The notes under the pieces are model-generated. The model was not told the origin of the DNA and made no database searches. It was given only the letters and a program-made list of their open reading frames with translations. Shown one piece after another: positions 1 to 64,000 of a DNA stretch of 64,000 nt; positions within the stretch are counted from its first letter, which is position 1; each line of letters begins with the position of its first letter. The DNA comes from Okeania sp. KiyG1 (GTDB lineage: Bacteria; Cyanobacteriota; Cyanobacteriia; Cyanobacteriales; Microcoleaceae), in contig NZ_BLZO01000013.1 in NCBI RefSeq assembly GCF_014132355.1, positions 1 through 64,000 of the forward strand, read 5' to 3'. Both the position numbers and the translations under genes were made by a program.

Positions 1-1
1 T

Positions 2-253
2 CATGGGACAAATACATTTGATTCACCTACACATCAAATAGTTTACGAACCAGACCACGCTACTATGTCTATCATAGACCGCAGGACTGGCCAAACTGTT
101 AATAGTGTTCGTGATGGTGACGGATGGATTGATAGTGGTTCAAATGCTTCTGCGGATATGTTGCACGAGTTTTTGAGACGGCAAGACCGCTTGGAAAAAG
201 AAGCTCGGGAGAAGATGAACTCAGATAGAGGCAGAGAACAACTTAGCAGATAA
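2..253 (+). CDS. C-terminal part of an unknown protein, cut by window start
   Basis: The frame is open from the first base through the stop at 251-253, so this is probably the tail of a longer gene rather than a 62-residue protein starting at the ATG at 65. The visible residues are polar and charged. They include a Gly/Asp-rich stretch (DGDGWIDSGSN) and end in a charged helix-like segment rich in Glu, Lys and Arg. I recognise no domain and propose no function. Confidence 0.4.
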   Translation, partial: HGTNTFDSPTHQIVYEPDHATMSIIDRRTGQTVNSVRDGDGWIDSGSNASADMLHEFLRRQDRLEKEAREKMNSDRGREQLSR

Positions 254-354
254 AGATACTCTCTTAACGAAAAGTAAAATTGTGCAATAGGGAGTAGATA
301 TTGCCTATTTCCTTCTCATAACGACCATTTTTTCAGCCTACTTAATAATATATT

Positions 355-522
355 ATGAGCGAATGTTACCCCGTCTTAAAAATCCCCAAAAAAATACTTG
401 ATATTGATGTACAAATACCTGATATAAAAATACCTGAACCCACAGTCCCTTTGCGTACCAAAAAACCTGTCAAACCTTTGATGCCTAAACTAATAAAACC
501 TAAAAACTCAAATTTATATTAA
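355..522 (+). CDS. Small proline/lysine-rich hypothetical protein (55 aa)
   Basis: An ATG at 355 opens a 55-codon frame ending at TAA 520-522. The C-terminal half is rich in Pro and Lys with repeated KP/IP steps (for example KKPVKPLMPKLIKPK). There is no membrane segment and no recognisable domain. No clear Shine-Dalgarno sequence precedes it. It sits between two other plasmid-type genes on the same strand, and could be a real small gene or chance. Confidence 0.25.
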   Translation: MSECYPVLKIPKKILDIDVQIPDIKIPEPTVPLRTKKPVKPLMPKLIKPKNSNLY

Positions 523-622
523 TTAGTTTGGGTGTGTTTTTTATGTCTTTTTTTATACCTATGCCTTATGGAGCAATTGTGCTAGCATTAGGATTTATAT
601 TAGGGGTGTTTTTATTTTTATA

Positions 623-1305
623 ATGAGTTCAATTATACAACAAAAAAAACTGAACATGACTCGGCTTTAAGACAATATGAACAGGCATTAAAGCAATGGC
701 AAAATCAGGAATTGGCAACTACTAATAGCCACAGTCAAATTTTAACAAATCAGATTGATTTTATTCAAAGGAATAAGGTCATTGAACACTATAAACATCG
801 GTTCAACCAGCTCGAAGTATTGTCTCCTACTCCGGGAAGCTCTGCACCAAAAGGTCGCACTGAATTTAGTTTTTATGATAAATTAAATCGTTATTTTCCT
901 GGGCAAATATTAATAGATTACAAGATGGTAAAATATGTAGAATATCCATATACTCCAGACTTTATTTTACATTTGCCAGCGTGGAACTTATATGTAGATA
1001 TTGAAATAGATGAGCCTTATGATGCAAAGAAAAGGAAACCTACTCACTGTATTGATGTTCCGAAAGATACAAATAGAGATGATTTCTTTTTGGATAAAAA
1101 TTGGGTTGTGATTCGTTTTGCTGAAGAACAAATTGTAGAATCCCCTAAAAGTTGTTGTAAATTTATTGCATCAGTTGTAAGCAAATTAACTGGTCAAACT
1201 TTACCTGGAGAATTAAAAGATGTGCCTAGATTAAAAGATGTGCCTAGATGGAATACAAAAAAAGCGAAACGGATGGCTCGGAAAAAATACCGCAATTATT
1301 ATTAA
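623..1305 (+). CDS. PD-(D/E)XK-like nuclease-fold protein, read through an A8 tract
   Basis: The long frame (TTG 712 to TAA 1305) has no good start. It is open back to about 604, and its protein-like reading continues upstream (DSALRQYEQALKQWQNQE). An ATG at 623 in the +1-related frame reads MSSIIQQKK and reaches an A8 tract at 642-649, where a -1 shift joins the long frame. The core (YTPDFILHLPAWNLYVDIEIDEPYD) has the spacing of a PD-(D/E)XK nuclease core: PDF, then an acidic EID strand. The C-terminus is basic and carries a six-residue direct repeat (LKDVPR twice). I infer a DNA-end or nicking nuclease fold; the exact family is not recognised. Without a shift only a 15-residue peptide would be made from 623, or the TTG at 712 would have to be used. 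Confidence 0.5.
642..649 (+). promoter_or_regulatory. A8 slippery tract, in phase for -1 slippage
   Basis: In the frame from ATG 623 the codons read CAA AAA AAA CTG, giving the canonical xxA AAA AAA phase. A zero-frame stop follows at 668-670. A weak inverted repeat (GCTTTAA 664-670 with TTAAAGC 688-694) lies 14 nt downstream, farther than usual for a frameshift stimulator. Confidence 0.35.
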
Positions 1306-1862
1306 ATATTTCCAACGCTCCACACATTTTATATGCAAGGAGTCCCATCAAACTATAGCGATCGCATTACATCATATCAAGACCTATACGGCATCATGCA
1401 AACCATAGTTTATCCTTTTCTGCCCACTCTCAACATCATAATATTTTACTCCCACCATTATTTGGTGCGATTCTATAATAGGCCATCAACTTTTGACGAA
1501 AGCTATAACACGCCTACTAGGCCAAAACGTGTCCCCTAAATTTATTTCCTCATTGAACCTGACAATAAATTCAACCAGCTCAATGATTTTCGTGGCCTTT
1601 TATTTCATTCAGACTTTTCTGGCTAAAATTTCAGTAAATATAATTAAGCTATTACTAACTAATTTATTTTTTATACAAATTGCTAAAATTAAAGTAATCG
1701 TGCTATGATAAAAGATATAAAGCAGTAAAAGAAATACATAGACACAAAAAAGTATTAAAAATCTCTCAAAGCCGAGAAAATTAAAAGGTAATAAAAAGAG
1801 GATAAAAACTGTGACAAAATAACTCTTGAGAAGCGTACTTTTAAAGAGCTATTACAGTAATC
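1306..1862. other. Gene-free stretch before the recombinase
   Basis: I see no convincing gene here; the short frames lack coding character. It holds one HIP1 site near 1360. A possible promoter is TTGCTA at 1680-1685, an 18-nt spacer and TATGAT at 1704-1709, which would give a leader of about 150 nt for the recombinase gene. Confidence 0.35.
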
Positions 1863-2807
1863 ATGGAAATTCTCTCTCGACCTGACCAGGGCCACCTTAA
1901 ACTTACTGCCCCTGTCCCTCTTAACCAACATCCTGTGGGGGTCTATTTGGCCTCTTTGAGTCCTGGTTCTGTGGTCACAATGAGACAGTCTCTCAACACT
2001 ATGGCCTCTCTCTTGACGAGGGGTGAGTGTGATGCTTTTACTCTGGATTGGTCTAAACTCCGCTACCAACACACCGCTGCACTCAAAGTTGTCCTTAGAC
2101 AAAAATATTCCCCATCCACTGTCAATAAAATGCTTTGTGCTTTGAGGCGGGTATTAAAAGAGGCTGTGCGTTTGGATTTAATCGACCCAAAAGACTATTC
2201 AAATGCAATTGATTTATCTAATATGAGAGTTCAAGGAAAACCTAGAGGTCGCGCTCTTACTCGTTCTGAAATTACACGCATCATGGAGGTCTGTCAGTCA
2301 GATGCACCAATAGATGTGAGAGATACTGCCATAATTGCTATCCTACGGGGTACGGGTCTGCGTCGAGCTGAAGTGGTTAATTTAGACTTAGAAGATTTTG
2401 ACCCTACAACCGGAAAGGTGCAGGTTCGTCTGGGGAAGGGAGGTAAAGATAGAATGGTTTATTTGCCAGAGAGTGCGATCGCACTTGTGGAAAATTGGTT
2501 AAAGGTAAGAGGAGAGATGCCTGGACCATTATTATGTCCGATTAATAAGGGTGGCAACTTACAGATGCGCAGGATGTGTCCTGATGCTGTGTTGAAGATT
2601 TTGAAGAAGCGCGCTCTACAAGCTGGTGTTGAGGAGTTTAGTCCCCATGATTTTCGGAGAACGTTTTGTTCTGACCTCCTTGACGCAAATGTAGATATTG
2701 TAACTGTTCAGAAATTAGCAGGTCATGCTTCACCCGTTACTACAGCGAAGTATGATCGGCGGGGTGAAGAGACTAAACGACGGGCGGTACAAAATTTGGA
2801 GTTTTAA
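1863..2807 (+). CDS. Tyrosine recombinase / integrase
   Basis: This 314-residue protein has the layout of the tyrosine site-specific recombinases. An N-terminal SAM-like arm/core-binding domain covers roughly residues 25-115, and the catalytic domain roughly 130-305. The catalytic set is visible: Arg in GTGLRRAE (about R167), Lys in the beta-hairpin GKGGKDR (about 192-195), HDFRR (H262, R265), LAGHAS (H288) and the nucleophile in TTAKYD (Y297). All are present, so it should be active. Members cut and rejoin DNA through a 3'-phosphotyrosine to integrate elements or resolve dimers. An inverted-repeat region begins about 400 bp downstream and could be its substrate. The ATG at 1863 is used; no strong Shine-Dalgarno sequence is seen. 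Confidence 0.9.
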   Translation: MEILSRPDQGHLKLTAPVPLNQHPVGVYLASLSPGSVVTMRQSLNTMASLLTRGECDAFTLDWSKLRYQHTAALKVVLRQKYSPSTVNKMLCALRRVLKEAVRLDLIDPKDYSNAIDLSNMRVQGKPRGRALTRSEITRIMEVCQSDAPIDVRDTAIIAILRGTGLRRAEVVNLDLEDFDPTTGKVQVRLGKGGKDRMVYLPESAIALVENWLKVRGEMPGPLLCPINKGGNLQMRRMCPDAVLKILKKRALQAGVEEFSPHDFRRTFCSDLLDANVDIVTVQKLAGHASPVTTAKYDRRGEETKRRAVQNLEF

Positions 2808-2919
2808 TAATCAACAATATGATCTTAATCAACGCAAAACATTTTATTTTTCTTGGCGGGAAACACATTTTTGAGTCCCAAAATGAGGAGCTGGAACTAA
2901 TTATTTCTTATAAACATTT

Positions 2920-3135
2920 TTGGCTATATCTATTTCTTCAATAACATTACTTATATTGTATTATCTGGCATTTGTTAGTTCAAAACAAATAATGACACAA
3001 CCTTTTTCTAAAATTGAGAAAATTTTTCTTAATATAATATTTCCATACGCCTTTAAGTTACTACCTGCAATTACTATATTGAGTTCGATTATTTGTACCA
3101 TTATGTACATATTCGATTTTAACATTAAAGGTTAA
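2920..3135 (+). CDS. Possible small two-helix membrane protein
   Basis: The frame starts at TTG 2920, just after an in-frame TAA at 2911, and encodes 71 residues. Two hydrophobic stretches (about residues 4-20 and 47-66) flank a short polar loop, as in small toxin-like or bitopic membrane proteins. The TTG start and lack of a ribosome-binding site make it uncertain. It may be chance in AT-rich DNA. Confidence 0.2.
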   Translation: MAISISSITLLILYYLAFVSSKQIMTQPFSKIEKIFLNIIFPYAFKLLPAITILSSIICTIMYIFDFNIKG

Positions 3136-3199
3136 GCAATAAAACTATATTTACCCTTCCATATCCTTCATTATTACTTATAAATAGTATAGTCGGCGA

Positions 3200-3353
3200 A
3201 CACATTTCAGGCCGCTAGCTAAACTTTTTACCCAACACGACCGCAAGAGAATTAATTGTATTTATTTTAAGATTAGTAGAGTGCGGTGTCGGTCAGCCGT
3301 TGCACTAAAAAGTTTGCCTGAAATGTTTAGGTATTATTCAGAACATTTCAGCC
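3200..3353. repeat. Inverted-repeat cluster built on ACATTTCAG
   Basis: Three copies of ACATTTCAG(G) occur: forward at about 3202-3211, reversed within 3316-3327, and forward at 3342-3353. The last two form a 12-bp stem with a 14-nt loop. The first and second also share a farther AAACTTTTTA block, so they form a longer imperfect inverted repeat of about 30 bp per arm with an 11-nt gap. Otherwise 3136-3628 contains no convincing gene. Confidence 0.5.
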
Positions 3354-3628
3354 ATTTAAAAAATAATATCTTCGTCTATTTCTTCATTATTATTTTCAGT
3401 TTTTCCACACAATTCTCGATAGTTATGAAGCAACCATTTAGGCCATTCTATCTCACCTTTTTTCTCCCCTAAAACCAACCACAAAATACCACCGTTGGCC
3501 ATGCAAACATCTGGAATGCTTGCTGTATCTTGCTTTCCACAACTGCCGTTTGAAACGGAGGGTGGTTGTGGAGTTGGGTTTGAGGCAACCCAAATATTTC
3601 AGCGTTCGCCCTTTAGCTATAAACAAGC

Positions 3629-3654
3629 TTTCCGATAGCAAATGCTACCGGAAA
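3629..3654. repeat. 26-bp palindromic element, TTTCC...GGAAA type
   Basis: A near-perfect palindrome starts TTTCCGATAGC and ends GCTACCGGAAA. The same element, inverted, lies inside a coding gene at 27425-27450. This intergenic copy sits just after the 3' side of the ribbon-helix-helix gene. Confidence 0.6.
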
Positions 3655-3693
3655 AACAGATGCAAAAAAAAGACAAGAGCGTACGCTTTAAAA

Positions 3694-3918
3694 CTAACTA
3701 GCCTGATGTTGTGAAAAAAACCGCACCGCTTCTCTGATTAACTCATTTTTTGTGCAACCTCTACGCTTTGCTTCTACGACCACCCATTCATCCAAATCTA
3801 CAGGTAATCTAACACCCAAAGTACCAGCTAAAGGTGTGTGATTAGGACTGGCAAATTTACCCTTATTTCTGGTCTTAGCTACTGTCTCATATCCTATATT
3901 TTTAGTCTTTGTGGCCAT
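3694..3918 (-). CDS. Ribbon-helix-helix (CopG/Arc-like) DNA-binding protein
   Basis: The C-terminal 45 residues match the ribbon-helix-helix fold. A short beta-strand (LGVRLPVDLDEWV) is followed by two helices (EAKRRGCTKNELIREAVRFF). This is the usual layout of plasmid and toxin-antitoxin autorepressors. I choose the ATG at 3918 over the ATG at 3933, because a perfect AGGAGG lies five bases upstream of 3918 and falls inside the longer version. The basic N-terminal tail (about 28 residues) may add DNA contacts. The gene is divergent from the 4171 gene. Matching 14-bp repeats sit in both promoters, pointing to autoregulation and control of the neighbour. Confidence 0.8.
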   Translation of the reverse strand: MATKTKNIGYETVAKTRNKGKFASPNHTPLAGTLGVRLPVDLDEWVVVEAKRRGCTKNELIREAVRFFSQHQAS

Positions 3919-3946
3919 ACCTTCCTCCTGCATTATCTACATTTTT

Positions 3947-4039
3947 AGTATACCGCTCAACCGTGGTCTTAGTCTATTTTTTGGCCACAAAAATATTTGC
4001 TCTAGGTCCTTGACAAAACCGCTCAACCGCGTTTATAAT
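3947..4039. promoter_or_regulatory. Divergent promoters with a repeated operator
   Basis: The rightward promoter is TTGACA at 4010-4015, an 18-nt spacer and TATAAT at 4034-4039. The leftward promoter is TAGACT (complement of 3971-3976), an 18-nt spacer and TATACT (complement of 3947-3952). A direct repeat, ACCGCTCAACCG(T/C)G, occupies 3952-3965 and 4018-4031. It lies in the spacer of each promoter, where a ribbon-helix-helix protein would block RNA polymerase. Confidence 0.6.
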
Positions 4040-4079
4040 AGTAAGTATAGAAGGTAATAAAAACCATCTAAAAAACAAA

Positions 4080-4170
4080 GGACACCACCTAGTTACGCCG
4101 TGACAAAGCTCTAGGTGATGTCCCACCCCTAAGTAAATAGGAAACTGACCTAAGTAAATAGGAGACTAAT
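4080..4170 (+). promoter_or_regulatory. Structured leader and duplicated ribosome-binding repeat
   Basis: A stem (4080-4092 with 4111-4123, 12 of 13 pairs, 18-nt loop) sits in the 5' leader. It is followed by two tandem 21-bp copies of a CTAAGTAAATAGG unit (4129-4149 and 4150-4170). The second copy supplies the AGGAG ribosome-binding site for the ATG at 4171; the first is a near-duplicate with GGAAA instead. Confidence 0.5.
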
Positions 4171-5853
4171 ATGTTACTGAAATCCCAAACAATTATCAAG
4201 CAAGAAGAGTTGGTCTCTATCTTAGAAGCTCAACTCAAGAAAGCAAAATCCAGACTGACTGAGTTAACAAAAGCTGATACCAAGATTAAGTCAGTTGTTG
4301 CAGAACTAGAATCATTACTGACTGAGCATCCAGATTACAAACTGCTGGTAAGCGATCGCCTCGCACAACTCCAGCCTACTCCAGAACCGACACTAGCACC
4401 AGTAAGAATTGAGATTGAGTCTATTGAATCTGTGGATGAGTTGGAGAAAGCAGCAAAACAGGCAAAAGCAGGCATTTTTCCAGATCCAGAAACCCCCGCC
4501 CCTACTCCTTACACTCCTGTTTATGCTCCTGTAGAAATTCCTCTAACTCCACGAACAGAAGAAGATAAAATTTTAAACCCTACCGATATAGGCGTAGAGG
4601 AACAAGAAGAAAAAATTGTTACTGATTCCGACAAAAAAATAGAAAATACTCCCGACCCTAGCGAAACTTCATACTCATCATGGGATTCTGAACATGAGCA
4701 GGTACAATCCGTAGTATTGCCGATTCAATCCGACGACGAAGAAGAAAAAATTGCTCTGGTTGAAAAAGTATTGTCAGAACTGGATACTTTTGAATTTTCA
4801 AAGACCCGAGGCATTCCCAAGATAGCTATGTACATAGAAATTAAAGGCAAATCTTTAGGGATGATTTTTACCGACAAAGGTAATCTGTTAAGCACTATCG
4901 AGCTTGAAGAAAACTTGATTAGGACTTACGCATTAGATTTGCCTTTACTCCTAAAGGATGTGAACGAAGGTAAATCTATCACTCTTGATAATTATTGCTT
5001 ATCTAAAAAATCAGAAGTAGGCAAAGTTCAGCAGCAAAACAAGCCTACAGCTAAGGCTACTGTCGAAACTTTAAAAGCTGCTGATGTTGAGCAAGTAGAA
5101 GATGAGTCAATGGTTCAAAAACCTGAACCCACGCTCTCGCAACTGAAGCAACAATTGTTGAGCAAAAAGAACAAATCAGAATTAGAGGAATTTAAAGCAT
5201 CTATAGGTGCACCTATGGCTCTTGAGATTTGGGAAAGCTGCACCCATGCCGAGCGGAATCTCATAAAGTGCATCAACGTCGTCGCGGATTCCAAGCGAGC
5301 TGCCTTACCCTTTGACTTAGTTGGTTGGCACAACGCTCTAGGAAAGCTAGAAATTGCCCGGTATGTAGGTTTTTACTTATATGGCAAGCAAGTAGAGGAT
5401 TCCAAGCGGGTTATCTACTTAGTAAAGCATGACACATTCAAGATAGTAGATAAGCGATCGCTTAAAGGAGTAGATGCAAAGTCTCAAAAACCTTGCCCGA
5501 CTGACCTTGTGATTAAGTTAGAAGCTGCATTAGAAGCACAACCAGAACCAGAGCAACCTACAGCCCAGGAAATAGCCAATAATAACTTCACAGGACTAGG
5601 TCCCGCCAAAAATGCTCAAAGTGGCTCACCCACTGGAAAACTGGCAGAGGAGCCAGCATCCAAACCAAGCGTAGAAGCAGGCGACATCATTGAAGTACAT
5701 ACCAAAGACAGCATCGCTAACGGTAAAACTGTTGAGGTTAATTTCGTCAAAGAAGATGGGACAGTACACGTTGTCTGGGATGGTAAAAATGTATATATTC
5801 CAGCAAGCGGATACACGATATTTTCCAAAGGACTGAACCTAAAAAAAATATAA
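4171..5853 (+). CDS. Large acidic plasmid-type protein of unknown function
   Basis: This 560-residue protein has three visible zones. An N-terminal coiled-coil-like segment covers about residues 5-75. A long Pro/Glu/Thr-rich disordered middle covers about 75-190. More structured, well-packed segments follow after 200 and again at about 335-435 (for example MALEIWESCTHAERNLIKC). A C-terminal SH3-like strand region (about 505-555, GDIIEVHTKD...VHVVWDG) ends it. I recognise no enzyme motif. Promoter, operator and ribosome-binding site are all strong, so it is well expressed and probably controlled by the adjacent repressor. An A8 tract overlaps its last codons, and the -1 frame runs on into the 5907 gene. 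Some protein may therefore be made as a fusion of about 850 residues. Confidence 0.75.
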   Translation: MLLKSQTIIKQEELVSILEAQLKKAKSRLTELTKADTKIKSVVAELESLLTEHPDYKLLVSDRLAQLQPTPEPTLAPVRIEIESIESVDELEKAAKQAKAGIFPDPETPAPTPYTPVYAPVEIPLTPRTEEDKILNPTDIGVEEQEEKIVTDSDKKIENTPDPSETSYSSWDSEHEQVQSVVLPIQSDDEEEKIALVEKVLSELDTFEFSKTRGIPKIAMYIEIKGKSLGMIFTDKGNLLSTIELEENLIRTYALDLPLLLKDVNEGKSITLDNYCLSKKSEVGKVQQQNKPTAKATVETLKAADVEQVEDESMVQKPEPTLSQLKQQLLSKKNKSELEEFKASIGAPMALEIWESCTHAERNLIKCINVVADSKRAALPFDLVGWHNALGKLEIARYVGFYLYGKQVEDSKRVIYLVKHDTFKIVDKRSLKGVDAKSQKPCPTDLVIKLEAALEAQPEPEQPTAQEIANNNFTGLGPAKNAQSGSPTGKLAEEPASKPSVEAGDIIEVHTKDSIANGKTVEVNFVKEDGTVHVVWDGKNVYIPASGYTIFSKGLNLKKI

Positions 5854-5915
5854 AGTCATCCGAGGCGTGTAATAATTCCGCCTCCTCCCTAGACGGGGCG
5901 GATACCTTGGATGAC
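5841..5915 (+). promoter_or_regulatory. Candidate programmed -1 frameshift signal
   Basis: Codons CTA AAA AAA ATA TAA carry an in-phase A AAA AAA heptamer at 5841-5847, one codon before the stop. After a 7-nt spacer comes a stem, 5855-5865 (GTCATCCGAGG) with 5905-5915 (CCTTGGATGAC), 10 of 11 paired. An inner CCGCC/GGCGG stem lies inside it. The -1 frame is open from here straight into the next gene. The 3' arm of the stem also contains the TTG that would otherwise be the start of that gene. Confidence 0.55.
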
Positions 5916-6734
5916 TACATTCCAGATGATTTTGACTTTAGCTTTTTGTACGATGATGATGATCCAAGCTGGTTAGACAAAATAAAAGTTGAGATTGAAC
6001 AATTAGAAGGGTTTCGAGTCGAACATAACGAATTGATTCTAAAGGTTTGGCATTATGGGACTGAGGTAGGGGCTTGTCATCATCTCGGTAGCTATCTAAA
6101 CATCACACCCACACTGATAAACGAACTGGCAAAGTATGATTTAGAGCTAGAAAGGTTTATGTGTGATGAGGATATTTACTACCAGCTCATCAAACCAAAA
6201 CACATCTTACATCCAAAAATCAGACCAGACCTGCATCTTAGTATCCAGTGGTCAAAAGATTTACACCCCAATTACGGGTACATCAACGGGCATTATTTTG
6301 GATACCACCGGAATGATTACCACGGTAAATATATCCAATTAGTATATCGTCACCAGATTTATATGTCCTTCTCTTGTACTACTCCAGACCATATAAAGCC
6401 GTATTTTGATAAGATTTGGCAGGAGCTCTTGGATACTGAATATATACGTCATCCCAAGGAAATCAGGATAGGCTCAAAGGTAGCAAATTACTTACCGGAT
6501 GGTTTTAAAGCCTATAAAACTGATGATGATGGTCAGTGCAAAGTATCTCGAAGTAAGGAAAAGTATTGCTACATAAAGCGTTTGCGTGACAATGAATATT
6601 ACACCAGCTTTTCTATCAATTGGGCGCTACACCCTTCTGAGAAAACTAGCAGTTTGACTGAAGCAGTGGGAGCAGCTTTAAGGATGATAGCAAAAATGTC
6701 AACAAAAACGCCCCTATCCATTAAAAATCAATAG
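5907..6734 (+). CDS. Acidic protein with an HYGTxVG domain, unknown function
   Basis: This 275-residue product starts DDYIPDDFDFSF and then has a run of Asp. Its first 100 residues (PSWLDKIKVEIEQLEGF...HYGTEVGACHH...INELAKYDLELE) are clearly homologous to the protein at 27665-28342. The only start codon in frame is TTG 5907, buried in a stem, and the frame is open upstream back to 5787. It may therefore be expressed mainly as a -1 frameshift extension of the 4171 product. The C-terminal half has many Tyr and Trp residues and no known motif. There is no signal peptide or membrane segment. Confidence 0.65.
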   Translation: MDDYIPDDFDFSFLYDDDDPSWLDKIKVEIEQLEGFRVEHNELILKVWHYGTEVGACHHLGSYLNITPTLINELAKYDLELERFMCDEDIYYQLIKPKHILHPKIRPDLHLSIQWSKDLHPNYGYINGHYFGYHRNDYHGKYIQLVYRHQIYMSFSCTTPDHIKPYFDKIWQELLDTEYIRHPKEIRIGSKVANYLPDGFKAYKTDDDGQCKVSRSKEKYCYIKRLRDNEYYTSFSINWALHPSEKTSSLTEAVGAALRMIAKMSTKTPLSIKNQ

Positions 6735-6753
6735 TTAAGGAAATTATATAACA

Positions 6754-7390
6754 ATGACAACAACACTTAATGTATTCGGAACTAAGCCAGAAAATGCAAT
6801 TCTAGTTGCAGACGACATTCCCAACCTTCGCTGTAACTGTCAAGAGGGTCAGTGGAAGCTCGGAGAAGAGGCTCTAGGTAATAAATTAGAATGTAGCATC
6901 CTTAAATTCTCCAAGTGGTTTGGCACTCTTGGCCAAACAAAAGATACACTTTGGGGACAGATATTTATGATTGCAGAGAACTCCGGAACTAGCCCTGATA
7001 TATTCCGGGAGTGCCTTATGGTTACATATCAAAAAACACGATCGCCCTCGTAGCTTCTTAAATTTAGTAACCAAATTACAATGTCAAGGGGTCGAAGCTG
7101 CTGAGGGAGTATTTATCGCCTCTTTCAAAAAACACTCCGGGCAAAAACCCGATGATACCGGAGTTGTTAAGCCTATCAACTATTACTCAATAGAGTGGAC
7201 CTGGCGAAAACGGACAAAGGAAGACAATTCCATAGAACAGCTTTGTGCAACATTGAACGATTCTGGCAAATTTGTCGATCCTCAAAGTACTGGCAAGATG
7301 CAGTGCTTGGATGGCCTGTCTGCCCCTGATCTCCAGCACATTATCAGCGTCCGACAGCAAGATAAATTATTAGCCGGGACTGACTTCTAG
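6754..7390 (+). CDS. Unknown protein split by a frame change at an A6 tract
   Basis: The ATG at 6754 opens a frame that ends at 7053. The reading continues naturally in the +1 frame (HDRPRSFLNLVTKLQ) to the stop at 7390. The switch is at the A6 tract 7031-7036. Joined, the product is about 212 residues, with an N-terminal half containing a Cys pair (LRCNCQEGQW) and a C-terminal half ending in a charged tail. I do not recognise the family. It could be a frameshift mutation, a sequencing error or slippage. The preceding gene ends 19 bp upstream, so they are likely cotranscribed. Confidence 0.5.
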
Positions 7391-7398
7391 TTTTGTTC

Positions 7399-7416
7399 GG
7401 GGGTTTCACAAACCCC
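7399..7416 (+). terminator. Stem-loop after the 6754 gene
   Basis: GGGGTTT (7400-7406) pairs with AAACCCC (7410-7416) across a 3-nt loop, eight bases after the stop codon. The following bases are only moderately T-rich, so termination may be weak. Confidence 0.5.
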
Positions 7417-7457
7417 TTAAACTTTCCTTGTTTTCTTAATAATTACTAGAAAATAAA

Positions 7458-7967
7458 ATGGTTGAAGCTATTGGCAGAATTAGTAATATTTCCTCATTTC
7501 AGGACTGGTGTGAAAGCAAGCACCATCTAATGCGTCGGGGTAGGTATAGACTAGATTTTAAGAGGATATTTTTAACTTTAGGTTGGAGCGTGACCCTGGA
7601 TAAACCTCCTCTCTATCTACCCGCGCACAAAGATAAGCGAATGAACAGACTGGCAAGTAAATATTGTCCCAACTGGAAAATATCCTTGCTTTGTTATTAC
7701 GAGAAGGGTGGCGGGATTAAACCACATCGGGACGCAACAGGATACGGGAAAATTGGTTATTCCTTGAGTACCACCGATTTTATGTTCAAGCATGATGGTA
7801 CACCGCATTCTTGCAAAGCTGGTACTATTTATAGGTTTGAAACCAAAAAGACACATGAAGTACCTCCACTTCCACATCCCAGATCTGTTTTAATTTGGTG
7901 GGAGCCGGATTGGCAATATTGGAATAAGTATTGGAATCAGGTGCAGCAACTCGAATTACCTCTTTAA
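7458..7967 (+). CDS. 2-oxoglutarate/Fe(II) oxygenase-like protein (AlkB-like)
   Basis: This 169-residue protein shows a plausible jelly-roll dioxygenase core. KPHRD supplies His90 and Asp92, THEV supplies His133, and Arg142 follows in HPRSVLIWW. This is the H-x-D...H...R order used by AlkB-type enzymes to hold iron and 2-oxoglutarate. The segment before it (CYYEKGGGI) resembles the strand that leads into the HxD motif in that family. AlkB-type proteins repair alkylated nucleic acids or modify proteins. The substrate here cannot be read from sequence, and the family call is by motif only. Confidence 0.55.
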   Translation: MVEAIGRISNISSFQDWCESKHHLMRRGRYRLDFKRIFLTLGWSVTLDKPPLYLPAHKDKRMNRLASKYCPNWKISLLCYYEKGGGIKPHRDATGYGKIGYSLSTTDFMFKHDGTPHSCKAGTIYRFETKKTHEVPPLPHPRSVLIWWEPDWQYWNKYWNQVQQLELPL

Positions 7968-7974
7968 AGGTTTT

Positions 7975-8109
7975 ATGCAAAATGAAAATAACTTTGGAAT
8001 ACAAAATACAAGATTGCTGGATCGGGTTGTTTTGGAAGACAAAAGCATGAAAACTTCACCTATATGTATGCTTGGTTCCTTGCCTCCCAATCCATATTGT
8101 ACTAAATAG
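7975..8109 (+). CDS. Small hypothetical protein (44 aa)
   Basis: An ATG at 7975 follows an AAAGG ribosome-binding site by four bases and opens a 44-codon frame ending at TAG 8107-8109. It starts seven bases after the previous gene and stops eleven bases before the next, which suggests a real gene in the same operon. The C-terminus (LGSLPPNPYC) has a Pro-Cys signature, but no family is recognised. Confidence 0.4.
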   Translation: MQNENNFGIQNTRLLDRVVLEDKSMKTSPICMLGSLPPNPYCTK

Positions 8110-8120
8110 GAACTAAAAAA

Positions 8121-8396
8121 ATGAAAGAGTGGACTAAGAAAACTTACCTTTGCTGCTGGTACAGCAAGAGTAGGGTAAACCTTTATAGATTGTTTGAAAT
8201 ATGGCTTGAAGATGATGGATATGAATGCGATAACTTAAGTATTGAAGATATCACAAGCTTGGATTATGGAGGCTGTTGGTCTGATACGGTTAAAAAACGT
8301 AGTCCAGAAGAGTATCTGATTATCTGTGAAGGGTACACAGCATTTCATGGAGATTTAAGAGGAGACGAAGAAGTAGATATGCTTAGTCTTTACTAA
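8121..8396 (+). CDS. Hypothetical acidic protein (91 aa)
   Basis: A good ribosome-binding site (AGGAA, seven bases before the ATG) and tight spacing from the upstream small gene support it. The protein is acidic, with two adjacent Cys near the N-terminus (YLCCWY) and aromatic residues spread throughout. No known motif, signal or membrane segment is visible. It probably belongs to the same transcription unit as the 7458 and 7975 genes. Confidence 0.55.
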   Translation: MKEWTKKTYLCCWYSKSRVNLYRLFEIWLEDDGYECDNLSIEDITSLDYGGCWSDTVKKRSPEEYLIICEGYTAFHGDLRGDEEVDMLSLY

Positions 8397-8732
8397 GTAG
8401 TAGCGATCACATAAATGCAGCAATAGCTCAATGGTGTAATTCCATTGGGTTGCATCTAATAGGTATTTTTATGCAAAATTAATTGACTGTCAATTATCTA
8501 TTACTAAATATTTATTGGTTATTGAATAAACTTAACGTATAGATGTTTAAAAGTCAACCTAACTATGCGTGGAATTCCAAAATCAATAGGTTTCTTAATT
8601 GTGGGTAACTGCCAATTTTCTACTTCCAATTTAGCAGGTTGTAATAATGTCGATCTGAAAATTAGAGGTAATTATTAATTGTTAATTGCTGAAGTGCCAG
8701 AACAATTTGGACACTGGTCAAGATAGACAACT
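8397..8732. other. Non-coding stretch with a small nested hairpin
   Basis: No gene is visible. Near 8415-8455 an AATGG/CCATT hairpin is enclosed by TGCA(G)CAA/TTGCA. It superficially resembles a tRNA D-arm but lacks the rest of a tRNA. Confidence 0.4.
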
Positions 8733-8927
8733 CTATGCTAGTTCCACCCGTCCTCTCACAACAGAACGTAACAATCTATCAACACTGCGGCGGTCTTCTT
8801 CACTAAGGGACTCATCCAATATAGCAGCCATGAGGCCATAACGGTCTGATTGAGTTAAAGGACATTTGTCGGCTACAGCTACCATAATTTCGTTTATTGC
8901 ACCGGGGAGTAATTTAACTTGAGGCAT
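8733..8927 (-). CDS. Small conserved-looking hypothetical protein (64 aa)
   Basis: I start at the ATG at 8927, which has an AAGG ribosome-binding site eight bases upstream, rather than the longer 9041 start whose extra residues look non-coding. The product (MPQVKLLPGAINEIM...) has Leu/Arg-rich helices and a charged segment SLSEEDRRSVDRLLRS. It resembles small cytosolic cyanobacterial proteins of unknown role. It is divergent from the toxin-antitoxin pair that follows. Confidence 0.5.
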   Translation of the reverse strand: MPQVKLLPGAINEIMVAVADKCPLTQSDRYGLMAAILDESLSEEDRRSVDRLLRSVVRGRVELA

Positions 8928-9128
8928 GAGACTTACCTTGAACTCTACACTTTTATCATCTCTGTTTTTTTTCGTTGTGGTTGTGAGGAGCAGTTGGAGT
9001 AAAGAGTGATTTTTTAGTATTGTGAAGAGTGAGTTATTCAACTATGCAAAAGTGAAGTAGATAAGTAACTTTCGTGACTAATATCACTATTAATTACCTT
9101 TTTGAACGAAAATTTGAGGAATTACAAT

Positions 9129-9476
9129 ATGATGCTTACAGAAAAACAAAAGATTGATTTAGCAGTTATTCTCACTAAACGTCTGAAAATTTCCGAGGAG
9201 GAAATTGCTGAGTTTTGCCAACGCTGGAATATTGTTGAATTGGCTTTATTTGGCTCTGTATTGCGAGATGATTTTAACTCTGATAGTGATGTTGATATTT
9301 TGGTAGTTTACGATACTTCAAGTCAGTTAACATTGTCAAAGTTATTAGATATGCAAGAAGAGTTAGAGGTAAAGTTTGGACGTGCAGTTGATGTAGTGGA
9401 AAAGGCTATGATTAAAAACCCCTATCGGTTAGCTAATATTTTAAAGACTCACCAAGTAATTTATGCAAAACAATGA
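9129..9476 (+). CDS. mntA: MNT-domain antitoxin (minimal nucleotidyltransferase)
   Basis: The protein has the minimal nucleotidyltransferase signature FGSVLRDDFNSDSDVDILV: the GS motif (about residues 42-43) and the paired metal-binding Asp residues (about 54 and 56). In the type VII toxin-antitoxin system, MntA silences the HEPN toxin by adding AMP to a tyrosine near its active site. I start at ATG 9129, which has GAGGA eight bases upstream; the 9102 TTG has no such site. The stop overlaps the next gene by 14 nt, the usual coupled arrangement. All catalytic residues are present. Confidence 0.85.
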   Translation: MMLTEKQKIDLAVILTKRLKISEEEIAEFCQRWNIVELALFGSVLRDDFNSDSDVDILVVYDTSSQLTLSKLLDMQEELEVKFGRAVDVVEKAMIKNPYRLANILKTHQVIYAKQ

Positions 9477-9816
9477 TAGAGACATCCCTTCAGTTTGGGA
9501 TATGGTACAGGCAATTCGTCGAATTCAAGAGTTTACTACTGGTTTAACTTACAATGAATATCTACAGAGCGTTTTAATACAAAGTGCAGTAGAGCGTCAA
9601 TTTGAAATTTTGGGTGAAGCTGCACGTCGGATATCTTTAGAATTTCAACAGTTACACTCTCAAATAAACTGGCGTAGTTTGATTGGTTTAAGAAACATTA
9701 TCGCTCATCGTTACGACCAGGTGAGACCGGAAATTTTGTGGGGAGTTATCATCTCAGATATTCCCCTTTTATTAGAGCAGTTAGAGGTTTTACTGCCTCC
9801 TCTTTCTGATGAATGA
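9463..9816 (+). CDS. hepT: HEPN-domain toxin ribonuclease (DUF86/HepT)
   Basis: The 117-residue helical protein carries the HEPN signature RNIIAHRY: Arg77, His82 and Tyr84 fit RX4HXY. In this family Arg and His form the RNase site and the Tyr is the target adenylylated by MntA. The context with an overlapping MNT gene makes the pairing convincing. Such pairs stabilise plasmids and can act in phage defence, and a plasmid-maintenance role fits this window. Confidence 0.88.
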   Translation: MQNNDRDIPSVWDMVQAIRRIQEFTTGLTYNEYLQSVLIQSAVERQFEILGEAARRISLEFQQLHSQINWRSLIGLRNIIAHRYDQVRPEILWGVIISDIPLLLEQLEVLLPPLSDE

Positions 9817-9917
9817 AACGGTTTTTCGTAAGCAAGACCACATATCTACCTGGAGCAACAAACTGAACTCTATTGCTCTGTATCCAATATCTTAACATTA
9901 CTACGCGAAAAATTTTG

Positions 9918-11111
9918 ATGAATAATACCCTAACTAACAATGTCCTTGACAACATCGATCTACGACATTTGGGAGAGCAGCTCCAACAAGCTCGTAATAA
10001 ACGCAATATGACTCAAGAGTCGGCTGCAAAAGTTATTAATGCTGCAAGGACTACGATGGTTGCTATTGAAAAAGGAGAGCGCCGTCTGAAAGCAACCGAA
10101 CTAATTAAACTTGCTCGTGCTTACGGAATATCCGTCAGTGATTTTGTCCGCGAACGTCCAGTAGTTCAACCTTTTAAAGTTAAGTTTAGGAAAGCTTATC
10201 GGCAAAATGAAGTACGCAAATCTGAGATTGAATCTGTGGTTCAGGAATGGGAGAAGTTTTGTCAAAATTACCTAGAACTTGAAGAGATTATAAATGCACC
10301 ACTTCCACAAAACTATCCTCGTGAATATGAGGTGAGTGGGATGCCAATAGAGCGTACTGCCGAAGCTATTGCAGTTGAAGAACGTCAGCGACTAGGACTT
10401 GGGGACGGACCAATACCTTTACTCAGGGATACCTTGGAGCAGAGTGTTGGACTTCGTATCTTTTACTTGAAAATGCCATCAAAATATTCGGAGGTCTATA
10501 CTTACGATGAAAAACTTGGTGGGTGTATGGCAATTAATGCTAATCATCCTGAAGAACGAAGACTTTGGTCTCTAGCACATGGATACCTACATTTTCTAGC
10601 TCATCGACGTAAGTCTGTAGTTGGCTTAATTGAGGGGCAATACAAAAGGATGCCAGAAAGTGAGCGACTTGCTGAAGCTTTCCCAAAATATTTCTTGATG
10701 CCAACGAGTGGTTTACTAAAGCGGTTTAATGATATGTGCCGTGAAAATAAAAATCAAAAGTTTACACCGACTAATTTATTTACTCTAGCTCATTATTACG
10801 GTGTGTCTGTGGAAGCTCTCACTTATCGGTTGGAGGAAATGGAACTTTTGCCTTCTGGAACTTGGGAGAGATTGCGCGACCGTGGTTTAAAAGTTAGAAA
10901 GGTACAAGAAGAACTTGGTTTTAAAGCAATTCCTCAACGCATTGATATAACACCCGTTCATTATCAACATCTGGCCATTGAAGCTCTCGGCCAAGGTATA
11001 ATTACTGAAGGTCGCTTTGCTGATTTTCTAAATGTCGATCGCCTAGAAGCACGTCATATTGCTAATATATTGCGAGGACATAATAAAACTTTTGAAAGTA
11101 ACTTAGTTTAA
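9918..11111 (+). CDS. XRE-HTH plus ImmA/IrrE-like domain, zinc motif altered
   Basis: An N-terminal XRE helix-turn-helix (about residues 15-70, LGEQLQQARNKRNMTQES...) is followed by an ImmA/IrrE (COG2856) type domain. These proteins normally use HEXXH to hold zinc and cleave a repressor. Here the motif reads SLAHGYLHFLAH, so both His (about 221 and 225) are kept but the catalytic Glu is Gly. The downstream LAEAFPKYFLMP segment, which normally follows, is present. The protein may be a non-catalytic regulator. I use ATG 9918 rather than the longer TTG frame, though neither has a strong ribosome-binding site. It lies about 100 bp after the toxin gene and may regulate it or another stress response. 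Confidence 0.75.
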   Translation: MNNTLTNNVLDNIDLRHLGEQLQQARNKRNMTQESAAKVINAARTTMVAIEKGERRLKATELIKLARAYGISVSDFVRERPVVQPFKVKFRKAYRQNEVRKSEIESVVQEWEKFCQNYLELEEIINAPLPQNYPREYEVSGMPIERTAEAIAVEERQRLGLGDGPIPLLRDTLEQSVGLRIFYLKMPSKYSEVYTYDEKLGGCMAINANHPEERRLWSLAHGYLHFLAHRRKSVVGLIEGQYKRMPESERLAEAFPKYFLMPTSGLLKRFNDMCRENKNQKFTPTNLFTLAHYYGVSVEALTYRLEEMELLPSGTWERLRDRGLKVRKVQEELGFKAIPQRIDITPVHYQHLAIEALGQGIITEGRFADFLNVDRLEARHIANILRGHNKTFESNLV

Positions 11112-11396
11112 TGTACGTTCTGGATGGTGTTCCCAAAGCTTTTCCTCAAAATCATCCAAATTTTGTCTTGGATACATATAAGCTTCTTCATCAACAACTA
11201 TGGTTGCTTTTTCTTCTTTTTCATTTAGTATGATCTTGATAGTTTTAGATGAATTGATTGACTTAGTTAGTATGACCCCATAATTAGTATGCTCTTTTAC
11301 TCTCCAGTCCCCTAAAACTTTTTTAATTCTTCCTATCCATAGTTCGATCAATGTTGGGACTATTGTTTTTCTTTTAGTGTGAGTATATCTTTTCAT
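11103..11396 (-). CDS. Hypothetical protein (97 aa)
   Basis: The ATG at 11396 has a GGGAG ribosome-binding site at good spacing. The basic N-terminus is followed by beta-strand-like segments (GVILTKSINSSKTIKIIL) and an acidic C-terminus. It overlaps the convergent XRE-ImmA gene by 9 bp. No family is recognised. It resembles small proteins built on a single beta-sheet domain. Confidence 0.5.
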   Translation of the reverse strand: MKRYTHTKRKTIVPTLIELWIGRIKKVLGDWRVKEHTNYGVILTKSINSSKTIKIILNEKEEKATIVVDEEAYMYPRQNLDDFEEKLWEHHPERTLN

Positions 11397-11434
11397 ATAA
11401 CTTTCTCCCTGTTTTTGATATTCTATAAGTTTTT

Positions 11435-12190
11435 TTATTGTTTAGAGATGTCCAGCGCCAGTCGTAATCCATTTTCCTTTTTACGAACACTAGGGTTGCC
11501 TGCAAAACGATATGCTGAACGACAGAAAACATGGAAAGAATCCCAAGAACCACCGCGCAAAACTCGATATTCCTCATTTCCATCATTTAACCATGCACTA
11601 CCATCAGATGGTGCATTATAATAATTTCCGTGTTCATAGTCCTCACACCACTCCCGGACATTGCCGTGCATATCGTATATCCCAAAAGCATTGGGAGGAA
11701 AACTTCCTACATCTGTTGTTTGTCCTATTTCCCGTCCATAGTTAACTAACTCCGACGTTATAGTTTCTCCAAAGTGAAAGGGAGTAGTCGTCCCGGCGCG
11801 ACAAGCATATTCCCACTCAGCCTCAGTGGGTAAGCGATATTTTCTACCAGTCCTTTGTGATAAGCGATCGCAGAATTCCTGTGCTTGATACCAATTAACT
11901 CGCTCTACTGGTAATTTATCTCCTTTGAAAAAAGATGGACTAGGTTCAAGATGACGTTTAATTTGTGGAAGGTTGGCAACAGTCCTCCACTGCTCCTGAG
12001 TAATCGGGTATCTACCGATCAAAAAAGGTTTAATGGTAACTATATGTTGAGGTCGTTCATCTTCTTGAGACATTTCTTCCTCTGTCGGCGCACCCATTTT
12101 AAATTTGCCACCCGGAACAGATATCATCTCTAGTATGATACTGTCATCGTCACCTAACATTTGATTATTGATAATTTGATTGAGTTTCAT
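11435..12190 (-). CDS. FGE-sulfatase / SUMF1-domain protein
   Basis: This roughly 250-residue protein is an almost complete formylglycine-generating-enzyme-like domain. Visible family motifs are GGKFKMGAP near the start, PVERVNWYQAQEFCDRLS, the signature YRLPTEAEWEYACRAGT, GNVREWCEDY and RVLRGGSWD near the end. True FGEs convert a sulfatase cysteine to formylglycine with copper. Most bacterial relatives are not proven to do this; many act beside kinases, or as the C-type-lectin-like domains of diversity-generating retroelements. No sulfatase or reverse transcriptase lies nearby, so the role is open. The ATG at 12190 is chosen over the TTG at 12217. Confidence 0.85.
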   Translation of the reverse strand: MKLNQIINNQMLGDDDSIILEMISVPGGKFKMGAPTEEEMSQEDERPQHIVTIKPFLIGRYPITQEQWRTVANLPQIKRHLEPSPSFFKGDKLPVERVNWYQAQEFCDRLSQRTGRKYRLPTEAEWEYACRAGTTTPFHFGETITSELVNYGREIGQTTDVGSFPPNAFGIYDMHGNVREWCEDYEHGNYYNAPSDGSAWLNDGNEEYRVLRGGSWDSFHVFCRSAYRFAGNPSVRKKENGLRLALDISKQ

Positions 12191-12246
12191 TTTTTGTATG
12201 TACTGTTTGAACAACAATTTAAAGCATTTGGGGACGGAAACAAATC

Positions 12247-12740
12247 CTACCTCAAGAGATACAGAAGTAAGCCGATTAAACGAGCATACAAATGAAAAAC
12301 TCTTTGAAAGAAATTAGGATATTTACTACCTTTTTTTTCTTGCTCACTTACTCCTATGGGATAGATAGAACCAGCCAACCAACTATGCACAATGGCATGA
12401 GCAGATTTTGACAAAACTACACAATCAATATTCCACTTTTCATTGCCTAAATTACTGTAAAAACAGTGATAAATAGCGTAGTTTTTAATTTTATCCAAGG
12501 AAATACTTGGCAGCGATCGCCTACTTTTTTCTTGAATATTTTTCCTTTGGCTTTCCACTCTGGAGATTGGATATAAGTATGATAATTTACCTTTGGTTTT
12601 CCCTGGATTTCTACTGGCCTATCCAGGAAATAGATTATTATTTTTGCTGTTGTCATTAATAATAATCTGATGATTCTGAATAATATTTTTATTGGTTTAT
12701 AGAAAATTACTTTTATCATAAACCTTCTTTCCTTTTTCAT
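12247..12740 (-). pseudogene. Decayed HNH endonuclease gene
   Basis: The start (ATG 12740 or a nearby one) encodes a hydrophobic N-terminus and then YHTYIQSPEWKAKGK...VGDRCQV, the typical entry to an HNH nuclease. The reading then jumps to another frame near 12495-12515 and continues KNYAIYHCFYSNLGNEK...LSKSAHAIVHSW. This matches the normal HH-RTYERLGNEK...LC-CH-LFH pattern with most zinc Cys residues replaced. Both the frame break and the lost metal ligands indicate a dead gene. HNH nucleases of this class are common in plasmids and phages. Confidence 0.6.
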
Positions 12741-12879
12741 CGGCCATTACTCTCTTAAACCACTCATCATGTCCCGAAGTATCAGCAGGTAAATTGTCCC
12801 ATAAAAATTTATAGTAGTGCCACAAATCCCAGTATTCTTCATCGCATGGAAACAGTATCAAATCTTTCCAATTTATCAA
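12697..12879 (-). CDS. Short hypothetical reading frame (60 aa), doubtful
   Basis: A TTG-started frame with a Trp/Tyr-rich acidic product (DEEYWDLWHYYKFLWDN) overlaps the decayed HNH gene by 44 bp. The composition is protein-like, but no ribosome-binding site is visible and the surrounding DNA is degraded. It may be a fragment of a former neighbour. Confidence 0.25.
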   Translation of the reverse strand: MINWKDLILFPCDEEYWDLWHYYKFLWDNLPADTSGHDEWFKRVMADEKGKKVYDKSNFL

Positions 12880-12917
12880 ATTACAATTTAATTATTTAAA
12901 TTCCAAAATGACTTTTT

Positions 12918-13307
12918 TTATCTTAAAACCTCTACTGCATCCGATAACTTTACAGAGAATTGTTTACCACAATCCCCACATTTATACCGCTGTACTTTAC
13001 CACTTTTTAAGGAGCGCACACCATTTTTAAGGAGGTTTTTTCCTCCACATTTAGGGCAGCTATTATTAGCACTATTTCGGCGGTTATCCTCCATTTCGAC
13101 CTTTGGCGGTTCGGGAGGATTAAGATGCTCTGTTGATTGTCCTAACTGGATTTCAGACTCATCCTTCTGTGGAGGATTTTGCTGTTCGGCGTAGAATCCG
13201 GGAGGAAGCAAAACCTCCACAAACGCCTTCTCTTCACCGGGACAAATCAACCCAAAATACTTCTCACCCCGTTCGATTAAATCTGAAGTTTTAGCTACTA
13301 TTTCATT
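12918..13307 (-). CDS. Zinc-ribbon tail separated from the ATPase by a stop codon
   Basis: This frame continues without shift from the preceding ATPase gene after a single TAA (13308-13310). It reads NEIVAKTSDLIERGEKYFGLICPGEEKAFVEVLLPPGFY, then a Pro/Gln-rich linker, and ends in an InsA-like zinc ribbon (CPKCGGKN...YKCGDCGKQF). As a separate gene it would start at TTG 13250 (110 residues). The in-frame continuity suggests it was once, or is sometimes, the C-terminus of the ATPase, giving about 690 residues. The four-Cys ribbon would bind DNA or a partner. Confidence 0.6.
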   Translation of the reverse strand, partial: NEIVAKTSDLIERGEKYFGLICPGEEKAFVEVLLPPGFYAEQQNPPQKDESEIQLGQSTEHLNPPEPPKVEMEDNRRNSANNSCPKCGGKNLLKNGVRSLKSGKVQRYKCGDCGKQFSVKLSDAVEVLR

Positions 13308-14999
13308 TTACTCTGTAGCTGATTTTATCTCCCGATTTATCACACTAGGAACCTTGGCAGAGTCGCCTAAATAATACCTGGTGAAGTTGAAGCTACCACT
13401 AACAGTTAAGCCGTTTGTATTAACATTTGATTCTTGAGTCAATAAAATAATTCTTATTTTTAAAGCCCGACCAACTGTAGATAATAATTTAATAGCTTTG
13501 CTATGTAATTCTTTATCATACTCTCTCAGCATTAAAGATTCATCTACTACCCAGATTTGAGGTTTTATTTCTGGTAATTCATCTCCATTCTCCGCAGCAA
13601 TAGTCGCAGCATCTAATCTATTTTGTAGAGAGTTTACCATATCTTTAAGACCATCAAAACTGGTACGAAAATCCTCATTAATGGCATTTAAACCCTTGTA
13701 TTGTGGTTTAAATTTTTTACCTGCAAACTTCCACTCTGTATAAGGATATTTGGGGTCAATTACAAAGATTTCTGCGTTCCCTCCAAAATGAATATTAGCT
13801 AAAGCTGCAATATTATCTACTAAAGTAGATTTTCCCCTACCAGTTGCGCCAAGAATTAAGTCGTGGTGAGATTTAACAAAGGTATCATCTAACCAACAAG
13901 TATCACGCTTTTTAGTAGTACCAGAAGTGACAACAATTGGGCTAACATCTCTAGATTTTTCATTCTCTGTTTTGACTAATAAGTATCCTCCTTTTATCTC
14001 AGTATTACAAAATTTGCCTGTTGATAATTCCAAGGAATGATTAATTTTTAAAGCTTTAGAAGCTTTGGTAGAATCTACTAGGTAAAACTTAAAAGCTAAA
14101 GTATCTCCATAGCGATTAAATTCAGCAAAGGAAACGTTAATTTCGTTCTCTAAATAAGTATTCTGAATTATTTGAGAGAGATAAGCTTCGTAACTTGCAC
14201 CATGAGCAATTCTTAGCTTACTACTATTCTTTAAATTAGTATTCTCAGATTGTAGAGAGTTTAGTGCATCTTGATATTTTAAAAGCTGATGCTTGTAAAG
14301 CTCATTAGTCCTTACTAACTCATCAAACTTTTCTTTTTCTGCCAATAAAGCTTTTTCTACTTCCAAGGCTGATTTCTCTTGATTTATTTTCAGTTGTTCT
14401 TTGTACAAGTTCAACTGTTTCTTTATATCGTCTAACCTTCTTTCTTCAGCAATTATATTATTTTCTCTACTATAAAACTGCTCTAGTTTATGCTGAGATA
14501 AGTCTAACTGATTCCTAAGTTCATCTGATACAGCGAGCGCCTGATTTAATTCAGTGGTAAACTCATCATTTAATTGTTGTTTGATAACTACTATTTCAGC
14601 TTCATACCTATTAGCAATTTCTATCGAAGCTTCTTTTACACGAACATCACAGGTTTTTAACTTACGAGTTAACTTATCTAGATCTTGAGCCAACTCAGAT
14701 ATTTTAATATCCTTTTTTTGCGTAACTTCAACAATTTTATTTTGTAGAGAGTTTATTAATTCTTCATTTTGCTGCTGTAAAGTTGCTAATTCTAAATCAG
14801 CATCCTTTGAAATTTTATCGATTTTTTCTTGAGAGGAATTAATAGTATTTGCCAGAGTCGAGGTACTGACTATAATTCCCAGAAAAGAGCTACCTAACAA
14901 TACTAATTTAATCTTTTTCTCCAGGTACACATTCATTGATGAAAAAACGAATATTCCTGTAGAAACAATAATCCCTGCCACTGCAATTTTGAACTTCAT
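13308..14999 (-). CDS. FtsK/TraG-like membrane-anchored ATPase
   Basis: From ATG 14999 the protein has two N-terminal hydrophobic segments (about residues 3-23 and 30-50), a long coiled coil (about 55-260) and a C-terminal RecA-like ATPase. Walker A is GATGRGKST (about 384-392), and Walker B is WVVDE (about 484-488). IDPKYP and the LLTQESN sensor-like segment are also typical of FtsK/HerA/TraG DNA pumps. Such enzymes move DNA through a membrane-attached hexamer. The TTG at 15020 would add seven residues but sits too close to its AGGGG. The product ends at TAA 13310, and the same frame continues as a zinc ribbon. As the last full gene of a membrane/coiled-coil operon, it is a plausible plasmid transfer or segregation motor. 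Confidence 0.75.
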   Translation of the reverse strand: MKFKIAVAGIIVSTGIFVFSSMNVYLEKKIKLVLLGSSFLGIIVSTSTLANTINSSQEKIDKISKDADLELATLQQQNEELINSLQNKIVEVTQKKDIKISELAQDLDKLTRKLKTCDVRVKEASIEIANRYEAEIVVIKQQLNDEFTTELNQALAVSDELRNQLDLSQHKLEQFYSRENNIIAEERRLDDIKKQLNLYKEQLKINQEKSALEVEKALLAEKEKFDELVRTNELYKHQLLKYQDALNSLQSENTNLKNSSKLRIAHGASYEAYLSQIIQNTYLENEINVSFAEFNRYGDTLAFKFYLVDSTKASKALKINHSLELSTGKFCNTEIKGGYLLVKTENEKSRDVSPIVVTSGTTKKRDTCWLDDTFVKSHHDLILGATGRGKSTLVDNIAALANIHFGGNAEIFVIDPKYPYTEWKFAGKKFKPQYKGLNAINEDFRTSFDGLKDMVNSLQNRLDAATIAAENGDELPEIKPQIWVVDESLMLREYDKELHSKAIKLLSTVGRALKIRIILLTQESNVNTNGLTVSGSFNFTRYYLGDSAKVPSVINREIKSATE

Positions 15000-15220
15000 A
15001 ATAGAAAAAATAGGGAGCAACCCCTATAAAACTAAAGAACGAAAGATTCCACTAAAGGTTAAAGTAGCAGTCAGCAGTCAGCAATCAGCAATCAGCTTTT
15101 CACTTTGTATAATGGGGGATTCAAACCCCCATTAACACACACCACTAATTTTTTCTAAATATAGTGGGGGACTTATACCCTTGGATTTTTAGCTGAGAGC
15201 TGATAGCTGAAAGCTGATAG
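15000..15220. repeat. Spacer with short repeats and a strong hairpin
   Basis: It contains CAGCAATCAGC-type repeats (about 15069-15098) and their partial inverse AGCTGATAGCTGAAAGC (about 15190-15222). Between them lies a perfect stem, AATGGGGG with CCCCCATT (about 15112-15134). These are common cyanobacterial intergenic repeats. The stem could also work as a transcript-stability element between the 33-residue gene and the ATPase gene. Confidence 0.5.
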
Positions 15221-15322
15221 CTAGTTAAAAACAAGCTTGATAGTCAATGCACAAGCAGCAAAAAACAGCAAAAAAACCAAGAAATTAACGATAATAACCA
15301 GCGGAATGAAGTTAAACTTCAT
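15221..15322 (-). CDS. 33-residue single-span membrane protein
   Basis: ATG 15322 follows GGAG by nine bases, and the frame ends at TAG 15221-15223. After MKFNFIP the product is almost entirely hydrophobic (VIIVNFLVFLLFFAACALTI) and ends in KLVFN, a textbook one-helix membrane peptide. Its N-terminus resembles that of the next gene product (MKFKIAVAG), suggesting a shared origin or membrane partnership. It starts 13 bp after the upstream coiled-coil gene, so it is in the operon. Confidence 0.55.
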   Translation of the reverse strand: MKFNFIPLVIIVNFLVFLLFFAACALTIKLVFN

Positions 15323-15334
15323 ATTTTTAATCTC

Positions 15335-15889
15335 CTAAGTTAAACCCGCTGAATCTTCAATAAATATTCCATCCAACACTTCAAAATCAGCAGCATAGCG
15401 AGATTTAAGACCTACCTGTAGCTGAGTAAGATTTAATTTTGACTCCTCTATTTGCAAATGCCGAGTGTTACCCTGGATTGTCATCATCTCTCTTTCTTGC
15501 ACAGAAGACGCTTGCTCAAACATCAATCTGTCCTGAAGCTGAGAATGCTTTTCCTGAGACAAAGAAAGGCGAGTCTGCTCTTGCTCATAATTTACATCTG
15601 CTATTAACTGTTTAACATCAGCAATATCAGTGTTAGTGCTTTCAATGTTGTAGTTAATTTGCCTTTGCTTAACTTTCTCACCAGAAGCAGCTACATCCCA
15701 AGATTTAGCCAGCAGGTTATTATCCATAATCTGCAAATCAAGAGAGCGCATTTGACCTTCTTTGTGCTGCTTCTGAAGATCGTAATCATGCTGTGTGATT
15801 GACTCAACGCCCTCAAAACTAACAGTAGAAAGCCTCTGACGAGTAGAGGAAAACTTGGGTTTCACAGAGGAACCTAAAGTATAGGTCAT
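15335..15889 (-). CDS. Coiled-coil protein of unknown function (184 aa)
   Basis: The protein is rich in Gln, Glu, Leu and Ser, with long heptad-like stretches (about residues 85-165) and no Cys or enzyme motif. Its ATG overlaps the stop of the upstream membrane protein gene as ATGA, preceded by an A9 tract. A -1 slip would fuse the two proteins exactly at this Met. It probably works with the coiled-coil regions of the ATPase encoded downstream. Confidence 0.6.
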   Translation of the reverse strand: MTYTLGSSVKPKFSSTRQRLSTVSFEGVESITQHDYDLQKQHKEGQMRSLDLQIMDNNLLAKSWDVAASGEKVKQRQINYNIESTNTDIADVKQLIADVNYEQEQTRLSLSQEKHSQLQDRLMFEQASSVQEREMMTIQGNTRHLQIEESKLNLTQLQVGLKSRYAADFEVLDGIFIEDSAGLT

Positions 15890-16083
15890 TTTTTTTTGTA
15901 CTCCTTGTAAAATTTTTCAACTAATTTCAATTGCTGCGTGCGCTTATTTAAACATTCTGAATGCTGTTGTTGTAATTTCTGAAATTCAGAAAAATAAGCG
16001 GTTTCCGAATATTCATAGTAAGCTATCGCACCAACAAAACCCACAAAAATAGACACGCATATCTTTGTAACTTCTGCAATCAT
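15886..16083 (-). CDS. Small membrane protein with a charged tail (65 aa)
   Basis: One N-terminal transmembrane helix (about residues 7-23, KICVSIFVGFVGAIAYY) is followed by a charged helical tail ending EYKKK. It overlaps the upstream helix-turn-helix gene by one base and the downstream coiled-coil gene by four bases (ATGA), so translation is coupled. The terminal Lys codons are an A9 tract. It is likely the membrane anchor for the coiled-coil partner. Confidence 0.6.
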   Translation of the reverse strand: MIAEVTKICVSIFVGFVGAIAYYEYSETAYFSEFQKLQQQHSECLNKRTQQLKLVEKFYKEYKKK

Positions 16084-16739
16084 TATGAAGTGTGACCTAG
16101 CTGCTCTAGTATTTGTGCCATCCCATCATTGAAATTACCCACCAGCGCTGCTCCACAACGCGCCGACATTTCTGTCCCTACTTGCCCATAAAAAGACTCT
16201 AGAGAACTGGTAAGTTGGTCGAGCGCATTCCCGACATTGCTTGCTTCGTTTTTAATTCTGAATATTTGAGCCATATTAGCTGTGGCTCTAGAAGAATCGT
16301 ATTTAGGTGCGGGAACAATATTAGCTACTGGCTCAGATTGAGAATAGGAAGCCCATACTTGCTGCTTGAAATCCTCATACTGCATTTTGCCTGGATTTTT
16401 AGTACCATCTGGGAGCTTGAGAGCGATCGCCTCTTGTAGTTCTTGCATTTTCTCCAAGGCCAGAGGGGTATACCTTTCACCTACCTTGAATCCTTCTGTT
16501 AACCAATACCAACATTCGCAAATCCGGGGATAGTAGCCAGTGCCAGCACGGTAGATAGTTTTGGTAGAAATACTTAGTTCCTGAGCTAATTGTTCAAGAG
16601 TGTAACGAACTGTTTCAGTAGCAGGAATGTCTGTCTGTCCTTCTACTTCGTCGTCTATATGGAAGTCTATTACATTGTCTCCATAATTTTCTTCATTTCC
16701 CTGTAATCCATAGCTAATAGGGATTTTAGATGTGTACAT
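16083..16739 (-). CDS. Helix-turn-helix plasmid protein (218 aa)
   Basis: A helix-turn-helix lies at about residues 46-65 (YTLEQLAQELSISTKTIYR), the pattern of a DNA-binding domain, followed by basic and aromatic residues. The C-terminal half is helical and polar with no enzyme motif. AAGGAG lies ten bases before the ATG. A palindromic site (TGTCTATA...TATAGACA) just upstream is a plausible operator for autoregulation. It is the first gene of the membrane/ATPase operon and may also bind the plasmid DNA that the motor moves. Confidence 0.6.
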   Translation of the reverse strand: MYTSKIPISYGLQGNEENYGDNVIDFHIDDEVEGQTDIPATETVRYTLEQLAQELSISTKTIYRAGTGYYPRICECWYWLTEGFKVGERYTPLALEKMQELQEAIALKLPDGTKNPGKMQYEDFKQQVWASYSQSEPVANIVPAPKYDSSRATANMAQIFRIKNEASNVGNALDQLTSSLESFYGQVGTEMSARCGAALVGNFNDGMAQILEQLGHTS

Positions 16740-16754
16740 CAGTTTGTCTCTCCT

Positions 16755-16788
16755 TGTCTATTTGATGTCTATAATTGAAATATAGACA
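16755..16788 (-). promoter_or_regulatory. Candidate operator of the ATPase operon
   Basis: TGTCTATA (16766-16773) and TATAGACA (16781-16788) form a perfect 8-bp inverted repeat with a 7-nt spacer. An extra half-site TGTCTAT lies at 16755-16761. All are within 50 bp upstream of the helix-turn-helix gene. Confidence 0.45.
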
Positions 16789-16957
16789 CTAAAAAACGGA
16801 AGTACAAGGAACCTAAGCAACTGTTTGGGAACGTAGGCAATTAATACGCAATCAGACTTCAAAAAGGGGTCTCCCGTTTATAATCAGGCGATTTTACGGG
16901 AGAAAACTTTACATTCGTAGAGATGAGTTTTCCCATTTTGCGGTCGGGAAAAGGATG

Positions 16958-17965
16958 TCAAGCTACTTGGGGATTAGAAATTTTCTCAGGTTTGTAAAAC
17001 TTAGGGACATCTAAAGTTGGCTCTCCAAGTATTTCCATAAATCCCCATTGCTCTCTACCTGGTAAAAATTTAGCTTTAATTTCTACAAAGTAGCGTGAGC
17101 CTTGTTGATCTTTCTCCAACTTAGGATTAAATCTGAACGGTTTTACAGGAGCATCCCTCCACAATACAGGGACATGATTGGCTCTGGTAATTTGTTTATT
17201 TAATTTCTCGTTATCAAATTTTTTCTTTAATCGTGAGACGCGATCACCTTTTCCTTTTCTATTCCTATGAATAGAAATTACAGGACATTTACAGACCGCT
17301 ATAAATTGCCACAAACCTGATAGTTTAAACTCGTTAACTTTTAAATCTAAATGAGGATTATCATTGGCTGCAATTATTGTAAAAGCTAGTTTGGGGGGAG
17401 TATTTTTGTTAGGGAAATGTGTGAGATGAGGATAAACAGTCAAATACCTATCTTTGTCAGGATTGTAGTCTAGCCTGAGAAACTCTTTTACCTTTGGGCT
17501 ATTATAAATTAATTCATAAGTTTTACCTTCTGAAATTAGATTGTAGTAAGCATCATTATCCTCATATCGCCTGACTATTCTGCCATATAAAGTTCCTATA
17601 CCTTGGAAAGCATAATCTTGTTTTGGTGGTAGACTTTCTTCTTCTTTATTTTCTAATTTTTCTTCTTCTTTAACTTCTGAAGTAGCTACTTTTTGAGATT
17701 CAGATTTAGGCTTTGATTCTGTCTGTTTTTTAGTTTCAGTTTTTGACTGCTGAATTGATTGAAATGTTGTGTCTTTATCTGAAGGTTTATCTACTTTAAA
17801 ATCCTCAGCTTTAGTCGGATTTAATTTAGATTTTTCTGACTCTAATTGCTTAGTTAAATTATCAATAATATCTTGGAAAGTTTTCTTTTGTACTTCATTT
17901 TGTGCAGCATTAAGGAGCTGCTGCATTTTTTCTAAATTTTTTTCTAGGTCTGGAATAGACACCAT
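16958..17965 (-). CDS. Hypothetical protein with disordered charged linker (about 335 aa)
   Basis: The N-terminus is a short coiled coil (about residues 5-45). A Lys/Glu/Ser/Thr-rich linker covers about 50-115. A folded C-terminal domain covers about 120-335 and has many beta-type segments (YGRIVRRYEDNDAYYNLIS; HLTHFPNKNTPPKLAFTII; SRYFVEIKAKFLP). ATG 17965 is preferred over TTG 17971 because AGGAG sits nine bases before it. I recognise no family. It lies upstream of the ATPase operon on the same strand and may be its first or an accessory gene. Confidence 0.6.
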   Translation of the reverse strand: MVSIPDLEKNLEKMQQLLNAAQNEVQKKTFQDIIDNLTKQLESEKSKLNPTKAEDFKVDKPSDKDTTFQSIQQSKTETKKQTESKPKSESQKVATSEVKEEEKLENKEEESLPPKQDYAFQGIGTLYGRIVRRYEDNDAYYNLISEGKTYELIYNSPKVKEFLRLDYNPDKDRYLTVYPHLTHFPNKNTPPKLAFTIIAANDNPHLDLKVNEFKLSGLWQFIAVCKCPVISIHRNRKGKGDRVSRLKKKFDNEKLNKQITRANHVPVLWRDAPVKPFRFNPKLEKDQQGSRYFVEIKAKFLPGREQWGFMEILGEPTLDVPKFYKPEKISNPQVA

Positions 17966-17979
17966 ACTCAAGCTCTCCT

Positions 17980-18170
17980 TTTTTGATTTTTCCTCGCATT
18001 ATCAAACTCGAACAAAAGCTAGGATAAACTACCGCTAATTGATTTCCATCAAAAGGCAAAAAAGTATTTTCGATATTTCTGAAATATATCTAAAGTAATT
18101 TGCTGCTCTTTAATACAATCATCAAATAATTTATGGCCAGCTTTGACTCCACCTTGATTAGTTCTTAGAT
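17980..18170 (-). pseudogene. Fragment of a small gene
   Basis: The reverse strand reads NQGGVKAGHKLFDDC and on to KYRKYF. After one frame change at a T6/A6 run it continues as PFDGNQLAVVYPSF. No start codon precedes it. It looks like the remains of a gene that lay immediately upstream of the 17965 gene. Confidence 0.3.
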
Positions 18171-18177
18171 TTTTTTG

Positions 18178-18200
18178 TTATACTTTTTATATAGTATAAT
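18178..18200 (+). promoter_or_regulatory. Palindromic promoter region of the 18271 gene
   Basis: TTATACT (18178-18184) and AGTATAA (18193-18199) form an inverted repeat around an 8-nt AT-rich centre. It contains TATAAT at 18195-18200, an obvious -10 element, about 70 bp before the gene. Confidence 0.4.
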
Positions 18201-18270
18201 TATAACAATTCCTATTAAAAATATCAGGTTTTGTGGAGAGCGTTCGCAATACATTTAGGAGGAATTTTGT

Positions 18271-18681
18271 ATGGGTGAAGCAAAACGTAGAAAACAGTTA
18301 GATCCTAATTTTGGTATAATACCGAAACAAAGAAATACAGGGTATGAGCAAATTACTGATAGTGTGTTTATGTCGAAGGATATAGACAACAATAAAGATT
18401 TTGTGACCGCTCTTGTTATGGGAGGCAGCATTGAATATATACAGACACAATTAGAAGTAATTATTAACAATAATAATCAAGCAAAACAATGGATGTTAGG
18501 ATGTGATCAACCAGTTTTTGATAATTTAGTTGCTGCTGCTAAAAATATATGTCAGGAGAAAGATTTTAAGTATACTGCAAATAAAGATACACCTGAAGAT
18601 TTAGCAGGTGTAGTCATATTTTCCCCCGCTGGTATACCTAAAGATGCTATTTGCAAAGGTGGCTATGAGATTAAAATTTAG
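18271..18681 (+). CDS. Hypothetical protein starting MGEAKRRK (136 aa)
   Basis: A strong AGGAGG eight bases before ATG 18271 fixes the start. The MGEAKRRK opening is a tag seen on many otherwise unrelated cyanobacterial and proteobacterial proteins of unknown role. The rest is soluble, with a run of Asn (about residues 65-69) and a C-terminal segment containing FSPAGIPKDAICKGGYEI. No enzyme motif is visible. It stands alone in an AT-rich stretch with its own promoter. Confidence 0.6.
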   Translation: MGEAKRRKQLDPNFGIIPKQRNTGYEQITDSVFMSKDIDNNKDFVTALVMGGSIEYIQTQLEVIINNNNQAKQWMLGCDQPVFDNLVAAAKNICQEKDFKYTANKDTPEDLAGVVIFSPAGIPKDAICKGGYEIKI

Positions 18682-18776
18682 CAATATTACTCTGGGAGTT
18701 TTCTGATTTTCAAGATATTTTTCAAAATCGACAAATTTTCAGCAATTAACAATGAATAATTAATAATTAATAATTA

Positions 18777-18857
18777 CCCCTTATTAAAAGAAGGGGATTG
18801 AATAAAAGGAAAATTTTTGATTTATCCCCTTAAAAGGGGAGGCTTTGAACCTGAATT
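18777..18857 (+). repeat. Dispersed about 80-bp repeat, copy 1
   Basis: The core runs from CCCCTTATTAAAAG through GGATTGAATAAAAGGAAAA and CCCCTTAAAAGGGGAGGCTT. Two more copies occur at 55089-55169 and 56783-56863 in the polyketide region, all preceded by TAAT(T)-type microrepeats. Flanks at 18749-18776 and 18866-18925 are arrays of TAATTATTAATT. It has inverted character but no coding capacity, resembling a MITE-like cyanobacterial repeat. Confidence 0.7.
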
Positions 18858-18969
18858 GTTGAATTAATAATTAATTTACTATCAACTCTTAATTATTAAT
18901 TATTAACTATTAATTATTAATTATTCGGTAACTCTAAAATACTATTATATTAGTTTATTAGCATAATTT

Positions 18970-19593
18970 ATGTTGATTTTTAACAGTGAAAAATTAATTA
19001 TTAAAAATATTATGGGAAGAAAAAGAAATCATAAAAAGAAAACTACTTTTGGCTATAACAAAATTTTTGCTAGTCTTGAAAAGTATCTTCAAGTTTTTTT
19101 TGAAGCTAAACAATTAAGAGGGAATATTGGGTATACCTTACCACTATTTTCTCTTAACAAAACAGAAAACGAAATAAATAATGTCGGATTTAAAATTGAT
19201 GTATTACTAAGTAATGGAGTGAGTATCACACCTTGTGGTCATAGTGGTTCAGTCTGGATAACTCCCGTATTTATAGTAGAGATATTAGCTTCAACCATAG
19301 ATAATAATGAATTAGAAATTTTCTATGAATTCTTGTTTGAGATAGTAAAAAGTATTGATTCGGAATTCTTTGTTTATCCACAGACGCAAAGTAATGCTGA
19401 AATAAATTTGACTTGTAATGGTGGATATTACGCCGACGATAAAAATGCTCAAACTTTTGGCTATATTGTTTTCAAAAAAAGACTGAGTAAAGTTGAAATG
19501 ATTAAGATAGGAGAATTTGTTGATGCTGATTTTCGAGATTATCTATCTGTCAAATCAACAAATTTAATCAAAAATATTTTTGAAACGCCATAG
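18970..19593 (+). CDS. Hypothetical protein (207 aa)
   Basis: The frame runs from ATG 18970. A second ATG at 19012 (MGRKRNHKKK) is an equally possible start, and neither has a good ribosome-binding site. The N-terminus is basic, and the remainder is a soluble alpha/beta-like protein with a run such as VSITPCGHSGSVWITPVFIVE. No family is recognised. A clear terminator follows the stop, which supports a real single-gene transcript. Confidence 0.5.
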   Translation: MLIFNSEKLIIKNIMGRKRNHKKKTTFGYNKIFASLEKYLQVFFEAKQLRGNIGYTLPLFSLNKTENEINNVGFKIDVLLSNGVSITPCGHSGSVWITPVFIVEILASTIDNNELEIFYEFLFEIVKSIDSEFFVYPQTQSNAEINLTCNGGYYADDKNAQTFGYIVFKKRLSKVEMIKIGEFVDADFRDYLSVKSTNLIKNIFETP

Positions 19594-19603
19594 CTCCACC
19601 CTG

Positions 19604-19631
19604 CCTACTTGGGGAGTAGGTTAATTTTTTT
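19604..19631 (+). terminator. Rho-independent terminator
   Basis: CCTACT (19604-19609) pairs with AGTAGG (19615-19620) across a 5-nt loop and is followed by TTAATTTTTTT. It lies 10 bp after the 18970 gene and faces the end of the convergent replication gene. Confidence 0.7.
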
Positions 19632-19659
19632 ATAAAATCTCAATCAAACCCAACACCAA

Positions 19660-22600
19660 CTATTCAGGTGGCCCCAAAGCCAACTGCAGCCTCTCAAAAA
19701 ACTCCAAAGGCATCACCCCCAACAACCCACTCAACAAACCAACAAGCGTATCAACAGACACAAAATCCAGGATTTTTCGGCCAAAAATCTTAACTACCTC
19801 AGCCACTTCATGAGCTAATTCCTCCGCTGTCATGGCTTGATCTCTCAAATCCTGCAACAGAGCAGGTATCCAAATTTCCAAAAAAGTAAAAGATTCCTCA
19901 AACTCAGTATCCACAACAGTTTCACAGATGTGCATTTTGTTATTATCTATTAGAGAATATATAACTGTTTTGCACATTTTCTCAATCCGCTTAAACCCTC
20001 CAGGAGTAAGCATTTTACCCTTTCGCCCCACACCAGTTCTTTCAATACCAATTATTTCCCCCACCTTAGCTTGAGTTACCTTTTCACCATCTTTGACTAG
20101 ACTAAAAACAGCCTCCACCAACCTACGCTTAACCTGCTCACCTTTAGGAGCCGCCTGTGGACAAACATCAAAACTACTCACAACATTAACCGTTGCCCCC
20201 GGATAATTCCTCTGAATTTCAGCAATTTCCATCTCATTAAAAGGAGCAACATGATAAATAGTTAATCCCTCATTCTGACGACGGTTCGCCCTTAGACGAG
20301 CATAAGTCTGAATAGTCTCATTCATATTCTGGCGAACCACCCACTCCCCATACCTACCTGTCAACCTATTAGGCACAACAGCTTGACCAGTAGTAGCTTG
20401 CCATTGAGCCGCCATAGCAGACAAATTCCGAGTCTGCTTACCCACGCAAATTAATAAATCATCCTTTTGAGATTGATTACTAGCACGATTATCCCGGAAA
20501 TGATACCCCAAGCGTCCAATATTTTCTATATCCTGATATTGCTCAATATGTCCCTGGAAATCAAACAAAGTAGACGAATTAGGTTTATTCTCTTGATCAG
20601 CGATCGCCTGCACCAAAAACTTAATTCGATTACCATTAGCATACCGAGAATCATAACGACGCTGAGTACCACAAGCACCCATATCCGTAATTAAGTTAAT
20701 AGTAAGATTACTATAGTCAGGCAATTCCATCTCCACCACCAAAATATACTTACCCGCTTCCTCAAACTTAGCCTGTTCCAACTCTTCACGAATTACCTCA
20801 ACATTTTTGGATAAATCTTGATACCCTTCATCCTCAACAGTTCCTGGCCAATGAATAAGTAAACCCTCAGCAATAGCCAACTCTTCAGTTAGTAATGAAA
20901 CTTTTTCAGGTGATGGTTTACCCAAACCAGTAAGTCGCTGTAAGTCCTTCTCATCAGCAGTAGCATCAATAAAGATATTAAAAGCTGAATTCTTAACTAA
21001 CTGTTGTGGATGACGACTTGGACGAGTAAATGTCAACTCCTTATGTGGTGTAATTCCCAAACTAATTTTTTTGTTACCACAAAATACATCAAGCAGAGGG
21101 GAAAGCCAATTGAGATGGACTTTTTGTTGAATCAGCATTTGTTTCTCTGCTGGAGTTTGAGTTGCAGAGAGCATGGATAAACTTTTTTCTAACCATGAAT
21201 AGACTTCATCTCTGATATTCTCTAAGCTAGGGATAACCCATTGATTTTTACATCCAACAACTATGGGGTCTCCATCTTCATCAAACTCATTAGTATAAAG
21301 CCATTCATTTTTCCCCCAAATATCACTTCCAGAGCGCTTGGCATTTGTAGTTGTATTTGTATTTTTAGGCCGTGAGATTTTTTCTATTTTCTGGGAAAGA
21401 ATTTTCTGATAATTCACCTGGCTTGTTGTATCCCAATAAGAATAATGGGAAACTGAACCTGTGATTAAATCGAATGATTCTAGTAGTAAGTTATTTGGTT
21501 TTTGTAGTAGAAATTGTTTGTGTAAAGAAAATTGACCATCTATGATTGGAGATGTAGCTAAACAGTCCTTAGAATATTTTTTGAGAATTTTTTTGTCTAG
21601 TTTGTCTCTGTCTGAATTTTTCAATGGGAGAGAGAGTGTCAACCACATTTGAGAATAAGCTTCAAATATTGCCCGGTCTAATTCGGAGCGAGTAGGTAAT
21701 TTGGCCATCACATCAATATGAGAATCACCATATTTTTTATTCTCTGCATTAATAGAAGAAATAGCCTTCTGGAAAGGAACTAATATGGCCTTTAATGCCA
21801 ATTTCAACTCATCAGGCAAACTAGCACCATCAACTTTATCTGCGACAAACTTCTGAATTTCAGTCAAACTTACCTTCAGAGTCTCAAACGGAACAATATT
21901 AGCCTCAGCTTCTTCAATCACCAAAATATCTGAACGCCGAGATTTACCAAAACCAGGCACAGATGAACTGATATAATTTTCCTCTTCTTGAATGCGTTGC
22001 CTTTCTAAAATTAGAGGACAGCCAATATCACCATTCTTATCATACAGCAAAGGGCAAGTTTTACAAATAGGTGAATCTTTGCCTGAAAAGACTTGTATAC
22101 CTTTTTTCTTGGTTTCCAGAAAAGTATATGTTTCAGGGCAATTTGGTGGTATGTCAGGTATTTCATCTTTTTTGACTCGGATTAAATGAGGATTTCCTAA
22201 TGCTGTGAGTCTATTCCCATCTTTTTTCAATCCTAAATGTTTACCAGGAAGAGGTATGAATTTACGTTCAATACCAGCGACAGAGGGGTTTCGATAATTA
22301 GCATCTAAGTAAATAATTCTTGGGTATTTTTCATCAATGACATTACCCATTTCATCAAATTCGATATCGGGTTCAATGCCAAACAAGGATAAGTCTAATT
22401 TATCTACACTCCAAGACTTACCACCTCCAGCGTAGATATTCCACAGAATATTTCTGAACCCGTTCAAATAAGCTTCAGCAGTGAGAAGTGGTAAATCTGC
22501 ACTACTGCTGATAATTATTTGAGGACAACCCATCTCTACCCATTTCTGAAATTCTGGTAAATTTCCTGGTTCATATTTTATTGTGTTCTTCTCCAGATTG

Positions 22601-23829
22601 CCTTTTTTGTCAGTGCTTACCGTTACCGATTTTAGTTTAGACTGTTTGAGTGGACCAAATAACTTCCTGGTTTTACCTGCAACCCAGTCAGCAAAACTTT
22701 TGCCCGCTTTAGTTTCTCCGATTTTATCCCACCATTGCTTTTTTGTTATTGGCTTTGATTTATGTTGTGGTTTCCACTCAGGTAGTTCTACACCAGCATC
22801 ACTAGCTAACTCTTCAACTATCTCCACAAAATCCTTGCCTGTAGGTGTGCCATGCTCACCTTTCAAAAACCAACGATATTGAACAGGATGACCGCCTTCT
22901 TGACAACCATGACAATACCAGGAATTATCTTTTGTATTTACTTGAAATGCCGTACCGCTAGACCCGTTGTGTTGTGGGCAGTAACCAACTAATTTATTGG
23001 GCCCATGCTTTTTAAATTGATGCTCGCTCCAATTATATATATCTTCTGTATTTAGCCTGGGGAGGATGTCCAGCTCTAGGATATCGGCTAAGGAGTCAGC
23101 AGTGCTGAGAGTAGGTAAGGCTTGTCTTTCTAGTTTACGTTGCTCTAAGTACCGCGCGCGTTCTGCCTTTTTCACCTCAGCTTCAGTGGTGGCCTTAGCT
23201 TCCTTGTCGGCTAGTTCTAGGAGTACATCTAGGATAGGTTGTGGGGCAATCGCTACTTCTGTATCTGCTGGGGAATTTACCCAGCTATATCTACCAGTTG
23301 TTGGATGGTAGGAGGGCGGCAGAACGGACTGGCAATAATTATAACGAAATTCTAAAAGTTCGTCTGTGTCAGTTTTTAAGCCCTTCCACTCTCGGACTAC
23401 AGCTCGGGTAAAGTTGGCTAATTTTTCCCTATACTCCGGCGGGATTTGAAATGCTATTTGATACCGTCCTGGTTTTCCTGATGTCCAACTTACAGATTTA
23501 GGTAAATCTGGACAAATAGCCTTGAGAATAGGTTCGGCACTAGCGCCATCTACATCTATGGCCAGCAGTCCATCGGATATCTCACCTAGTCTTACCCCAT
23601 ATCCAGAATCAAAAGCTGTATATGGTTTACCTTTTTTACTGACTAAATCTTGCCCTTGGGTTATGGCAGTAGTGATCGCTTCCCTACTAACTGGCTCTTC
23701 ATGTTGCCAGTTACTTCTATAGGGGCGTTTTTCTCTTACTGGTGTTAATGCCAAGTTAGGAGGGATAATTCCTAAACCTTCTGCTATTTCTGAGGCTCTG
23801 GGGTGGCGATTAAATATTTTCCAATCCAT
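19660..23829 (-). CDS. CyRepA1-type plasmid replication protein (primase-helicase)
   Basis: This 1389-residue protein joins three units. An N-terminal primase/polymerase-like domain spans about residues 1-200, with acidic pair AIDVDG at D92/D94 and YHPTTGRY. A CHC2-like zinc motif follows (C284, H287, C306, C309). The rest is an SF2-type helicase: AGGGKS (about 468-472), four Cys (C564, C589, C592, C604) spaced like the iron-sulfur cluster of XPD/DinG helicases, VIEEAE (motif II), IDATADE, and QTYARLRANRR as motif VI. The architecture fits the cyanobacterial plasmid initiator family CyRepA1. An AGGAGG nine bases upstream fixes the ATG at 23829. It marks this DNA as a plasmid or an integrated one. 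Confidence 0.8.
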   Translation of the reverse strand: MDWKIFNRHPRASEIAEGLGIIPPNLALTPVREKRPYRSNWQHEEPVSREAITTAITQGQDLVSKKGKPYTAFDSGYGVRLGEISDGLLAIDVDGASAEPILKAICPDLPKSVSWTSGKPGRYQIAFQIPPEYREKLANFTRAVVREWKGLKTDTDELLEFRYNYCQSVLPPSYHPTTGRYSWVNSPADTEVAIAPQPILDVLLELADKEAKATTEAEVKKAERARYLEQRKLERQALPTLSTADSLADILELDILPRLNTEDIYNWSEHQFKKHGPNKLVGYCPQHNGSSGTAFQVNTKDNSWYCHGCQEGGHPVQYRWFLKGEHGTPTGKDFVEIVEELASDAGVELPEWKPQHKSKPITKKQWWDKIGETKAGKSFADWVAGKTRKLFGPLKQSKLKSVTVSTDKKGNLEKNTIKYEPGNLPEFQKWVEMGCPQIIISSSADLPLLTAEAYLNGFRNILWNIYAGGGKSWSVDKLDLSLFGIEPDIEFDEMGNVIDEKYPRIIYLDANYRNPSVAGIERKFIPLPGKHLGLKKDGNRLTALGNPHLIRVKKDEIPDIPPNCPETYTFLETKKKGIQVFSGKDSPICKTCPLLYDKNGDIGCPLILERQRIQEEENYISSSVPGFGKSRRSDILVIEEAEANIVPFETLKVSLTEIQKFVADKVDGASLPDELKLALKAILVPFQKAISSINAENKKYGDSHIDVMAKLPTRSELDRAIFEAYSQMWLTLSLPLKNSDRDKLDKKILKKYSKDCLATSPIIDGQFSLHKQFLLQKPNNLLLESFDLITGSVSHYSYWDTTSQVNYQKILSQKIEKISRPKNTNTTTNAKRSGSDIWGKNEWLYTNEFDEDGDPIVVGCKNQWVIPSLENIRDEVYSWLEKSLSMLSATQTPAEKQMLIQQKVHLNWLSPLLDVFCGNKKISLGITPHKELTFTRPSRHPQQLVKNSAFNIFIDATADEKDLQRLTGLGKPSPEKVSLLTEELAIAEGLLIHWPGTVEDEGYQDLSKNVEVIREELEQAKFEEAGKYILVVEMELPDYSNLTINLITDMGACGTQRRYDSRYANGNRIKFLVQAIADQENKPNSSTLFDFQGHIEQYQDIENIGRLGYHFRDNRASNQSQKDDLLICVGKQTRNLSAMAAQWQATTGQAVVPNRLTGRYGEWVVRQNMNETIQTYARLRANRRQNEGLTIYHVAPFNEMEIAEIQRNYPGATVNVVSSFDVCPQAAPKGEQVKRRLVEAVFSLVKDGEKVTQAKVGEIIGIERTGVGRKGKMLTPGGFKRIEKMCKTVIYSLIDNNKMHICETVVDTEFEESFTFLEIWIPALLQDLRDQAMTAEELAHEVAEVVKIFGRKILDFVSVDTLVGLLSGLLGVMPLEFFERLQLALGPPE

Positions 23830-23944
23830 TTTACACTTCCTCCTGTAAAGAAGTTTTGACAGCGGAGATTAGGGTAGTAGTTGCAGAATTTTGATGTTTG
23901 TGCAATAATTTGTTCATAAGTTTTTTCATTTTTGTTTGTTTTCT

Positions 23945-23975
23945 CTACGGGGGTGTTAGTCCCGTAGTTTTTTTT
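23945..23975 (+). terminator. Strong stem-loop with T8 tail on the plus strand
   Basis: CTACGGG (23945-23951) pairs with CCCGTAG (23961-23967), followed immediately by eight T. It points rightward, against the flanking minus-strand genes, so it could stop antisense transcription between the helicase and replication genes. Confidence 0.55.
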
Positions 23976-24010
23976 CTTTTCAAGCCTTATCTTCACACGC
24001 GATAGCGTAG

Positions 24011-25681
24011 CTAAACATAGTTATCGCGGAGCGGAACGGATGTTTGATCGCCAAAAATCATCTTCATGTGGTGTTCAACCCAACCTATGCACTGACCGTC
24101 GGCTTTCATCAGGCGGAGTAAATATTTTTGATACGCAACTTTGTCAGCCACAGTAGGTTGCGAACCAAATATGGCACCGTGCATCCATTTGTAGGGAGGC
24201 CAGTATCCATAATGAATTTGGTATTGTTTATCTGCCCAATTAGATTTTAGTCCTCGATGGTAAGCTTCTGTGAGCAGTTCATGGTAATGGCGATATTGCT
24301 TGACCTTATCTGCCGTGCAGCGTAATAGTTTGAACTCTTGAGTAGGTAAAAGTTTAGGTAATGGTGCTGCTGGATATTGATAGCCACAACAGCTACACAC
24401 CTTGTCGAAATTGCGATTTATGGCGTTACAACTCGGACAAATTTTTGTGGGAGCTACACCAGTGGGGGTGTTGTCGGATTTCCCCAGGGTAAATATTGTG
24501 GTATCCTCAATGAAACCAAATCGTGCGATTATCCCTGCTTGGTCTAGAATTAAGAAGTCATGTTTACCCTTAAAGCGTCTTGCTGCACGGCCTATCTGTT
24601 GCCATGCCTTAGCCTTAGATTTAGTGGGACGACATAATAAAACGCAAGAAATGGCAGGGACATCAAAACCTTCTCCCAATGCCTCACAACTTGCTAAGAC
24701 TTTGATGAGTCCTGATTGTAATTGTGAATAAATTACTTCTCGCATTTTTGTGGGCATGGTGCCGTCTACACTTGCTGCGGGGATGCCAGCTTGATTGAAG
24801 GCAGTGGCGATCGCTTTTGCGTGTGCTACATTTACAGCAAAGCCAATGGTTAATCTACCGTTGGCTAATCGCTTCCATTCGGAGACTAGAGTTTCGACGA
24901 CCTTTGGCACATTGCAACGTACTACTAACTCAGAGTTATCATAATCACCTGCTACAGTCCGCACTCCTTTGAGGTCAGCACCATCAACACTGTAGTAAAT
25001 TGGGGGTGTCAAGTATCCTTTGAGGATAAGTTCGCCTGGAGTTGGAGCTGCAATGAGGGTATCGAATAGGTCTGACATTGCTTCTCGTTTTGAAAGTCTC
25101 CAGGGAGTAGCGGTGAGACCTATAAAGGTGGTATTGCCAAATTCACCTTGGTAATTTTCTAATTGTCTCTTTACTACTTTGTTCCAGGCGGTTTGATGTG
25201 CTTCATCTATTAATACAATGTCAGGAGCAAACCAATTGATTTTCCTTCGACTGAGAGTTTGTGCGCTGGCTATCTGAACTTTGGCAGAGCGAGTTTCTTT
25301 GTAGCCTCCAGCAATGACTCCACATTCAATGCCGAAGTTAGCAAATTTATTTAGTGTTTGCTTGATAAGCACATCACGATGAACGATGAACAATATAGTT
25401 TTACCACTGGAATATTCTTGATGTATGAAGGAAGCAGCAATTATAGTTTTCCCTGCTCCAGTAGGGGCGACAATTAATATTCGGCGGTGGTTGTGCTTGA
25501 TGAACTTGTATAGATCGTCAATAACTTGGAGCTGGTAATCTCTGAGTTGGGGAATTTGTGATGATGCTATAATGAGGTTTAGAGATAATTGTTGATCTTC
25601 TTCCAGGTTTTTTTGAGTATGCTGCTGTAACAATGAGGGTTGCAGCAGTTTTGTTTGAGATGCTACTGATGGTAAATTCAT
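24011..25681 (-). CDS. SF2 DEAD/DEAH-box helicase with zinc ribbon
   Basis: The 556-residue protein has all SF2 motifs: Q/I region and APTGAGKT (about 72-79), LIDEAH (about 157-162), LTATPW (about 191-196) and QQIGRAARR (about 362-370). A four-Cys ribbon (CPSC...CSCC, about 413-431) is followed by a C-terminal part that includes HYGYWPPYKWMHGAIFGS. This layout resembles UvrB/RecQ-family-type helicases of phages and plasmids that unwind DNA for replication or repair. It sits 180 bp upstream of the replication gene on the same strand and probably works with it. The ATG at 25681 is the only good start seen. Confidence 0.85.
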   Translation of the reverse strand: MNLPSVASQTKLLQPSLLQQHTQKNLEEDQQLSLNLIIASSQIPQLRDYQLQVIDDLYKFIKHNHRRILIVAPTGAGKTIIAASFIHQEYSSGKTILFIVHRDVLIKQTLNKFANFGIECGVIAGGYKETRSAKVQIASAQTLSRRKINWFAPDIVLIDEAHQTAWNKVVKRQLENYQGEFGNTTFIGLTATPWRLSKREAMSDLFDTLIAAPTPGELILKGYLTPPIYYSVDGADLKGVRTVAGDYDNSELVVRCNVPKVVETLVSEWKRLANGRLTIGFAVNVAHAKAIATAFNQAGIPAASVDGTMPTKMREVIYSQLQSGLIKVLASCEALGEGFDVPAISCVLLCRPTKSKAKAWQQIGRAARRFKGKHDFLILDQAGIIARFGFIEDTTIFTLGKSDNTPTGVAPTKICPSCNAINRNFDKVCSCCGYQYPAAPLPKLLPTQEFKLLRCTADKVKQYRHYHELLTEAYHRGLKSNWADKQYQIHYGYWPPYKWMHGAIFGSQPTVADKVAYQKYLLRLMKADGQCIGWVEHHMKMIFGDQTSVPLRDNYV

Positions 25682-25750
25682 AAGTTTTCAGTGATTAAAA
25701 AATTTTCAGAAGTGATGGGTTGTTGTATTAAGATGTATAATGGTGAAAGT

Positions 25751-26692
25751 CTATGTGGGTGGGGAGTTGTCGCCTTTGATTATTTCTAAAATTTGGCGAT
25801 GTGGTAGTTTGGCAGCGATCGCACTACTAGCTGCTCTTACCTTTTTGATCGGACATCCGACTGAGGAGACTACTGCTTTGCCTTTTTTGTACAAAGGTTT
25901 ACCGTTTTTCCCTTTCTTATGCCAGCAGTAGTCCCAATACCAGTGTTTAGGATTGTATTGAGAACGTTGACCTTCTTTGACGCGGGGGTATTCAACTAGC
26001 CCAGTCTTGGTTTCTTTTAAACTTGTGTATTTGTGTAGCCATCCGCTGCCCCCTACTGGTTTTGCAGGTGATTTTCCTACTGAGTACTCAGTAGGAAAGC
26101 TAGAATTCTTTAGTGGTATACTTATTGGCGTTTCAAATCCTGGTTGGCCTCCGGATTTACTTTCTCCTGCTAACTGAATTGAATTTTTTCCCACTGAGTA
26201 GTCAGTAGGAAAGCTAGAATTCTTTAGTGGTGTATTTTTGGGCGTTCCAAGTTTGGTTTGGCCACCAGGTTTACTATCTTCTGCTAACTGAATTGAATTT
26301 TTTCCCACTGAGTAGTCAGTAGGAAAGCTAGAATTCTTTAGTGGTGTATTTTTGGGCGTTCCAAGTTTGGTTTGGCCACCAGGTTTACTATCTTCTGCTA
26401 ACTGAATTGAATTTTTTCCCACTGAGTAGTCAGTAGGAAAGCTAGAATCCTTACTAGAAAAAGCTTGCATCGCTTGAATATTTTGGTGTTTTTCTTGGCC
26501 ATAGTTGATGAGGCCAGATAATTCCTCTAGACTCAGGCTAAATGGATGAGCTGTTATTTGGCCTTTTGGTAAATATTCATCACCAAGCTCAAGGCAAGAT
26601 GTTTCTATAACGCTATCACTCATACATTGCTGTAATTCTGTGTCTGTAGAGTCAAGGGAAAAGTTGTTTGTGGTAGTATTTTTCTGGTTCAT
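25751..26692 (-). CDS. Protein with 38-residue tandem repeats and a GSGWLxKYTS domain
   Basis: The N-terminal third is Ser/Thr/Gln-rich. Then follow near-identical 38-residue repeats (114 bp each), two of them nearly exact and others partial, each with SFPT(D/E)YSVGK. The C-terminal domain (KPVGGSGWLHKYTS...VEYPRVKE...HWYWDYCW...CPIKKVRAASSAIA) is shared with the 27127-27606 protein. The SFPTxYSVGK peptide is encoded by 26-bp palindromes. The domain is of a kind found in multiple copies in cyanobacterial genomes, without known function. The repeats look like a copied insertion that expanded the protein. Confidence 0.65.
   Translation of the reverse strand: MNQKNTTTNNFSLDSTDTELQQCMSDSVIETSCLELGDEYLPKGQITAHPFSLSLEELSGLINYGQEKHQNIQAMQAFSSKDSSFPTDYSVGKNSIQLAEDSKPGGQTKLGTPKNTPLKNSSFPTDYSVGKNSIQLAEDSKPGGQTKLGTPKNTPLKNSSFPTDYSVGKNSIQLAGESKSGGQPGFETPISIPLKNSSFPTEYSVGKSPAKPVGGSGWLHKYTSLKETKTGLVEYPRVKEGQRSQYNPKHWYWDYCWHKKGKNGKPLYKKGKAVVSSVGCPIKKVRAASSAIAAKLPHRQILEIIKGDNSPPT
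26073..26431. repeat. Four intragenic palindromes at 114-bp spacing
   Basis: 26073-26098 is a perfect 26-bp palindrome (TTTCCTACTGAG... mirrored). Related imperfect copies start at about 26185, 26299 and 26413, spaced 114 bp apart. They encode FPT(D/E)YSVGK in the 25751 gene. The palindrome is flanked by SacI-free, low-variation repeat DNA, so the unit was duplicated as a whole. Confidence 0.75.
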
Positions 26693-26702
26693 TTAGCACT
26701 CC

Positions 26703-26741
26703 TGTTAATAATTAATAATTAATAATTAATAATTAATAATT
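26703..26741. repeat. TAATTAATAATT microrepeat array
   Basis: A run of TTAATAATTAATAATT units precedes the decayed four-helix gene, and a second similar array (27086-27119) follows it. The same units flank the dispersed repeat at 18777. Confidence 0.6.
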
Positions 26742-27087
26742 GTTTGTTGAATTGATGATTGCAGTCCAAATTTTTATGAGTTCAATACAGTCTTGATTAA
26801 TTGATTCAAATCCTTTTTTATCAATGTAATTAGCATGATGTAATAGCTCTAACCCCTATTGAGTTTCATTGGCTTCTTTGAGAGCAATCCGTAGTTTATG
26901 CACAAATTCAGCACGGCTTTCTGCATATTCAGATTCACGAATTAATGCACCAATTGCAGTGCCACTCCGAAGCAATTGCTTTGATAAAACATACTCTTGT
27001 TTGTCTTGACTCAGATATGCGTGATAACTTAATAATCCGCAGTGCAAAAGCAAAAAATTTGTCCTTAATGACGTTGTGTTTTTCCAT
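26733..27087 (-). pseudogene. Decayed four-helix-bundle (23S rRNA-intervening-type) protein
   Basis: The reverse strand reads MEKHNVIKDKFFAFALRIIKL. After a one-base insertion it continues KEYV-like residues (QEYVLSKQLLRSGTAIGALIRE, EFVHKLRIALKEANET), then meets an in-frame TAG. The frame goes on to LELLHHANYIDKKGFESI. This is the four-helix-bundle protein family often found in groups in cyanobacteria. One frame break and one stop make it non-functional. Confidence 0.65.
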
Positions 27088-27126
27088 AATTATTAATTAT
27101 TAATTATTAATTGTTAATTGAAAAAC

Positions 27127-27606
27127 TTATGTAGGAGGAGGTGCAGATTTATCTTCTACTATGTACTTGTAAATCTCTTTGTATGGGCTCTTTGCAGCGA
27201 TCGCTCTTTCTACTGCACGGACTTTCTTGATCGGACATCCAATAGACTCAATCTTCTTAGAGCCTTTAGAGCGCCAGCAATATTTCCAATACCAATGCTT
27301 GAGTTCGTTCGTCCCCCGCGTTTCTTCTTTAATTCGGGGATACTCTACATAACCATTTTGGGTGGATTTCCAGCTTGTATATTTATTAAGCCATCCACTG
27401 CCCCCCACTGGCTTATACTGAATTTTTCCGGTAGCATTTGCTATCGGAAGCCTAGACTCTTTTTTGGGCAGGTCTCCTGGGATTTGAGTATTGTTGTTTC
27501 TTTGATGACGTTTGTTTGGTGGTAAGTTACCACTACTGTTACCAGTTGCACATTGATGTGGTGTGGTGTGGGCAGTTCGGGGTATAGCTCTCTGTTGTAG
27601 TTTCAT
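27127..27606 (-). CDS. Paralogue of the 25751 protein (GSGWLxKYTS domain)
   Basis: The N-terminus (about 45 residues) is basic and Pro/Asn-rich. At about 55 the peptide RLPIANATGK is encoded by a 26-bp palindrome. From KPVGGSGWLNKYTS onward it is closely related to the 25751 protein, including HWYWKYCWRSK and IGCPIKKVRAVERAIAAKSP. Only the peptide upstream of KPVGG differs, and it comes from an unrelated palindrome centre. I know of no function for this domain. Confidence 0.6.
   Translation of the reverse strand: MKLQQRAIPRTAHTTPHQCATGNSSGNLPPNKRHQRNNNTQIPGDLPKKESRLPIANATGKIQYKPVGGSGWLNKYTSWKSTQNGYVEYPRIKEETRGTNELKHWYWKYCWRSKGSKKIESIGCPIKKVRAVERAIAAKSPYKEIYKYIVEDKSAPPPT
27425..27450. repeat. 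26-bp palindromic element inside a gene
   Basis: It begins TTTCCGGTAGC and ends GCTATCGGAAG, an inverted copy of the element at 3629-3654. It lies at the same protein position as the TTTCCTACTGAG palindromes of the 25751 gene. Confidence 0.65.
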
Positions 27607-27664
27607 GATTTAGAAAAGGATGTAATTTATTAGCTGAATTGAGAAGTTTGAGTTGAGATCTAAC

Positions 27665-28342
27665 TCAAAATACGTTTTCTTCGTTGTCGTTTGATTTGGG
27701 AGAGTCTGGTTTTTTTCCAGTCTCTAAACCAGCCTGGGGCTTTTTTACCTCCAACTCTCCTTGCTCTGAGCTAGAAGATTGAGTACGATCACCGGATGAT
27801 TTTGGTCTGAGGTGATAGAACTTATAAGGGATTTCAGCGCTGACTAAAAATGCTTCTAAGTAAAAGTCGTATTTTGCCAGTTCACCAATTAATTTTTGTT
27901 CTATTTCTAGTTCGTATTCTTCACCGTGGTGAATACTTCCTACGACTGTACCGTAGTGAGTTACGGTGAGGTCTACATCATCATGTGTCACTTTGAAGCC
28001 TTCAAGTTTTTCGACTTGAGCTTTGATGACATCCATCCAGGTAGGATCGTCGTCATCTGCTTCACTGAAGAAGTTAAAGTCGTCTTCTTCCTCAACTGTA
28101 GGTTCATTTGCTACAAGTGTATTGCTATCAACAAACTTCTCTTCACTTGGTTTCAGAAATTGTTGATTTTTCACATCATTCAGTTTGTTCCAAGCAGGAG
28201 AGCAATAGAAAAGTTCACTGAGTAGTCGTTCGGCAATTTCAAACTCTTTATCGTCCCAATTTTCTTTGGTAATTGTAGCGACCAGCAATCTTATTGCCCT
28301 CGACCAGCAATAACGAACTTTTTGAGCCAAGATTAACTGCAA
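27665..28342 (-). pseudogene. Gene with HYGTxVG domain, 5' end replaced by a mobile element
   Basis: From about residue 25 the protein reads TKENWDDKEFEIAERLLSE, then DDFNFFSEADDDDPTWMDVIK...HYGTVVGSIHH...IGELAKYDFYLE. This is homologous to the N-terminal part of the 5907 protein. Its first 23 codons (28274-28342) lie in the end of the Tn7-like mini-element (start TTG 28342 in a subterminal repeat), so the natural start was lost. A chimeric protein is possible. The C-terminus after about residue 180 is Ser/Lys-rich and variable. Confidence 0.55.
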
Positions 28343-28793
28343 CTATATTTGTGTTTGAGCCAGAATTAACTGCAACTAGCCAGCAATAACTTTTTTAGGC
28401 CAGAGTTAATTGCAAATAGTCTAAAACTTTTGTAGCATCTACATTTCCCAACAAAGGAATTGTTGGTGTGGTAAATTAACTCGTCATTAATCACAATACT
28501 TTTACTTTGAAAGATTTACGGCTTTCTTAACTTGAAAAAGCCGATTTTCTCGTTGACTCAGGTATATGAACCAGGAGTAAAAAAACGTTCGTTTTCTTTA
28601 CACGTCTAGTTGCAGTTAATTCTGGCTCAAAAAAGTTATTGCTGTCTGGTTGCATTTAATTCTGGCTCAGTTGCAGTTAATTCTGGCTCAGTTGCAGTTA
28701 ATTCTGGCTCAAACGTTAATCTAGTTGCAATTAATCCTGGCTCAAAAAGTTCGTTATTGCTGGTCCGGGGCTTTCTTATTGCTGGTCGCTACA
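28274..28793. mobile_element. 520-bp mini-element with Tn7/CAST-like ends
   Basis: The outer ends are inverted (TGTAGCGACCAGCAAT and its complement), and the inner block AGCAATAACGAACTTTTT is also matched. Subterminal 20-bp units (TTGCAGTTAATTCTGGCTCA) occur about three times on the left and five times on the right, in opposite orientations. This is the asymmetric TnsB-site layout of Tn7-like elements, with terminal TGT...ACA. The roughly 170-bp centre (28431-28600) has no gene. No transposase is near, so it is a non-autonomous or stripped relic. No clean target duplication is visible. Confidence 0.65.
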
Positions 28794-29111
28794 ATTAAAT
28801 ACCCAGGTACGAATAATAGTTAGGTTATCTCCCCAACCAGCTTTAGAGCCATTAATACTAAAAAGACAGCGATTTGCTCCTTGGTAAGTAGCTTTATAAT
28901 AGGGCTCGCCTCCACCAGATTTGTGAATAGTAAAATTGGTTAGCTGAAAACTTTGGGGAGTATATGAGGGCATGATGACAGGAACTCCCGCCTCTCTTAA
29001 TTGACTAATTTCATCAGATGTTCGAGCAAATACTTTTTGTGTTACAGCAAAATTAACCAATACGCTAATAAAACCAAATATTAACGTAGTTAGTACAGAC
29101 TTAATTTTCAT
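28776..29111 (-). CDS. Secreted protein gene, 3' end cut by the mini-element
   Basis: A clear signal peptide (MKIKSVLTTLIFGFISVLVNFAVTQ...FAR) is followed by a soluble exported domain of about 85 residues (SQLREAGVPVIMPSYTP...YKATYQGANRCLFSING). The last residues (CSDQQ) are encoded by the mini-element end, so the original C-terminus was replaced. The pattern suggests an exported or periplasmic protein of unknown family. It faces the 27665 gene on the same strand across the element. Confidence 0.6.
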   Translation of the reverse strand: MKIKSVLTTLIFGFISVLVNFAVTQKVFARTSDEISQLREAGVPVIMPSYTPQSFQLTNFTIHKSGGGEPYYKATYQGANRCLFSINGSKAGWGDNLTIIRTWVFNCSDQQ

Positions 29112-29437
29112 GGTAGTGGGTTAAATAAGTGTGGAATAAATAGATAATGGGCGTTACCGAAATCATAATTGTTTTTCAAAAAATAATGCTTTTTTAATTC
29201 TAGCAAAACTCTGTAGAGGACACATACATAGTACCTAGCTATATGCTGGATAACCTGTTACGATAAAACTTTTTATTATAACATTTTTTTGAATATATAC
29301 TCACATCTTGCACCAACAAAAGTTGATATGAAGAACAATAACTGAAATACTTATCTGATCGGAGGTGGGAGTTAGTTATCTCTTCTCAATAGAGAACTAT
29401 AATGAAGAAGTAATAAAAACCAGAGGGTAAATTAATC

Positions 29438-29839
29438 TTACTCTACCCGATGACCTGCTTTTTCTTCATCGGGATATAAATCTAACCAACTTTCATAAAG
29501 TGCTTCGATAGCTGAAGTTAATTGCTCAATTTTACCTCTTCTAATCACAGCATTCACTCCATCTATATGTGCTTGACTTCCTGCTTTTCCTAAATGTTTA
29601 AAACGCGAAAATTCCCCTTTTTTATTACTTTTTGGGAAAACAGATCTAGACCCTTTGAGTTGATAATACCAATAATGATATTTTTGCCCTTTGGCTTGAT
29701 ACCGTGCTACATAACAATCAGCAGGAGCAACCCATCCTGAAGCTTCAATTTCTGATTTTTCACGTTTTAAAGCAGCTATAGCTTCTCTAATACGGTCTGC
29801 TCGCTCTGCTATTTCTAGATTACTGTTGATTTTAGCCAT
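29438..29839 (-). CDS. IS accessory protein with GWVxPADCYVxRYQ domain
   Basis: From ATG 29839 (the longer 29911 start lies in the hairpin) the product has a basic/acidic helix (IREAIAALKREKSEIE). A compact domain follows (GWVAPADCYVARYQAKGQKYHYWYYQL...FPKSNKKGEF...HLGKAGSQAHIDGV), and a helical end. The same domain occurs in the accessory gene of the second insertion sequence at 32736. Its length, position and divergence from the transposase suggest a helper or regulator of transposition. I infer this from context only. Confidence 0.55.
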   Translation of the reverse strand: MAKINSNLEIAERADRIREAIAALKREKSEIEASGWVAPADCYVARYQAKGQKYHYWYYQLKGSRSVFPKSNKKGEFSRFKHLGKAGSQAHIDGVNAVIRRGKIEQLTSAIEALYESWLDLYPDEEKAGHRVE

Positions 29840-29899
29840 TTTTTGAGCTTTTTGATTATGGAATATGTTATTATAGTTCTCTATTTTAAACAGAGAACT

Positions 29900-31023
29900 A
29901 TGTTGCCTCACCCCATTTTATCCCAAGTTGACGAATTACTCTGCTCTTTAAAAGAATTAATGCCCACAATTTATCAAAAGAAACTCTAGAATCTGTTTTA
30001 GGCTTGTTTCTACATAGTCAAGGAAATGCTGTTCCTCATCATTGTCAAACCAAATCAGAAAGTGCTATTAGTCGCTTCTTAAATCATTATAATTGGTCAA
30101 CTCGTTCTCTGATACGCACTGTTCGTTCTTTCATTCTCAACTTAGTTTTATCTGAAAGAATAAAAGGACGAAAACTCATTTTACAAGTTATTCTAGATTT
30201 AACAACTCTTGAAAAAGTAGGGAAGTTTGTTCATCTAAAAGAATTAGTTAGAGTTTATAATCATAAAAAAGGTTTACACATCGTTGTTCTTTACTTAGTT
30301 ATAGGTAATTGGCGATTTCCTTGGAGTTTTCGTGTATATAGAGGCAAAGGAACCTCATCACCTTCTCAACTGGCTTTAAAATTACTGAATACATTGCCTT
30401 CTATTTTGACAAAATCTTTCCCAATTTATGTTTTAGGAGATACAGCCTTTGGGACAATTAAATTCATTGAAAAACTCCGTGACAGTTCTTTTAATCATCA
30501 TGGAATTCTTGGCATCCCTAATACCAGAAAATTAACTGATGGACGTAAAGTGTCTGAACTAAAAACTCGTGGACAACAAGTTTATCTAAACGGCTTAAAT
30601 TTTCCTGTCTTCTTATCATGGGTTTGGCTAAAACGAGATGGAAAAAGAGTTAAGCGATTTGTTATTTCAACTAAACCTATGAAGGGAAAAACTATCGTCC
30701 GTTGGGGAAAACGTAGATGGCAGATTGAAGGTTTCTTTAAAACGGCCAAACATCAATTTAGTCTCCATCGTTTTGGACAAAAAACTTTATTAGGGGTTTA
30801 TCGTTGGTTAATTCTTTCTCTCGTCTCTTATTTATTAGCTTATTGGATTTATTTACATAATGGTTATTTTGATGATTTAGATTGGTATGATTCAGCCGAA
30901 AAAGCCTTAGTTTTGCTCTTACCTCAGATTTTACTCCTTTCCCTTATCAAAAAATTAAAGTTACTAAATCCTTGGTTTTATAAACACGGTTTGGAACTTT
31001 GTCTTGTCAGGTGCAAGATGTGA
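29900..31023 (+). pseudogene. IS4/IS701-like DDE transposase with an N-terminal frame break
   Basis: ATG 29900 reads MLPHPILSQVDELLCSLKEL and hits TAG after about 30 codons. The -1 frame from about 29985 on reads ETLESVLGLFLHSQGN and runs to 31023. The catalytic residues sit in LDLTTLEKVGK (first Asp), VLGDTAFGT (second Asp) and WQIEGFFKTAKH (Glu), the DDE layout of IS4-superfamily enzymes. One missing base (A3 to A4) would restore the full protein of about 370 residues. Either the element is inactive or it uses slippage. Confidence 0.65.
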
Positions 31024-31213
31024 GTATATCTAAATTAGTCATTAAAAGCCATTTTGTGGCCTTGATAAAATGTGTTAAATGTTTAATTGGACTTTGGACA
31101 AAAAGAAAACAGTTAGCGTAATATTTACGCTAACTATATTAGAGAAATATTTCTCTGTCTCCAGTGAATTTAATCACTGAAAAATGGCAATAATTAAGAG
31201 TTGTCGCCCACTA

Positions 31214-32659
31214 CTAAGAAACTTTTCGTTGTTTTTTGGATTTTTTTTTGCCTTTGATGATAACTTGATGACGAGTTCGTGGTGTTGTTTTATATCCTTT
31301 AATCCGTCCGGTAGAATAACCTCGACGTTTAGGAGATGTCGTCATTGTACCCAAAGTCGAAATTATTCGATAAAAATCTCTTTGAACTAAACTGGGAGTG
31401 ATTTTAACTGATTTATTAGTCTTCAAATAATGTTCCCAAGGACGGGGTAAAACAATGGCTAAATTCCTAGCAGCCCATAAATTAACATAAGCAATTAATG
31501 TTAATTTGAACCAATTTTCTTCATGTTCAACATCAGGGGTTGAATAAGCTGTCATTAATAATCTTTGTTTACCAAATCGGAACAGATGTTCTATGTCATA
31601 ACGTTGCCGATAAGATTCATAGCAATCAATCAAACTTAACTCTTGACGTCGAGAACCAATAACAATTAACCACATCGGTTTCCCAATCTGATTACCTACT
31701 TCATCAGTAATATTAATTTGTAGTAAAGTAAAAGGATAACGATTCATTTTATAGTTCTGAGTTCCTTTCATTAACATCTGGTTCCAACCCGAAATTGTTA
31801 CTGTCAATTGACGACCTTTTCTAGTAGTAAAAATGGATTGACTAACCTCCGTAGGTTCATGCCAAGTATTCTCATCTTTCAGGTCAAATTTATCTCCATA
31901 CCAACGGGGATGTCCTGAAGTAATTGCTTGGTGTTCTTTCCTGATAAATTGACGGTAAAAGACTCGATTGCTTCTCACTCGTGTCACGGTAATTAAGTTT
32001 TTATGCTTGACTTGTTCTCCAATAAAATTTCTTTGGCTGTAGAAACTGTCAGCAACTAAAACTGATAACTTCTCTCCAGAGAAAGAAGCAGTTTTAAAGA
32101 TTTTTTCCAGTTGTTTATTACCAATGTTAGTAGCCTTTTCTGACGAGGGAACCCTTTCTCCTAATAAGGGAACAGCCCAAGGTACATTACCTGTTGCTAT
32201 TCTCTCTGGTAAAGCGCATATAACTGAATAATAATGGCCAATACTAATGGGTTTATTTCCTTTAATTGGATTGGGATAATTGATAAAAGTTTTGTCGGCC
32301 AATGTAGCTGAAAAAGGACGTGGACAAGGAGTTGTATCAATTCCAAATAAATGAAAATGTCGGGAAACTGGAGTAGGAATTGTTTGAGACGCAGCCTCTA
32401 ATAAGTAATTAACTTGTTGTGAGTAATTATCATCATTTTTATCAGGTAAAAATTCTTGAATTCCTTTATATAAACTGTTATAATTTCGTCGAAATAAAGG
32501 ATGTTCAGACAATTCTACTACCGAACTTGCGATGGAGTTTGATGAAAGGGCATCTACTAATTCTATAATAGTTTCAATTCTTGCATTAACTCCATGATAA
32601 AGGTTTTGCCTCCAGGATAAGAACTCCTTGATTGATTGACTGTTTTCTTGATTTTCCAT
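31214..32659 (-). CDS. DDE transposase of IS-B
   Basis: This is a complete 481-residue transposase. The triad appears in GIDTTPCPRPFS (Asp), VADSFYSQRN (Asp) and RYDIEHLFRFGKQRLL (Glu), the YREK-like Tyr-Glu spacing of IS4-superfamily enzymes. The N-terminal half is a helical DNA-binding region, and the C-terminus is strongly basic. Sequence matches are mainly to long cyanobacterial transposases that I cannot name with certainty. It is intact and probably functional. Confidence 0.85.
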   Translation of the reverse strand: MENQENSQSIKEFLSWRQNLYHGVNARIETIIELVDALSSNSIASSVVELSEHPLFRRNYNSLYKGIQEFLPDKNDDNYSQQVNYLLEAASQTIPTPVSRHFHLFGIDTTPCPRPFSATLADKTFINYPNPIKGNKPISIGHYYSVICALPERIATGNVPWAVPLLGERVPSSEKATNIGNKQLEKIFKTASFSGEKLSVLVADSFYSQRNFIGEQVKHKNLITVTRVRSNRVFYRQFIRKEHQAITSGHPRWYGDKFDLKDENTWHEPTEVSQSIFTTRKGRQLTVTISGWNQMLMKGTQNYKMNRYPFTLLQINITDEVGNQIGKPMWLIVIGSRRQELSLIDCYESYRQRYDIEHLFRFGKQRLLMTAYSTPDVEHEENWFKLTLIAYVNLWAARNLAIVLPRPWEHYLKTNKSVKITPSLVQRDFYRIISTLGTMTTSPKRRGYSTGRIKGYKTTPRTRHQVIIKGKKKSKKQRKVS

Positions 32660-32735
32660 GGTTGTGAATAATACACCTCTGAATGTTAGTGTATATTTTA
32701 CGCCAACATAAATCCTTTCTTAACTATTCAGTCTC

Positions 32736-33163
32736 ATGTCTACACCGAAATCCAAGCAAACCACTCAACCTGCAGCCATTAGAGGGAAACAAATTCAGGG
32801 TTTAATCCGTCAGATGAAGCAGAAAATTAAGAAAATTGAACGAGAAGGAGAGGTGATTCCTCGTGAAGTTCATATCATCCGTTATCAAGTCAATAGAAAT
32901 CAGAAACTTTACTATTATTATAAATTACAATCTGCTTCACCGATTTTTCCTATGGCTACTGATAGTCAGAAAAAACTAAATATAAATATTTAGGCAAAGC
33001 GGGTAGTGAAGCTCATATTGATGCAGTTGAAAAAATGAGTCGAAGGAATCTTATTGATGAGTTGGAGAGAGTTGTTCATTCCCTTCAAGAAAGTTATTTA
33101 GATATTTGTTTTGGTGGAGAAATTGAACCAGACCCATCCTATGATCTTCGGGATGATAAATAA
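32736..33163 (+). pseudogene. IS-B accessory gene, frameshifted
   Basis: ATG 32736 encodes a basic helix (IQGLIRQMKQKIKKIEREG) and EVIPREVHIIRYQVNRNQKL, like the IS-A accessory protein. The frame stops at 32993. The -1 frame continues YKYLGKAGSEAHIDAVEKMS and on to the stop at 33163, mirroring the paralogue. The break is at A6 (32970-32975), but not in canonical slippery phase. The two genes together are about 140 residues. Confidence 0.65.
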
Positions 33164-33334
33164 TGTCAAAAACAAAGATAATTCCAGTATGAATTCGGTC
33201 TTTAAACCTTAATTTTGGTAGTTAGTGTAACTATTACGCTAACTACTTTTTTTTGTCCAAAGTCCAAGTTTAATTTTTGTTGTTCTAATTGAGTAAATGG
33301 AAAACTTTTTAATGTGATCAATTTATCTGAAATA

Positions 33335-33469
33335 ATGGTGATGGTTTTGGGTGTGAGGGTTCTGGAGAGTAGCGATCGCTGTGGAAATTGCAATCTACCT
33401 GTTATGTCTCTCACATTTCGCTTCTGTCCTTATTGCGGTCAGCCTTATCAGACTACATCTAAAGAATAA
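33335..33469 (+). CDS. Small zinc-ribbon protein (44 aa)
   Basis: The frame has CGNCNLP...FCPYCGQPY, four Cys in two CxxC pairs, the pattern of a zinc ribbon, and ends TTSKE. A HIP1 site (GCGATCGC) lies in it. Start codons are ATG 33335 or GTG 33314; no strong ribosome-binding site is seen. It begins about 70 bp beyond the IS-B end and could be the tail of a gene that the element cut, or a small DNA-binding protein. Confidence 0.4.
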   Translation: MVMVLGVRVLESSDRCGNCNLPVMSLTFRFCPYCGQPYQTTSKE

Positions 33470-34559
33470 GAAAACCTTATCCAACAAGCCAAAATCTTAG
33501 ATTTTTCAAGCTCTGAAACCTTTGTATAGATAGGGTTTCATTTCGCTTATTGCCGTATAGTGACAGCTTCGCTATATTTACCCCTAGTTGGTGTACCTAG
33601 ATTATTTTTTGATTCTTTGTTTAAACCGAAACACCGCAACCAACACCTCAAGAACTCCATCTAACCAAAACTAACTAACCTCCACTAAGCAATCTAAGCA
33701 AACTTTGACTAAATTCCTAGAAGTTCGCAAGTTCATCTTCTAGAAATCAAGTCTACAGTAAGCTTGCGTCTAGGAATAGCCGCCGATTGCAAGTGTCGCT
33801 AAGGCTTCGTTTCCTCCTGTCGTCGGAACCAACCGTTTTGGTAAGATTCCGTAGTCTTTCGGCTTTTGGTAGCTATAGTAGTCGGCGAATGATATTTTGA
33901 AAAAGTTTGAGTCGAAATCAACGATCCAATCGTGCCGAAGTCGGCTTTTCTTTCCTGCCAATACCCGCCCACCACCCAGGCACATTTTCAGTTCGCTCCG
34001 CACCCACTTCGACACAGAACTCCGCAAGCTCCGCTCTGTGTAACGAAGTGGGTCTAAAAATGTGCTTCAAATGAAGCTCTGAAATCTTTATGTCACAAAG
34101 TTTTTGGAGGTCGTGTCAATATCTTAGCGTACAAAGAACCCGTTTTGGCACAGTCTCCCGTATTTCGACTCAAGTTAGCTACGCTCTGTGTATCACAGGC
34201 GAGTTGGCACGCTTTTTGCAGCTTCTCTAGTTTTAGCTCATCCACCGACTTGTTATCTTTACAGAACTTTACAACGCTGCACTTGATGACACGAACCTTC
34301 TATTTACCTAAATATAGCTACAAAGCTTGTGGGGCATAGCTTACAACCTTAGCGTACATTTTCGTACCATTACTACTGAATCACTGAATCCCTTACCTCT
34401 AGGACATTTTAGCCGTAGACAAGATATGTATAATTTAGGACACTTTGGTAAAGTTTTGTTACGGTGATAGCGTAAATAGCGATGTCTGAGATGCCCACAG
34501 ACCAAAGCTTCTATCCCCAGATGGCCCCTGGTTGCACGAACCTTCGATCTACGCCATCA
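33470..34559. other. Gene-free, hairpin-rich stretch
   Basis: No convincing gene is seen. A minus-strand frame at 33770-34027 (GKKSRLRHDWIVDFD..., ending GGYS) is unproven, and plus frames are short. A large nested hairpin lies at 33980-34065, and an AAGCTTCT/AGAAGCTT stem at 34505-34567 encloses a GGTT...AACC hairpin. It separates the mobile elements from the Tn7-like end. Confidence 0.4.
33980..34065. repeat. Large nested hairpin
   Basis: ACCCACTTCG (34002-34011) pairs with CGAAGTGGGT (34044-34053), and ACAGA with TCTGT inside it. Outside, GCACATTTT (33980-33988) pairs with AAAATGTGC (34057-34065). The combined structure spans 86 nt. Confidence 0.6.
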
Positions 34560-34569
34560 AGAAGCTTAC

Positions 34570-34739
34570 AGCCTATTTGCAGTTAATGTGAGCTGAAAAT
34601 CTTGTTTGCGAGCTATTTGCAAATAATTTGAGCCTGTTTGCAGATAATGTGAGCTGAAAGGTGTTTTTATTTGCAGTTAATGTGAGCTGAAAATTGCCTT
34701 GTTTGCGAGCTGAAGCGTTTTTGTTTGCGAGCCGTTACA
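34570..34739. mobile_element. Solitary Tn7/CAST-like transposon end
   Basis: Units of TTTGCAGTTAATGTGAGCTG (near 34576, 34671) and TTTGCAGATAATGTGAGC (near 34639), plus a TTTGCAAATAATTTGAGC variant, are repeated on the plus strand. The TTGTTTGCGAGC motif recurs at about 34602, 34699 and 34720. The last unit ends at ...GCGAGCCGTTACA (34739), so the other strand starts TGTAACGG. It shares TTGCAGTTAAT with the mini-element at 28274. No opposite end or transposase is visible. Confidence 0.5.
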
Positions 34740-34790
34740 GTTAGCAATGCTTTTGAGGCCATTGTCACCCCGTGAGATTACTTTCTTTCA

Positions 34791-37700
34791 TTAGCTGTTA
34801 TTTCCTCCCAGAGATTCTAGTTGTTGAGCCAGTAGGTCGGCCATTTCATCTTCGGACATTTCTTCAAAACGCAATGTGTTCTCTATTTCTTCTTGTTCTA
34901 CATTTTCAGTTTTATCTAGTTCAGAAGAAAATTCTACCTCTATGATATCAGTCGCTAGATACTCTACGAGTACTTCTAGTGTCGGATAATCAAATAACAA
35001 TGTTGAACTTAAGCTTGTCCCTAAGCTGGACTCCAAGCGATTTTTTAATTCCACTGCCATCAGAGAATCCAATCCTAAGTCAAACAAACGTTGGCGCATC
35101 CCTATCTTTTGTTTATCTGTCCAGCCTAATGTCTTGGCAATTATCGATCGCAGGTGAGTTGTTAATAACTCCTGGCGTTCGGAAACTGCTGCTACTTCTA
35201 GTTGTTCTCTAAATGCCGATTTTTGGGTTAATAATGGCTCAGTTGAAATCAAATTAGACAAAAATGGGGTCTTTTGCTTACCTGGTAGTTGCTTGGCAAA
35301 CTTTGACCAATTAATGGGCAAAACTCCAATCTGGCTGGGAGAGTTGGATAACAATGACTCTAATGCCTGCATTCCCATTTCTGGTTCTATGGCACTCACG
35401 CCAAGAGCATCGAACCGCTGCTGATGATGAGTATCTAAACTAGCTGCCATACCTGCTGATGCCCAAGCTCCCCAATTAATACTTAACCCTGGCAACCCCA
35501 CACCTCGACGATAGCGAACGAGTGTATCCATAAATCCATTCGCTGCAGCATAATTTCCTTGACCTCGGGAGCCTAGCATGGAGGCTATAGAAGAAAAACA
35601 GACAAAGAAGTCTAAGGGTAAATCTTTGGTAAATTGATGCAAATACCAAGTTCCTTGCACTTTTGGAGCCATGACTTTGCTAAACTGCTGCCAACTTAGA
35701 TTTTGTAGTAATCCATCATCCAACACTCCCGCAGCATGGATAACTCCTTTCAGTGGGGGCAATGATGCCTTTATCTGTTGAAAGATTTTAGCTACATCCT
35801 CTTGATGAGAAATGTCGCCTAATAGAACGCTTACATTTGCTCCGGCTGTTTCTAACTCCTGTATGGTTTTTTGTGCTGTTTGAGTGGGAGTACTACGCCC
35901 CATTAAAATTAAATGCTCGGCTCCCTGTTTGACCATCCATTGGGCTACCTCCAAACCTAATGCTCCTAATCCTCCTGTAATCAAATAACAGGCTTCTGGT
36001 TGGATGGACTTTAGCCCATCTTTAAATTGGGACATTTCTACCACTACCTTGCCTATATGCTTGGCTTGCTGCATATACCGAAAGGCTGCTGTGATTTCTT
36101 TACTGGGAAATACTCGATCGTGTAAGGCTTTAAGTTTTCGTTGATTCCATTGCTGGGTCAATTCCTCTGACATTTGAGCTATGACACCTGGTTTTTGTTG
36201 GGCTACTTCTCTCAAGTCAAAGGGAAAATAGCTGACATCTGGTCGTTTTTCTTTCACTTGCTCTTTGTCCCAAATCCCGATTTTACCGATTTCTACAAAT
36301 CTTCCTGTTGGGGCTAATATTTCCAAGCTCTGGGGAATGTAGTCTCCATTGAGGCTATTGAGAACTACATCCACTCCTACTCCTGCGGTTAGCTCTCTGA
36401 TTTCGGAGGTAAAATCTAGGGTGCGGGAGTTCATGATGTGTTTAATGCCCAGGGATTTGAGAAAGTCCCATTTACTAGGACTTGCAGTGGCAAAGATTTC
36501 TGCCCCTACAAGTTGGGCGATTTGTACTGCTGCTTGTCCTACTCCCCCTGCTGCTGCGTGAATTAATACTCGCTCTCCCGGTAGAATTTTAGCTAAGTTT
36601 TGCAACCCGTGGTAGGCAGTAAGGAATGCCAGGGGTAGGGTCGCCGCTTCGCTGAAACTCATTTCTTTGGGCTTGGCTACCACATACTCTACCGGAGCAG
36701 TTATGAAACTGCTGAAGCCATCGTGCAGCAGTATTCCTATTACTTCATCTCCTATTTTCCACTGTGAAACTTGCTCTCCTACTGCGGAGATTTTACCTGC
36801 ACATTCAAACCCAAAGGTGAGTTGGTCTGCGCTGGTAATACCTAGGTGTTCGGCATAGTATTCTTTGAGTAATCCTAGGGCGTTGAGAACATCTCGGAAG
36901 TTTAGTCCTACTGCTCTGACTTCGATTTCTACTTCGTAATCCTTGGGTGTTTGGCGCTGCATTGGTTGCCAGTGGAGGTTGTCTATCACTCCGTATTCTG
37001 TGAGTTTTAACTGCACTGGTTGGTCTGCCGAGATAGTGTGGTTTTGCTGTGGTTGTTGTATTAGTCTGGCTACATAACGGCTTCCCAGACGCAGGGCTAT
37101 TTGGTCTTCTACATCTTCTGATAAGAGTTCGGCGACTAGAGCATCCAGATTTTGAGTTATCTTGGATTCTGAATCTAGATCTAAGCGTTTACATCTCAAT
37201 TCAGGGTGTTCTTGGGTTATGACTTGTCCTAGTCCCCATAAGCTTCCATACTCTGGGTTGGTTACTTCCGATTCTGAGTTGACACTTTGAGTCCCTTGGG
37301 TTACTAACCACAGTTGAGGGAATTTCTCGGGTTTGCTGTTGAAAATTACTTGCACCAAATGCAGTACTGTCGCACAACTTTGCTCTTGAATTGTTTCTAA
37401 TTCTAGCTTTTCTTTGGTTTCCGTTTCTAGGAAGCTCCACAGATGCACAATACCTTTAATTCCTGGGTTTTCTTCTAGCAGTTGTTGAAATTGTTCACTA
37501 CTGGTGGGGTTGATTTGATAGTGTTGTGGACTTAGTTGCTCATAGGTGTCTCCTACTGATACGGTGATGCACTCGTGACCTTGATTTTTTAGTGCTTCTA
37601 CGAGTTGAGTATCTTGTGCGAAGACTAACCATTTGCTGGTTGCTGCTAGTGATGAAGTTGTTGAGGGCAGGGGTTGGGGTTGCCAGTTAATTTGATAAAA

Positions 37701-40700
37701 CCAATGACTAATATCGGGTTGCAGACTTCTGAAAAGAGTCGATGTTGTGGTTGCTTTTAACCTTAATCCTTCCAGCTCTGCTAGGACAATTCCTTGACGT
37801 TCTACCAGAGTGATGTTTCCGGTTAAGCTAGTTTCTGGTATTTCTGCGATCGCCCATACTTGACTTATTGTTTGACGATACAGTTTCAATTTTTCTACCC
37901 CAACTGGCAGATAGGTTTTGTCCTCTGCTCCTTCTATGGCATGAGCCATAATTTGTAGCGCTGCATCTAAGAGAGCTGGATGGAGTTGATAGTCAGTTAA
38001 TTGTGGTGTTAATTCCTCCGGTAAGACAATTTCAGCGATGACTTTTCCCTGACCTTTCCACAACTGTTTGATTCCCTGAAAACTGCTTCCGTAGTCTATA
38101 CCTCGTGATTTAATTTTTTGATAATGGTGTTTAATTTCAATAGCTTGACTACACTCTTGCTTGTATTGCTCTAGGTCTATTTTGGCTCTTTCGCTGGTCG
38201 TCGAACCAGGGGCTATTTTCCCTTCGGCGTGCAACATCCATTGTGCTGTCTCTTGATTGCCTCCTTCTAATGTACTAAATATCTCGAATTTGTAGCTACT
38301 CCTTTCTAAAGAGCTGATTACTGTTTGTACCGTTTTAAGTTCTGCTTCTGGTAGGATTAAACCTCGTGCTATCACTATATCCGTTATTTCTACTACGGGG
38401 AGTTTGAGGCGAATTTTAGCAACTGCCAGAGACATTTCTAAGTAGCCTGTGGCTGGAAATAGAACCTTTTCAAATACTTGGTGGTGATTCAAGTAGGCTG
38501 GAGTTTCGGCACTTATATAGGATTGAAAACGATATTGATTCTCTATTCCCGCTAGATTGATTTGTTCTCCTAGTAGTGGGTGCAAATAGTTTTCTTTGGG
38601 TCTAATTTGTGGGTAGCCATTTTGAGTTTCCACCCAATATCTTTCTCGTTGGAACGGATAGGTTGGCAAAACAACTTTCTGATGGCGATAATCTCTCTCA
38701 AAACCTAACCAATCTACGTTGACTCCCTGCACATATAACTGTCCCAAACTAGAGAGCATTTGTTGCCATTCATCCACTCCCGGACGCAAGGATGGCAACC
38801 AAACACCAATTCCAGGTGGTAGACATTGCCTTCCCATTCCCAATAATACTGGTTTTGCCCCAATTTCTAGAAATAATTCATATCCTTGCTGATGCAGAGC
38901 GATCGTACTCTCAGCAAACCGCACTGGTTGCCGGATATGGTTTACCCAATATTTAGCTGTAGTAATTTGGTGATTTACCTGTTTGCCTGTGACATTTGAT
39001 ATCAGTGGTATCTTGGGTTGATGGTAGGTAATTTGATTTGCTACGGCTTCAAAATCTGCCAACATTGGTTCCATCAATGGGGAATGGAAAGCATGGGAGA
39101 CTTGGAGTTGTTTGGTTTTTATCCCGGTTGATTCGAGGTTAGTAGCGATCGCTCTTACTGCTTCTTCTTTACCAGATATTACCATACTTTCAGGTCCATT
39201 AATCGCAGCAATAGCTATGTTTTCGTCCAGCGCCATCTCCTGCAACGTCTCTCTTATTTTTGACTCGGAAGCCATTACCGAAACCATCTCACCACCAGAG
39301 GGCAATTGTTGCATCAAACTTCCCCTAGCAGCAATAAGTTTCAAGCCATCTTCTAAACTGAATACTCCAGCTACATTAGCAGCTACATATTCACCTACAC
39401 TGTGACCCATGACTGCATCCGGTTTAATCCCCCAAGACTGCCAGAGTTTGAATAGAGCATATTCTATGGTAAATAGAGCTGGTTGAGTGTAAGCTGTTTG
39501 GTCTAGTCTGGATGAATCTGATGAGTCGTCTGCTTGATAGAGAATTTCTCGTAAGGACTCAATTTGGAAAGTTTCTAAACTCCTGATAATTTCCTCACAT
39601 CGATCGATCGCTTCCCGGAAAATGGGTGCTTGCTGATACAACTGCCTGCCCATATTGATGTATTGGGAACCTTGTCCTGTGAACAATAACGCAATTTTTG
39701 GTACTGCGGTGTTATTTGGCAGTTCTCCTGAGTAGATTCCGGCTACATCTTCTCCCTGTTGGTACTCTCGGAGTTTGTCAACTAAGTCTTGTTCGTTAGA
39801 GGCGACAACTGCTAGTCTATGGTTGAAGTGGGCACGTCCTATATTAGCAGTGTAACAGATATCGGCCACCCCTAATTCTGGGTGAGCTTTGAGATAATTT
39901 TCATAACTACTCACCAACTCACCAAGAGCTGTTTCAGTTTTACCCGAAAGAGTTAATATCTGGAGTGAACGTTCTAAGTCATCTTCACTGTTGCCTATTG
40001 CCTGTTGCCTGTTGCCTTCTCTTGGTGCTTCCTCCACAATAACATGAGCATTAGTTCCACTGAGACCAAAGGAACTAACTCCAGCTAGTCTCGTCTTACC
40101 CCCCTGCAACCATGACATTGCCTCTGTCGGAACAACTACGGGGATCTCTTCCCAGGGAATTCGTCTATTGGGCTGTTTGAGATGAAGATGCGGAGGAATC
40201 TTCTCATTTTGTAAACACAAAATAGTCTTGATTAATCCAGCAATTCCTGCTGCCCCCTCCGTATGACCAATATTGGTTTTGACAGAACTAATAATAATAG
40301 GTAAATTCTGAGGACGATTTTTACCATATACATTCACCAAAGCTTCCACCTCAATTGGATCTCCGAGGGGAGTACCAGTTCCATGACATTCTACATAGTC
40401 CACCTGAGAAGCCTCAACCTTGCCATTAGCCAAAGCTTGTTTGATCAAAGCTTCCTGAGCTAACCCATTGGGAACCGTCAACCCACTACTTGGGCCATCG
40501 TGATTTACCGCAGAACCTCGTATCAGAGCAATAATTTGGTCTCCATCTGCTTGTGCATCCGATAATCGCTTCAGAACAACAACTCCACATCCCTCGCCTC
40601 GTCCATAGCCATCGGCGCTCTCGTCAAATGTTTTACAACGGCCATCGGGTGAATTCATCTTGGAGCGAGATTCAATTACGCTCACCTCTGGAGTGAGCAT

Positions 40701-41392
40701 CAGAGTTACCCCACCCACTATAGCAATTTTGCACTCTTGATTCCGCAGACTCTGGCAAGCCAGATGACACGCTACCAGAGAAGAAGAGCAAGCGGTTTCC
40801 ACACTTAAAGCTGGCCCTTGCAACCCCAAGGTATAGGCAATCCTGCCAGCTCCAAAAAAAGAGCGATTACCAGAAGCTGTATGCAAGTCTGCTGGATTGG
40901 CTGCCAACTGCCCGTAGTCATGAGTCATCATGCCGATGAAGACTCCTGTTTGGCTGCCTCTAAGAGTCAGGGGTGATAAACCTGCATATTCCAGGCTTTC
41001 CCAACAGACTTCCAAGAGTAATCGGTGCTGAGGGTCGAGTTTTTTTAGCTTCACGAGGAGAAATCTTGAAAAACTCGGGATCGAATTTATCCACATCCGC
41101 GATGAAATTGGCAAAGCGAGTATACATTTTGCCCGTAGCATCAGGATTTGGATCGTAATATTGCTCAATATCCCAACGCTCTTTCGGCACCTCAGTGGCT
41201 GCGTCCATCCCTTGCTCGAGGAGCTGCCAAAAAGCTTCCGGATTGGGGGATTTTGGGAAGCGACACCCTACGCCAATAATGGCAATAGGTTCTGTATTAG
41301 CTTGTTCCAAAGCTTTTAGTTTAGCTTTCTTATCCCGTAGCTCGAGCAAAGCATCTCTAAGTAGTTGGGATTGATCTAATTTTTTTAGTCAT
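34791..41392 (-). CDS. Type I polyketide synthase PKS2 (KS-AT-DH-ER-KR-ACP), frame broken at two A7 tracts
   Basis: The true start is ATG 41392 (MTKK-LDQSQLLRDALLELRDKKAKLK, an N-terminal docking helix). It reads out of frame at T7 41380-41386, and again at T7 41040-41046 where the KS motif SPREAKKLDPQHR should be. Each tract has one base too many. After the second, the protein is complete: KS with VETACSSS, VECHGTGT and TNIGHTEG; AT with GHSVGEY and the malonyl motif HAFH; DH (HHQVFEKVLFP, DAALQ); ER (AAAGGVGQA); KR ([12 protein letters not shown]); ACP (LGLDSL). It adds one fully reduced C2 unit. The C-terminus (MSEDEMADLLAQQLESLG) is a docking peptide. Whether it is expressed depends on slippage or on the sequence being correct. 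Confidence 0.85.
39991..40017. repeat. GTTGCCTATTGCC-type repeat inside the PKS2 KS-AT linker
   Basis: Tandem CTGTTGCCTATTGCC-like units, common in cyanobacterial spacers, lie in frame and encode GNRQQAIGN in the linker between KS and AT of PKS2. Confidence 0.65.
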
Positions 41393-41400
41393 AATTTGTG

Positions 41401-44400
41401 TTAACCCTCATATAATTCATCTGCTAGTAATGCCGCTAGTTCATCTGTAGAAAGTTCTGTTAGATCCTCAGTAGAATTTAGTTCTACAGTGGAAGCATCT
41501 TCCAATTCCTCTTCCTCAAAGCTAATAGTGTCCAAAACCTCACAAGCCAGATAATCAACTAAATCATAAATATTGGAGTAATTGAACAGAGCGGTTACTG
41601 ACAAGGAACACCCTAAACTCAATTGTAAGCGATTCCTGAGTTCTGCCAACATCAATGAATCTATGCCCAGATCGAACAAGCCACCCTGAAAATCTATCCG
41701 CTCTGGATCTGCAACCTCAAGCACTTGAGCCACCAACCTCCGAACTTCCTGAACCAGAAGTTGGCGACGTTGTTCGGGGGAGACAGCTTCTAACTGCTGA
41801 ATCAACCATCCATCCTGAGATTGTTTTGACTGCTTTTGAGCCAAGTTCCCAAGCATTGGCACGGTTATTCCTGTCTGTACTTGGAACCACTGCGACCAAT
41901 TAATAGGCATCACGCCCACTTGGGCAACCCCAAGTTTTAGAACCTCTTCCAATGCTTGTATCCCTTCCCGAACATCAATGGGTTGTAACCCTAAATTATG
42001 CCAGCGAGTTAGGTGTTCATCTCCTAACCGAGCAGCCATACCTACTGATGCCCATGGTCCCCAATTGATGCTTAATCCAGGTAATCCTTGACCTTGACGA
42101 TAATAAGCTAATGCATCCATAAAAGCATTGGCAGCAGCATAGTTCCCTTGACCAGAATTCCCCAATATCGAAGCCATAGAGGAGAAACAGACAAAGAAAT
42201 CTAGAGGTAAATCTTTAGTGCGTTGATGCAAATGCCAAGTTCCTGCTACTTTTGGTGCCATAACTTTCGTAAACTTCTGCCAACTTAGATTTTGCACTAA
42301 GCCATCATCCAACACCCCGGCTGCATGAATTACCCCTTTGAGTGGTGGCAATGAGTCCTGAATGTGGTTGATAATCCTCACGGCATCTGGTTGTTCGGAT
42401 ATATCTCCTGACAAAACAGAGACTTGGCTGCCAGCTTGTTCTAATTTCTCAATGGTTTCCCTCGCCATTTGATTAGGAGAACTACGTCCTATTAAAATCA
42501 GATGTTTAGCACCTTGAGCAACTAACCATTGGGCTACCTCTAACCCTAATGCTCCCAAACCACCAGTAATCAGATAACAGGCTTCTGATTGAATCGAGAG
42601 TTGTTGTGAGGTGACTTTCTGCTTTGGTTGTCGGACTAATCGGGCGACATAACGGATTCCCTGACGAATGGCAATCTGGTCTTCATCATTATTAGACAAC
42701 AGTTCATCTACTAAGCTGGGAATGGCTTCAGTAATCGGGGAGTTGGGATCTAAATCAACTCGGAAACAACTGATTTCTGGTTGTTCCAGACGAATAACTC
42801 GTCCTAGTCCCCAAATAGAGCCTTGCTGTGGTTGCACCACGTCTGCTTCATCGAATACACTCTGAGTTCCTTGGGTAACTAACCACATCGGCACGACATG
42901 AGTTAATCCAGCTTGAGTTAGGGCTTGTACTAAATGGAGTACCGCTGCACAACCTAGTTCTTGGGCTGTTTGTAACTCTTGGATACCAATAGGAACGGAA
43001 GTTTCATTAACCCCCCATAAATGCAAAATACCTTTGATGTCAGTATTGTCTTGCAGCAGTTGTCGGAACTGTTGGACAATAGTAGGATTGATTTGATAAT
43101 GTCGATCACCTAATTTTTGGTATTCTGAACCTGGAGATACCCAAATACAGTTATATCCCTTTTTGCTTAACTGCTGACTCATCAGCTCTACCCATTCATT
43201 AGTGAGGGCAAATATTAACCAATTCCCTGTTTCATTTTGATTAGATCGGGCGGTTGAGGGTAGGGGTAGGGCTTGCCAGTTGATTTGATAAAACCAATGA
43301 CTTAAATCAGAACCCAGAGTCATTAGCAAGGTTTCTGGATTAGCTTTTCTACATTCAAAACCAGTGACTTGAGCAACTAGCTGTCCATCTTGGTCAAATA
43401 ATTGTATATCAGCTTTTAATTGTTCTTCTGCTTGTTTATCTTGCAAGACACGGGTAGAACACCAAAGTAACCCAGACTGAGGACGATTATAGAAAATAAA
43501 TTTCTCTACACTGAACGGCACAAACGTTTCATTATTGTCATCAAATTGACTTAAATCAAGTGCAATTATTGATTGAAAACATGAATCAATTAAAGCCGGA
43601 TGTAGTTGATACTTGGTTACATCCAGAATGGTTTTAGGTACTCTCATTTGACAGAGAACTTCTCCCTCTCCCAACCAAATTTTATCAATCCAGCGGAAAC
43701 TCTCTCCTAATTGAATTTGTCTATTCCAGAGATGCTCATAAACTTCTGTATTCTCTATTTGTTTAGGACATCGAGCTTGAATCTCTTCTAGAGGTATTAG
43801 TGATGGTTCAGCCTTGACAGTCACTAATTTCCCGGTAGCATGAACAGAGCAAGAACTGCCTTGATTACCATTATTTGACAGTTCATGAGTCGGTAAATCT
43901 AAAGAGTTTTCACAGCTAATCACTTGAAATGCATAGGAATTATCCTGTGGAGTCAAAGCTACCTGCACTGTTTTTGTTCCTTGCTCTGGAATTGCTAGAG
44001 CTTGGGGGAAAAGAATATTCTCTAGTTGATATTCGTTTGTAGGTAGGGTGAAAGATGCTGCTGCTAACAATAAGGAGATGTGACTTGCACCAGGAACTAC
44101 AACTTGCTCATATATACAGTGATCTGATAAAAATGGAAGATTTTGGGTGCTAAAGTGAGACTCAAAAAAGATTTCTTTGGCTAAGGGGGATTGAAACTTT
44201 TGATCGATCAGAGGATGAAGTTTAGTTGTAGAGGTTGCTTTTCTATGCCAATCTCTAGCTGTTTCTACCCAATACCGCTGTCGTTGGAAGGGATAAGTTG
44301 GTAAGATAACTTTCTCATGGCTATAATCTTGGTAAAATCCTGACCAATCTACTTGCGCTCCCTGTACATACAACTGTCCTAAACTAGAGAGCATTTGTTG

Positions 44401-47400
44401 CCATTCACCCCTCAAAAGCGAAGCATCCTTTGGCTTCCCATCCTTAAAAAGCGAAGCATCCTCTGGCTTCCCCCTTGGAAAGGGGGACGGGAGGAGGATT
44501 TTACCGGGACGTAACGATGGTAACCATACACCGATATCTTCTGGTAGACATTGACGACCCATCCCTAATAATATTGGTTTTGGCCCTATTTCCAGGAATA
44601 CTTCCGAACCTTGTTGGTGGAGAGTTTCCATACTCGCAGCAAACTTTACAGGTTGCCGTATATGATTGACCCAATAGTTGGCTGTGGCGATACTATTGTC
44701 TGCTTTTGTGCCGGTAACATTGGAAATCAGTTGTATTTTTGGTTGATAGTAGGTAATTTGCTTGGCTAGTACTTCAAATTCTGCCAACATCGGTTCCATC
44801 AAGGGTGAATGGAAGGCGTGGGAGACTTGTAGTTGTTTAGTTTTGACTCCATCTGACTCTACAGCACTGACAATAGCAGCGATCGCTTCACCTTCACCAG
44901 AAATTACCACACTTGATGGTCCATTAACTGCAGCGATTGCTACTTTTTCTGCATAGGGTGCAATCAGCTCGCGGACTTTAGACTCTGATGCCATTAGTGA
45001 AACCATCTCGCCACCAGAGGGCAATTGTTGCATTAATTTGCCCCTAGATGCAATTAGTTTCAGACCATCTTCTAAAGAGAATACTCCGGCTACGGTTGCT
45101 GCCACATATTCTCCTACACTGTGACCCATCACCACATTGGGTTTAATCCCCCAAGATTCCCATAACTTGAACAAAGCATATTTTATGGCAAACAGAGCGG
45201 GTTGGGTATAAGCTGTTTGATCGAATAGAGAAGAGCTTGATAGTTGTTCATCTTGAGGATATAGAACTTTTAAGAGTGGGTATTCCAGATAAGACTGTAA
45301 GATTTGGTCGCATTGCTCTAAAGTTTTACGAAAAGTCGGCTGGGTTTCATACAGTTCCCTTCCCATATTCACATACTGGGAACCTTGGCCGGTAAACAGG
45401 AATGCTATTTTCGGTGGATTTTGGCTAGTCTGTCCAGATAAGAGTCCAATGACTTCCTCCCCAGTTTTCACAGAAAGTAGTTTTTCTGCTAATTCCTGGC
45501 TCTCAGAAGCAATAACCGCTAGTCGGTGTTTGAAATCAGCTCTTCCTGTATTAGCAGTGTAACAAACATCTTCTAGCTTCAATTCTGGATAATTTTCCAA
45601 ATAATGGAGATAACTACTTACTAACTCCGCCAGCGCTATTTCTGTTTTTGCTGAGAGAGTTAAGAGATGAACCGGACGTTCTGGAACATCTTTAATTTTG
45701 ACTTTTGAATTTTGACTTTTGAATTTTACTGGCGCTTCTTCAAGCACCACATGAGCATTCGTGCCACTAATAGCAAAGGAACTCACTCCTCCGACTCGTT
45801 TACTATCAGATGAAGACCAAGGTATCAGTTGAGTAGGAACTTCTAGAGAGAGATTTTCCCAATCAATATAAGGGTTAGGATTGACAAAGTTTAGATGAGG
45901 TGCAAATTTTTGATGTTGCAGTTGCAAAACTACCTTAATCAAACCAGCAATTCCCGCTGCTGCTTCTAGATGTCCTATATTAGTCTTCACTGAACCAATC
46001 CTCAAGGGATTTTCCTGGTTACGTCCCTGTTCAAACACACTGGCTAAAGCTCGCACTTCCATCGGATCGCCTAAAGAAGTTCCTGTACCATGAGCCTCCA
46101 CATAACTCACCTGGGATGGTTCTACTTTCGCTGCTTTGAGCGCTTGCTGAATCAGCTTTTCTTGAGCCAGTTTATTAGGTACTGTCAATCCGCTACTCGG
46201 TCCATCATGATTAACCGCTGAACCACGAATTACTGCCCAGATTCGGTCACCATCTTTAACCGCATCAGACAGACGTTTGAGTACCACCATACCACATCCT
46301 TCTCCTCTGCCATAACCATCAGCCGCAGCATCAAAAGTCTTACACTTGCCATCCGGTGATAGAGCTTTCAATTTTGATAGTGCGGTAGTAATTTGAGGAG
46401 AGAGAATAAGCTGTACCCCTCCAGCTAAAGCCAGATTGGACTCATGCTGACGCAGACTCTGACAAGCCTGATGTACAGCTACCAGAGAGGCTGAACAAGC
46501 TGTATCTATGACTAGAGAGGGACCTTGTAATCCTAAAAAGTAAGATAGCCGACCAGGGGCAAAGCAAAAGGGATTTCCTGTACCATCATAAGAGCTGATA
46601 TTTTCGAGATGATTGAGGCTCAAATTAGCATAATCGTTTTGACCCATGCCCAGAAATACTCCTGTCTGAGTGTTTTCTAGTTTTTGGGGGTTAATTCCAG
46701 CTCGTTCGAGAGCTTCCCAAGTCACTTCCAAAAGAAAACGTTGCTGTGGATCGAGGCTATTTGCTTCTCTGGGAGAAATGCCAAAAAACTCCGTATCAAA
46801 CTGGTCTACTTCCTCAACTAATGAAGCATGGCGGATATACATTTTCCCTGGAGTATCAGGGTCAGGATGATAGAAATAATCTATATCCCAGCGTTGGGGT
46901 GGGATTTCTATAACAGCATCTTCGCCATTAGCTAACAGTTGCCAAAATTTTTCTGGTGTATTGACATTTCCAGGAAATCTACAGCCGATGCCAATAATGG
47001 CAATAGCTTCGTTTCTGGCAAGATCCATCATCTCCAACTTAGCTTCTGCCAAGGCTTCAGATTCCTCTTCTAAAACATCTTCTACATCAGATAGATTCCG
47101 AGAGGAATTCTCTATTGATTGCCATTCCATTACTTCCTCAAATATATATTGAGATAGTTTTGCAATGGTGGGATATTCAATAGCTACTGTCGTCGGCAAG
47201 GTAATCTCTAGTTGAGCTTGCAGTCGATTCTTTAATTCTACGGTCGTCAGAGAGTCCATTCCCATTTCCATCAAGCCAAAATTCACTTCCGGTAATTGAG
47301 ATGAACTTAAACCTAAGACCCGAGCGACTTGATCCCGAATGTATTCCGTTAAAATTTCCTGACGTTCACCTGGTAATGCCTTCTCTAATTGTTCTAAAAT

Positions 47401-50400
47401 TTCTTGGTTTAGCTTCTGTTGGAGCACATTTTGTTGCTGTTTTTTTTCCTGTGGCAATAGTTCCCGCAGTAATGAACTTTTATTGAAATTACTCCACTTT
47501 TTGGCCAATAGCGACCAGTCTACAGATACAAAACCCACTTGTCCAGTTAGAGCTTGATTTCTTAATAGTTGCTCTAAGGCATACATTCCTTGTTTTGGAG
47601 TAATATTACTTATTCCACTGGTACGAATTCGATTCTGATGCTCAACTGCTAAACGAGTTGCCATGCCTCCAGATTTCCAAGCTCCCCAGTTGATACTTAA
47701 TCCTGATAATCCCAGGCTTTGACGATAGCGAACTAAGGCATCCATAAAGGCATTGGCTGCGGCATAGTTTCCTTGACCTGATAAACCAATTAAGGCAGCC
47801 ATTGAAGAGAAACAAACAAAGAAATCTAAGGGTATATTTTGAGTAAGCTGATGTAAATTCCAAGTTCCTCTTACCTTTGATGCCATCACCTCAGTAAAAT
47901 GCGACCAACTCATCTGTTCCAGAGTAGCGTCATCAAGCACTCCGGCTGCATGAATAATGCCTTTGAGTGGAGGTAAAGATGTCTGGATTTGTTCGATAAT
48001 TTTGGTTACAGCTTGTTCAACAGCAATATCTCCTAATAAAACTTTGACTTGAACTCCTGCTTGTTCTAATTTCTGTATGCTTTCTTGAGCTGCTTCTGTT
48101 GGAGCACGTCGCCCAGTTAAGACCAGATTTCTAGCTCCTTTTTCTACTAGCCATTGAGCTGTATGTAACCCTAAAGCTCCCATCCCTCCAGTAATCAAGT
48201 AAGTGGCATCAGATGCTAATGATAGGGGTTCAAAAGATGCTTGGGGAGATTGCCGAACTAGAACTAAACGAGCTACATAGGTTTGTTCTCCCCGTAAGGC
48301 TAGATGGTCTTCTTCTGGCTTGGTTACTAGTAGCTGCAGTAGCGCTTCTACTTCATTTTCTGGTGTTTGTGGATCTAAATCTACCAGTCCTCCCCACAGT
48401 TGTGGATGTTCTAAAGATATTACTCGACCGAATCCCCATAAGGGTGAGGTAGCTACTGTTAGTTTCTCTGAGTGAGATATGACTGCCTGAGTGCCTCTGG
48501 TGACTAGCCATAGTTGGGGAATATTGGTAGTTTTGAGCAAAGTCTGTAGTAGATACAAAATGCTGCCACATCCCCATTCTTGAGTTTCTTCTAGACTCTG
48601 AAGGCTTAAACATTCTGTAGTTGGAGCATCTAAACTCCACAAATGAATTACTGTTGACAACGGCAATTGATTGGCTTCCTCAATAGCCTTATGGAGTTCT
48701 TCAAATTCTTCAGAAGCAGAAGGATTGAGTTGATATGTTCCTACTGCTCGTTTTTGATAGCTATCTGATCGATAAACTAGGCTGCATTCATGTCCTTGCT
48801 CTTGCAATTTTGGGGCTAATTTTTCTGCCAATCCGGTATTATCTGCAAAAATCAACCAATGACTCAGTTTGATGCTGGTTTGAGCCTGAGTTTGAGGTAA
48901 AGATTGCCACTGTAGTTGATAGAACCAATCTTTAATTGTTGCGGTTGCTAATTGTTGTTGATGTTGTTTAGCTAGTACTTCCAATATTTCGGGTAAAAGT
49001 TTAAGCTGTTCTGGTGAAAAGCTAGCAGATTTTTCCAGTTGTTGTGCTAGGGTTCGCGTTTCTCCTTGACTGAGCAGATTAACGATCGCCGTATTACTAT
49101 GTTCTGATATCTGAGGACTCTGCTGGGAGTGTCCGTTTTCTTTGGTTTCTAGCCAATACCGTTCTCGTTGGAAGGGATATGTCGGCAAGGCTACTTTCTG
49201 ACGAGTATAATCTCGGTCAAATCCAAGCCAATTAATTTTAGCCCCCTGTACATATAACTGTCCTAAACTTGAGAGCATCTGCTGCCATTCTTCTACTCCA
49301 GGACGCAATGATGGCAACCAAATTCCTACCTCTTCTGGTAAACATTGAGACCCCATGCCGAGTAATATTGGCTTGGGTCCAAGTTCCAGGAATAACTCAC
49401 ATCCTTCCTGATGCAGAGCGATCATACTCTGGGCAAACCGCACGGGTTGGCGCACATGATTGACCCAATATGTGGCCGAGGTAATCTCAGCATCTACCAG
49501 TTGGCCAGTGACATTGGATATCAGTGGTATCTTAGGCTTATGGTAGTTGATTTCTTGTGCTACAGTTTCAAACTCTGCCAACATCGGTTCCATCAAATGG
49601 GAATGGAACCCATGAGATACTTGTAGTTGTTTAGTTTTGATTCCCGTAGATTCGAGGTGTGTTGCGATCGCTCTTACTGCTTTAGACTCACCAGAAATTA
49701 CTATACTTTGGGGACCATTGATGGCTGCTATGGCTACTTTTTCTTCCAGGGACATCTCCTTCAATGTTTCTTGGACTTTTAACTCTGAGGCCATGACGGA
49801 AACCATCTCACCACCAGCAGGTAATCCTTGCATTAACCTTCCTCTGGCAGCAATGAGTTTCAAGCCATCTTCTAAACTGAATACTCCTGCTACAGTAGCA
49901 GCTACATATTCGCCCACACTATGACCCATAACTACATCTGGTTTAATGCCCCAGGATTGCCAGAGTTGGCATAAGGCATATTCGATGGCAAATAGGCAGG
50001 GTTGGGTATAGGCTGTTTGGCTTAGTAGGGAGGAACCTGATGAGCCGTCTGCTGGATAGAGTACTTCTCCTAATGAGCTTTTCTGGAAGGTTTCTACAGT
50101 CTTGAGAAGCTCCTCACATTGGTTAATCGCTTCACGGAAAATTGGTGCTTGTTGATACAACTCCCTTCCCATGTTCACATATTGGGAACCTTGGCCTGTA
50201 AATAGGAAGGCAATTTTAGCTGCTGTAGTGTTATGGTCGTGTTTTCCTGAGTAAATTCCAGCTACTTCTTCTCTCTGTTGGTGCTGTTGGAGTTTTTCAA
50301 CTAATTCTTGCTGGTTAGAGGCGACAACTGCTAGTCTGTGGTTGAAGTGAGTTCTTCCGGTATTAGCTGTATAGCAGATATCAGCTAACCCTAATGCTGG

Positions 50401-51903
50401 ATGAGTAGTTAGATAATCTTGATAACTCCTGACTAACTCACCAAGAACCCTTTCTGTTTTCGCTGACAGTGTTAGCAGATGAACTGGACATTCTAGAACA
50501 TCTTGACTTTTGACTTTTGACTTTTGAATTTTGAATTTTACTGGAGCCTCTTCCAAAACAACATGAGCATTAACCCCACCAAAACCAAAAGCACTCACTC
50601 CAGCACGTCTGGGAATTGTCTCTCCTAATTCTGTCTTTAATTGTTGCCAATCTTGGGTTTCACGAACGATGTAAAATGGACTATTCTCTAGCTTAATGCG
50701 GGGATTTAATTGTTCAAAGTTAACCATTTTGGGCAATTTCCGATGCCTCATTGCCAAAAGAACTTTGATAACCCCAGCAATTCCAGCCGCAGCTTCTAAA
50801 TGTCCAATATTGGTCTTAACTGCTCCTAGACCACAATAGGGTTTTTCTGGTAAAGGTAACTCATACTGTTGATGCAGTTGTCTAAAGCTTCGTTTGAGAC
50901 CATTAATTTCAATTGGGTCTCCCAATGGTGTACCTGTACCATGGGTTTCGATATAAGATACAGTATTTGGGGGAACACCCGCTTTTGTATAGGCGGCTCC
51001 AATTGCTTTAGCTTGGGCATAAATATTGGGAGAAGTTAGAGTTCGTGCCTTCCCGCCATGATTAACCGCACTACCTTTGATTACACCATAAATATAATTC
51101 TTATCCTTTATTGCTTGCGCTAGAGGTTTTAGTAAGATCAGCCCTGCTCCTTCTCCCCTGACATAACCATCTGCTTCACTGTCAAATGTTTTACATTGAC
51201 CATTAGGAGATAACATTCCTAGTTGACTGAAGGAGATATAACTGGTGGGGGAACACAATACACTAACTCCACCGACTAATGCCATCTCACATTCTTTTCC
51301 TTGGATGGCATTAACTGCTTGATGAAGTGCTACCAACGAACTAGAACAAGCTGTATCTATGGGAACACTTGGACCATGAAAATTGAAGAAGTAAGATATT
51401 CGATTGGGAATTATACAGGTGTAGGTTCCTGTTGCCGTATGTCCTTCAATCAGGTTTTCATCCTGGTGTTGTAGTTGAGTGTAGTCATAGTTACAAGAAC
51501 CTATAAATACTCCAACTTGGCTTCCAGACAGTTCCAATGGTGAATAGCCAGCATCCTCTAGACAAGACCAACTCAACTCTAGCATAATTCTTTGTTGAGG
51601 GTCCATCCTTTGTGCCTCTCTTGGGGAGATGCCGAAGAACTGAGCATCAAATTGATCTACTGATTCCATCAGTCCTCCCCATTTACTAATAGTTGTCAGG
51701 GGGACTTCTGAATTGGGAGAATAATACTTTTCTACTTCCCACCTCTGTTGAGGAATTTCGGTGATACTATTGACTCCTTGTTCAAGGTTTTCCCAGAATT
51801 GGTTGTAGTTATTAGCTTCTGGAAAACGACAAGCAATACCAATAATTGCAATGCTATTTTCTAATTGAGTTGCCGAAAAATCGGAATCAGTTTTTCTTAA
51901 CAT
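41401..51903 (-). CDS. Bimodular type I polyketide synthase PKS1 (KS-AT-KR-ACP, KS-AT-DH-KR-ACP)
   Basis: The 3500-residue protein is intact. Module 1: KS (residues about 15-450, Cys in DTACSSS about 186, [10 protein letters not shown]), AT (GHSVGEY about 660, substrate motif HGFH), KR (ITGGMGALG about 1235, LDD so B-type) and ACP (GMDSL about 1550). Module 2: KS (DTACSAS about 1803), AT (GHSVGEY about 2260, HAFH), DH ([10 protein letters not shown] about 2595, DSCFQ), KR (ITGGLGALG about 3113) and ACP (GIDSL about 3415). Both AT motifs indicate malonyl units. KS1 has [11 protein letters not shown] rather than the usual APNG, so it may accept an unusual starter. The C-terminus is an acidic docking tail, followed 8 bp later by PKS2. 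Expected product: a hydroxyl, then an alkene. Confidence 0.93.
44404..44508. repeat. In-frame repeat insertion in the post-AT linker of PKS1 module 2
   Basis: Between the AT and its C-terminal WQQMLSSLG motif lies DNA with two copies of AAAAGCGAAGCATCCT(T/C)TGG plus CCCTTGGAAAGGGGGACGGG. It adds about 35 residues (with [18 protein letters not shown]) that other modules lack. Nearly the same insertion occurs at 62250-62378 in PKS3. Confidence 0.75.
45691..45730. repeat. TTTGACTTTTGAATTTTG repeat in the KS-AT linker of PKS1 module 2
   Basis: The sequence is made of TTTTGACTTTTGAATTTTGA units. It is in frame and encodes [13 protein letters not shown]. The same repeat lies at 50501-50541 and 61007-61043. 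Confidence 0.7.
50501..50541. repeat. TTTGACTTTTGAATTTTG repeat in the KS-AT linker of PKS1 module 1
   Basis: Four to five tandem TTTTGACTTTTGA/TTTTGAATTTTGA units. In frame they encode [13 protein letters not shown] between KS and AT. Confidence 0.7.
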
Positions 51904-53003
51904 CTTTGATTTTATATTGATAGCTATAGTTACTAATGGGCCATGAACAGCAGTCTCTGATTCAAGTCAAGCAATAGACATCTCCAGAAAAGAGGCAACA
52001 GGCAATGTGGAAAATCTTCTGGCTGTAAAAAAGGTCAAGTTCGTAGCAAAAGAAAAGGATACCCAATAGCGAAAAAAGGAAAAGGTAAATTTGAAAGCAA
52101 AAAAAAAACACAAAAAAGGCGTAATCAGCTTAATTAATCTCAATATTTGTTTTTCATATCTGTTGTATAGTCTAAGTTTTTTTCCCTCCTTTGCTTGATT
52201 TTATTTTCAACTATTTAATCTAAACTCCAGATATAAAAATTGTACCCGAACTTCTCACAAAAAAATAATCCCTAACCTCAAAAGCTTACAGCAGTTTTCA
52301 TGTGGGTAGACCACAGTAGGGGCGTTAGCGGCCGTTTGCTGACGCATAGCTGACGAATGGTGCCCCTACAGGGTTTTCGTTATGACGATGTGGTTCATCA
52401 ATCAGCAAAAGCGCTGTAAGCAGGACTTACGCAAAAGACATAGGTATAGAAGGCGTTGCATATTTGTAGGATGAATGATAGGTTGAGAGAGAGAAAATGA
52501 AAGAGAAAAGCATGAAATGTCCAGAGTGCCAATCTAATGTTATTGGCTTTCGAGGTATAGAGAGGGCTAGTAACTGTTGCTCATAATCTGGTATAATCTC
52601 CAATCATCTATTCTATGCTACTTGGATTCAAATTGGATGGGTTAAAACTTATGAAATCTTGCCAGATAATGTCAATCTGTCGTCTGTAACTATTAGTCGA
52701 AAAGCAAGCCGTTGGTTTTGAGCTTTAAAGTAGAAAGAGAATCTCAAATTACTGAGAAGTCATATAGATGTAGTTGGTGTAGATTGTAGATTTAGGTGTA
52801 AAATCACTGGCCACACTATCTACTGGTATAATATCGTTGGCAACATTAACTGTTTTTTCCTTGCTTATGGGCAATGCACACAATCACAGAGAGGTTCCAT
52901 AGTCGTTTCAACTATGTTAGAGACAATATTCATATTATCATTCCCACACTTTCTTGATAAACTACTAAAAGTTTTTACTCAATATTCACTCAAGGAGAAT
53001 TTG
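51904..53003. promoter_or_regulatory. Divergent intergenic region of the PKS cluster
   Basis: About 1.1 kb separate PKS1 from the acyl-CoA-dehydrogenase gene. It should hold both promoters. A CAACAGGCAAT-type repeat lies near 51990. GTAGGGGC (52316-52323) pairs with GCCCCTAC (52362-52369) in a long hairpin. A short InsA-like fragment is at 52497. No complete gene is seen. Confidence 0.5.
52497..52586 (+). pseudogene. Remnant of an IS1-type InsA zinc-ribbon reading frame
   Basis: A 29-codon frame begins MKEKSMKCPECQSNVIGFRG. The CPxCxS pattern resembles the start of IS1-family InsA proteins. Nothing follows in frame, so it is at most a fragment. The match is short and may be chance. Confidence 0.25.
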
Positions 53004-54709
53004 ATGAAATCACTTACAAGTTTATTACTCAATTCAGCTAATAAAACAAGTTTCTTAGGAAACTTATTAACAGGTACAGTACGAGGAGACTTGGTTTTCC
53101 CTTTCCCAGCTCAAGAAAAAGAAGATGAAATTATTGGCACCGAAATCACGGCTAAACTCGAAGCTTTACTCAAAGATAAAGTCGATCGTACTCAAGTAGA
53201 TACAACCCAAAGCTTGCCGGATGGTTTATTCGACGAACTCCGGGATGGAGGGTTTATGAACCTGCGAGACCCAGTTGATTATAGTGGACTCGGATTATCT
53301 AGTTTCAATACTTTCCGTCTGATTAAACAAGCAGCAGAATACTCAACTACGGTTGCCCTCGCTATGGCAGTTCAAACCTCAATTGGTATTGGAGGTTATC
53401 TGAAATATATACCCGAGGGGTCTCTTCGTGATTTTGTACTCAAACACACTAAGAAGCGATCGATTTCCGGTAATGCCGATGCTGAACCAGTAGGGGCGTC
53501 CCATCCAAAACGTTTTACAACAGCCACTCTGACTGAAGATAGTACAGCCTATATACTCAACGGAAAGAAACTGTATATTTCTAATGCGTCTATAGCTGAT
53601 ATTCTTATTGTTTCTGCAAGGGTTTGCGAACAGGAACAAGAAATTACTCGTCTGTTTTTTATCGAAACTTCATCCCCAGGTTTTCAAGTGACAGCAAAGC
53701 ACGAGTACATGGGTTTAAAAGGATTTCCCTCTGTAGAGATTCAACTTAATAATGTCCGCGTGCCCAAAGAGCAAGTATTAGTTGAACCGCCATTGGAAGG
53801 TTTAACACTCTCTAGTCACCTAACCCTAATGTTGGGGCGTATATATATGCAAGTCGCTCCCAGTGTAGCTATTGGTGAGCTTTGTACTAAATGGATGCGT
53901 GATTATCTCAAGAGACGTTCGAGTATTGACTTACCTCTAGAGAAATATGAGGCACTCCAAAATATAGTGGCATTGTCTTTAGCAGAAGTTTTTGCCATGC
54001 AAACTGTTGCCGAGTGGTCAGTGCTAACAGAGGATCAAAGGAATGATTTGGAACCTAAGTTAGAGCAAGTTGTTGCCAGAAATATATGTGCTAATACCTG
54101 TTGGCGTATTCTAGATCGAACCATGTCTCTGATGGCAACAGAAGGATATGAGACTGCTCAAAGTAAGAAAGCGCGTGGAGTTACAGCCATTCCTGTTGAG
54201 TGTTGTTTGAGAGACGCAAGGGCTTTGCGGACTCAGTGTGGATCTGACTTTTGTTAGATTGTTTGTTTGCACAAATGATTATTTTTCCGATTTTTTACCA
54301 AAAAAATAATGATTTGAATGTCAATCCAGTAAGTGAGAGTCAAGATGCCATTCTTGATAGCTTATCAGATAGAAATAAAGCACACTGGCATTTTCTAGTT
54401 GAAGAAAGTGTTTCCTTGGCAAATATTTGTCAAAATTTGGTCAAAAAATATCCTAATCCGGGAGATTTATATCCAAAAGAAGAGAAGATGATCCTCACAA
54501 CACAGATGGCCAGTGAATTAATGACAATATCTCTTGTCCTGTCTAAGGCAGCATCCCTTGAAGCAACTCTTCAACCTAATCCACAAGATATGGCGGACAT
54601 TTATTGCACGGCGGCAAAATACCGTATCTCTGACTTGAAAAACAAACTCCTAGCAGAAGAACATCCAAATTACCAAGGTGTCTTTCAGGATTGGCTAAGT
54701 ATTGATTAA
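53004..54709 (+). CDS. Acyl-CoA dehydrogenase-like flavoprotein, split by a one-base frameshift
   Basis: From ATG 53004 (AGGAG six bases upstream; the 52914 start is less likely) the product follows the acyl-CoA dehydrogenase fold. A helical N-terminal domain is followed by a beta-barrel (GKKLYISNASIADILIV, YMGLKGFPSVEIQ) and a C-terminal helical domain (ATEGYETAQSKK...RDARALRTQCGSDF). The frame stops at 54257. The -1 frame continues LLDCLFAQM and runs to 54709, giving about 570 residues. One T is missing in TTTTG near 54248. In polyketide clusters such enzymes desaturate carrier-bound or CoA-bound acyl chains. Confidence 0.75.
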
Positions 54710-55286
54710 ACCGATAATCAATTATTGATGGGGTAGAAAAGCTGTGTTCAGAAAACTTTTCACCCCATTGGTTTGGACAAAGATGAGCACTTATTGACCA
54801 CGTAAGTAACTAAGCGTTTCTCCCCTGGAGTATCTTCCCAATTTTCCATAACCTCTCTTCAACCTAAGTACAGGACAAAAACTGTAAGGAGTAAGGCAAT
54901 CTCAGCATTGGGGAAAAGACGATGAAATGCTTCGATAAATCTAATCCTCTCATTGCTGCTGCTATTTCCTTGCCAATTATGAACTAGTTCTAGTTGATAA
55001 TCAATCGGTCAAACCCCATATCCGAAGTTTTGGTCTCCTCTCTCCTAGCGGTGGGTTCAATAATGGATAATGGATAATTGATAATTACTTCTCCCTAAAA
55101 GGAAGAGGATTGAATAAAAGGAAAAAATTTATTTTTCCCCTTAAAAGAGGAGGCTTTAAACCTGAATTATTTAATTCTTCGGTAAAAATGGTATTGAAGG
55201 CCATGCGACAAACTTAACGAATTTTTGAGACCTTTAGTATTAGTATTAAAATAAAATAGACAAAACTCAAGTAACCTCCATTCAAC
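54710..55286. other. Intergenic stretch before the first P450
   Basis: No gene is seen. It contains the second copy of the dispersed repeat (55089-55169), preceded by ATAATGGATAATTGATAATT microrepeats. Confidence 0.5.
55089..55169 (+). repeat. Dispersed about 80-bp repeat, copy 2
   Basis: It shares TCCCTAAAAG, GAGGATTGAATAAAAGGAAAA, TTTCCCCTTAAAA and GGAGGCTTTAAACCTGAATT with copies 1 and 3, and is flanked by TAATTGATAATT on the left. Confidence 0.75.
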
Positions 55287-56663
55287 ATGATGAAACTACC
55301 TGATATTCCCAAGGCTCCCCATTGGTTACAGAAATTTCAGTATTTTACTGACCCCATCGGCTATCTGGAAAGTAATCGCGAACTCTATGGTGATATTTTT
55401 TATACACCAATCTCCGATGATTTCAAGCGGCTATTGTTAGTTAGCCATCCAGAGGCATTAAAACAACTATTTACTGGAGAGGGCAAAGGATTTGAGGGTA
55501 AGCCTTTTGTACAACTGCAATTTCTATTAGGAGATCGATCGGTAGTATGTCTGGAAGGTGATGCTCACAGACGAGAACGGAAATTATTAATGCCTTGTTT
55601 TCAGGAAAAGAGGATAGGAGCTTATGGACAAATTATCTGCGATCTGACAGAGCAAGTATTTAGTCAGTTAACCCCTGGTACAACTTTTTCTGCCTGTAGT
55701 GTTGTCGGGGAAATTACTCTAGATATAAACTTAAATATTGTCTTTGGTCTCAACGAGGGAAAATCTTTTCAGAAACTTAAACAACTGATTACTGATTTAT
55801 TTAATTCCTTCACCTCTCCGTTAATTTCCAGTGTGATTTTGTTCCCTTCCTTGAGAAAGGATTTGGGTGCTTGGAGTCCCTGGGGATACATTCGTCGCTT
55901 AATAGATCAAATTGACGAATTGCTCTACACTGAAATCCGCAATCTCCGTGAACAAGACAATCCAGGCCGTACTGATATATTGGGCTTACTCCTGTCAGCA
56001 AAAGATGAAGAAGGTCAAGGCATGAGTGATCGACAATTACGTGATGAGTTACTTACCCTAATTTTTGCTGGATATGACTCAACAAGAAATGCTGTATGTT
56101 GGGCTTTATACTGGATTCACCTGCATCCTGAAGTCCGCGAAAAGTTGCTCCATGAATTGGATACCCTGGATGGGTGTCCAGAGGCAATGACTATTTTTAA
56201 GCTACCATATCTCACTGCTGCGTGCAATGAAAGTTTGCGGATTTGTCCAGTTGCATTTATTAACGTCACACGGGAAGTAAAAGAGCCAGTAGAACTCATG
56301 GGTTATCAATTAGAACCGGGTACAGGGGTGTATGCTTCTATATATTTAACTCATCACCGTGAAGATTTATACCCAGACTCGAGGAAATTTAAACCCGAAA
56401 GATTTTTAGAAAGGCAATATACCCCCTATGAGTTTATACCTTTTGGGGGTGGTTCCCGTCGTTGTATTGGGGATAATTTAGCGCTCTTGGAGATGAAGTT
56501 GATACTGGCAACCGTCCTCGAGAATTATCAACTCGCTCTAGTTAATAATCAACAGGTCAAAGTCCAGGGACGAAATCAATGGGTCAAATTCGATAGACGA
56601 GCTTCTAGTACTTCTCCTAGTGGTGGACTAAAAATGGTATTGAAGAGTAAGCGACAAACTTAA
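55287..56663 (+). CDS. Cytochrome P450, complete
   Basis: This 458-residue P450 has all usual motifs. The I-helix is AGYDST (261-266) with the acid/alcohol pair, the ExxR motif is E315/R318 in NESLR, and the heme loop is FGGGSRRCIG with Cys393. The N-terminus lacks a membrane anchor, as in soluble bacterial CYP110-like enzymes. It would oxidise a fatty-acid-like or polyketide substrate, needing ferredoxin and reductase. The second P450 (58217) is about 65 percent identical by eye and lies after an IS5 relic. The ATG at 55287 has no strong ribosome-binding site. Confidence 0.9.
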   Translation: MMKLPDIPKAPHWLQKFQYFTDPIGYLESNRELYGDIFYTPISDDFKRLLLVSHPEALKQLFTGEGKGFEGKPFVQLQFLLGDRSVVCLEGDAHRRERKLLMPCFQEKRIGAYGQIICDLTEQVFSQLTPGTTFSACSVVGEITLDINLNIVFGLNEGKSFQKLKQLITDLFNSFTSPLISSVILFPSLRKDLGAWSPWGYIRRLIDQIDELLYTEIRNLREQDNPGRTDILGLLLSAKDEEGQGMSDRQLRDELLTLIFAGYDSTRNAVCWALYWIHLHPEVREKLLHELDTLDGCPEAMTIFKLPYLTAACNESLRICPVAFINVTREVKEPVELMGYQLEPGTGVYASIYLTHHREDLYPDSRKFKPERFLERQYTPYEFIPFGGGSRRCIGDNLALLEMKLILATVLENYQLALVNNQQVKVQGRNQWVKFDRRASSTSPSGGLKMVLKSKRQT

Positions 56664-56782
56664 TCAGTTTTTGAGACCTCTAATACCAATTTGATAGATA
56701 AATGTTTGCTACATTTTCTTGAGCGGGAGAGTAGGGGAGTGGGGAGTAGGGGAGAATTCAATAATTGATAATTGATAATTAT

Positions 56783-56863
56783 CTCTCCCTAAAAGTAAGA
56801 GGATTGAATAAAAGGAAAAAATTTATTTTTTCCCCTTTAAAGGGGAGGCTTTAAACCTGAATT
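56783..56863 (+). repeat. Dispersed about 80-bp repeat, copy 3
   Basis: Same core as copies 1 and 2 (GGATTGAATAAAAGGAAAA, TTTCCCCTTTAAAGGGGAGG), preceded by ATAATTGATAATTGATAATT. It lies just downstream of the first P450. Confidence 0.75.
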
Positions 56864-56995
56864 ATGTAATTATTTAATTAGGGTTTGCGCTCAAAAGTCT
56901 TTTGCTAGGGGTAGGAGACAGGAGAAATGGAAATTATAGAGGAGGTAGTCGTAAAAATTGTCCCAAGATTTTTCTGCCATAATCATCCCAAAATA

Positions 56996-57938
56996 CTAGG
57001 GCGTGTCATCAATTAAATAGGTTGACACTAAATGTATAGTATGCTTATGAAAAATAACATCCATAGGACTGCTCTAAATGACTAGACGTTATGCCTTGCG
57101 CATAGGATCAATGGGAAAGGATTCAAAATTTATTACCAGGGCGTGAAGGAACTGTCGGAAGGAAAGCATTGGACAACCGCCTCTTTGTGGAAGCTGTTTT
57201 ATACAGATATAGAGCCGGAATTCCGAACCAGAGACTTACCAGAAAGATTCGGGGACTTCCGCGTTGTCCATACCCGTTTTAGTCGTTGGAGGCACTCAGG
57301 GGTATGGGAAAGAGTATTTCAAGCTAAGGCTGAAGATGCAGATAATGAGTATGCCCGGAATTGATGCCACTATTGTTCGTGCTCATCAACATAGTGCCGG
57401 AGCGAAAGACAGTAGTGCAGAACAGGAAGACATTGGCCTAAGCATTGGGGGATTGAGTACGAAAATACATAGTGTAGTAGATGCCTTGGGTAATCCCACA
57501 CACTTTTTTTAACTCCAGGTCAGGCTTCTGACGAATGATGGAGCAGATGTTTTATTACCGATAGTAGAAGCGGAAGCAGTTTGGGCTGAATTACGCTTAT
57601 GATGCTCAAGAGAGGGTAATTGAGCCTTTAACCAACAGAGGAATAGAGGTAGTAATTCCCTCCAAAAAAAACCGCGCGTGAACTCCGTAACTACGATGAG
57701 AGTTTGTACAAAGCGCGTCATCTCATCGAAAATTTCTTCGCTAAACTCAAAAAGTACCCTCGCGTTGGCGGAGCCTAGCGGCAGCTATATCGTCACAAGA
57801 TATGACAAGCATTCAGTAAACTTTCTGGAAGGAATTCCTACAGGTAGCCTCAATCATTTTATTGGCATAGCGATCGCTATCGTTCTAGAGCATACAATAC
57901 CAATTTTGTCAATCCCTTTAATTGATGACACACCCTAG
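56996..57938 (+). mobile_element. Dead IS5-group insertion sequence
   Basis: Inverted ends of 22 bp (CTAGGGCGTGTCATCAATTAAA at 56996-57017 and the complement at 57917-57938, one mismatch) bound the element. CTAG at both sides is consistent with the YTAR-type target duplication of the IS5 group. The plus strand encodes broken pieces of the transposase: DLPERFGDFRVVHTRFSRW, then DATIVRAHQHSAGAKDS and GLSTKIHSVVDALGNPTHF. There are several frame breaks. It has been inactive for a long time. Confidence 0.8.
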
Positions 57939-58078
57939 GTTTATGCAGCTCTTTAGGCCGAAAAGCTTGCACTTTTTTCGACCAAAAAAGGCTGAAACCA
58001 ATATAAGTCAATACTCTGATATTTAATCAGCAAGCTCTAATTATTAATTATTCGGTAAAAATAAGAATAATTAACAAT

Positions 58079-58103
58079 ATGATGAAACTACCTGATAATC
58101 CAA
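58079..58103 (+). pseudogene. Short duplicated P450 start
   Basis: ATGATGAAACTACCTGATAA matches the first 20 bases of both P450 genes. The frame then diverges and stops soon. It is a leftover of duplication upstream of the second P450. Confidence 0.55.
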
Positions 58104-58216
58104 TATTGTTCAGATAAGATCAAAACTCATAAGGTATAGAACCATTAGATAAACTTTTGAGATTACAGAACTGCCAAAAAAAATCTTTAACTAAACCGTA
58201 TTGCCTAATAATCCTA

Positions 58217-59560
58217 ATGATGAAACTACCTGATAGTCCCAAAAATCCCCATTTGCTCCAGAAAATCCAGTATTTTACCGACCCCATCAGTTATCTGGAA
58301 AGTAATCAAGAACAATATGGCGACATTTTTAACGCTCCCATTCTTGATAATTCCAAGCGACAATTGTTAGTTAGCCATCCAGAGGGATTAAAACAACTAT
58401 TTACTAAAGATGGCCAAAAATTTTATGCAGAGACTGTTGAATTTTTGCGATTCATTGTAGGGGATGAATCAATATTCTGTTTAGAGGGGAATTCTCACAA
58501 ACGGGCACGGAAATTATTAATGCCTCTTTTTCATCAAGAAGGAATAAGTGTTTATGGGCAAACTATTTGCAATCGGACAGAGCAAGTATTTAGCCGGTTA
58601 ACCCCTGGTACAAATTTCTCTGCTTATAGGGTTGCCCAGGAAATTTCCACAGCAATAATGTCAAGTATTATTTTGGGTATTTATGAAGAAAAACGCGTTC
58701 AGCAACTCACACAACTGATGATTGAGTTTTGGAATTCTGTGTCATCTCCGTTAATTGCCAGCGTACTTTATTTCCCTTCCTTGAGAAAGGATTTGGGTGC
58801 TTGGAGTCCTTGGGGATACTTTCGTCATTTAATGGAGCAAATTGACCAATTCCTCTACACCGAAATTAGAGATCGTCGTGTACAATATGACCCCGCCCGT
58901 ACTAATATCCTGGACTCACTCATGTCAGCTGAAGATGAAGAAGGTCAACGACTGAACGATCAACAATTACGTGATGAGCTAATCAGCATAATAATTGGAC
59001 ATCCAGGAGTTGTAAGTACTATCTCTTGGGCTTTGTACTGGATTCACCAACATCCTGAAGTCGGAGAAAAATTACTTAAGGAATTGGATACCCTGGATGA
59101 GTGTCCAGAAGCAATGACTATTTTTAACCTGCCATATCTCACTGCTGTATGCCAGGAAACCTTGCGGATTTATCCCCCTGCAATTTTGACTGTCCCACGG
59201 GTAGTAAAAGAGCCAGTAGAACTAATGGGTTATGAATTAGAACCTGGGACAAAGGTGTGTGCTTGTATCTATTTAACTCATCACCGTGAATATTTATACC
59301 CGGAATCAAAAAAATTCCAACCAGAAAGATTTTTAGAAAAGCAATACACCCCCTATGAGTTTTTACCTTTTGGTGGTAGTTCGCGTCGCTGTATTGGAGA
59401 TACTTTAGCACTCTTTGATATAAAGTTGGTACTAGCAACTATCCTTGACAATTATCAACTAGCTCTCGTGAATAATCAATCGGTAAAACCACATCTCCAA
59501 GGTTTTGGCACTCTTGTACCTTCGAGTGGGGTAAAAATGGTATTTAAGGGGAAGCGATAA
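58217..59560 (+). CDS. Cytochrome P450 with a degenerate I-helix
   Basis: Start is ATG 58217; the longer frame from 58157 adds residues with no P450 character. The ExxR motif (QETLRI) and the heme loop (FGGSSRRCIG) are present. At the I-helix the first P450 has AGYDST, but here the aligned residues are GHPGVV. The acid and alcohol used for oxygen activation are therefore missing. Such P450s may still act by substrate-assisted chemistry or catalyse rearrangements. The gene is otherwise complete and follows the first P450 by about 1.5 kb. Confidence 0.85.
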   Translation: MMKLPDSPKNPHLLQKIQYFTDPISYLESNQEQYGDIFNAPILDNSKRQLLVSHPEGLKQLFTKDGQKFYAETVEFLRFIVGDESIFCLEGNSHKRARKLLMPLFHQEGISVYGQTICNRTEQVFSRLTPGTNFSAYRVAQEISTAIMSSIILGIYEEKRVQQLTQLMIEFWNSVSSPLIASVLYFPSLRKDLGAWSPWGYFRHLMEQIDQFLYTEIRDRRVQYDPARTNILDSLMSAEDEEGQRLNDQQLRDELISIIIGHPGVVSTISWALYWIHQHPEVGEKLLKELDTLDECPEAMTIFNLPYLTAVCQETLRIYPPAILTVPRVVKEPVELMGYELEPGTKVCACIYLTHHREYLYPESKKFQPERFLEKQYTPYEFLPFGGSSRRCIGDTLALFDIKLVLATILDNYQLALVNNQSVKPHLQGFGTLVPSSGVKMVFKGKR

Positions 59561-59610
59561 AGTTAACGAGTTTTTTGAGACCTTAGTTTGATACATAAGA
59601 CTTTAAAAAT

Positions 59611-62600
59611 ATGGAAAATCCTTCAGAATATCGAAATACGACCAACTCTTTGTCAGCAACCAAACGGGCACTAATTGCATTAAAGGAAATGCAGTCTGAA
59701 TTGCAAGCTCTCAAGTCTGCCCAGACTGAGCCGATCGCTATCATCGGCATGAGTTGTCGCTTACCTGGTGAGGCAGACTCTCCGGAAGCCTTCTGGGATC
59801 TACTCCAGAATGGAATAGATGCGATTGCAGAAGTTCCATTAGCACGCTGGAACATTAATGACTACTATGATCCAGACCCAGATACCCCCGGCAAAATGGT
59901 TACCCGCAACGGTGGTTTCCTTTCACAAGTCGATCGCTTCGATGCAGCCTTTTTCGGGATATCTCCCCGAGAAGCACAAAGCATAGACCCCCAACAACGC
60001 CTCTTACTAGAAGTCAGTTGGGAAGCTCTAGAAAGGTCACACATCGTCCCAGATGATTTGTGTGATAGTTTCAGTGGGGTGTTTATTGGCACTGCCAGTG
60101 GCGATTATCTACACGAACTGGCAACCAACGAGATACCACAAGGCTACTGGGGTACAGGGAATTCCCGCAGTGCTGTAGCAGGACGTTTATCCTATCTATT
60201 AGGATTGACAGGCCCCAGTCTGGCAGTAGACACAGCCTGCTCTTCATCCTTGGTATCCGTGCATCTGGCTTGTCAGAGTTTGCGAAAACAAGAATGCAAT
60301 CTCGCTTTGGCTGGTGGCGTGGATCTCATACTCTCTCCTGAGATTAGTATTATCTTCTCTAAAGCAAAAATGTTATCTCCTGATGGTCGCTGCAAGACCT
60401 TTGATGCTTCTGCCAATGGTTTCGCCCGTGGGGAAGGATGTGGAATCATTGTCTTGAAACGACTCTCTGATGCACTAGCAAATGGAGATAATATCTTGGC
60501 AGTAATTCGTGGAAGTGCTGTCAATCAAAACGGAGCTAGTGGTGGCTTGACCGTACCTAGTGGTCCTTCTCAAGTCGTGGCGATCCGTACAGCATTGAAA
60601 AATGGAGGAGTAGACCCAGCAGATGTCAGTTATGTTGAAGCTCACGGCACCGGAACTTCCTTGGGAGACCCCATTGAAGTCGGAGCCATAGGAACAGTAT
60701 TTGGAAAAACTCACTCTCAAGAGGAACCTTTAATCATCGGTTCGGCTAAGACTAATATTGGTCACTTAGAAGGAGCAGCAGGAATCGCTGGTTTGATCAA
60801 GATAGTCCTGCAACTGCAACATCAACAAATCGCCCCATCACTACATTTTAATCAACCTAATCCTTTGATTAATTGGTCTCAATTACCTCTACAAGTCTCG
60901 ACTCAACTCACCCCTTGGCCAACGAATGGTAAAAGTCGCATCGCTGGAGTGAGTTCCTTTGGGTTTAGTGGTATCAATTCTCATGTCATTTTAGAAGAAG
61001 CACCAGTAAAATTCAAAAGTCAAAATTCAAAAGTCAAAATTAAAGATGTTCTAGAACGTCCGGTTCATCTCTTGACGCTCTCAGCTAAAACTGAAAAAGC
61101 TCTTACCGATCTAGTCAGCAACTATCAAAATCATCTCAAAAAGTATCCACAATTAAAGTTAGCTGATATTTGCCATACCGCCAATACAGGACGCACTCAT
61201 TTTCAGCACAGATTAGCAGTCGTTGCTTCCAACCAAGCAGAATTACTCACCAAGCTCCAAAAGTACCAGGAGCAAGAAGAATTAGTCGGAATATACTCGG
61301 GCAAACAGGCTGATAACACAACAGTACCAAAAATCGCCTTTTTATTCACAGGACAAGGCTCCCAGTATCTCAACATGGGAAGGCAATTGTACGAGCGAGC
61401 GCCAATTTTTCGGGAAGCAATTCACCAATGCGAGCAAATTCTTAGTAGTGTCGAAACGTTCCAAAACCAGTCATTAGGAGAACTTCTTTATCCAACCGAA
61501 CAAGACGAGTCCAACTTATCTCTACTCGATCAAACAGCCTATACCCAACCAGCTCTATTTGCTATAGAATACGCCCTATTTAAACTCTGGGAATCCTGGG
61601 GCATTAAACCCGATGCAGTCATGGGTCATAGTGTAGGTGAATATGTAGCGGCTACTGTAGCTGGAGTATTCAGTTTAGAAGATGGCTTGAAACTTATTGC
61701 TGCTCGCGGAAAGTTGATGCAACAGTTGCCCTCTGGTGGAGAAATGGTTTCAGTCATGGCATCAGCATCGAAAATCCAAGAAACATTGAGAGAAATGGCT
61801 CTAGAAGAAAAGGTAGCCATAGCAGCTATTAACGGACCGCAAAGTACGGTTATTTCTGGTGAATCAGAAGGGATAAGAGTAATTGTCACTCACCTAGAAT
61901 CAGAGGGAATCAAAACCAAAGCACTACAGGTATCCCACGCCTTCCATTCCCCCTTAATGGAACCGATGCTGGCGGAGTTTGAAGCCGTTGCCAAACAACT
62001 CACCTATAATCAGCCTTACATACCCCTGATTTCCAATCTCAGCGGTCTACAGGTGGACTCACAGATAACCACTGCCGAATATTGGGTCAATCATATCCGA
62101 CAACCAGTACAATTTGACCGGAGCATGAGAACTCTGCATGAACAAGGATATGAGGTATTTCTGGAAATTGGAGCCAAACCCATCTTGTTAGGGATGGGAA
62201 GACAATGTTTACCAGAAGAAATTGGCGTTTGGTTGCCATCGTTACGTCCTGGTAAAATTCCCCTCCCGTCCCCCTTGGAATCCCCCTCCCGTCCCCCTTG
62301 GAAAGGGGAAAAGCCAGAGGATACTTCGCTTTTGAAGGATGGGAAGCCAGAGGATACTTCGCTTTTGAGGGGTGAATGGCAGCAGATGCTGTCGAGTTTA
62401 GGACAGTTGTATGTACAAGGAGCCAATGTAAATTGGTCGGGATTGGATCGAGATTATACTCGTCAAAAGGTATTATTGCCCAACTATCCCTTTCAACGAG
62501 AACGGTATTGGGTGGAGAACAAACAGAAGTTCCAGAAACAACAACGAGTTGATGGGAAAAACGTTTTACATCCCCTGTTAGGTAGAAAACTACACATAGC

Positions 62601-64000
62601 CGCTTTAAAAAATCAATATTGTTTTGAATCTTTCGTTGCAGGAGAGCAGCCAGCCTACCTTAAGCACCATGAAGTGTTTAGCCAAGTTGTGTTTCCAGGC
62701 ACAGGATACCTAGAAATAGCGGCTTCAGCAGGAGTGAATTTGTTCAACTCTCAGGATGTACTAATAGAAGATGTGGTCTTCTGTCAGGGGTTAATCATAC
62801 CAAAATCGGAATTTAAAACCGTCCAAACCGTTCTACAACCCCTGGATAACGACAGCTACAAGTTTGAGATTTTTTCATTGGACAATCAGGAAAATCCCGA
62901 TACGCCATTATGGGTACTTCATACAGAAGGGAAAATCCGACTTTACTCAAGTCAAACCTCTCAGACAAAAATAGACATAGAACAATATAAAGCTGAGTGT
63001 AATCAACCAATAGAAGCGAAAGAACATTATCAAAAAAATCGGCAACTTGGTCTTAATCACGGCATCAGTTTCCAAGGTGTTCAAGAATTGTGGTCTGGTT
63101 CAAACCAAGCTTTAGGTCTGATTAAGTTGCCGGAAAGACTGACAGGAGAAACAAAAGACTATCATTTCCATCCCGCATTATTAGATGCAGCCGTGCAAGT
63201 CATTTATTCCGCACTATCCAAAACCAATAACAATCTTTATTTACCAGTAGAACTAGAAGAGTTCAAAATGTATGCTCGTCCGGGAATTGATTTATGGGCT
63301 TATGCTTCGGCAACAGACCTGTTCGCAGAAAACAAAACTACGATTACGACTGAAGTTACCATAACCAATTTAGCAGGAGAACTAATTGCCACTGTTAAAG
63401 GCTTAAAACTCCAACTTGCTACTCAACAAGCACTGAAGGAAGGAGCGGGAGAATTAATTGCGAATTGGTTCTATGAAGTAAAATGGAGAAAACAAAAGAT
63501 TTCAAATGGTTTGCTGTCTCCTGATTCCTCGCCAACCCCACTAAACGTTGAGCAAAAGCGCTGGTTAATTTTAGCAGACAAACAAGGAATTGCCCAACAT
63601 CTAGCGACCAAACTGCGATCGCTAGGAGATGTTTGTACTTTAGTCTTTGTCGGAGATAGCGATCGACAAATTTCGCGGGACGAATTTACGGTTAACCCCC
63701 AGAACTCAACAGAACTCGAGCAACTCGTCGCAACAGTAGCAGCCCAATCACCCTCTTTATATGGAGTAGTGCAATGTTGGACGGCCGAAGCTGGTTTAGG
63801 TGAAAATATCAGCTCTGATGAATTAGGAAACTTATCTAAGCTAGGGTGCGGTACTACCTTATCTCTGGTACAAGCCTTAGCAAAAGCAGAGTTCTATGAG
63901 GCACCTCGGTTATGGTTAGTCACTTTGGGTTCTCAACCTGTACCTTCAAGTCATCCTGTAATCCCAGGAGTTGCTCAATCTTCCTTGTGGGCCATGGGGA
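59611..64000 (+). CDS. Type I polyketide synthase PKS3 (KS-AT-DH-...), truncated by window
   Basis: ATG 59611 opens a frame that runs to the window end without a stop. An N-terminal docking helix (LSATKRALIALKEMQSELQA) is followed by KS (DTACSSS at about 60231, [20 protein letters not shown]), AT (GHSVGEY at about 61624, malonyl motif HAFH), DH (HHEVFSQVVFP at about 62665; HPALLDAAVQ near 63171) and the beginning of a KR-type structural subdomain (NWFYEVKWRKQK). KR and ACP lie outside. The KS-AT linker holds the TTTTGAATTTTGA repeat at 61007, and the AT-linker insertion lies at 62250-62378. No clear ribosome-binding site is seen. Confidence 0.92.
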   Translation, partial: MENPSEYRNTTNSLSATKRALIALKEMQSELQALKSAQTEPIAIIGMSCRLPGEADSPEAFWDLLQNGIDAIAEVPLARWNINDYYDPDPDTPGKMVTRNGGFLSQVDRFDAAFFGISPREAQSIDPQQRLLLEVSWEALERSHIVPDDLCDSFSGVFIGTASGDYLHELATNEIPQGYWGTGNSRSAVAGRLSYLLGLTGPSLAVDTACSSSLVSVHLACQSLRKQECNLALAGGVDLILSPEISIIFSKAKMLSPDGRCKTFDASANGFARGEGCGIIVLKRLSDALANGDNILAVIRGSAVNQNGASGGLTVPSGPSQVVAIRTALKNGGVDPADVSYVEAHGTGTSLGDPIEVGAIGTVFGKTHSQEEPLIIGSAKTNIGHLEGAAGIAGLIKIVLQLQHQQIAPSLHFNQPNPLINWSQLPLQVSTQLTPWPTNGKSRIAGVSSFGFSGINSHVILEEAPVKFKSQNSKVKIKDVLERPVHLLTLSAKTEKALTDLVSNYQNHLKKYPQLKLADICHTANTGRTHFQHRLAVVASNQAELLTKLQKYQEQEELVGIYSGKQADNTTVPKIAFLFTGQGSQYLNMGRQLYERAPIFREAIHQCEQILSSVETFQNQSLGELLYPTEQDESNLSLLDQTAYTQPALFAIEYALFKLWESWGIKPDAVMGHSVGEYVAATVAGVFSLEDGLKLIAARGKLMQQLPSGGEMVSVMASASKIQETLREMALEEKVAIAAINGPQSTVISGESEGIRVIVTHLESEGIKTKALQVSHAFHSPLMEPMLAEFEAVAKQLTYNQPYIPLISNLSGLQVDSQITTAEYWVNHIRQPVQFDRSMRTLHEQGYEVFLEIGAKPILLGMGRQCLPEEIGVWLPSLRPGKIPLPSPLESPSRPPWKGEKPEDTSLLKDGKPEDTSLLRGEWQQMLSSLGQLYVQGANVNWSGLDRDYTRQKVLLPNYPFQRERYWVENKQKFQKQQRVDGKNVLHPLLGRKLHIAALKNQYCFESFVAGEQPAYLKHHEVFSQVVFPGTGYLEIAASAGVNLFNSQDVLIEDVVFCQGLIIPKSEFKTVQTVLQPLDNDSYKFEIFSLDNQENPDTPLWVLHTEGKIRLYSSQTSQTKIDIEQYKAECNQPIEAKEHYQKNRQLGLNHGISFQGVQELWSGSNQALGLIKLPERLTGETKDYHFHPALLDAAVQVIYSALSKTNNNLYLPVELEEFKMYARPGIDLWAYASATDLFAENKTTITTEVTITNLAGELIATVKGLKLQLATQQALKEGAGELIANWFYEVKWRKQKISNGLLSPDSSPTPLNVEQKRWLILADKQGIAQHLATKLRSLGDVCTLVFVGDSDRQISRDEFTVNPQNSTELEQLVATVAAQSPSLYGVVQCWTAEAGLGENISSDELGNLSKLGCGTTLSLVQALAKAEFYEAPRLWLVTLGSQPVPSSHPVIPGVAQSSLWAMG
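61007..61043. repeat. TTTGACTTTTGAATTTTG-type repeat in the KS-AT linker of PKS3
   Basis: On the plus strand the units read AATTCAAAAGTCAAAATTC. In frame they encode [13 protein letters not shown], as in PKS1 module 2. Confidence 0.7.
62250..62378. repeat. In-frame repeat insertion in the post-AT linker of PKS3
   Basis: CCCCTCCCGTCCCCCTTGGA occurs twice, followed by two copies of GGGAAGCCAGAGGATACTTC. It adds about 45 residues (PLPSPLESPSRPPWKGEKPE...) before [11 protein letters not shown] related insertion lies at 44404-44508 in PKS1. Confidence 0.75.

What the first reader, a model, noticed from the sequence alone, without database searches (positions are those of the whole stretch)
5841..5915. 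Candidate programmed -1 frameshift joining two plasmid genes
The 4171 gene ends CTA AAA AAA ATA TAA. It has a canonical in-phase A AAA AAA heptamer, a stop codon two codons later, and a 7-nt spacer to an 11-bp stem with an inner CCGCC/GGCGG stem. The -1 frame is open directly into the 275-residue 5907 protein, whose only start is a TTG buried in that stem. Heptamer, spacer and stem is the layout of known -1 frameshift sites. A fusion of about 850 residues is predicted.
Basis: partly seen in the sequence, partly recalled or inferred. Interest (0 to 1): 0.75.

Follow-up and report, generated by a model that had tools for sequence, protein, structure and literature searches.

The report
Conserved frameshift signal joining two genes
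A short stretch of plasmid-like cyanobacterial DNA very probably makes some ribosomes slip back one base, so that one message gives both a short protein and a longer fused one, and the same signal recurs with matched changes in related copies.

Summary
The reading as a programmed -1 ribosomal frameshift is strongly supported by comparison; no fusion protein was observed. Gene A (4171-5853) ends in an in-phase A AAA AAA heptamer. Six nucleotides later comes a 12-bp stem with an 8-bp inner hairpin (z -6.3), and the -1 frame is open through gene B. I read 17 A-B pairs in 6 genomes: five of one genus (four match Okeania MAG records) and one of another genus. In 17 of 17, B is in the -1 frame and A ends with an X XXY YYZ heptamer 0-1 codon before its stop. 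The heptamer varies (A AAA AAA 10, C CCA AAG 4, C CCA AAA 2, A AAA AAG 1). The stem arms co-vary: 98 of 99 outer-stem cells pair, and 0 of 2000 arm swaps reach that. No ATG precedes the conserved B domain in 17 of 17, and no ATG/GTG/TTG in 8 of 17, yet B is under purifying selection. Single-ORF relatives carry A-type and B-type modules in one chain. New member of a known kind; the function of the proteins is unknown.

The parts
4171..5853 (+). gene A, 560 aa, ends at TAA 5851-5853
   Evidence: ORF; matches in 8 of 62 genomes of the family; no Pfam match above its cut-off, none in NCBIfam
5841..5847 (+). in-phase slippery heptamer A AAA AAA
   Evidence: replaced by other X XXY YYZ heptamers in relatives
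5848..5853 (+). 6-nt spacer holding codon ATA and the 0-frame stop TAA
   Evidence: spacer 5-7 nt in 15 of 15 junctions measured
5854..5865 (+). 5' arm of the outer stem
   Evidence: covariation
5877..5884 (+). 5' arm of the inner hairpin
   Evidence: covariation
5895..5902 (+). 3' arm of the inner hairpin
   Evidence: covariation
5905..5916 (+). 3' arm of the outer stem; contains the TTG at 5907
   Evidence: covariation
5847..6734 (+). gene B, read after the -1 shift (295 codons plus stop; the -1 frame is open from 5787)
   Evidence: protein alignment; purifying selection

Best explanation
5841-5916 is a programmed -1 ribosomal frameshift signal. Shown by sequence: an in-phase X XXY YYZ heptamer, a stop 0-1 codon later, a stem starting 5-7 nt after the heptamer, and a B frame at -1, all conserved across relatives with compensatory changes. 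Inferred: ribosomes read gene A to the heptamer and meet the stem. Many then stop at TAA and release the short protein A (560 aa). A fraction slip back one base with both tRNAs re-pairing, pass the stop in the new frame, unwind the stem and make the 854-residue A-B fusion. The mRNA of the stem itself encodes the disordered linker between the two parts. B is thus probably made only, or mainly, as the C-terminal part of the fusion, at a ratio to A set by the shift efficiency, which is not known.
For: Layout. In 17 of 17 A-B pairs read, B is in the -1 frame and the heptamer lies 0-1 codon before the A stop. Heptamers: A AAA AAA 10, C CCA AAG 4, C CCA AAA 2, A AAA AAG 1; all four fall in the class V_VV.A_AA.R that PMC4066793 lists among the most efficient in E. 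coli (passages). Spacer 5-7 nt in 15 of 15 measured. Outer stem: 98 of 99 cells paired over 9 distinct arm pairs, 8 of 11 pairs with changes on both sides; arm-swap mean 74 of 99, 0 of 2000 reaching 98. Both helices: 98.9% paired, 23 cells with both sides changed against a shuffle mean of 8.9, slid registers 37-55%. In 5 of 17 pairs an upstream -1-frame stop confines the switch to the stretch from 6 nt before the heptamer to the A stop. No ATG precedes the conserved B domain in 17 of 17, and no ATG/GTG/TTG in 8 of 17. dN/dS of B is 0.12-0.26 in the 30 of 66 pairs (12 of the 17 B genes) with unsaturated dS. A single-ORF relative (L116) holds an A-type N-terminus (E 4e-12) and a B-type domain (E 1e-26) in one frame.
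Against: No protein or reporter evidence. The 17 pairs are relatives of one family and fall into about four sequence groups, so they are not 17 independent events. Two of three arm-swap measures (columns changed on both sides, pair types) do not exceed the control (708 and 672 of 2000 swaps reach them), and pair types do not exceed the shuffles (403 of 500). TTG codons lie before the B domain in the six window-clade members, L027 and L058, and a GTG in L028, so weak separate initiation cannot be excluded there. Efficiencies are known to me only for E. coli. An SD-like AAGG upstream of the heptamer is present only in the six window-clade members. A relatives without B were not all examined by eye; one (L041) keeps the heptamer but has lost most of B.
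Confidence: 0.93

Rival explanations
1. RNA polymerase slips on the A run (programmed transcriptional realignment), giving mixed mRNAs, some of which encode the fusion.
For: The window has A8, and ten of the 17 pairs have an A7 or A8 tract; long A runs are used this way in other genes (PMC3711429, section 19 part 1).
Against: 6 of 17 pairs use C CCA AAG or C CCA AAA, with only three or four A, and L027 has A6 then G. A covarying stem at a ribosomal spacing and a stop 0-1 codon after the heptamer fit ribosomes better than polymerase.
Confidence: 0.03
2. B is translated separately, by re-initiation or coupling at a TTG after the A stop.
For: TTG 5907 lies 53 nt beyond the A stop codon in the window; TTG or GTG codons precede the B domain in 9 of 17 pairs.
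Against: The window TTG is inside the stem; no ATG, GTG or TTG precedes the B domain in 8 of 17 pairs and no ATG in any of 17; the conserved heptamer would be unexplained.
Confidence: 0.03
3. A decayed or mis-assembled single gene: a frameshift mutation or sequencing error in a homopolymer.
For: The run is A8, and nearby gene C is frame-broken in the window. MAG assemblies are involved.
Against: 17 pairs in 6 genomes keep the same -1 relation with different sequences; between the run and the end of the stem the window and its paralogue differ by substitutions, not length; B is under purifying selection.
Confidence: 0.01

Closest known systems
Bacterial -1 programmed ribosomal frameshifting of IS3-family orfA-orfB (A AAA AAG plus stem or pseudoknot)
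   Same: In-phase heptamer, downstream structure, fusion of two ORFs in 0 and -1 frames (family details partly recalled; IS3 use of frameshifting seen in passages of PMC5009743)
   Different: A and B match no transposase family above cut-off in Pfam, although two other proteins of the window do; the slippery heptamer varies among relatives here
E. coli dnaX (A AAA AAG, hairpin, upstream SD)
   Same: Heptamer of L027 and a downstream hairpin (passages of PMC3711429)
   Different: In dnaX the shift gives the shorter product; here it leads past a stop to a longer one, and an SD-like motif is seen only in the window clade
Phage tail assembly chaperones G/GT
   Same: -1 shift near the end of the first ORF to make an extended product (passages of PMC5009743)
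   Different: No PHROGs match for A or B; no tail gene among the 15 of 24 other window ORFs of 150 aa or more that were scanned with Pfam
Frameshifted magnesium chelatase family (PMC3711429)
   Same: Two adjacent ORFs with a -1 shift at an A run, and relatives that are single-ORF fusions
   Different: Different protein family; here a covarying stem and several heptamers
Carboxysome CsoS2 (-1 frameshifting giving two protein forms; gene name and detail recalled, heading and passage of PMC5009743 seen)
   Same: A cellular, non-transposon, non-phage gene that uses a -1 frameshift to make two products of one gene
   Different: Unrelated protein by name and setting (no direct comparison was run); here the gene pair lies on plasmid-like contigs

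Membership tests
-1 programmed ribosomal frameshifting (X XXY YYZ plus stimulator) | in-phase X XXY YYZ heptamer at the frame switch | tested here: met
   17 of 17 A-B pairs
-1 programmed ribosomal frameshifting (X XXY YYZ plus stimulator) | downstream RNA structure a few nt after the heptamer, supported by covariation | tested here: met
   spacer 5-7 nt in 15 of 15 measured; covariation
-1 programmed ribosomal frameshifting (X XXY YYZ plus stimulator) | second ORF in the -1 frame, conserved as protein and without its own good start | tested here: met
   but TTG or GTG codons precede the B domain in 9 of 17
-1 programmed ribosomal frameshifting (X XXY YYZ plus stimulator) | fusion product made, dependent on heptamer and stem | not testable with these tools
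   needs reporter or mass spectrometry
programmed transcriptional realignment | long A or T run at the site in all members | tested here: not met
   7 of 17 pairs lack a run of 7 or more A
IS3-type transposase orfA-orfB | transposase domain in the product | tested here: not met
   no Pfam family above cut-off for A or B; the 13 A members of A8 likewise give only hits at E 0.068 or weaker
phage tail assembly chaperone G/GT | neighbouring tape measure and tail genes, chaperone family match | tested here: inconclusive
   no PHROGs match for A, B or gene C; 9 of 24 other window ORFs of 150 aa or more, among them the 2125- and 3500-aa ones, were not scanned

The most novel reading that the evidence does not exclude
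The stimulator is a switch. The segment at the inner end of the outer 5' arm (x) can pair with the middle arm (y) instead of y pairing with z. The x:y pairing is kept in 93.3% of cells and exceeds its shuffles on three of five measures, and it opens the inner end of the outer stem. Frameshifting, and so the A to A-B ratio, would then be regulated by choice of fold, perhaps by binding of A or A-B to its own message.
Probability: 0.1. Interest if true: 0.75.

Novelty: new member of a known kind. Interest (0 to 1): 0.55.

Why it matters
The -1 frameshift genes known in bacteria are mostly transposases, phage tail genes and a few cellular genes such as dnaX and carboxysome CsoS2 (recalled; the passages seen of PMC5009743 and PMC3711429 agree). 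Here is a family outside these, with several copies in some genomes, on contigs of Okeania of which the window at least is plasmid-like. Its members have different slippery heptamers and stems re-made by compensatory change, a natural mutation series for asking which parts of a frameshift signal are needed. It also shows two genes that annotation would probably split and that are probably one gene with two products.

Tried and rejected
Protein searches of A and B in the plasmid collection and of A in the phage collection gave nothing. B in viral contigs gave nothing. B in 195 genomes drawn from the order found only the own genome. B as an alignment in 386 phylum genomes found the own genome and one doubtful match at E 5e-4 with stops inside.

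The RNA model found 17 matches in 62 family genomes: 16 at A-B junctions and one weak one (L105, E 0.0093) that I set aside as chance because it is not at an A-B pair. The model missed the L027 cassette, so it may miss others.

Another heptamer-stop site in the scan, L059 (A AAA AAT then TGA), has no comparable stem and sits at a different gene; I did not count it.

A relatives without B (for example L038, L043, L044, L048, L049, L051) were included in the scan, where they gave no site, but I did not read their ends one by one.

The first DNA alignment of the paralogue used the wrong strand and was replaced. MAFFT alignments A3, A4 and A6 misplaced the 3' arm in part of the rows and were not used for counts.

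Full report
What is there. The window is part of contig G000:C13 of an 11-Mb genome. The window carries a tyrosine-recombinase-type integrase, an HTH/IrrE-type protein, a Prim-Pol primase, a ResIII-type helicase and transposases, so it is plasmid-like; I did not prove that it is a plasmid. Gene A (4171-5853, 560 aa) ends CTA AAA AAA ATA TAA. The -1 frame is open from 5787 to 6734 and encodes B. The RNA after the heptamer folds into a 12-bp stem with an inner 8-bp hairpin, -33.3 kcal/mol, z -6.3, 0 of 200 shuffles as stable.

Relatives. Protein B occurs in 5 of 6 genomes of the genus and in 8 of 62 genomes of the family, against 1 of 195 drawn from the order and 2 of 386 drawn from the phylum, one of the two doubtful. 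Of the 8, G239 holds only a remnant and G240 only the domain inside a long ORF. I read the junction of 15 loci first and added two more in which B is interrupted (L039/L096; L058). That makes 17 A-B pairs in 6 genomes: G000 2, G196 3, G197 6, G198 4, G199 1, G203 1. G203 belongs to another genus of the family. For one of the two interrupted genes both pieces lie on one contig (G198:C79) with a group II intron match beside the 3' piece; for the other the pieces lie at the ends of two contigs, and their connection is inferred.

The frame relation and the heptamer. In 17 of 17 pairs B is in the -1 frame of A, and an in-phase X XXY YYZ heptamer lies directly before the A stop (3 pairs) or one codon before it (14 pairs). 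The heptamers are A AAA AAA (10), C CCA AAG (4), C CCA AAA (2) and A AAA AAG (1). In five pairs (L062, L066, L067, L032, L039) the -1 frame opens only 6 nt before the heptamer, so the switch must take place within a few codons around it. As a background, in the window 4 of 52 ORFs of at least 100 codons have any such heptamer 0-2 codons before the stop, and 3 of these 4 are followed by at most 50 open codons in the -1 frame. A scan of the window and the 68 loci then in hand, requiring long frames on both sides, gave 12 distinct A-B sites and one other.

The stem. The first paired base follows a spacer of 5-7 nt after the heptamer in 15 of 15 junctions measured. Over 9 distinct arm pairs, 98 of 99 outer-stem cells are standard pairs and 8 of 11 pairs show changes on both sides. 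Exchanging 3' arms between sequences gives 74 of 99 on average, and 0 of 2000 swaps reach 98; the counts of changed columns and of pair types do not exceed this control (708 and 672 of 2000 swaps reach them). In shuffled downstream sequence 91 of 3000 trials reach 10 or 11 of 11 pairs at a spacer of 5-7. On ten aligned rows both helices give 98.9% paired cells, 8 pairs with both sides changed (1 of 500 shuffles as high) and a covariation score of 0.457 against 0.274 (0 of 500); the number of pair types does not exceed the shuffles (403 of 500); slid registers give at most 55% paired. That alignment was padded by hand to keep arms in register, so it leans to this structure. L027 and L028 were left out of it because their inner pairing is different; L065, L067 and L026 repeat or nearly repeat rows that are in it; L039 and L058 were added later. 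The rows fall into about four groups, so independent changes are fewer than the counts suggest.

B is a protein-coding part without a proper start. The B alignment has 15 rows, the others 44-99% identical to the window row. dN/dS is 0.12-0.26 in the 30 of 66 pairs, among 12 of the 17 B genes, whose dS is not saturated. No pair has an ATG before the conserved B domain, and 8 of 17 have no ATG, GTG or TTG there; the six window-clade members, L027 and L058 have TTG codons and L028 a GTG (the script's domain pattern missed L028, which I read by eye; in L066 and L067, whose B has lost about 105 residues with its first repeat, I counted from the remaining part). Residues 1-35 of the B model, which the stem region and the stretch after it encode, are predicted with low confidence, as a flexible linker would be.

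Single-ORF relatives. Long ORFs of 1031-1263 aa in G196, G198, G199 and G240 (L116, L117, L119, L118) hold both an A-type N-terminus and a B-type domain in one frame. The two matches were measured for L116 only: E 4e-12 for A and E 1e-26 for B; the A-type part of L118 was recognised by eye. L116 and L117 carry a Dam-type DNA adenine methyltransferase, PF05869; L118 and L119 were not scanned. So A-type and B-type modules occur in one chain elsewhere. The function of A and B stays open: profile libraries give no family, and fold searches only weak hits (see Tried and rejected).

Where the signal is used. A covariance model of the signal found 16 A-B sites and one weak other site in 62 genomes. 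Within the reach of that model, which missed one true site, the signal is tied to this gene pair and is not a roaming element.

Mechanism. The best reading is tandem slippage at the heptamer stimulated by the stem. Transcriptional slippage is unlikely, because 7 of 17 pairs lack a run of 7 or more A. In E. coli, C_CCA_AAG, G_GGA_AAG and A_AAA_AAG were the most efficient motifs, with up to 54% for C_CCA_AAG with the IS3 pseudoknot, and V_VV.A_AA.R, which covers all four heptamers here, is listed among the efficient classes (PMC4066793, passages). An A_AAA_AAA cassette of a magnesium chelatase gene gave 10% in E. coli (PMC3711429, section 19 part 1). I do not know the efficiency in Okeania. An SD-like AAGG starting 13 nt before the heptamer occurs in the six window-clade members only, so it is not a general part of the signal.

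A possible second layer. Segment x (columns 22-27 of A7) can pair with y instead of z. This x:y helix is 93.3% paired with 11 cells changed on both sides (shuffle mean 4.4, 1 of 500 as high). Two of its five measures do not exceed the shuffles (361 and 500 of 500), and the register slid by +3 also scores fairly high (68.3% paired). By energy x:y is favoured or equal in L027, L028 and L068, costs 5-7 kcal/mol in the window, L002, L064, L040 and L058, and 12-15 kcal/mol in L062, L066 and L032. As x shares bases with the outer stem, part of the covariation may be borrowed. I rate a regulated switch as possible, not shown.

Literature. A full-text search for Okeania with frameshift found 0 papers. 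Searches for programmed frameshifting with cyanobacteria and plasmid (24 papers, 15 listed), Okeania with plasmid (16, 15 listed), ribosomal frameshifting with Trichodesmium (3) and general bacterial cases (27, 15 listed; 13, 10 listed) listed no paper that, by title and start of abstract, treats this family. I read passages of PMC5009743, PMC4066793 and PMC3711429, and part 1 of section 19 of the last; supplements were not read. Absence from print is therefore only as wide as these searches.

Verdict.

Noticed in passing
window 6754-7390: The gene after B is one open frame of about 211 aa in L060, L061, L064 and L065 but is frame-broken in the window copy. No family match for the L060 copy.
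   Followed up: partly
L058/L091 (G198:C79); L039/L096 and L085 (G198:C64, C76): One B gene of genome G198 is split with a group II intron match beside its 3' piece on the same contig; a second appears split the same way across two contig ends. The 5' pieces keep the frameshift cassette.
   Followed up: partly
window 27665-28342 (-): A 225-aa ORF with a B-type domain looks like a truncated piece of the long methyltransferase-bearing relatives; it has no Pfam match itself.
   Followed up: partly
L006, L007, L008 against L005: Copies of the long relatives in the own genome differ in the length of an A run, so that the first ORF is only 96 aa; no such stem cassette is seen there. Could be a real indel or an assembly matter.
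   Followed up: no
L041 (G239): An A relative keeps C CCA AAA GCA TAA but most of B is missing; only a short B-like remnant follows.
   Followed up: partly
L066, L067: B lacks about 105 residues including its first repeat while cassette and -1 frame are intact.
   Followed up: no
window 3694-3933 (-) and L002 3376-3627: A small divergent gene that looks like a ribbon-helix-helix regulator (recalled likeness, not searched) lies upstream of A in both copies of the own genome.
   Followed up: no
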